From a virus: a stretch of DNA of 23,078 nt. The notes below the pieces were generated by a model, which worked only from the letters and a program-made list of their open reading frames with translations, was not told where the DNA came from and did not search any database. Shown one piece after another: positions 1 to 23,078 of the stretch. Where the stretch lies: IMG/VR virus record IMGVR_UViG_3300042291_000790, positions 1 to 23,078 of that record; one strand, given 5' to 3'. Each line of letters opens with the position of its first letter. The first letter of the stretch is position 1. Position numbers and translations under genes: made by a program.

Positions 1-654
1 CGTCAGCGTCGCGTTGCCAGACGTGTCGCAGGCGATTGCGAGGCGAGAGTACGCCGACCCACTCGTATAAGTCCCATAAACATTGAACGTCTGCGCCGCC
101 GTGGAGTTGCGGAGGGCTAGGGTGTTGGGCGCTCCGTCGCGGAGGAGGATGGTGTCATTACTGCTAAAAGAAGCCCCAAAACCCAGCTCATTTGATCCGA
201 AACGAATACCTATAGCGGTAAACCTAATCACTTCAGTGTTGTTAGCTGAAGCTGAAATCTGCGTATTTGTTGGCTGATAAAAACCAGCATTTGTGCCAAT
301 AATAAAAGATGGTGCAGCCGCGCTACCTAATGAGCTAATTACCGTTTGACCACTTTTTTTAACGTTGACCTGACTTACACCATTTAACTGCAAATCCAAA
401 AGCAAAGAGCCAGACGCGCTGTTCGCGTCGCTCGTGCCAGCCGCATTCACGGTGAACGCCGTGAACGTCTGGCCTACCGCCGCCCACGTCTGGCTGATCG
501 TCACGGGAGCGGAGGTCGCGAGAGTGCCGCTATTCAGCAAACTATTCCGACTCACCTTTTTCGAGATCGCGCCCGCCGTGTCCCACACGAACACCCAGTC
601 GGCATCCGCTACTAAGGTCTTTTCTGTAAACTGAGAAAGATTGAGATTGGCCAT
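1..654 (-). CDS. Tail fibre protein, N-terminal part (runs off the left edge)
   Basis: An open frame starts at ATG 652-654 and stays open for 218 codons to base 1, so the C-terminus is outside the window. The N-terminus reads MANLNLSQFTEKTLVADADW and continues into beta-rich, Ser/Thr/Asn/Gly-rich sequence. A stretch near residues 50-95 (LATSAPVTISQTW, then GSLLLDLQLNGVSQVNVKKSG) and a later one (LLRDGAPNTLALRNSTAAQ, TFNVYGTYTSGSAYSRLAIA) resemble what I recall from many phage tail-fibre and virion-surface proteins, where similar units repeat. It is the last gene seen in the tail block and starts 4 nt after the stop of the 68-aa gene. Host attachment is inferred from composition and position. 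No Shine-Dalgarno sequence is visible before the ATG. Confidence 0.75.
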   Translation of the reverse strand, partial: MANLNLSQFTEKTLVADADWVFVWDTAGAISKKVSRNSLLNSGTLATSAPVTISQTWAAVGQTFTAFTVNAAGTSDANSASGSLLLDLQLNGVSQVNVKKSGQTVISSLGSAAAPSFIIGTNAGFYQPTNTQISASANNTEVIRFTAIGIRFGSNELGFGASFSSNDTILLRDGAPNTLALRNSTAAQTFNVYGTYTSGSAYSRLAIACDTSGNATLT

Positions 655-658
655 GGTA

Positions 659-865
659 TTAAATGTAAACGACTAGATCGCCCGCCGATCCGATGCGCAC
701 CTTGTCTTCTGACACGGCGTCAATGTAAACGTGGTGCGGGCCTGCGGGAGCCGCACCACCAAGCGTCGCAGCAATCATCATCAGCAGCTCATCGGTCGGC
801 GAGTATGCGACCGGAATCTGCACCGGGAGCGCCGGCGCGATGAATGATGTGATGTTGGAGGTCAT
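659..865 (-). CDS. Small hypothetical protein between spike and fibre
   Basis: A 68-aa protein of unknown function (MTSNITSFIAPALPVQIPVA...). It has no signal peptide and no recognisable motif. The middle is Ala/Pro/Gly-rich (TLGGAAPAGPHHVYIDAV) and the C-terminal half looks like short beta strands. It sits between an 80-aa gene and the tail-fibre start with only a few bases on either side, on the same strand, so it is probably co-transcribed with the host-recognition genes. It could be a small tail-fibre accessory or assembly protein, but nothing in the sequence proves this. Its start ATG lies just after the stop of the previous gene and has no clear ribosome binding site. Confidence 0.6.
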   Translation of the reverse strand: MTSNITSFIAPALPVQIPVAYSPTDELLMMIAATLGGAAPAGPHHVYIDAVSEDKVRIGSAGDLVVYI

Positions 866-868
866 GCG

Positions 869-1111
869 TTAAGCGCCGACTACTGTGCCCGTGCTGGTCG
901 CGGTGTTGGAGTCTTTGGCCTTGATCGTGATCGGCGTGTTAGTCGGGATGATGTTGATGGCATCCTTGACGCCCATCTCCGCAATCAGCGCGCCGTTAGT
1001 GGCCAGCACGTACACCGGCTGCGTTGCTTCGATGCCGTAAATTGTGTTTGGCGTGACCGTCAAGGACGCGCTCGTGACGCCTGCTGCGAGGCTAAAGGTT
1101 TGTGTGGCCAT
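869..1111 (-). CDS. Small beta-rich hypothetical protein
   Basis: An 80-aa protein (MATQTFSLAAGVTSASLTVT...) with no cysteine, no membrane segment and an alternating polar/hydrophobic pattern typical of a small beta sandwich. Such proteins downstream of a tail spike are often minor virion or decoration components; that role is inferred from position only. The start is the ATG at 1109-1111, 27 nt after the stop of the spike gene. A TTGACA element lies 19 nt upstream of this ATG, the same arrangement as at the gene starting at 6491. No Shine-Dalgarno sequence is visible. Confidence 0.6.
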   Translation of the reverse strand: MATQTFSLAAGVTSASLTVTPNTIYGIEATQPVYVLATNGALIAEMGVKDAINIIPTNTPITIKAKDSNTATSTGTVVGA

Positions 1112-1130
1112 GGCTTAATTGCGTGAGGAG

Positions 1131-1136
1131 TGTCAA
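1131..1136 (-). promoter_or_regulatory. TTGACA element, 19 nt before the 80-aa gene
   Basis: Minus-strand TTGACA, preceded by GA, directly after the TAA stop of the spike gene, with 19 nt between it and the ATG at 1111. It belongs to a recurrent set of such elements in this window. Its function is unknown. Confidence 0.4.
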
Positions 1137-1138
1137 TC

Positions 1139-4100
1139 TTAGGATGTAGCAATCAGGCCGGTGGACTTGAGAGCTGCGATAACCAAGTCGAGCTTGGTTT
1201 GCGTCGCGGCCAGCGTGTCACCTGCTGAGGCTGCAATAGTGCCGGGTTGCGGCACTGGCGTCGTATTCCAAAACCCGAGCTTCTGCGTCGCTGCTGTGCC
1301 GATCTTGGTGCCGGTGTGGTAGTCGAGCACCACGTCGGAGCGGAGGTTGAGTTTGGAAGCCTTGTCCACGAACAAGGCGCTGGTGTCGAATTGAATGCTC
1401 CAGTTTGTATACGTTCCCGGAGTTCCCTCTGAGTACGTTGCCAGCATACTGAAGGCAACCGTGCCAGCGTTGTAAGTCACAACACGCCCTTCGATAAAGC
1501 CTTGAACCACATTGGATGAGTTCAAAGCAGTGCAGCGGACAAACGTGCCAACTGGAACGGCAGCCAAAGCAAACGCTGGATTAGGAACACGGGTTGCAAC
1601 TCCGTCAATAATTTGAACAACGGTAACAGAAAAGCCTTTATTAGGAGCGCCTAGCACAAGAGTGTTTGATGTGACAGCCGCCCATGTGCGAAGATAAAGG
1701 TACGTCGCGTCCCCTGTTGCAACATCGAACAAGCGAGACGAAGAGCCAGACTGAAACGTATCAATATGAAATCGGTAGCCTGTAAAGTTCTGGCTGTTGT
1801 TGCTCCACTTCTGTGAGTAGTCGAGCACTGGGATTGGCCAGTTCACCACATCAGTGTAGCCTTCACCCACCCAGTTGTTTTTCAGAACCACCGCTGGCCC
1901 AAAAGTCGATTCTGGCCGCGAGTATTGATCTGAAAAGATTGCCGCACCATTGGTCAGCGTCTTGAGATCATTGTTTGCCGTTGGGATAACGCTGTTATCC
2001 TTGAAGATGATCCGACAGTTGTTGTATGGCAGGCTGGCGTTATATCCCGGAGAGCTGCTTGTAAAGATTGCGTACAGCGAACACGGCCATGCTTGGGGGT
2101 TGGTGCTAACGATATTCTCTGGGAAAACCGTATCTTCACCCAACACGGTGATGTTGAAATTTGTTGCGTCTCGCACCATTGAGACAGTTCCGGCCTTGAA
2201 GGTGTTGCCTCTCACAAAAACTCGGTTGGAGTTGTTAACGAACAAGTACCGCTGCCCTCCTCGTGCAATGGTGTTTCCTTCAAACGTCACGTCCTCACAG
2301 AACTGGATCTGACACCCAAGTTTGACCGATGAGCTGGAGTCAAGAACGATGTCCACCGTGTTCCCGATTGCTTTACATCCAAAGATCTGATCAATCGACA
2401 AACCGACGATCATCTGAGAAGATAGCGCGATCCATGATGTGTTTTGATCAAAGGCGGCACCTGTGGCCCCAATCGAGATGACCGCCGTTGTCGCGCCCTG
2501 CGTGTACGAGACAACAGTTGCGTTCATGTACTGGTCAGCCGATGCAGTAGATGGGTTTCGCAACAAAATAGCAGTGCCTTCAAGAGCCGCAACTGGCAGA
2601 CCGTTCTGCATGAAATTGTTGCCAGACCATTCCAGATTTAATGATGGAACTGAAATCGTATGAAGCCCGTAAGGGCAGAGCGTGTATGTGCCGAACGCTC
2701 CATCAGGACTGCCGCTAAGAGATGTGACGTTGACCGTAATGGTTACGCCATTATTGATCGTGACTGTGCCGATCATGAATCGGCCATCTGACCTACTTAG
2801 CAGGACTTGCTTGTCTACGGCAAATTCTGGATAAACTCGTGGAGTGGTAAACGTAAAACTGTGTGGGCCAGTGCCAAACTGAGCAGTTCCTGTAAGCGGC
2901 ACCCTGTTACTGAACGACTGAGATGGCAGAGTGCAGTTTGTTGGGTCAAGAGCGATTGGAGAATAGCCATACAACCAAGGATCTGCCGGAGCCGTGGTCT
3001 TGCTCCGACGTGGTGTCGCCCGCACGTTTTTGATCGTGTTTCCGATGACTAGCGCATTCACGATCCGATCCGGCTTTTGCGTCTGAGTGTTTCGGTCGTC
3101 TCCCACGATCTCAAGGCCGACAAAAACAGAATCTGTGATCGTGTTGTTTGCGACGACTGAGTTTCGAGCACCTGCAAACGAGATGCCCATCGAGCCAGTA
3201 TTGGAAATCGTATTATTAGCGACAACCACACCCGCACTGTTCTTGCCTCGGGAAACTTGCGCGTTGTTGGCAATAGTGTTCTTGAATGGCCAGAAAACCT
3301 CAATGCCCATGCGCTGGTGGTCCGCGCAGTTGTTGCCAACAATGCGGCAGTTGCCAATGCCTTCTCCCACCCAGATGCAGTTCTCCACTGAAAACTTGGT
3401 GCCGTCATAAACTGCACCGTCGCCCACGATTGAGTTCTCCGAAATCAAAACGCCATCCACTGACCACTCAAGGTAGACGCCAGCACCTGACGTGCGGATC
3501 TTGTTACCAACAATGCTGAGGTTGCGCTGGATTGGCGAGCCCGGTCCGCCACTGTGCCACATCGCTCTGAATGTGTTAAAGATGTGAACATTTCTAATCG
3601 TAGTGTCTGAGATGCCGGGAGAAATGCCACCAACTGGCACTCCGCCGCCAAAGTGAATGCCAATAGCGTTTCTTTGGCTTGATACGCCATTAAATGTGAT
3701 ATTGACTACGGTCCCTTCAATCGTGATGTTTTCAATGAGAACGTTATTCGCATTGATATTGACTACGCTGTAAGTCTGGCTTGTAAACGTGACACCGGTT
3801 TGCAGCTTCAACACGGACTTGCCGTTTGCGTGCCCCGTGATGACGACGTTTGGAACAGTAATATTGAGTCCCCCCGCTCCGCCAAATGGCGAAACCGTAT
3901 TCGGCGGAATGATGATCGTGCCATCAATGAAAATCGTGCCGCCGCCAGCAACACCGGCAGCCGTGAGTGCCGCTTGCAACTGCGCCCACGTCTTGACGTA
4001 CTGGATGCCAAACGTCGAGATGGCCGTCAGCACGCCGGAGTCATTGAACCCAATCGCTTTTCCGGGATTCGCGCTTCCCAGCAGATCAATCCATTGATTG

Positions 4101-4159
4101 TCGCCGGAGGCGTCGCGTTGGATCAGAGAGACATTGGTTGGCGTGGTAACGGCGCTCAT
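1139..4159 (-). CDS. Tail spike, right-handed beta-helix (pectate-lyase-like) protein
   Basis: A 1006-aa protein, probably a receptor-binding or polysaccharide-degrading tail spike. Residues about 95-380 carry repeated beta-helix rungs of the type VVANNTISN, VVANNTITDS, LVIGNTIKN and LISENSIVG; rungs return at about 590-675 (VTFEGNTIARGG, VFVRGNTFKAG). Residues 54-82 (YVKTWAQLQAALTAAG, GGTIFIDGTI) are a typical lead-in to such helices. Three inserted beta modules of 60-80 residues (about 421-497, 524-581, 851-927) resemble a module in the 249-aa protein at 7079-7828. The C-terminal 60 residues (TGTKIGTAATQKLGFWNTTP, then a helix) resemble an end domain I recall from phage structural proteins. 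The substrate and catalytic residues cannot be assigned. The ATG overlaps the previous stop as TAATG. Confidence 0.88.
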   Translation of the reverse strand: MSAVTTPTNVSLIQRDASGDNQWIDLLGSANPGKAIGFNDSGVLTAISTFGIQYVKTWAQLQAALTAAGVAGGGTIFIDGTIIIPPNTVSPFGGAGGLNITVPNVVITGHANGKSVLKLQTGVTFTSQTYSVVNINANNVLIENITIEGTVVNITFNGVSSQRNAIGIHFGGGVPVGGISPGISDTTIRNVHIFNTFRAMWHSGGPGSPIQRNLSIVGNKIRTSGAGVYLEWSVDGVLISENSIVGDGAVYDGTKFSVENCIWVGEGIGNCRIVGNNCADHQRMGIEVFWPFKNTIANNAQVSRGKNSAGVVVANNTISNTGSMGISFAGARNSVVANNTITDSVFVGLEIVGDDRNTQTQKPDRIVNALVIGNTIKNVRATPRRSKTTAPADPWLYGYSPIALDPTNCTLPSQSFSNRVPLTGTAQFGTGPHSFTFTTPRVYPEFAVDKQVLLSRSDGRFMIGTVTINNGVTITVNVTSLSGSPDGAFGTYTLCPYGLHTISVPSLNLEWSGNNFMQNGLPVAALEGTAILLRNPSTASADQYMNATVVSYTQGATTAVISIGATGAAFDQNTSWIALSSQMIVGLSIDQIFGCKAIGNTVDIVLDSSSSVKLGCQIQFCEDVTFEGNTIARGGQRYLFVNNSNRVFVRGNTFKAGTVSMVRDATNFNITVLGEDTVFPENIVSTNPQAWPCSLYAIFTSSSPGYNASLPYNNCRIIFKDNSVIPTANNDLKTLTNGAAIFSDQYSRPESTFGPAVVLKNNWVGEGYTDVVNWPIPVLDYSQKWSNNSQNFTGYRFHIDTFQSGSSSRLFDVATGDATYLYLRTWAAVTSNTLVLGAPNKGFSVTVVQIIDGVATRVPNPAFALAAVPVGTFVRCTALNSSNVVQGFIEGRVVTYNAGTVAFSMLATYSEGTPGTYTNWSIQFDTSALFVDKASKLNLRSDVVLDYHTGTKIGTAATQKLGFWNTTPVPQPGTIAASAGDTLAATQTKLDLVIAALKSTGLIATS

Positions 4160-4719
4160 TAGGAAACAGCAGGGACGGAATAACTGACACCATCAACGGT
4201 GACGACGATCATTCCGTCAATAACTGTGACCTCCCCGTCAATCGGTCCAGGTGGCGTGTCGGTCACCGCATCAAAGCGGTAGATGGCTCCGTTGTAAGCA
4301 AACGAGACAACCTCATTGACCACTGAGAACGCGATGGTGGTCACCGGAGCCAGCGACAGGCCGGACGGAATCACCTCGATGTTGCCGGATCTCAGCAGGT
4401 AGGGGAAGCCGTTGCTGTCGAGCCCGCCAATGGCGATCCAATAGTTGTTGCTGTTGATCTCATCCGAGAGCACGAGATTCATCTGTGCCGCCGTCAGAAC
4501 GAACGTGACGGCGCCGCCGGCCACGTAGCCAGCCGATGATGCCAGTGGCGTCGCCCCCACCTCTCTGGCGTCGTTCTGGCGCTTCCACAGCTCCAGCACC
4601 CACTGTGACATTGCCGGCGCGGCTGGTACTGCCCCCGTGATCAGCAGCGGAGTCGTCGAGAACACTGGCAACATGCCAAGATCGGCGGTCGTTTCAGAGA
4701 GTGAGATTGTGCGTGTCAT
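4159..4719 (-). CDS. Beta-rich structural protein, BppU-like baseplate or fibre adaptor
   Basis: A 186-aa protein starting at ATG 4717-4719, chosen because this ATG overlaps the endolysin stop as ATGA. A longer frame from 4755 would run back into the endolysin gene. The first 100 residues (AVTFVLTAAQMNLVLSDEIN, then NNYWIAIGGLDSNGFPYLL) have the look of N-terminal beta-sandwich domains of baseplate or fibre-attachment proteins such as BppU: a W-x-A-x-x-G strand followed by a strand ending in LLRSGNIEV. The C-terminal part is another beta domain (DGEVTVIDGMIVVTVDGVSY). It is followed directly by the tail spike (TAATG overlap), so it may anchor the spike to the tail. The family call is a low-confidence resemblance. 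Confidence 0.7.
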   Translation of the reverse strand: MTRTISLSETTADLGMLPVFSTTPLLITGAVPAAPAMSQWVLELWKRQNDAREVGATPLASSAGYVAGGAVTFVLTAAQMNLVLSDEINSNNYWIAIGGLDSNGFPYLLRSGNIEVIPSGLSLAPVTTIAFSVVNEVVSFAYNGAIYRFDAVTDTPPGPIDGEVTVIDGMIVVTVDGVSYSVPAVS

Positions 4720-5276
4720 CGTGTGGCTTGAAAATGCATGCTGTCGCGGGACCAATAAGCCCCGCCGGAAAGCCAGCCTTCATCGGCAAAGTATTCCATC
4801 ACCTCCAGCGGCATGGATGCGTCTGTCGGCCAGGCTGTGTTATTGCCGTTTGAACCTGCCATTAAGTCAATCGCAGCGCCCCACGCGTGCAAGCTCTTAC
4901 GCGATCCGCCGCGCATGTTGCGGTCATTATAGCAGCCCGCGTACTGCTTGAGCACGTAAGGATGCGTTTTGCTGATTGCAGTCAGCACGCGATGTAGGCT
5001 GGATGCGACCCGCGTGTGGCAGCGGATACTCTTGACCTCTTGCCCTTCGTAGTGCACGCCAAGGTCGGCCACGGATAGATTGACCAGATTGCTCTCGTCA
5101 CCCGGTTGGCCGTAAAATGCAATGAGTGACTGATCGTCCTGCATCGGCCATTGCACCGGTACTGGCCGCAAGCGGTCCAGATGCTTCTGGCAAGCTGCGC
5201 GCGACATCGGCCCCCACACGCCGTCAGGATATGCGCCAATCTTTTCCTGAATGAGTTGGATGTCGCGCTTGGTCAT
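4716..5276 (-). CDS. Endolysin, M15-type peptidase with N-terminal peptidoglycan-binding domain
   Basis: A 186-aa lysis enzyme predicted to cut peptidoglycan peptides (VanY/D,D-carboxypeptidase-like or L-Ala-D-Glu type). Residues 1-36 match the start of a peptidoglycan-binding domain (IQLIQEKIGAYPDGVWGPMS). The M15 zinc signature is SLHAWGAAIDL at 128-138 (H130, D137), and the second half is WSRDSMHFQ at 175-183 (H181 as third zinc ligand, D178 a likely catalytic acid). Start ATG 5274-5276 is preferred over a longer frame from 5321 because it overlaps the stop of a 33-aa membrane-peptide gene as ATGA and begins just before the binding domain. There is no signal peptide, so release needs a holin. 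The stop overlaps the next ATG by 4 nt. Confidence 0.9.
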   Translation of the reverse strand: MTKRDIQLIQEKIGAYPDGVWGPMSRAACQKHLDRLRPVPVQWPMQDDQSLIAFYGQPGDESNLVNLSVADLGVHYEGQEVKSIRCHTRVASSLHRVLTAISKTHPYVLKQYAGCYNDRNMRGGSRKSLHAWGAAIDLMAGSNGNNTAWPTDASMPLEVMEYFADEGWLSGGAYWSRDSMHFQATR

Positions 5277-5374
5277 GGGGAAAAAGAACTCAGAATCCAG
5301 CCAAGCATGAAAAACCAGCATACAACCATGAGAGCAAAGAACGCGACGTGAAGGAGTGCTTGGAGCGTTGGCAT
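5273..5374 (-). CDS. 33-aa single-helix membrane peptide in the lysis cassette
   Basis: A very short frame whose ATG (5372-5374) overlaps the previous stop as TAATG and whose TGA overlaps the endolysin ATG as ATGA, so it fills the gap between its neighbours exactly. The peptide is MPTLQALLHVAFFALMVV followed by CWFFMLGWILSSFSP: one hydrophobic helix over about residues 6-28 with a short polar tail and no charged residues. Coupled overlaps on both sides and placement directly before the endolysin suggest a real gene for a small holin, antiholin or pinholin-like peptide. The size is below common gene-calling cutoffs. Function is inferred from context only. Confidence 0.7.
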   Translation of the reverse strand: MPTLQALLHVAFFALMVVCWFFMLGWILSSFSP

Positions 5375-5682
5375 TAGATGCGCTTGGTAAGTTTTGCCAC
5401 TACCCACGCGAGCTGAACGATGACGCTGGCAAAGTCGATACCCTGCTGCACCCAGGGCGGTGTACCGTGCGTCAGCGTAAAGCGAGGAGATGTGATGATC
5501 TCACGCACCCGCATCGCTTTATCAAGACCGCTCACCGGCATCTTGCTGGCCAGCGTCACATTGTCCACGATGGCTTGGAATTGCTCGTTCGACAGGCCAG
5601 CGACTAGTAGTCGTGCGGTTTCGGTGGCCTTGGCTACCGCGTCGCGATGCCAGAGTGATTTGAACCATGTGAAGAATTTCAT
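5374..5682 (-). CDS. Hypothetical lysis-cassette protein with hydrophobic C-terminus
   Basis: A 102-aa protein starting at ATG 5680-5682 (MKFFTWFKSLWHRDAVAKAT), 4 nt after the stop of the small lipoprotein gene, with GGTAAG just upstream as a possible weak ribosome binding site. A TTG 5 codons upstream is an alternative start. The N-terminus is basic and aromatic, the middle is helical (LSNEQFQAIVDNVTLASKM), and residues about 80-97 (QQGIDFASVIVQLAWVVA) form an amphipathic or membrane-associated helix. I do not recognise the family. Position between a lipoprotein and a membrane peptide in a lysis block suggests a role in lysis timing or envelope disruption, but this is inference. Confidence 0.65.
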   Translation of the reverse strand: MKFFTWFKSLWHRDAVAKATETARLLVAGLSNEQFQAIVDNVTLASKMPVSGLDKAMRVREIITSPRFTLTHGTPPWVQQGIDFASVIVQLAWVVAKLTKRI

Positions 5683-5686
5683 ATGC

Positions 5687-5851
5687 TTACCAAGCAAGTG
5701 TCACCGACAAAAGCAAGCCTTCCATCATTCCAGCCTTGAACCCGTCGCGCCAGTCCTCGCTCTTGTCGGGAAAGAGCGAATCATCTGGCATCTTCTGGAT
5801 GCTGACACACGAGCACGAGCCAAGCGCGAGAATGAGCAAAATGGTTTTCAT
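5687..5851 (-). CDS. 54-aa putative lipoprotein (Rz1-like position)
   Basis: A short frame starting at ATG 5849-5851, which overlaps the upstream holin-like stop as ATGA, and ending at TAA 5687-5689. The N-terminus MKTILLILALGSCSC is a lipoprotein signal peptide: Lys2, a hydrophobic run, then LGSC with Cys13 as the probable lipidated residue (Cys15 is also possible). The mature part is about 40 residues, acidic to mixed (MPDDSLFPDKSEDWRDG), and ends with GLLLSVTLAW. Small outer-membrane lipoproteins in lysis cassettes are usually o-spanins (Rz1 type); this one lacks the proline richness of Rz1, so the role is tentative. If correct, the host is a diderm. It is easily missed because of its size. 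Confidence 0.75.
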   Translation of the reverse strand: MKTILLILALGSCSCVSIQKMPDDSLFPDKSEDWRDGFKAGMMEGLLLSVTLAW

Positions 5852-6195
5852 CGCACTTTAGAATCCTGACTAGATTTGTTCGCGTCTCGCGCAGCAATCA
5901 AACCAGCGCCGGCCATAATCTCGCCAGTTGCCAGTTGCAGCCCTTCCAGCGTCAGAGGCACTCCATCGGTCACCTGCAAGAGAGCATCAACCACAGCGCC
6001 CAACCCGTGCAAAATAAGAGCCACCCCAGCCAGTGTCGTTTTCCAGTTTAGCAGAAAAGGCAGGATCTTGTTGGAAAGCCATTTCATAGTCGTAGCGTGG
6101 ATGAGATTGGATTTGATGACCGGCCTGCCCGTTAGATCTTTCGCGCGCCGAACTTCTGGCCGCTTGCCAAAAATAGGATGTCCGGGTGCAGGCAT
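5848..6195 (-). CDS. Holin-like membrane protein
   Basis: A 115-aa protein. The ATG at 6193-6195 overlaps the upstream stop as TAATG, which supports this start; an internal ATG at codon 37 is the alternative. The first 36 residues are basic (GKRPEVRRAKDLTGRP). Then come NWKTTLAGVALILHGLGAV (about 50-68), a hydrophobic helix, and a second one at about 88-102 (ATGEIMAGAGLIAARDANKS). The pattern of N-W-K-T-T-x-A-G followed by a late hydrophobic A-G-x-G-L-I-x-A-x-D is one I recall from small phage holin-like proteins. It is predicted to sit in the inner membrane and release or activate the endolysin. No biochemical residue proves it. Confidence 0.75.
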   Translation of the reverse strand: MPAPGHPIFGKRPEVRRAKDLTGRPVIKSNLIHATTMKWLSNKILPFLLNWKTTLAGVALILHGLGAVVDALLQVTDGVPLTLEGLQLATGEIMAGAGLIAARDANKSSQDSKVR

Positions 6196-6491
6196 TACGG
6201 ATTCAGCTTGTTGTCAATTTTGTCGAGCTTCTCGACGATTGACCGCAGCAGTTGCGTGTCCGCGCTGTCCTTGATCTCCAGATTGCGGACTGTGGTGTTA
6301 GTCGCACCAATCGCATCCTTCACATCCCTAAGCGATTCCGTCTGCCTGTTAATCGCAATCTGGATTGCCGCCACCCATGTGCCCAGCATAAAGGCGCCGA
6401 CAAGCAGCGCCCAGCCTAGTTTGACCACCAAGTCGAGAATCTTGAGCTTTGACTCAAAATCCTGAAGTTGTTCGCGCGTGACAGATTCCAT
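6195..6491 (-). CDS. Membrane-anchored coiled-coil protein (possible holin or spanin partner)
   Basis: A 98-aa protein starting at ATG 6489-6491. Residues 1-20 are polar and helical, residues about 26-47 form one transmembrane helix (LGWALLVGAFMLGTWVAAIQ), and residues about 52-95 are a charged heptad-like coiled coil (LLRSIVEKLDKIDNKL). One membrane helix plus a coiled coil is the layout of XhlA-like haemolysin proteins and inner-membrane spanins, but the order here is helix first, so I keep the call general. It opens the lysis cassette and its stop overlaps the holin-like ATG as TAATG. A TTGACA element sits 19 nt before its ATG, just past the tRNA-like element. Confidence 0.75.
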   Translation of the reverse strand: MESVTREQLQDFESKLKILDLVVKLGWALLVGAFMLGTWVAAIQIAINRQTESLRDVKDAIGATNTTVRNLEIKDSADTQLLRSIVEKLDKIDNKLNP

Positions 6492-6510
6492 GTCTTGATC
6501 GCATTCCGTC

Positions 6511-6516
6511 TGTCAA
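6511..6516 (-). promoter_or_regulatory. TTGACA element, 19 nt before the first lysis gene
   Basis: Minus-strand TTGACA within CCATTGACA. The CCA is the 3' end of the tRNA-like element, so the two features abut. There are 19 nt to the ATG at 6491, as at 1131-1136. Confidence 0.4.
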
Positions 6517-6582
6517 TGGCTACTGCACCGGAGTCGAACCAGTATGCGATACTATGATTTCGCACGCTACCGAGCGCAGTAT
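6517..6582 (-). tRNA. tRNA-like element, anticodon CAT, with a shortened D-arm
   Basis: The 100-nt gap between the 160-aa gene and the lysis cassette holds a 66-nt sequence that folds like a tRNA. The acceptor is TACTGC paired with GCAGTA, then G and an encoded CCA. The T-arm is ACTGG-TTCGACT-CCGGT with a canonical T-loop. The anticodon arm is TGCGA/TCGCA plus an A-T closing pair (one bulged A) around the loop ATCATAG, which puts CAT after U33 and before A37, as in Met or Ile2 tRNA. The D-arm is only GCT-CGGT-AGC, with no normal 8-9 linker, about 8 nt short. It is therefore a degenerate tRNA, an unusual minimal tRNA or a tRNA mimic. Not confirmed by any search. Confidence 0.5.
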
Positions 6583-6591
6583 TGGAGGGGG

Positions 6592-7074
6592 TTAGACGAG
6601 CAGCGTAGATGAGCCGTAGGCGACAACGCTGACTGTATAGCCAGGAGCGGGAGGCGTGATAGTCAAGACTTCCGCAGCGGTAGCGTTGGCCGCGCTTGGA
6701 TTGTAGATATTCAAAACTCCACCCACCCCGACATTGATTGATGTGAACGTGATCTTGCCAAATGCTGAGCATGCCACCGCAACGGACCCGTTGGCTGGTC
6801 CGTCTACCGAAATGATGTAGCCCAGCACCCGAGCCGGGATGATGGTTGCGCGCGTGATTGGGTCGAGCTGCACAACGCTATTGACCTGAATGTTTGCAGC
6901 ACTTCCGCCGATCGTGATCGTATTTGCAGAATTGGCAGTGAACTCAGCCGCAACACTCCATTGATTGGCAAGCGACACGTTAATCTCTGGCACAGAATGC
7001 CGAATGGGAGCGCGGACCGCGCTGGCTGCGTAGGAGTTTTGGAGCAGCGTGGAAAGTTTGAATGTGGATGGCAT
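6592..7074 (-). CDS. Beta-rich tail-associated protein, short paralogue
   Basis: A 160-aa protein (MPSTFKLSTLLQNSYAASAV) that is a paralogue of the next gene upstream. Both share an N-terminus of the form MP-x-x-F-x-L-x-x-x-x-QNSY, a Pro-Glu/Asp-(I/L) strand near residue 30, and a middle motif D-P-I-T-R-A-T versus N-P-I-T-N-A-T. The C-terminus is beta-rich (VSVVAYGSSTLLV). It lacks the roughly 75-residue module present in the longer copy. It lies after the glycine-rich genes and before the tRNA-like element, so it is probably a tail-tip or virion-surface protein; the function is unknown. No clear Shine-Dalgarno sequence is seen before the ATG at 7074. Confidence 0.7.
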   Translation of the reverse strand: MPSTFKLSTLLQNSYAASAVRAPIRHSVPEINVSLANQWSVAAEFTANSANTITIGGSAANIQVNSVVQLDPITRATIIPARVLGYIISVDGPANGSVAVACSAFGKITFTSINVGVGGVLNIYNPSAANATAAEVLTITPPAPGYTVSVVAYGSSTLLV

Positions 7075-7078
7075 AAGA

Positions 7079-7828
7079 TTAAGAGCCTAGAACCAAAATG
7101 TTGACGTTGAGCCCGGTTGTTCCATTAAGGAAAACACTCAAAACATTTCCGTTAGCTGTTTTTACAGCCGACGCAGCGTTGTAAAGGAATGAACCGTTTT
7201 CGCGAATCGAGATTGCTGGAGACATTGTGAGCCCGCAAAAATCGGTTGCCGTAAGCTGAGCGCAAACAATTCCAGTTAAAGACCAGTTTGCGATAGTGCC
7301 AGTTCCACCGATGCGATCAATACCCATGACAAGAGCACCTGTCCCGCTAGTGTAGCTCGTAACGGTTCCTTCCATGTAGTTTGCGGTATTGGCTGCATCA
7401 GTCGCTCTCACCCGCATCCCTGAAACATACGCTAAGCCTGTTTGCGTTGTGAATGTTTTAGCTCCAGTGCCAATGGCCAATGAAGTCGTAGACGTTGCCG
7501 TTGGCTGCACCGAAGCAGGCGCAACAGTAGAGTCACGGCGAGTCACGGTCACATAAAAGCCTTTTAGGTTGTTAAAAACCAGAGTGGCATTTGTGATCGG
7601 ATTGGTAAGCAATGCAGCCGTGCCACCGTTGAGAACGGAACTGATCTGAAAGCTTGAGTTGACCGTCAGGGTGTTGACTGCTCCGCTTCCATAAGCCTCA
7701 AACACCCCCGAGATCAAACCCTCCTCCCGCACGATCAAGTCCGGCACCTGCTGAGTTGCGGAGGGAATGACCGAGTTGCCCGGATAGCTGTTTTGCGCTT
7801 TAAGCGTCAACGCGAAGATGTTCGGCAT
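7079..7828 (-). CDS. Beta-rich tail-associated protein, long paralogue with inserted module
   Basis: A 249-aa paralogue of the 160-aa neighbour (MPNIFALTLKAQNSYPGNSV). Residues about 111-187 form an extra module (LAIGTGAKTFTTQTGLAYV, GMRVRATDAANTANYMEGTV, IGGTGTIANWSLTG) absent from the short paralogue. I recall this type of module as widespread in phage fibres, and versions occur in the tail spike in this window. The conserved outer parts look like one beta domain split by the insertion. Placement with the adhesin-like genes suggests a tail-tip or fibre component. The start ATG at 7826-7828 has a TTGACA element exactly 14 nt upstream and no Shine-Dalgarno sequence. Confidence 0.7.
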   Translation of the reverse strand: MPNIFALTLKAQNSYPGNSVIPSATQQVPDLIVREEGLISGVFEAYGSGAVNTLTVNSSFQISSVLNGGTAALLTNPITNATLVFNNLKGFYVTVTRRDSTVAPASVQPTATSTTSLAIGTGAKTFTTQTGLAYVSGMRVRATDAANTANYMEGTVTSYTSGTGALVMGIDRIGGTGTIANWSLTGIVCAQLTATDFCGLTMSPAISIRENGSFLYNAASAVKTANGNVLSVFLNGTTGLNVNILVLGS

Positions 7829-7842
7829 AAAATGCGGTGGGA

Positions 7843-7848
7843 TGTCAA
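7843..7848 (-). promoter_or_regulatory. TTGACA element, 14 nt before the 249-aa gene
   Basis: Minus-strand ATTGACAT directly after the stop codon of the third glycine-rich gene, with exactly 14 nt to the ATG at 7828. No AGGAGG-like sequence lies between them. Confidence 0.45.
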
Positions 7849-7850
7849 TC

Positions 7851-8726
7851 TTAGATGTATGTCACGGTCGGCAGGCTGATAAAGACGCTGCCGACTTGAT
7901 GGTGCGTGATGGTCGATCCGGATCGGGTTAGAAGTCGGAGGTTGGCGGTTGTCGCACTAGAAGAAGGCTTGCTGGCCGACACTACAAACGAAGCACTCGA
8001 CACCGTCCATTTTCGTATGTTTGCGGCAGCTTTCGTGTAGTTCAGGAATTGCACAAGCAAACCCTCCTCCCCTCCTTCACCGTATCCGCCCTGCCCTCCA
8101 TCTCCTGCATTTTTTGGTTCTGAAGGTGGAGAGTTTGTTCCGGCGGCGCCACCAGCGCCACCAGTGCCGGGAGATCCGCTTGACCCATTGCCTCCAGCCG
8201 CGCCATTTGCCCCTTCTCCGCCTGTGGTCTTGCCTCCGCATCCGCCTCCGCCACCGCCGCCGCCTCCGCCACCCGTGCCGCCGATGACGGTCAGCGTCTC
8301 TTGATCCGCAGCCGAGAGAGCGCCAACTACTTGGCCTGTTGATGGAGTGAATCCGATCTGAAGCCAGATAGAGAACCCGGTCGCCACCGCAAGAGTTGCG
8401 CCGGCTACCGTCGCCACCGATTCAGTCCATCCTCCGCTGCTCGGGTTGTTTACATCGTAGGTGCTCCACGAGACGCCAAGCACCTTGCCTCCTTGAATGA
8501 CGACGTTCTCGCCGGACAGAACGCCTGTGAAGTCGATAACGCTGGAGGTAGCCGTCGCTCTGCCCTGCTTGCTTGATACGATGATGCCGTCCTCGGTCTC
8601 TTGCAGCGTGATGCCGTTGCCAGCAATTGGCATCTGCTCATAGATGGCCTTGCGAAACATGGCCAGCGTCTTTCCTTTGAGGAAATAGTGCAGATTGCCG
8701 AAGAAGTTGGGAAATTCAGGGAACAA
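7851..8726 (-). CDS. Glycine-rich tail-tip/adhesin protein, third tandem copy
   Basis: A 291-aa protein. The start is a TTG at 8724-8726; it is preferred because the N-terminus (FPEFPNFFGNLHYFLKGKTL) then aligns with that of the upstream paralogue (LPDIPNFNLGDVYVLTGKTL), which an ATG start at codon 23 would lose. Layout: conserved helical N-terminus (1-55), beta domain (60-148), glycine-rich segment (149-220) with a run of 11 glycines, then a conserved C-terminal beta domain (FLNYTKAAANIRKWTVSSAS). The glycine-rich part has GG-x-GG spacing compatible with polyglycine-II packing seen in gp38-type adhesins; this is an inference. It overlaps the upstream gene by 11 nt. Confidence 0.75.
   Translation of the reverse strand: MFPEFPNFFGNLHYFLKGKTLAMFRKAIYEQMPIAGNGITLQETEDGIIVSSKQGRATATSSVIDFTGVLSGENVVIQGGKVLGVSWSTYDVNNPSSGGWTESVATVAGATLAVATGFSIWLQIGFTPSTGQVVGALSAADQETLTVIGGTGGGGGGGGGGGCGGKTTGGEGANGAAGGNGSSGSPGTGGAGGAAGTNSPPSEPKNAGDGGQGGYGEGGEEGLLVQFLNYTKAAANIRKWTVSSASFVVSASKPSSSATTANLRLLTRSGSTITHHQVGSVFISLPTVTYI
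8067..8282 (-). repeat. Glycine-rich low-complexity coding repeat, copy 3
   Basis: It encodes residues 149-220 of the third glycine-rich protein. GGN codons dominate, including 11 consecutive glycines. Such tracts can expand or shrink by recombination or slippage. Confidence 0.6.
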
Positions 8727-9615
8727 AGGAGCTGATAAAGGTAGCTGCTGGCAGCGTTACGTGGTACGAGCCCGCATGATATTGAGTGACTACACCGCCC
8801 GTTTGTGAAGCGATCCGAATGTAGATGTTGGTGGCCGGTGACCCGGTTGGCTTGCTGGCAGAGACCTCAAGACTGGCAGAGGTGATTTGCCAGCGCCTAA
8901 ACACCATTAAAAGATTCGTGTAGTGGGTGAACGATTTGACCTGTCCGTTTCCGCCTGCTGCTCCGTTGCCTCCATCTCCACCTTCGGCTGGTGTTCCTGA
9001 TTCGGAGTTTGATGTCGAATTAACTCCTCCAGGCGTGTAATAGCCGGGACTGCCAGCAGTCTGTCCCGATGCGGCCTGACCGGTTGCGCCAGTAGATCCG
9101 ACCGTACCATCTCCGCCGGCCCCGCCTCCCCCACCGTCACCACCCGCACCGCCGCCGCCGGTCGTGACCGACAAATTCGTCGCGCCTATGGCCGAAAGCG
9201 CGCCGCTCATGTTTGCGTCGGTCTGCGAAAGCTGGATGCGCAACCACACGCTTTGACCGTCTGCCACAGCCAGCGTAGAAGGCCCGACAGTAAACTGTTC
9301 CGCTAGCCAGTCAGTCGGTAAAGGGTTGCTCATGGTTGGCGTTCCCCATGTGGTGCCGATGACCCGACCCACCGTAATATCGAGAGAGTTGGTGGCCGGT
9401 AGTGACGCCTTGAAGTCATGATTGATTGCCACCGTTGGCGCCACCTCCACCTGCTGGTCGGCGTGTAGCAGGATGCCCGCATTGGTCTCCTCCAGCCGGA
9501 TGTTGGCGCCCTCGATTGGAGTCTGCATCTTGATCCGCCGCACGATCTTTTCAAGCGTCTTGCCGGTCAGAACGTACACGTCACCCAAGTTAAAGTTTGG
9601 AATGTCTGGGAGCAT
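8716..9615 (-). CDS. Glycine-rich tail-tip/adhesin protein, second tandem copy
   Basis: A 299-aa paralogue of the genes on both sides. The N-terminus MLPDIPNFNLGDVYVLTGKT is followed by a helix (LEKIVRRIKMQTPIEGANIR) and a beta domain with W-L-R-I-Q-L-S near residue 125. The glycine-rich segment spans residues 153-224 (TGGGGAGGDGGGGGAGGDG, later GGDGGNGAAGGNG), broken by a Tyr/Pro/Ser-rich island (GSPGYYTPGGVNS) where surface loops could lie. The C-terminal domain (HYTNLLMVFRRWQITSASLE) is conserved among the copies. The ATG overlaps the previous stop as TGATG. It is probably a virion-surface tail-tip or adhesin protein; function is inferred from composition and position. Confidence 0.75.
   Translation of the reverse strand: MLPDIPNFNLGDVYVLTGKTLEKIVRRIKMQTPIEGANIRLEETNAGILLHADQQVEVAPTVAINHDFKASLPATNSLDITVGRVIGTTWGTPTMSNPLPTDWLAEQFTVGPSTLAVADGQSVWLRIQLSQTDANMSGALSAIGATNLSVTTGGGGAGGDGGGGGAGGDGTVGSTGATGQAASGQTAGSPGYYTPGGVNSTSNSESGTPAEGGDGGNGAAGGNGQVKSFTHYTNLLMVFRRWQITSASLEVSASKPTGSPATNIYIRIASQTGGVVTQYHAGSYHVTLPAATFISSFVP
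8944..9159 (-). repeat. Glycine-rich low-complexity coding repeat, copy 2
   Basis: It encodes residues 153-224 of the second glycine-rich protein: two GGGGAGGDG-like blocks, a non-glycine island, then GGDGGNGAAGGNG. Confidence 0.6.
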
Positions 9616-10493
9616 CAGGCGATGATGAAGGTGATGGCCGGTGGCGTGATTGAGATGCTGCCCGCCACGTGCTGCGTTATGCTCGTGCCGCTAATAGTTG
9701 CTAGTTGAATCCACGAGACGGCCTCACTCGATGCGCCCTTGGCCGTGTGTAGCGAGATCCCGTTGATGCTCCACTTGCGGATTTGCGCGGTTGCTTTTGT
9801 CGCACGAGTAAAGGTAACGCTGCCACCCTCGCCCCCTGCGCCGCCGTAGCCGCCAGCACCGCCGCTGGCGCCGTAGCTGTTGCCGAGTCCGGTCACCCTA
9901 GTTGGCGGAGTTGTAAGAATATCCTCCACAATGCCTCCTTGGCCGCCAACACCGGTGAAATCTCCGCTGTCTCCGCCGGAGCCATCTCTTCCCACAATAT
10001 CCGGCCACACTCCGCTGTTTGCACCGCCGCCACCACCGCCACCACCGCGTCCACCCGCAGCGCCCGAGATGTTGTAAGCGGTAGTGCCAAGTGGTCCGGT
10101 CGTGGTTGTATCATTCTCGGACCACAGCACGCTGAGCCAGACTTGTGTCACCGTGCCGGTCAAAGTGCCGCCGATGTAATTGACCTCTCGCTGCCAGTCG
10201 CCCGGCGTCGGATTATCGCCTACAATGGCACCCCAGAGCGGGTACAGCAGCTTACCGGGTGCGACGACCACATTAGTGCCATCAAGCGACACAGCGAAGC
10301 CCAGAGCGAAAGGAGCGGCCACTCCGCCGGAGCCAAGGCGGTCGATAATCTGGCCGTCCTTGGTCTCGGTGATGATGACCGTCTCGGAGCTGAGCAGCCG
10401 CTGGAGCTTGATGCGATCGACCAGACGGTTGAGCAGCCAGCCCGACCGTCCGCCGTTGACCTTCGGGTCGATGACTGGAAGTTCTGGCAGCAT
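9615..10493 (-). CDS. Glycine-rich tail-tip/adhesin protein, first tandem copy
   Basis: A 292-aa protein and the most diverged of the three copies at its N-terminus (MLPELPVIDPKVNGGRSGWL). It shares the same plan: helix with LVDRIKLQ, E-T-x-D-G-x-I-I motif near residue 43-50, beta domain with VWLSVLWSENDT, glycine-rich segment at 144-225 (AAGGRGGGGGGGG, GGAGGYGGAGGEGG), and a C-terminal domain with ATKATAQIRKWSINGISLHT. The glycine tract is interrupted by a 25-residue non-glycine insert (IVEDILTTPPTRVTGLGNSY), a candidate for a variable receptor loop. The start ATG 10491-10493 lies just after the stop of the 216-aa gene, with GGATG about 15 nt upstream. The host-recognition role is inferred. 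Confidence 0.75.
   Translation of the reverse strand: MLPELPVIDPKVNGGRSGWLLNRLVDRIKLQRLLSSETVIITETKDGQIIDRLGSGGVAAPFALGFAVSLDGTNVVVAPGKLLYPLWGAIVGDNPTPGDWQREVNYIGGTLTGTVTQVWLSVLWSENDTTTTGPLGTTAYNISGAAGGRGGGGGGGGANSGVWPDIVGRDGSGGDSGDFTGVGGQGGIVEDILTTPPTRVTGLGNSYGASGGAGGYGGAGGEGGSVTFTRATKATAQIRKWSINGISLHTAKGASSEAVSWIQLATISGTSITQHVAGSISITPPAITFIIA
9819..10064 (-). repeat. Glycine-rich low-complexity coding repeat, copy 1
   Basis: It encodes residues 144-225 of the first glycine-rich protein, with an uninterrupted run of eight glycines and a GGAGGYGGAGGEGG block. Confidence 0.6.
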
Positions 10494-10494
10494 A

Positions 10495-11145
10495 TCAGCC
10501 CGGCATCCATTCGTAGATGTAGACCATCGACTGTTTTACAAGGTAGATCGACACGCCATCGCCGTTGATTGTCTCGATCTCTAGTCCGTCCTGAATCCAG
10601 CCAAACGGAAAGTTGTAGACTGGAGTTGTCGGCAGTGACGTGAACGGGTTTGTTGGTGGAGGTGGCAGCGCCCCGAGTGCGATAGCGTTTTCCGGCCTTG
10701 TGGCGGTGTTCGGGAAAAACTCCGTCACTTGGTGGAACGTGCAGCTCAGGTTGATGTATTGGCCTTGAATCTCGCCCGTGTTCGGTGGCGAACTGCCCGG
10801 CACCGTGCCCAGCCCAGTCTTGTACGACTGAATCTTGCTCGACACCGAGCGCTTGACCGCCTGAGCACCGAGCAAACCCGCCGCCTGCACGTCGAATGAG
10901 TAGATGTTTGATCCCTCCTGCGTGACGCTGACGCCATTGAAGTACATGTTCGGGTAAAACGCTGGCTGCATCCCGGTCGCAAAGTGGGTTGATGCATACG
11001 TTGCTGGCGTGTCGGTGCGCGCCCAGTACTTCAGGGTCATCGTGTCCCATCCGCTTTCGGACACGGACAAGCGCAGGCCGTTCTCTGCAAGGATTGGATC
11101 TGTTGATCCCGGCCAATGCGTGTGGTTTGTGGATGGCGTTGGCAT
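10495..11145 (-). CDS. Hypothetical tail protein after the tape measure
   Basis: A 216-aa protein (MPTPSTNHTHWPGSTDPILA) of unknown family. It contains a beta-rich first half (GWDTMTLKYWARTDTPATYA) and ends with ESMVYIYEWMPG-like sequence (actual: QSMVYIYEWMPG). In siphoviruses the gene after the tape measure usually encodes a distal tail protein, so Dit-like or hub-like is the positional guess. I see no classic Dit or gpJ signature. There are several proline-rich stretches (ALPPPPTNPFTSLPTTP). It starts at ATG 11143-11145, a few bases after the tape-measure stop, without a Shine-Dalgarno sequence. Confidence 0.7.
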   Translation of the reverse strand: MPTPSTNHTHWPGSTDPILAENGLRLSVSESGWDTMTLKYWARTDTPATYASTHFATGMQPAFYPNMYFNGVSVTQEGSNIYSFDVQAAGLLGAQAVKRSVSSKIQSYKTGLGTVPGSSPPNTGEIQGQYINLSCTFHQVTEFFPNTATRPENAIALGALPPPPTNPFTSLPTTPVYNFPFGWIQDGLEIETINGDGVSIYLVKQSMVYIYEWMPG

Positions 11146-11147
11146 AG

Positions 11148-12917
11148 TTAAGCGGCTGCAAGGTTTTTCAAAATGTCTCTGATGTCCACAAGCGTTGCCT
11201 CTTTAGGAAGAGCGTCGGCCCATTTTGGCGTGATGTTTTTTCTCGCTTGTTCACGGAATGCTTCGCGATCTGTTTTTTCCCGTTCAAGGATATTCCTGCC
11301 CTTGTTCTTTTCCTCAGCCTCCTTTTTAAGCCGAGTCATCTCATCTCGCACGTCGTCGTTAAACGCTCTCCGCCGTTGACGCTGCATGTCGTTGTTGTCC
11401 CGGATCTCCTGCTTCCTCTCCGCTGGCGTGCGGCCTGCCTTTTCGATTGAGCGTTGCACGGCTTCGCGGTTCTGGTCGCGCAGTTCAAGAGCCCCTCTTT
11501 CGGCTTCGTCTGTAATGCTTTGCTCAAGACCAAGGATCTCCTCCTTAAGCCCGATAATGCGGTTGTACTGCTCGACTTGCCCCTCTGTCACGTTGCGACC
11601 GTTTTTAACTGCATCCTCGAACGCCGAGACGGTCAACTTGTCGAACCCGCCCGGATCGTCGCCCATCAAAACATCGCCTTCTGCCTGCAATGCTTGTTGA
11701 GCGTTGGTCAGCTTCTCCGCATCAGATCCGGCCATGGACTGCTGAGCCGAGTACACGGATTCCTGTACGCTTTTGATTTTGCGCACCGTGTCCTCGTGCA
11801 GGCTTAGCAGCTCCTTGGCGTCGGAGATGGCTTGATCGGCTGCCTTCTTGGCGTCGTCCTGCGCCTGCTTTTCTCTGGCAGCTTTTTCTTGATAAAACCG
11901 TTCTTCGTTCTGCCACTTGATAGCGTCTAGGTCTCTGTTTTCCTGATTGCCTTTATCTAAAGCTTCTTGAAGTTTCTTGCGCTGCGCTGCCGCTTTTAAT
12001 GTGTCAAATTCCGCTTTTTTCTTTGCTTCAGCAGCTTTTATTTCAGCAGCTTGTTTTTCAGTTTCTTTCTTTGGATCAATCCCAGCCGCCGACATAGAAA
12101 AGGCTTCTTCGTTGGCCTTTATTTCTTTTCTTTTTTTAATTATATAATCTAAAAAAGAGGCGAGCCCGCCAGCAATGCCTTTTGTTGCTCCAGAACTTTC
12201 CTCGCCCATCATTTCTTTTAATGATTCAAATTTTGCTTTAATAGCATCAATTTGACCGCCTAATCCGCGCGCCATTTTAGGCATTGCCTCTGCCGATTTT
12301 ACTAATGCTTCCGCTACTTGTTGGCCGCTTAATTTAAGTTTTTGAAGATCCTCAGAACGATCTGATCCAAAGGCTTTTTTAAACAAAAACGGAGCCGCAT
12401 CTAACGCTTCGTTAATTTGATTAATATCTTCTTGAACTGGTTTTGTTGAACCATAAAGCTGTTTAAATCCATAAAGCAGTCGCGCCAACTCTTCGCTGCC
12501 TCCTCCGCTTGATGCTACTGCGTTCTGAAATGTTCGAATTACTTTAAACGCATCTGATGCAGCCATTCCGGCGGCTTGCAATTGCAGCGTCGCTTTTGCT
12601 GCAATGCTCATGTTTATTCCAATTTCAGCAGAAAGCGTTTTTAATTGCTCATATTGACTCATTCCTAAAATGTCGCTGCCCGCTGTGGCTTTTAACGCAT
12701 TCTGGAGTTTTTCCGCTTCAACATAAGTGGTTGTTATTTCTTGAGCAACTGTTGCAAAAGCTGATCCTACTGCTCCACCTATGGCAATATTTTTCAGCAT
12801 AGAAAACGCCGACGACATCCGAGAAACGGCGTCGTTTGTTCTTCGCATAGATTCGCTTAGCCCAGACGTGAACTGACTGGAATCGAGCCTGAGTGATGCG
12901 TCTAGCGTAGCTGCCAT
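11148..12917 (-). CDS. Tail tape measure protein
   Basis: A 589-aa, mostly helical protein. The N-terminus (MAATLDASLRLDSSQFTSGL) is the usual beginning of tape measures; residues 42-58 (KNIAIGGAVGSAFATVA) are a hydrophobic stretch. Residues about 70-250 resemble the core domain, with repeated A/Q/L helices. A long charged coiled coil follows (KKETEKQAAEIKAAEAKKKA, later QRQRRRAFNDDVRDEM). Tape measures set tail length; at about 0.15 nm per residue this one implies a short siphovirus tail (inference). It follows the G/GT chaperones, as in lambda. Its first half is noticeably more AT-rich than the flanking genes. A TTGACA element lies 14 nt before the ATG at 12917. Confidence 0.88.
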   Translation of the reverse strand: MAATLDASLRLDSSQFTSGLSESMRRTNDAVSRMSSAFSMLKNIAIGGAVGSAFATVAQEITTTYVEAEKLQNALKATAGSDILGMSQYEQLKTLSAEIGINMSIAAKATLQLQAAGMAASDAFKVIRTFQNAVASSGGGSEELARLLYGFKQLYGSTKPVQEDINQINEALDAAPFLFKKAFGSDRSEDLQKLKLSGQQVAEALVKSAEAMPKMARGLGGQIDAIKAKFESLKEMMGEESSGATKGIAGGLASFLDYIIKKRKEIKANEEAFSMSAAGIDPKKETEKQAAEIKAAEAKKKAEFDTLKAAAQRKKLQEALDKGNQENRDLDAIKWQNEERFYQEKAAREKQAQDDAKKAADQAISDAKELLSLHEDTVRKIKSVQESVYSAQQSMAGSDAEKLTNAQQALQAEGDVLMGDDPGGFDKLTVSAFEDAVKNGRNVTEGQVEQYNRIIGLKEEILGLEQSITDEAERGALELRDQNREAVQRSIEKAGRTPAERKQEIRDNNDMQRQRRRAFNDDVRDEMTRLKKEAEEKNKGRNILEREKTDREAFREQARKNITPKWADALPKEATLVDIRDILKNLAAA

Positions 12918-12928
12918 GAACTTGCTGG

Positions 12929-13165
12929 TTATGTCAATGAGTTGACAACTCGATTCGTCTTACGCCGCTGGATGTAATCCATCGCGTTCTTGATGGTCTC
13001 GTCCTCCATCATGTCGTGCCCGACCCACTGGGTTTCGATGCCTTCCTTGACCAGTGCGATATGCAAGTATGCAAGCCCGCGACAGAGCGGCAATTCCCAC
13101 AGAATCTCCTGCTCCGTCAGTCCGGTCACGGGTCGCACCAATGACACGTAGTGCGCTTGGAACAC
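12929..13165 (-). CDS. Tail assembly chaperone, T part (made as a G-T fusion by -1 frameshift)
   Basis: A 78-codon frame if begun at GTG 13163-13165, but it is open without a stop back to the slippery heptamer at 13180-13186 in the preceding gene. It is therefore best read as the C-terminal 83 residues of a -1 frameshift product of about 232 aa, as lambda gpGT. After the slip the junction reads A-L-A-S-P-V-F-Q-A-H-Y. The T part has GLTEQEILWELPLCRGLAYL and ends KTNRVVNSLT. The lambda T part binds the tape measure; here it lies directly upstream of the tape measure gene. No separate ribosome binding site is visible for the GTG. Confidence 0.8.
   Translation of the reverse strand: MFQAHYVSLVRPVTGLTEQEILWELPLCRGLAYLHIALVKEGIETQWVGHDMMEDETIKNAMDYIQRRKTNRVVNSLT
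12932..12937 (-). promoter_or_regulatory. TTGACA element, 14 nt before the tape measure gene
   Basis: Minus-strand ATTGACAT with exactly 14 nt to the ATG at 12917. It also forms the right arm of a small inverted repeat with TGTCAA four bases away. The TAA stop of the GT frame overlaps it. Confidence 0.45.
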
Positions 13166-13173
13166 CGGACTGG

Positions 13174-13626
13174 CTAACGCTTTCCCTCGGCGCCGGCTGT
13201 TTGCACCACCTCGGACTGATTGGCCGTTGAGTCGTTCAGGATGCGCAGCCCCAGACTGATCGCATCACGCTCTTCTGAAATCTTGATGTTGGCGTCGATC
13301 CAGTCATCACACGCATCAATCAACGCTTGGATGCCTTGCGCGCGCAGCTTGCGGAGCTGTGCGGTCGGAGTGATGCAAACGAAAATCAGCACCTTGCTGA
13401 GCGGCGCGAATAGCGAAAACTCGTCAAAGCAGGCGTCAAGCGTTGGGAAGCCTGACTTGTGGCACATCGAAACCCAGATGTCTTTCCGGGAGCACGAGAC
13501 GCCTTCAAACGTTTTGCCCTTCCACTCATAGTCCGCATTGAATGCGTCTGTTCTGCGTTGCTCCTGCTCGTTTGGCAGGTTTACAAGTGAAATCCCGTCG
13601 TCCTCTTGGGTTTGAATGTCTATCAT
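13174..13626 (-). CDS. Tail assembly chaperone, G part
   Basis: A 150-aa protein (MIDIQTQEDDGISLVNLPNE) with an acidic N-terminus, helical middle (LRKLRAQGIQALIDACDDWI) and a C-terminus ending AEGKR. It sits between tail tube-region genes and the tape measure, the position of lambda gpG. The last codons are GAG GGA AAG CGT TAG and contain GGGAAAG in the correct phase for a -1 shift into the next frame. The G product and G-T fusion together coat the tape measure during tail assembly in known systems. Its ATG overlaps the previous stop as ATGA. The assignment relies on position, size and frameshift signal rather than sequence identity. Confidence 0.8.
   Translation of the reverse strand: MIDIQTQEDDGISLVNLPNEQEQRRTDAFNADYEWKGKTFEGVSCSRKDIWVSMCHKSGFPTLDACFDEFSLFAPLSKVLIFVCITPTAQLRKLRAQGIQALIDACDDWIDANIKISEERDAISLGLRILNDSTANQSEVVQTAGAEGKR
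13180..13186 (-). promoter_or_regulatory. Programmed -1 ribosomal frameshift site, GGGAAAG
   Basis: On the coding strand the zero frame is GAG GGA AAG CGT TAG, so the heptamer G GGA AAG is in phase. It is identical to the lambda G-T slippery sequence. Slipping back one base bypasses the TAG at 13174-13176 and enters the T frame. Confidence 0.85.
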
Positions 13627-14024
13627 GGTCGGCCAGTTGCAAGGAATCGGTCAGCCATTTCCATTCCCTTGTTGGTAATGGATTCGCGAACGTAAGCCGT
13701 CCGCGTGGTGCCCTTCCTCGTAATTAGCACTTGCCGCTCTGCTGAGTCAAGCGCGCGCTTGGCCGCGTGTCTGTTTTTGATTGCCATTAAGTAGCCGAGA
13801 AGCTCGTGATGCGGATCGAGCTTTTGCAGCTCACCCGACATCAACGCCTTCATAAGATGCCCGACATTGATCTCCGGCATTGTCACCGAAGTTGTGGAAA
13901 GGTACATCGTGACGTACTCCTTTCCATTGTCCGCCCGCACCTGCACTACTGGCTTCATCACAACGCCCATGGTCATGAAGGCGGACGCAACATCAACGTC
14001 CGTGCAGGCGATCCAGCTTTCCAT
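13623..14024 (-). CDS. Hypothetical tail-region protein
   Basis: A 133-aa protein (MESWIACTDVDVASAFMTMG) of unknown family. The first half is beta-rich, with VVQVRADNGKEYVTMYLS; the second half is basic and helical (MAIKNRHAAKRALDSAERQV), ending MADRFLATGRP. It lies between the probable tail tube gene and the chaperone pair and overlaps the chaperone start as ATGA, so it is likely made together with tail assembly genes. It could be a tail chaperone-like or minor tail protein. No motif decides this. The start ATG 14022-14024 is 2 nt past the previous stop and lacks a Shine-Dalgarno sequence. Confidence 0.65.
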   Translation of the reverse strand: MESWIACTDVDVASAFMTMGVVMKPVVQVRADNGKEYVTMYLSTTSVTMPEINVGHLMKALMSGELQKLDPHHELLGYLMAIKNRHAAKRALDSAERQVLITRKGTTRTAYVRESITNKGMEMADRFLATGRP

Positions 14025-14026
14025 AA

Positions 14027-14431
14027 TTAGACGACGAATGGGTATTGCTTCACTGAGAAGGTAGTCTTGGCCATCTCGGTGTTGGTCTCCGAGCGGTTTG
14101 GGTCCATGAAGATCATGGTGCCGTCATTCGGGTCAAACCCGTAGGTGAGGGCAGCAAAGTTGGCTAGAGTGGTCACTTCCGTCCCTGGATGCTGGTTGGC
14201 CAGTCCAAGAGTCTTATTGGACAGGTAACCATCGAACGCAAAGGTGATCGTTGGGTTGCGGTATTCAAGCCCAAAGGTGGCCCCAGCGGCGTTCAGGTAA
14301 GCCTTCTCGTCACGCGCAGCCGTGATCGTCAAAGACTGAACGAGGATGTCTGGAGTAACGGCATTGCTCTCATCCAGCAGCGTTGAGGATGGAATGTTTC
14401 CGTGTTGAATCAAAGCGGCGACGGCAGGCAT
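14027..14431 (-). CDS. Probable major tail tube protein
   Basis: A 134-aa beta-rich protein (MPAVAALIQHGNIPSSTLLD). Its position fits the tail tube slot: after the tail-completion genes and before the chaperone and tape measure genes. Strands such as ATFGLEYRNPTITFAFDGYL and ending TTFSVKQYPFVV suit a small tube fold, but the family is not recognisable by eye, so the call is mainly positional. An abundant structural protein would need strong expression; its start ATG 14429-14431 has no Shine-Dalgarno sequence but has TTGACA exactly 14 nt upstream. Confidence 0.6.
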   Translation of the reverse strand: MPAVAALIQHGNIPSSTLLDESNAVTPDILVQSLTITAARDEKAYLNAAGATFGLEYRNPTITFAFDGYLSNKTLGLANQHPGTEVTTLANFAALTYGFDPNDGTMIFMDPNRSETNTEMAKTTFSVKQYPFVV

Positions 14432-14445
14432 ATTTTAAGAGTTGA

Positions 14446-14451
14446 TGTCAA
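14446..14451 (-). promoter_or_regulatory. TTGACA element, 14 nt before the probable tail tube gene
   Basis: Minus-strand ATTGACAT overlapping the stop of the previous gene, with 14 nt (A/T-rich, no Shine-Dalgarno) to the ATG at 14431. Confidence 0.45.
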
Positions 14452-14937
14452 TCATTGCTGCGTGGATGCGCAGATAATGGTGAATGCGTACTCAGTAGAG
14501 AGCGTGTCATTCTCACTCGATCCCGGCGTCATGTTGTTGCTGTGCTGTTTCAGCACGTAAACGCCCTGGCCGTTGCTGATTGCGTTGATCTTCTGGCCCA
14601 GCGTGGTCGTGTTCCAGACGCCGAAGAGCAGCGCGGAAATGTTCTCAGCCCGCAGCTCGTGCCTTGGTCGATTGTCTCCGCCTAGAATCAGATTCGCCTC
14701 CTGCCGATCCTCCACCATGTTTACGTTAAGACGGCAGTGCCAGACGGTCCCGGCCTGCGGGATTTCATCGGATTCGGTCACGCGCACGACGATGAACGGT
14801 AGCTTGACCTCATCGTTTTCGCGGTCGTCGCAGAGCGTGAAGCCAGTGAATGCTGATAACGGCAAAAGCTCGTCGTCTAGCACTGTGATCAGGCGCCGCT
14901 GTAGTCGGTCGGAGGGGCAGATTGGGTAGGTGATCAT
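14452..14937 (-). CDS. Probable tail terminator / tail completion protein
   Basis: A 161-aa protein starting at ATG 14935-14937, which overlaps the previous stop as ATGA; a longer frame to 14988 would run into the upstream gene. Sequence begins MITYPICPSDRLQRRLITVL, followed by a strand (VKLPFIVVRVTESDEIP), a further strand (GTVWHCRLNVNMVEDRQ) and an ending EYAFTIICASTQQ. Alternating helix-strand pattern and location before the tube gene fit tail terminators (lambda gpU / HK97 gp10 slot). Not recognised by a specific motif, so moderate confidence. Confidence 0.65.
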   Translation of the reverse strand: MITYPICPSDRLQRRLITVLDDELLPLSAFTGFTLCDDRENDEVKLPFIVVRVTESDEIPQAGTVWHCRLNVNMVEDRQEANLILGGDNRPRHELRAENISALLFGVWNTTTLGQKINAISNGQGVYVLKQHSNNMTPGSSENDTLSTEYAFTIICASTQQ

Positions 14938-15608
14938 TTCTTGAATCCTGTTTTCTTGGCGACTTCGTTCACGTCGTCTCTCATCCATTGAATGAACTGC
15001 CGACGCACTTCGGGAATGGATGAACTAAAAGCGTTTGGTGCGACTAGAAAGGCGCCCAGTCGCTTCACGCTGGCAAAAGCTGTGACCTTGCCGCTTGAAA
15101 CTGGAACCGCCTTAGTGCCGATTGAGCGCCCGTTAAAACGCTTTTGATTTTTAGGCATTCCTTTTTGTGGGACATTAAACGCTTTATAAGCCGGGATAAA
15201 ACCAGCCGCAAGGTAGCCAATGGAACGCACCCGCGCATTAATAAACCGCTCCGTCATAGCGTAAAACTCACCCACAAACGCTGAGGATTTTGGCCCACTA
15301 GATGCGCGCGGGAAATGGTTTCGGCCTTGCTTGCGTAGTCGTGCCGCAATGATGGCAGCGGCCACGGTGTTCGTAAGCTGCGTTTTCTTTTTCTTTTCTC
15401 CTCGACTGATCCGCTTGGCTTGACCGGTCAACTCATTTCGCACTCTTGCGGCTGTTGTAGATTTTTGTTTTAATTTGTTTGCAGCGAATGGCAGCCAAAA
15501 ACGCATTCCTTTATTTACAACAGAAATATCGCTTTTTTTCTTCATTTTGGCATAAGCAGCCATCGCTTTTTCCAAATTATCTGTATCAATCCTAATCTGC
15601 ACGCTCAT
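14934..15608 (-). CDS. Basic minor head-tail or tail-completion protein
   Basis: A 224-aa, strongly basic protein (MSVQIRIDTDNLEKAMAAYA) with a lysine-rich stretch (RISRGEKKKKTQLTNTVAAA) and an aromatic middle (YLAAGFIPAYKAFNVPQ). The gene is more AT-rich from about 15,120 to 15,570 than its neighbours. Its position after the connector and before the terminator matches the lambda gpZ / HK97 gp10-like slot, so a head-tail joining or tail-completion role is likely, but the family is not certain. The ATG 15606-15608 overlaps the previous stop as ATGA, with GGAGG about 15 nt upstream. Similar proteins are known to bind the top of the tail. Confidence 0.6.
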   Translation of the reverse strand: MSVQIRIDTDNLEKAMAAYAKMKKKSDISVVNKGMRFWLPFAANKLKQKSTTAARVRNELTGQAKRISRGEKKKKTQLTNTVAAAIIAARLRKQGRNHFPRASSGPKSSAFVGEFYAMTERFINARVRSIGYLAAGFIPAYKAFNVPQKGMPKNQKRFNGRSIGTKAVPVSSGKVTAFASVKRLGAFLVAPNAFSSSIPEVRRQFIQWMRDDVNEVAKKTGFKK

Positions 15609-15964
15609 GCCGCCGTCGCCTCCATGTTTGGGTCAATCAGCTCCAAGTCGTAGAATGGCCTGATCTGCGTAGTGGTAACGCTGTCGATGCGGTACACAAC
15701 CGCTGTGGCCAGCACTGTTCCCATTTTGATCTCGTCGTTGATCTTTGGCACGGTTGCAAACTGCGCCTTTGTCGCAATCACGCTTACCGTGTCGTCTTTG
15801 ACGATGATCTGAGCCATCAGGTTCCGGCTGTTCTTGCCGGTTGGCTGATACGCCGCAATCTGCACGTTGTTGTGCCAAACGTAAAGTTGCGCGCCGCTGG
15901 CATCCGTCCCAAACTTGGTGCGGATGCGTCCATGAGCGGATGCGATGCGTTGAGCGTAGGTCAT
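15605..15964 (-). CDS. Probable head-tail connector protein
   Basis: A 119-aa protein starting at ATG 15962-15964 (MTYAQRIASAHGRIRTKFGT), with a beta-rich body (VWHNNVQIAAYQPTGKNSRN, then ATAVVYRIDSVTTTQIRPFY) typical of small connectors at the head-tail interface. The start is odd: the 10 nt before it are the T-tract of a terminator hairpin, so no Shine-Dalgarno site is possible in the normal place. A GTG at 16019-16021 in frame would give 19 more residues read through the hairpin, which I consider less likely because those residues (SSWAADRVLSLSAAFYC) look unlike a normal N-terminus. It overlaps the next gene by ATGA. Confidence 0.65.
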   Translation of the reverse strand: MTYAQRIASAHGRIRTKFGTDASGAQLYVWHNNVQIAAYQPTGKNSRNLMAQIIVKDDTVSVIATKAQFATVPKINDEIKMGTVLATAVVYRIDSVTTTQIRPFYDLELIDPNMEATAA

Positions 15965-16006
15965 ACAATAAAAAGCGGCTGACAAGGATAGAACCCTGTC
16001 AGCCGC
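15965..16006 (-). terminator. Intrinsic terminator between head and tail genes
   Basis: The coding strand reads GCGGCTGACA, a 12-nt loop region, then TGTCAGCCGC and TTTTTATTGT. The stem is a perfect 10-bp inverted repeat (15975-15984 with 15997-16006), extended by two G-C pairs across one mismatch, followed by five T. It lies just after the cement-like gene and ends directly at the next ATG. In phages such a site lowers expression of downstream genes relative to capsid genes. Confidence 0.85.
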
Positions 16007-16034
16007 CCACGATGAAAACACCCAGCACCAAAAT

Positions 16035-16445
16035 TTAGGTCAGCAGTCTGACGGAGGCGCTCACCGCGCTCATGTCGCCCGTAGTGCCGGCTGTGGTGAA
16101 TTTGGCGTTCACGTAGCGCGGACAGTTGGCAGGAAGCCGAAATCGGAAGGATGTTTGAGGGATTGCGCTACCTGTGCCAGTCAGCACCGCTGAGATGTTT
16201 AGGCTCGTGGTTGGAGTGACTGCCGATCCACCTTGTAAGAGGATGGTCAGCGTGTCCGCCGAGGCGAGCTGTGTGGCAGTCAACGCAGGAATCAAAACCT
16301 CAAGCTCGTGCTCCTCAGTTAAAAACCCTTTGGAGTTGGTGCCGAGGTCGATGTCGGGAGAAGTGACGTTGCCGTCAGCGGAGGTCAGGAGCCGCGCCTT
16401 GGTAAGGTCCGCATCCTGCGTGTTGCGAGAAAATTCGTTAGCCAT
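16035..16445 (-). CDS. Capsid cement/decoration-like protein
   Basis: A 136-aa protein (MANEFSRNTQDADLTKARLL) with an all-beta look: VTSPDIDLGTNSKG, then ELEVLIPALTATQLASADTL, a long TLTILLQGG strand and a last part with YVNAKFTTAGTTG ending VSASVRLLT. The layout resembles the Bbp16 family of capsid cement proteins of a Bordetella phage, by memory. Its position right after the major capsid gene and before the terminator supports a highly expressed head component. The start ATG 16443-16445 follows a short 19-nt gap after the capsid gene with AAAGAA as a weak upstream site. The family assignment is tentative. Confidence 0.65.
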   Translation of the reverse strand: MANEFSRNTQDADLTKARLLTSADGNVTSPDIDLGTNSKGFLTEEHELEVLIPALTATQLASADTLTILLQGGSAVTPTTSLNISAVLTGTGSAIPQTSFRFRLPANCPRYVNAKFTTAGTTGDMSAVSASVRLLT

Positions 16446-16464
16446 TGTAGTAATTCTTTAGAGA

Positions 16465-17406
16465 TTAAGCGGTAAGAGCTTCATCGTTCGCGATGGAGTC
16501 AGTGATGACGATTGGGATACCGTTGGACTCAAGTGGCAACGGAGCGAAAACTTCGGCGCCGGTGGCGGATTTAGCGCCGAGAGCAGAGAAGGCGGTTGAA
16601 CGGCTGGTCTGGAGCTGAAAGGCCGAGCGGCGGTTCATCAACCAATAGTTTGGACGATAGCCAACCGGGTACTTGCTGAGCAACTCGGCCAGTTTGGCAT
16701 CGGTAACACCCATACCTGAATCAGCGGTGGCGTCTTTGAGGCGGCCCACGCTGTACTTGCTGCCGACTTGCATACCCACCCAAGCGGTCAAGTTTGCAAC
16801 GTGCGCTGGGTACACCGAAGAGGTGCCGACGTTTTCAATGCGCCACTCACCAAGCTCAAAGGTGGTGCTGGAGCCGAACACGAGTTGGACGCCTTGGGTG
16901 TCGGTATTGATGCCGTACACCGAGGAGCCGGTAGCAGCACTGGTGCCGCCAGCATCAACCACGAGGCCGGAGTTAAACGCGGTGTGGATTGCTTGCAGGC
17001 CAGGGAAGCCCTTCGCATCAACGGAGGTTCCGTAGATGACCTGTGAACCAAGCTCGATCATCGCTTGGCGCATGACGCCGATAGATTCGATGTCTTTCCA
17101 CGCTTGTTCGCCGTCCTCGTAGGCGCGAGCGACTGCAACGTCGGCCTGTACAGCACCGCTGAGGATGTAACACTCGATCAACTGGTTCTCGAACTCCGAT
17201 TTGCTCGGGGTCGATCCTTCGTTTGCCGCGCGGAAGCCGACGCCAGGATACGAGACGCGCGAGGCGATCTTGTACGAGGTGCCGCGAATGGTGCGCGCTG
17301 GCATGATCTGCACCTCGGGAGCGTAGGTGAGGGTTTCCTCAATCAGCCCGACGATGGTGTCGGAGCCGTTAAGTTTGGCAATGTCGAGAAGATTGGCTTG
17401 TGGCAT
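16465..17406 (-). CDS. Major capsid protein, HK97-fold
   Basis: A 313-aa protein (MPQANLLDIAKLNGSDTIVG). Residues about 35-60 (IMPARTIRGTSYKIASRVSY, GVGFRAANEG) fit the E-loop/N-arm region of HK97-like coat proteins, and the end (SNGIPIVITDSIANDEAL) is a typical final beta element before a short tail. It has no long N-terminal delta domain, consistent with a separate scaffold made from the upstream gene. It lies between the protease/scaffold gene and a cement-like gene, the standard place. No Shine-Dalgarno site is visible before ATG 17404-17406, which is surprising for the most abundant virion protein. Sub-family is not assigned. Confidence 0.88.
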   Translation of the reverse strand: MPQANLLDIAKLNGSDTIVGLIEETLTYAPEVQIMPARTIRGTSYKIASRVSYPGVGFRAANEGSTPSKSEFENQLIECYILSGAVQADVAVARAYEDGEQAWKDIESIGVMRQAMIELGSQVIYGTSVDAKGFPGLQAIHTAFNSGLVVDAGGTSAATGSSVYGINTDTQGVQLVFGSSTTFELGEWRIENVGTSSVYPAHVANLTAWVGMQVGSKYSVGRLKDATADSGMGVTDAKLAELLSKYPVGYRPNYWLMNRRSAFQLQTSRSTAFSALGAKSATGAEVFAPLPLESNGIPIVITDSIANDEALTA

Positions 17407-17424
17407 GGTCTTGTAAGAAAGTTG

Positions 17425-17835
17425 TTATGAGTTGGCCGAAACGTAAACCGCTTCGGTTGGGAATTTTTCGGTGAACGCACGAACCGCTTTTAAGCGATCA
17501 AGGCCGGTGGCCGTTCCGATAGCTTGGTTTTTGGCTTCGTGGTAGGAGATCGCTGGGACTTTAACCTCTGGCTCGTTGATAGGAGCGGCAAACGCAGCAG
17601 GAGCAGGAGCGGCGGCGGCCAGTCGAGCTTGCAGCTCAATGTCGCTGTTACCAGCTTGCAACGCTTCCACGTAGGCCTTAAGTGCCTCACACTCGGCTAA
17701 CACCTTGGCATTGTCAGCGGCGAATTGCGCAGCCACTTCGTCGAACTTGGCGGTAAACGCGGCGAACTGCTCCGCAATCAGAGCGGAAAAATCAACTTGA
17801 GGTTCTGGCGCAGGCGCCGGTGGGTCAATTGGCAT
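17425..17835 (-). CDS. Internal in-frame scaffold start (Nu3-like)
   Basis: Same frame as the protease gene, from ATG 17833-17835 (codon 168) to the shared stop, giving 136 aa beginning MPIDPPAPAPEPQVDFSALI and containing the whole coiled-coil scaffold region. The ATG is preceded by GAGGAA at good Shine-Dalgarno spacing and by TTGACA exactly 14 nt upstream, the same spacing as five other starts in this window. It falls precisely at the domain boundary after the protease. Internal starts making a separate scaffold are known for lambda C/Nu3. It could still be a coincidence of codon use (the element encodes Ile-Asp-Ser). Confidence 0.6.
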   Translation of the reverse strand: MPIDPPAPAPEPQVDFSALIAEQFAAFTAKFDEVAAQFAADNAKVLAECEALKAYVEALQAGNSDIELQARLAAAAPAPAAFAAPINEPEVKVPAISYHEAKNQAIGTATGLDRLKAVRAFTEKFPTEAVYVSANS

Positions 17836-18336
17836 AACATCTTCCTCACTGTCAATCTCGTCAGCCGAGAACACGCCGTCAGCGTTGGCTGCTGGTGTGT
17901 CTACAAAGTCAGCCGAGTACAAGCCGCGCGGGCGGGTCATGTAGTTGCCACTCTCCTTGTCCAACTCTGGCGCATCCGCTGAAAACATCAAGCTGACGCC
18001 AAAAGTGGACGGGATTTCGTTGATCATCTCCAGTAGCATCTCCTTTCCGCTGTGCGCGTCAAATAGGGTCAGGTCAGCAAGAAGCTTGCCTTTGCTGACT
18101 CGAAAATTCTCGTAATAGCCCACCGTGTCTTGGACGCTAGAGAAGTGATTCAGCTTTGCCTTGACCCGTCCCTTCTCGATTGCCAGTGACTTAAACTTGT
18201 TCAGCGAACGCTTGTCCACAAACACCCCATGACCGAGTGCAGGGCCTTCCTGAATCAAGGAAACACCCATGATGGTATTTCCTGAAACCTTGCCTTGGAA
18301 CGCTGCGAATGTCTGAATCTCTTCTTTGACGAGCAT
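17425..18336 (-). CDS. Prohead protease fused to scaffold
   Basis: A 303-aa protein starting at ATG 18334-18336; a longer frame from 18429 would lie inside the portal gene. Residues 1-150 look like a head maturation protease: SGNTIMGVSLIQEGPALGHG, then RVKAKLNHFS with candidate catalytic His64, and TFGVSLMFSA with candidate Ser115, the order of S78-type prohead proteases. Residues 171-183 are Pro-rich and about 185-228 form a coiled coil (FAAFTAKFDEVAAQFAADNA). The C-terminal tail (about 255-303) may bind the coat protein. ATG 17833-17835 (codon 168) could start a scaffold-only form, as Nu3 within lambda C. A TTGACA element precedes the gene by 14 nt. Confidence 0.82.
   Translation of the reverse strand: MLVKEEIQTFAAFQGKVSGNTIMGVSLIQEGPALGHGVFVDKRSLNKFKSLAIEKGRVKAKLNHFSSVQDTVGYYENFRVSKGKLLADLTLFDAHSGKEMLLEMINEIPSTFGVSLMFSADAPELDKESGNYMTRPRGLYSADFVDTPAANADGVFSADEIDSEEDVMPIDPPAPAPEPQVDFSALIAEQFAAFTAKFDEVAAQFAADNAKVLAECEALKAYVEALQAGNSDIELQARLAAAAPAPAAFAAPINEPEVKVPAISYHEAKNQAIGTATGLDRLKAVRAFTEKFPTEAVYVSANS
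17850..17855 (-). promoter_or_regulatory. TTGACA element, 14 nt before the internal scaffold ATG
   Basis: Minus-strand ATTGACAG inside the protease/scaffold gene, with exactly 14 nt to the ATG at 17835. The spacer also contains GAGGAA. Confidence 0.45.
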
Positions 18337-18350
18337 ACTGGCCGCCCCGA

Positions 18351-18356
18351 TGTCAA
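18351..18356 (-). promoter_or_regulatory. TTGACA element, 14 nt before the protease/scaffold gene
   Basis: Minus-strand ATTGACAT overlapping the TGA stop of the portal gene, 14 nt before the ATG at 18336. The spacer contains GGGGCGG. Confidence 0.45.
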
Positions 18357-20002
18357 TCAGTGCTACCAGCCTCTGCCTCATCCTCGGCAATATCTTCGGC
18401 CTCGTCCTCTGGCGACTCTTCATCCTCAACCTCCTCCGCAGGCGCAGCCGCTGGCGCCGGAATAGCCGGCGCGTTAGGTGCCCGCCGCTCTAGCATGTAG
18501 ATGGCGGTTGGCAGATCCAGCACGCCGCCAGATGCGTCTTGCACCATCTTCGCATCCTCGACAAGCTCCATGGCCTCCGCACGCAGCAAACTGCGGATAA
18601 TGTTGCGATCCTCACCGCGATCCGCCGCAATCTGCGTCTTGCTGATAATCCCGGCCATGGTCTCGTCGATGAGCGCCTTCGATTCGCGCCCGATGTCGGC
18701 GGTGACTTTAGCAGGAAAGCGCCATTCGCCGGCATCAAAGTCCGCGACGGCTGGCAAGTGCCCGAGCTGGATGCCACGAGCGATGACCCGCATGACGATC
18801 GGATACAGAAACTTCTCTTCCAGCGTAAGCTGGGTCATTTCAAACTCACGCGCAGCCTGTGCCGCTTCCATCCTGACTGCTGTGCCCTGTCCCGCCCAGG
18901 AATAAATAAACCCGAACGGAAGCCCGACGGTCAGCCCGGTCGAGCGAACAAGCGTGTCGAGGAACCCGTTAAAGGTCGGCGACGGGCGGTTGAAATCGAC
19001 CGGGTTAAACGACTCGCCTTCTGCGAGGTACTGAATCGCCCCTGGTTCCACCTTCTTCAAGCGATCCGCATCGCTCATGTAGTCGCTGTGCGTCGTGTCG
19101 AGCGAAACGTCCTGGTCTGCGCTGCCGTCTGCGTTGTTGATGACACCGCTGATCGACGAGAGATACTTCACCGATATTTTTTCACATGCGAGGATTTCTT
19201 GCAGGTCCTTAATGTCGGTGATTGCCGCATCAAATGCCGAGAACCCACGATAAGAGTCTAACCGGGTGGGGTCGAACAAGTGCAAGAACTCCTGCGCCGG
19301 CACTTCGAGCGCAGGCATCATGGACTCGCCGGTCAGGCTTCGATTGTAGATCCGGTAACGGATCGGTCTGCCCGTCGAGTCGATGACGACGCCGGAAAAG
19401 TCTTGCTCGCCTCTCTTAAGCGGCTTAAACGGTTTTGCATCTGTCCCGTTGCGATTAGGAATCGAGCCGATGCGGTCAGCCTCGATGGCTTGCAGCCGGA
19501 TCGGACTGATTTTGAGCATCTCGTCGAGCTGGGTCATCGGCACTTCTGACACGATGTAGCCAATGTCCCCGTCGCGCTTCATGGATGTAACGCCCAGCCC
19601 GGCCAGCACCCGGAAGTGATGCCGGCGGGTTAGGTCGCAGCTCGACATCCACCTTTCCACGTAGGCCGTGATTGCCTTGTTGGCTTCCTCGGAGCTTGTG
19701 CGCGGCACGTACTGCAAGCGGCCCACCGAAAAGGTGCGGTACTTGCGCAGGATGCTTTTAACCACACTGCTATTCTCTTCCAGCCACCGAGCCTCCCGGA
19801 TGAGCGTCACCCGGTCGGTATGGTTGCGGCTGGAATCTGGCTGATCAAGTGATTGCCCGCTCGCCCGGCGATTGGTCGATGATTGCGCCCCGACGCGCCA
19901 GTAGCCCGTCCTTTCGCCCGCCTCAAGCTGCGCCTTCGCGCGTTGGCGTTGCAAGGCGGTTGCCGGACTGAAAAACCTGATCGTTTGTTCGATAAAACTC
20001 AT
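18353..20002 (-). CDS. Portal protein, lambda gpB family
   Basis: A 549-aa portal, the dodecameric ring at the head vertex through which DNA is packaged and ejected. The N-terminus MSFIEQTIRFFSPATALQRQ and ARWLEENSSVVKSILRKYRT (71-90) match the usual lambda-type opening, where a helix of this form is followed by a glycine and the first wing domain. Later features are GVTSMKRDGDIGYIVSEVPM, DPTRLDSYRGFSAFDAAITD, and QGTAVRMEAAQAAREFEMTQ, all typical of this family. The last 30 residues are Glu/Asp/Ala-rich and probably disordered. Length is close to lambda gpB. The ATG overlaps the upstream stop. No Shine-Dalgarno site is visible. Confidence 0.93.
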   Translation of the reverse strand: MSFIEQTIRFFSPATALQRQRAKAQLEAGERTGYWRVGAQSSTNRRASGQSLDQPDSSRNHTDRVTLIREARWLEENSSVVKSILRKYRTFSVGRLQYVPRTSSEEANKAITAYVERWMSSCDLTRRHHFRVLAGLGVTSMKRDGDIGYIVSEVPMTQLDEMLKISPIRLQAIEADRIGSIPNRNGTDAKPFKPLKRGEQDFSGVVIDSTGRPIRYRIYNRSLTGESMMPALEVPAQEFLHLFDPTRLDSYRGFSAFDAAITDIKDLQEILACEKISVKYLSSISGVINNADGSADQDVSLDTTHSDYMSDADRLKKVEPGAIQYLAEGESFNPVDFNRPSPTFNGFLDTLVRSTGLTVGLPFGFIYSWAGQGTAVRMEAAQAAREFEMTQLTLEEKFLYPIVMRVIARGIQLGHLPAVADFDAGEWRFPAKVTADIGRESKALIDETMAGIISKTQIAADRGEDRNIIRSLLRAEAMELVEDAKMVQDASGGVLDLPTAIYMLERRAPNAPAIPAPAAAPAEEVEDEESPEDEAEDIAEDEAEAGSTD

Positions 20003-20274
20003 AGCGGAAAGGTTGAAAAGTCAGGTTTGAGGCGGTTGGAGATACCCGGATACTTTACGGGGTCGAGCTGGTGCATTCTGCGCATCACAGCCCGCATCAA
20101 AGTCATGACGGGAATGCCGCCATCCGATCCAGATGCGCGGGTTTCGGACTCACCGCCGCCCGATGTGCTGATAACGATGGTGCCCTGCCCTTCGGTCAGC
20201 GCCGAAAGACACTGATCGTAAAGCGTCTCGCAAAATTGCAGAGAAGCATACCGTAAAATCGAAGGTCCGCCCAT
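19999..20274 (-). CDS. 91-aa hypothetical protein in the gpW position
   Basis: Between the terminase stop and the portal start. The frame is open much further upstream, but the only sensible start is ATG 20272-20274, just after the terminase stop; the longer reading would lie inside the terminase gene. The 91-aa protein begins MGGPSILRYASLQFCETLYD, has a Gly/Ser-rich segment (TSGGGESETRASGSDGG), then a basic helix (VMTLMRAVMRRMHQLDPVKY). It holds the place of head-completion gpW in lambda but does not look like gpW, so it is unnamed. TTGACA lies exactly 14 nt before the ATG, inside a 9-bp inverted repeat. Its stop overlaps the portal ATG. Confidence 0.75.
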   Translation of the reverse strand: MGGPSILRYASLQFCETLYDQCLSALTEGQGTIVISTSGGGESETRASGSDGGIPVMTLMRAVMRRMHQLDPVKYPGISNRLKPDFSTFPL

Positions 20275-20285
20275 AAAGTCACTCT

Positions 20286-20306
20286 GTCTGTCAAGCGTTG
20301 ACAGAC
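20286..20306 (-). promoter_or_regulatory. 9-bp inverted repeat with TTGACA element at the terminase stop
   Basis: GTCTGTCAA and TTGACAGAC separated by three bases form a perfect 9-bp hairpin in the transcript that includes the terminase TGA stop. The TTGACA at 20289-20294 lies 14 nt before the ATG at 20274. The right arm has no T-run after it, so it is not a typical terminator. Confidence 0.5.
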
Positions 20307-22099
20307 TCTGCCTCGTTTGTGATGATTTCGGCCTGCCCGATGATCTTTTCGATGCAGGCGGCCAGCACCTGCATGGCTTCGGCGTCGAACGAGTGGTTCT
20401 CGCCCAGCTTTTTGAAAAACGTCTTGTTCTTGCCGGTCCGCTTGTCCTTCTCGGTGACAAAGACCTCATTCTGGATCTCTTTGAAATACCACTTTGGCGC
20501 ATTGTGCGCGATTTGCCACGATGCACCCTGGCCCGCGCGCAGCCGATGCAGAACCAGCTTGATGTAGTCGCTGCTCCAGACAATACGGTCGCACAAGTCA
20601 GCCTGTCGAGCGTTGCGGACTTTGGATCGTGCAAGCCCCACACCGGAATCAACGTGCTGGATCTGCGAATATGGACGTTTGACTGACCGGCTGCGACCGG
20701 TCCGCTTGTCCAGCAGTGTCCAAGTGAAGAATTGTGCTTTGTCGCCTTTTAATGCGATCCAATTATTGGCCGCACACTGGCGGTAAACTTCCCCTTGATA
20801 CCGCTCAAACCCGCAATCGACGAACACGCGCCTGTCGGTAATCTCTAATCTCTTCTGCAAGTCAGCCAATTGCGCCCATGTGTGCAGCTCGCCCGCGTAA
20901 AAGAGCCTAGATTCGCCGTTTTGCGCCCAAAGTCGGACGATGACGCGGAAATAGTCACGCTGAACGTCTACGGTCATGTAACGCCTAAACTCTTGATCCC
21001 ACGGCTCCTCCATCGCGAAACCACCCGACAAATTGACCTCTTCGCTCTGAAACTCCCGCATATCCCAGAACTCACCCAGTCGTTTGCGCACAAACTCCGC
21101 CAATGGCGAGTAATCACCCAATTTCCGCGCGTGTTCGGCCTTTAGGAACTCGCTGGCGATCGTGTCCCACGCTACCCATGGCACGGTCAGCGCGTTCCAG
21201 TGGTAACTCTTGACGCGCGGGTCTGGCGCCGAGTTCTGATTCTGATAGAACCCGCTGTTCGCGATCTGCCGGCGGACTTGCGGCTCGTCCTTGAGGTGGA
21301 CTTTGCACGAGGGGCATTCGTATCTGACCGTGTTCTTGATCCGCGCGAGGTCGTATTTGCCGTCAGCCAGCTTGGCGCCTTCACCGTCCCACTTGAGCTG
21401 ACCCAGCACCATCGGCCACTTTTCCCCGCACGCAGGACAAGCCACATGCCACTCGCTGCATGATCCGGCGGTAAACGATTCGTAGAACTCGCCGCTGTTG
21501 TTCATCGGTGTTGAGACGTAGATCCGCTTCGAGTTGCGCGCATCGAACGAGGTTGTCCGCTTGCGTGACTCGTCGATGTGCCCGTGCGTCCAGTAGGCGG
21601 CCTCGTCCCCGATGACATAGCGCGCCGCCTTACTCTGCAAGTTGTGGATGTTGCTGGCGCCCATCACGTACTGGGTCATGTGAGCGAATGCCACCGTCCG
21701 CTTCTGGATGCTTTTGTCCCCTTTGTTGAGCATCGCCCGCACCGGCTTGCAGTCCAGAATCCGATGCTTAAACCGGGTGTCTAGGAACTCGTCGGCGTGC
21801 TCGTCTGTTTGCAGGTAGAGACACATGTCCCCGCCTTCTTCCGCGATCAGGTACAACATGGCGCCTTCGGCCAGGGCGGTCTTGGCGCTCTGCACCGAGC
21901 ACGCGCAGATGATTTCGCGCGTCTCGTGATTTCGCAGCTCTTCAAGCGGCGCTTTAATCCACGGGGAATTGCGCACATCGAACGACCCGAGGATCGGCCC
22001 GCGCTCGAACCGCACGTGCGTTCTCAGCCACTCGTCTACCGGCAGCTTAGGCGTTGGCCGCCAAACCTCCGCCATCAATGGGTAGATCGAGAATGCCAT
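20291..22099 (-). CDS. Terminase large subunit, GpA family
   Basis: A 602-aa packaging motor and nuclease. The ATPase half has a Walker A-like CSVQSAKT (67-74) and a Walker B YVIGDE (161-166). A zinc-finger-like pair follows: CPAC (221-224) and CPSC (262-265). The nuclease half has conserved acids in MTVDVQ (D378), VFVDCG (D428) and HSFDAEAM (D572, E574). The N-terminal KLPVDEWLRTHVRF is also typical of the family. It cuts and translocates phage DNA with the small subunit encoded just upstream (TAATG overlap). Members of this family generally make cohesive ends, so cos packaging is possible, but no cos site was identified. Intact, no frameshift seen. Confidence 0.95.
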   Translation of the reverse strand: MAFSIYPLMAEVWRPTPKLPVDEWLRTHVRFERGPILGSFDVRNSPWIKAPLEELRNHETREIICACSVQSAKTALAEGAMLYLIAEEGGDMCLYLQTDEHADEFLDTRFKHRILDCKPVRAMLNKGDKSIQKRTVAFAHMTQYVMGASNIHNLQSKAARYVIGDEAAYWTHGHIDESRKRTTSFDARNSKRIYVSTPMNNSGEFYESFTAGSCSEWHVACPACGEKWPMVLGQLKWDGEGAKLADGKYDLARIKNTVRYECPSCKVHLKDEPQVRRQIANSGFYQNQNSAPDPRVKSYHWNALTVPWVAWDTIASEFLKAEHARKLGDYSPLAEFVRKRLGEFWDMREFQSEEVNLSGGFAMEEPWDQEFRRYMTVDVQRDYFRVIVRLWAQNGESRLFYAGELHTWAQLADLQKRLEITDRRVFVDCGFERYQGEVYRQCAANNWIALKGDKAQFFTWTLLDKRTGRSRSVKRPYSQIQHVDSGVGLARSKVRNARQADLCDRIVWSSDYIKLVLHRLRAGQGASWQIAHNAPKWYFKEIQNEVFVTEKDKRTGKNKTFFKKLGENHSFDAEAMQVLAACIEKIIGQAEIITNEAESVNA

Positions 22100-22803
22100 T
22101 AGCTCTTGCGCGGTCTCCCTCGCTTGACTGGCTCGGTTGGCGCAATCTCGACTTCCATCATTTCGACATCCACCTTCTTCGCCTTTAGCTGCTCTTCGAT
22201 TTTGACGTAATCCTCGTGCTCCATCTCCCGCAGGATCTTGTCGATGCAGACAAGCAGCCGTTCCTCGGCCTCCGCCGGTGACACGCCGCTGACTTCGTAT
22301 GCCATCTCAGGCGGAATGCGTTTGATCTTCTCCTTGATCGCATACATGACCGCGCGCACCTGCGCCAGCACCTCATCGACGGACACGTACTTTGCCTGTA
22401 GAATCTCAATCTGGGTGGCCAGCTTCTGGCACTCCAGATGGATCTTGCGCGCCTTTAGCGATGCCACATCCTGCACGCCTTCCACGTTGATCGTGTCGCC
22501 ATCGTTTAGCCGCGTATACTTGCCGCTGGCCAAGAACTGCTGCCTTGCGGCCTTGATCTTCTCAATGTCGTAGCCGTTTAGCCCTTTGACGAACGCTTCC
22601 GGATACTTTTCTTCCCATCGACGTAACGCGCCCGGCGAGATCGAGAAAAAGTCGGCCACATCTTTCTGAGTCTCGTAGCGCGGCTGGGTGTTGCGGCTCT
22701 TAAGGAACTCGCTTTCCGCATAGGACAACGGATGGCCAGCAGCGACCCGCGCGAGCAGGTCTTGCAGCTTCTTCTGTGTGTCCTCGGCGGTCGTTGCATC
22801 CAT
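22099..22803 (-). CDS. Terminase small subunit, Nu1-like, with AT-hook-like tail
   Basis: A 234-aa DNA-recognition subunit. Start ATG 22801-22803 is chosen because it follows the previous stop by 4 nt; a GTG 27 nt upstream (22830) would add nine residues and overlap that gene. Residues 46-66 (QKDVADFFSISPGALRRWEE) are a winged helix-turn-helix like that of Nu1. Residues about 112-205 are a helical oligomerisation and large-subunit interaction region (VRAVMYAIKEKIKRIPPEMA, ERLLVCIDKILREMEHEDYV). The C-terminus KRGRPRKS has an AT-hook core, which could help bind A/T-rich DNA near the packaging site. It is the first enzyme-related gene of the packaging block and overlaps the large subunit start as TAATG. 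Confidence 0.85.
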   Translation of the reverse strand: MDATTAEDTQKKLQDLLARVAAGHPLSYAESEFLKSRNTQPRYETQKDVADFFSISPGALRRWEEKYPEAFVKGLNGYDIEKIKAARQQFLASGKYTRLNDGDTINVEGVQDVASLKARKIHLECQKLATQIEILQAKYVSVDEVLAQVRAVMYAIKEKIKRIPPEMAYEVSGVSPAEAEERLLVCIDKILREMEHEDYVKIEEQLKAKKVDVEMMEVEIAPTEPVKRGRPRKS

Positions 22804-22807
22804 GCTG

Positions 22808-23065
22808 TTATTGATTGCGCATCTCCGCACGGCTGCGCTCGATCAAATCCGCAGCATGTGCGGCGCGTCCAGTGCTTTCGCACCACTCAATCCACTCACG
22901 CAGCAGCACACCAGTGTCACCGAGTCGTTCCTGCGAGTCGGCGACCGTCTCCCGTGAGATGTCCATGGTCTGCTGCATCCGCTGCGGCACCTCGCCCAAC
23001 ATAATCTCTCTATCCACTTGCGGCGGTGTCGGTGGCTTCGGGAATCTGCTTCGTGAGTGTCTCAT
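22808..23065 (-). CDS. Hypothetical protein at the right edge (possibly incomplete)
   Basis: An 85-aa protein from ATG 23063-23065 (MRHSRSRFPKPPTPPQVDRE). The frame stays open to the window edge upstream of this ATG, so the true start could lie outside. The N-terminus is basic and Pro-rich; the rest is helical and acidic (DISRETVADSQERLGDTGVL, then CESTGRAAHAADLIERSRA). I do not recognise it. It lies 4 nt before the small terminase ATG, so it is probably the first gene of the packaging operon or the end of an upstream early region. No motif suggests a role; a packaging accessory is a guess from position only. Confidence 0.65.
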   Translation of the reverse strand: MRHSRSRFPKPPTPPQVDREIMLGEVPQRMQQTMDISRETVADSQERLGDTGVLLREWIEWCESTGRAAHAADLIERSRAEMRNQ

Positions 23066-23078
23066 AGATTTCTTGTAA

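Follow-up and report, generated by a model that had tools for sequence, protein, structure and literature searches.

The protease-scaffold gene of this virus appears to encode two coterminal proteins in one reading frame: a 303-aa protease-scaffold fusion and a 136-aa scaffold, the latter predicted to begin at an internal ATG (position 17835) that is marked by the hexamer TTGACA. The two proteins would assemble together, placing the protease inside, and the scaffold would then be degraded; we put the probability of this reading at roughly 0.87. The DNA and the proteins it predicts show the nested frames, the domain boundary between them, the conservation of the ATG together with TTGACA and their spacing, and further copies of this start signal elsewhere in the genome.

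The window, by which we mean the whole stretch of 23,078 nt that was analysed (record IMGVR_UViG_3300042291_000790), carries a head and tail module on its minus strand, where all window features given here as ranges also lie. The module includes the small (phrog_57) and large (GpA) terminase subunits, a lambda-type portal, the protease-scaffold gene, the coat protein, a Bbp16-like protein and a tape measure. The Bbp16-like protein (16035..16445) is a weak candidate for a cement or decoration protein, its match to PF21190 (E 2e-4) falling under the curated cut-off. Three adjacent, mutually similar glycine-rich proteins with poly-Gly tracts are encoded at 7851-10493 and are probably tail-associated. 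Judged by coat protein, the nearest isolate is Akkermansia phage Chantilly (34%), and judged by terminase it is Verrucomicrobia phage P8625 (24%); the host is therefore likely to belong to the Verrucomicrobiota.

The full gene occupies 17425..18336 (303 codons plus stop, with a product of about 32.5 kDa) and has homologs on 64 viral contigs. Codons 1-158 (17863..18336) make up the protease domain. The internal ATG, codon 168 (17833..17835), opens an in-frame, coterminal frame of 136 codons plus stop (17425..17835) that begins MPIDPPAP; the predicted product, of about 14.2 kDa and pI about 4.5, would have the N-terminal peptide (M)PIDPPAPAPEPQ. AlphaFold2 (AF2) models this part of the protein as helices: a long coiled-coil helix at codons 184-229 (17650..17787; pLDDT mostly 70-87) and C-terminal helices at codons 265-302 (17431..17544; pLDDT 78-85 across most of their length), the latter a candidate coat-binding end. 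Met168 therefore lies between the conserved end of the protease (VDTPAANADGVFS) and the coiled coil, and the claim of an earlier note on this DNA that codon 168 falls at the protease/scaffold boundary is borne out by the AF2 domain models and a structural match found with Foldseek.

That match concerns the protease. AF2 treated the protease part of the full-length protein poorly, and codons 1-158 were modelled alone, giving a model of moderate quality (pTM 0.65). The best PDB match of this model in Foldseek was T4 gp21 (probability 1.00, E 2e-3, TM about 0.53), most of the next matches being herpesvirus assemblins; prohead proteases dominated the named matches in BFVD, with E-values down to 2e-6. 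A nine-sequence alignment that includes the 29%-identical L177 shows no variation at four residues, H36, H64, S115 and D146. On the strength of the model, the N-terminal domain reads as an assemblin-fold prohead protease. Sequence searches of Pfam, PHROGs and the PDB returned no family for it, and the window protein has no match to PF01343 (peptidase S49). Distant protease-scaffold fusions at L177:3935-5059 and L179:3815-4831 (Bacteroides phage BK735P4) have a Met near the boundary with A-rich sequence upstream; these genes, too, possibly contain nested starts.

Conservation of the internal ATG in relatives had been proposed as a check on the start, and the relatives bear it out. Sixty full-length copies, the window's included, were aligned, and the aligned set together with three more diverged copies (L101, L105 and L111) comprises 42 distinct genes, which are kin and hence not 42 independent observations. 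Every one of the 42 contains exactly one in-frame TTGACA-N14-ATG, down to 30% protein identity, and in every one the scaffold frame is in frame and coterminal with the protease gene; ATG, frame, hexamer and spacing are invariant. Since the homologs are related, the strongest independent case is L111, which is 30% identical overall and retains the in-frame element. The internal ATG is likewise invariant across the 60 aligned copies, while the residues that accompany it vary (MPIDPP, MPTDS, MSTDK, MLTEK, MVE, MGDPS). These patterns suggest that the internal start codon and its initiation signal are under selection.

The constraint at TTGACA (17850..17855) acts on nucleotides and not on protein, because the codon of D162 is fixed as GAC and because residue 163 may be S, T, K or N, yet its codon always starts with the A that completes the hexamer. 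Among 56 degenerate alignment columns in which the amino acid is invariant, only two are also invariant in codon, F118 and D162, the GAC of the latter lying inside TTGACA. Throughout the linker (codons 158-190), D162 and M168 are the only invariant residues, and the rest varies freely. This bears on the possibility that codon 168 is no start at all, that only the fusion is made, and that cleavage near the boundary frees the scaffold in the manner of P2 gpO, Met168 being part of the cleavage site. Single-polypeptide protease-scaffolds do exist, as in P2 (PMC8508860), and the linker before Met168, which is acidic and modelled by AF2 with low confidence, is a plausible place to cut. A cleavage site would not explain why ATT or GTT followed by GAC A persists although residue 163 can be S, T, K or N, why the residues beside Met168 vary freely, or why TTGACA stands at precisely this distance before five other gene starts. 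We regard cleavage without an internal start as unlikely.

The five other starts are those of the protease gene itself (ATG 18336; TTGACA at 18351..18356, where its TGA is the stop codon of the portal gene), a connector-like gene (start 20274; 20289..20294), the gene starting at 14431 (14446..14451), the tape-measure gene (start 12917; 12932..12937) and the gene starting at 7828 (7843..7848), all with the hexamer 14 nt before the start. Thus 6 of the 10 coding-strand copies of TTGACA are followed by N14-ATG (starts 20274, 18336, 17835, 14431, 12917 and 7828); the other strand of the window contains no TTGACA-N14-ATG. The recurrence exceeds chance. TTGACA at N14 is the top pair of hexamer and spacing upstream of ATGs in the window, with its six occurrences, and in 200 dinucleotide shuffles the best pair of any kind reached a maximum of 5 (three shuffles) and never 6; TTGACA-N14-ATG itself appeared a mean of 0.1 times per shuffle. 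Further copies of TTGACA stand 16 nt before the start at 6195 and 19 nt before those at 6491 and 1111.

The element is distributed unevenly among the starts. None of the 14 starts with an upstream stop codon at most 8 nt away has TTGACA-N14, and 6 of the remaining 12 do when the connector start is placed at 20274 (Fisher p about 0.004, corrected by hand), a figure that becomes 5 of 12 (p 0.012) if it is taken as 20273. Several uncoupled starts, the coat gene's among them, lack TTGACA-N14. Eleven relatives carry TTGACA-N14-ATG five or six times per genome. In four diverged relatives (L111, L112, L114 and L115) TTGACA is confined to the coding strand, where it frequently precedes starts by 13-16 nt, and in the two of these genomes with 70% GC it is about tenfold above expectation; its TGA sometimes doubles as the stop codon of the upstream gene in these four.

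The earlier note had placed two elements ahead of codon 168, GAGGAA and TTGACA at its usual 14-nt spacing. Both are present, and the second half of the claim stands, given the five other starts; GAGGAA (17842..17847, inside the spacer), the proposed Shine-Dalgarno sequence, is unconserved and probably not the signal, TTGACA being conserved instead. An ordinary Shine-Dalgarno start, with TTGACA incidental, would account for the window's GAGGAA, which stands 6 nt from the ATG. A conserved Shine-Dalgarno sequence 5-10 nt upstream of the ATG was sought among the homologs and rejected: an SD-like tetramer lies within the spacer in 14 of the 42 distinct genes and is missing from 28, while TTGACA and its spacing are invariant. 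The spacer otherwise varies freely among genes and relatives, and the spacers of the other TTGACA starts have no clear Shine-Dalgarno sequence. A start led by GAGGAA is, in our judgment, very improbable.

TTGACA is also the sigma70 -35 consensus, and the hexamer could in principle belong to an internal promoter that yields a separate scaffold transcript, as in herpesvirus UL26.5. A Verrucomicrobiota genome (G252) contains TTGACA-N14-ATGATATAA sites that are plainly promoter-like. At the phage sites there is no -10 element at 16-18 nt; the bases at that distance come after the ATG and are unrelated from site to site. A promoter scan, confined to the sigma70 consensus, found none at the internal ATG. 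Moreover, a -35 element so placed would start transcription inside the gene, downstream of the ATG, and promoters are not expected to keep a fixed spacing to an ATG. With neither a -10 nor a match in that sigma70 scan, we rejected an internal sigma70 promoter and consider it highly doubtful as the source of the short protein; translation from the internal ATG is the reading we retain.

Use of the element by hosts was sought in Verrucomicrobiota genomes. A scan of 388 gave N14 matches, but when 30 of the highest-scoring genomes were scanned for N11 as a control, most had similar counts, and host use of the motif was rejected. The clearest exception, G252, reflects promoters: this small genome (L150-L169) has many promoter-like TTGACA-N14-ATGATATAA sites that are much alike, a trap for motif scans, and being plainly of the sigma70 type they were rejected as start signals. 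Sampling of gene starts in two Verrucomicrobiota genomes (G045 and G018) showed no TTGACA peak. G045 (L180-L199) is SD-scarce (5.6%), and AAAACC directly before the ATG is enriched at its gene starts; its AACC-ATG starts resemble some of the other starts in the phages. A search of 16S-bearing loci for complementarity (TGTCAA) gave no lead. No prophage emerged when genomes were scanned with the protease-scaffold profile; the coat profile found just one, in Akkermansia.

The coat protein (16465..17406) gives a reason to look for a scaffold. It belongs to the epsilon15 gp7 family (NF045672, E 2e-46; PF20911), and its residues 6-310 align with positions 2-308 of the 309 in the NF045672 model. This end-to-end alignment confirms the earlier statement that the protein lacks an HK97-type delta domain, which would add about 100 aa at the N-terminus; a separate scaffold is therefore expected. 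Relatives of the coat protein (49-70%) are found with three protease/scaffold layouts. In nine (L110, L112-L115, L117, L121, L130 and L133) the protease gene is S49/ClpP-like, Pfam-confirmed as S49 (PF01343) for L110 and L114, and a coiled-coil ORF of about 133-176 aa stands by itself immediately ahead of the coat gene. In L119, L122-L132 except L130, and Chantilly, a Mu gpI-type protease is fused to the scaffold, and those copies that were examined carry a Met where the two parts join. The window type, together with L101, L105 and L111, has the assemblin-fold protease fused to the scaffold. One coat-protein family is thus paired with three protease types (S49, Mu gpI and assemblin-fold), and with a scaffold that is either separate or fused. 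Free-standing and fused scaffolds are alike in position, in coiled-coil nature and in a short GL.RV..AF-like end. Since a profile comparison of the stand-alone scaffolds with the window scaffold yielded a match of just 11 columns (probability 3.5%, not significant), we infer their homology mainly from position, with the coiled-coil nature and the short motif in addition.

The arrangement has counterparts in several viruses. In herpesviruses, the UL26 gene fuses an assemblin protease to a scaffold, and UL26.5, beginning at an internal Met, supplies the scaffold in a shorter form with the same C-terminus. The window gene resembles this pair in its fusion of an assemblin-fold protease, by fold match, with a scaffold that would also be made alone from an internal Met, and differs in that UL26.5 has its own promoter, none being evident at the window's internal ATG. 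T4 gp21 offers the closest solved fold to the window protease domain; the T4 protease and main scaffold, gp22, are encoded by separate genes, unlike the fused domains of the window. In lambda, the 3′ end of the protease gene C also encodes the Nu3 scaffold in the same frame; the two products are coterminal, and Nu3 begins at an internal site of its own (Shaw and Murialdo 1980, cited in PMC8508860). The likeness to Nu3 within C drawn in the earlier note holds for the gene layout, a coterminal in-frame scaffold in a capsid protease gene with an internal start (predicted here), and fails for the enzyme: lambda C is of the S49/ClpP type, whereas the window protease has the assemblin/T4 gp21 fold. 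The window start is, in addition, marked by TTGACA-N14 rather than by a conserved Shine-Dalgarno sequence. Mu (I/Z) and Mu-like Pseudomonas phages have an in-frame scaffold start inside the protease-scaffold gene (PMC4378225), PaMx73 being reported with a Shine-Dalgarno sequence and a Val start, unlike the window. The gpI-type fusions among the coat-gene relatives are of the Mu-like_Pro type and match PF10123 (Mu-like prophage I protein), a match that the window protein does not have.

By analogy with lambda C/Nu3 and Mu I/Z (PMC8508860, PMC4378225), the internal start most likely provides extra scaffold, while the full-length protein carries the protease inside. Ribosomes starting at 18336 would make the 303-aa fusion, and those starting at ATG 17835, with TTGACA 14 nt upstream, would make the 136-aa scaffold, presumably in excess. 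Both proteins share the C-terminal scaffold domain and should therefore assemble jointly with the coat protein; the fusion would bring the protease into the procapsid, the free scaffold would fill it, and the protease would afterwards degrade the scaffold. TTGACA itself would act in translation initiation.

The nested gene layout is known, and what appears not to have been described before is the non-SD start element. Our literature searches, which covered open-licence papers, found none describing a set hexamer that keeps a constant 14 nt from the start. SD-scarce bacteria, among them Bacteroidota and some Verrucomicrobiota, have starts without Shine-Dalgarno sequences, and Kozak-like bases near the start are reported for Flavobacterium (PMC6847099, PMC10783764); unlike the phage element, the starts in those two papers include no fixed hexamer at a fixed 14 nt. 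We lean, by a modest degree, toward the view that TTGACA-N14-ATG is such an undescribed initiation element, used wherever a de novo start is needed, within genes too, that closely packed genes use termination-reinitiation, and that the element is read by a segment of rRNA, a ribosomal protein or a phage factor.

The gene adds a clean case, this one with an assemblin-fold protease, to a nested protease/scaffold layout common to lambda, Mu and the herpesviruses. Its internal start exposes a signal that gene finders ignore, a hexamer at a fixed 14 nt; Shine-Dalgarno sites may be lacking in the hosts of this phage. If our reading of the element is correct, TTGACA-N14 would be a testable new way to recruit ribosomes, and start sites in such phages could be called more accurately.
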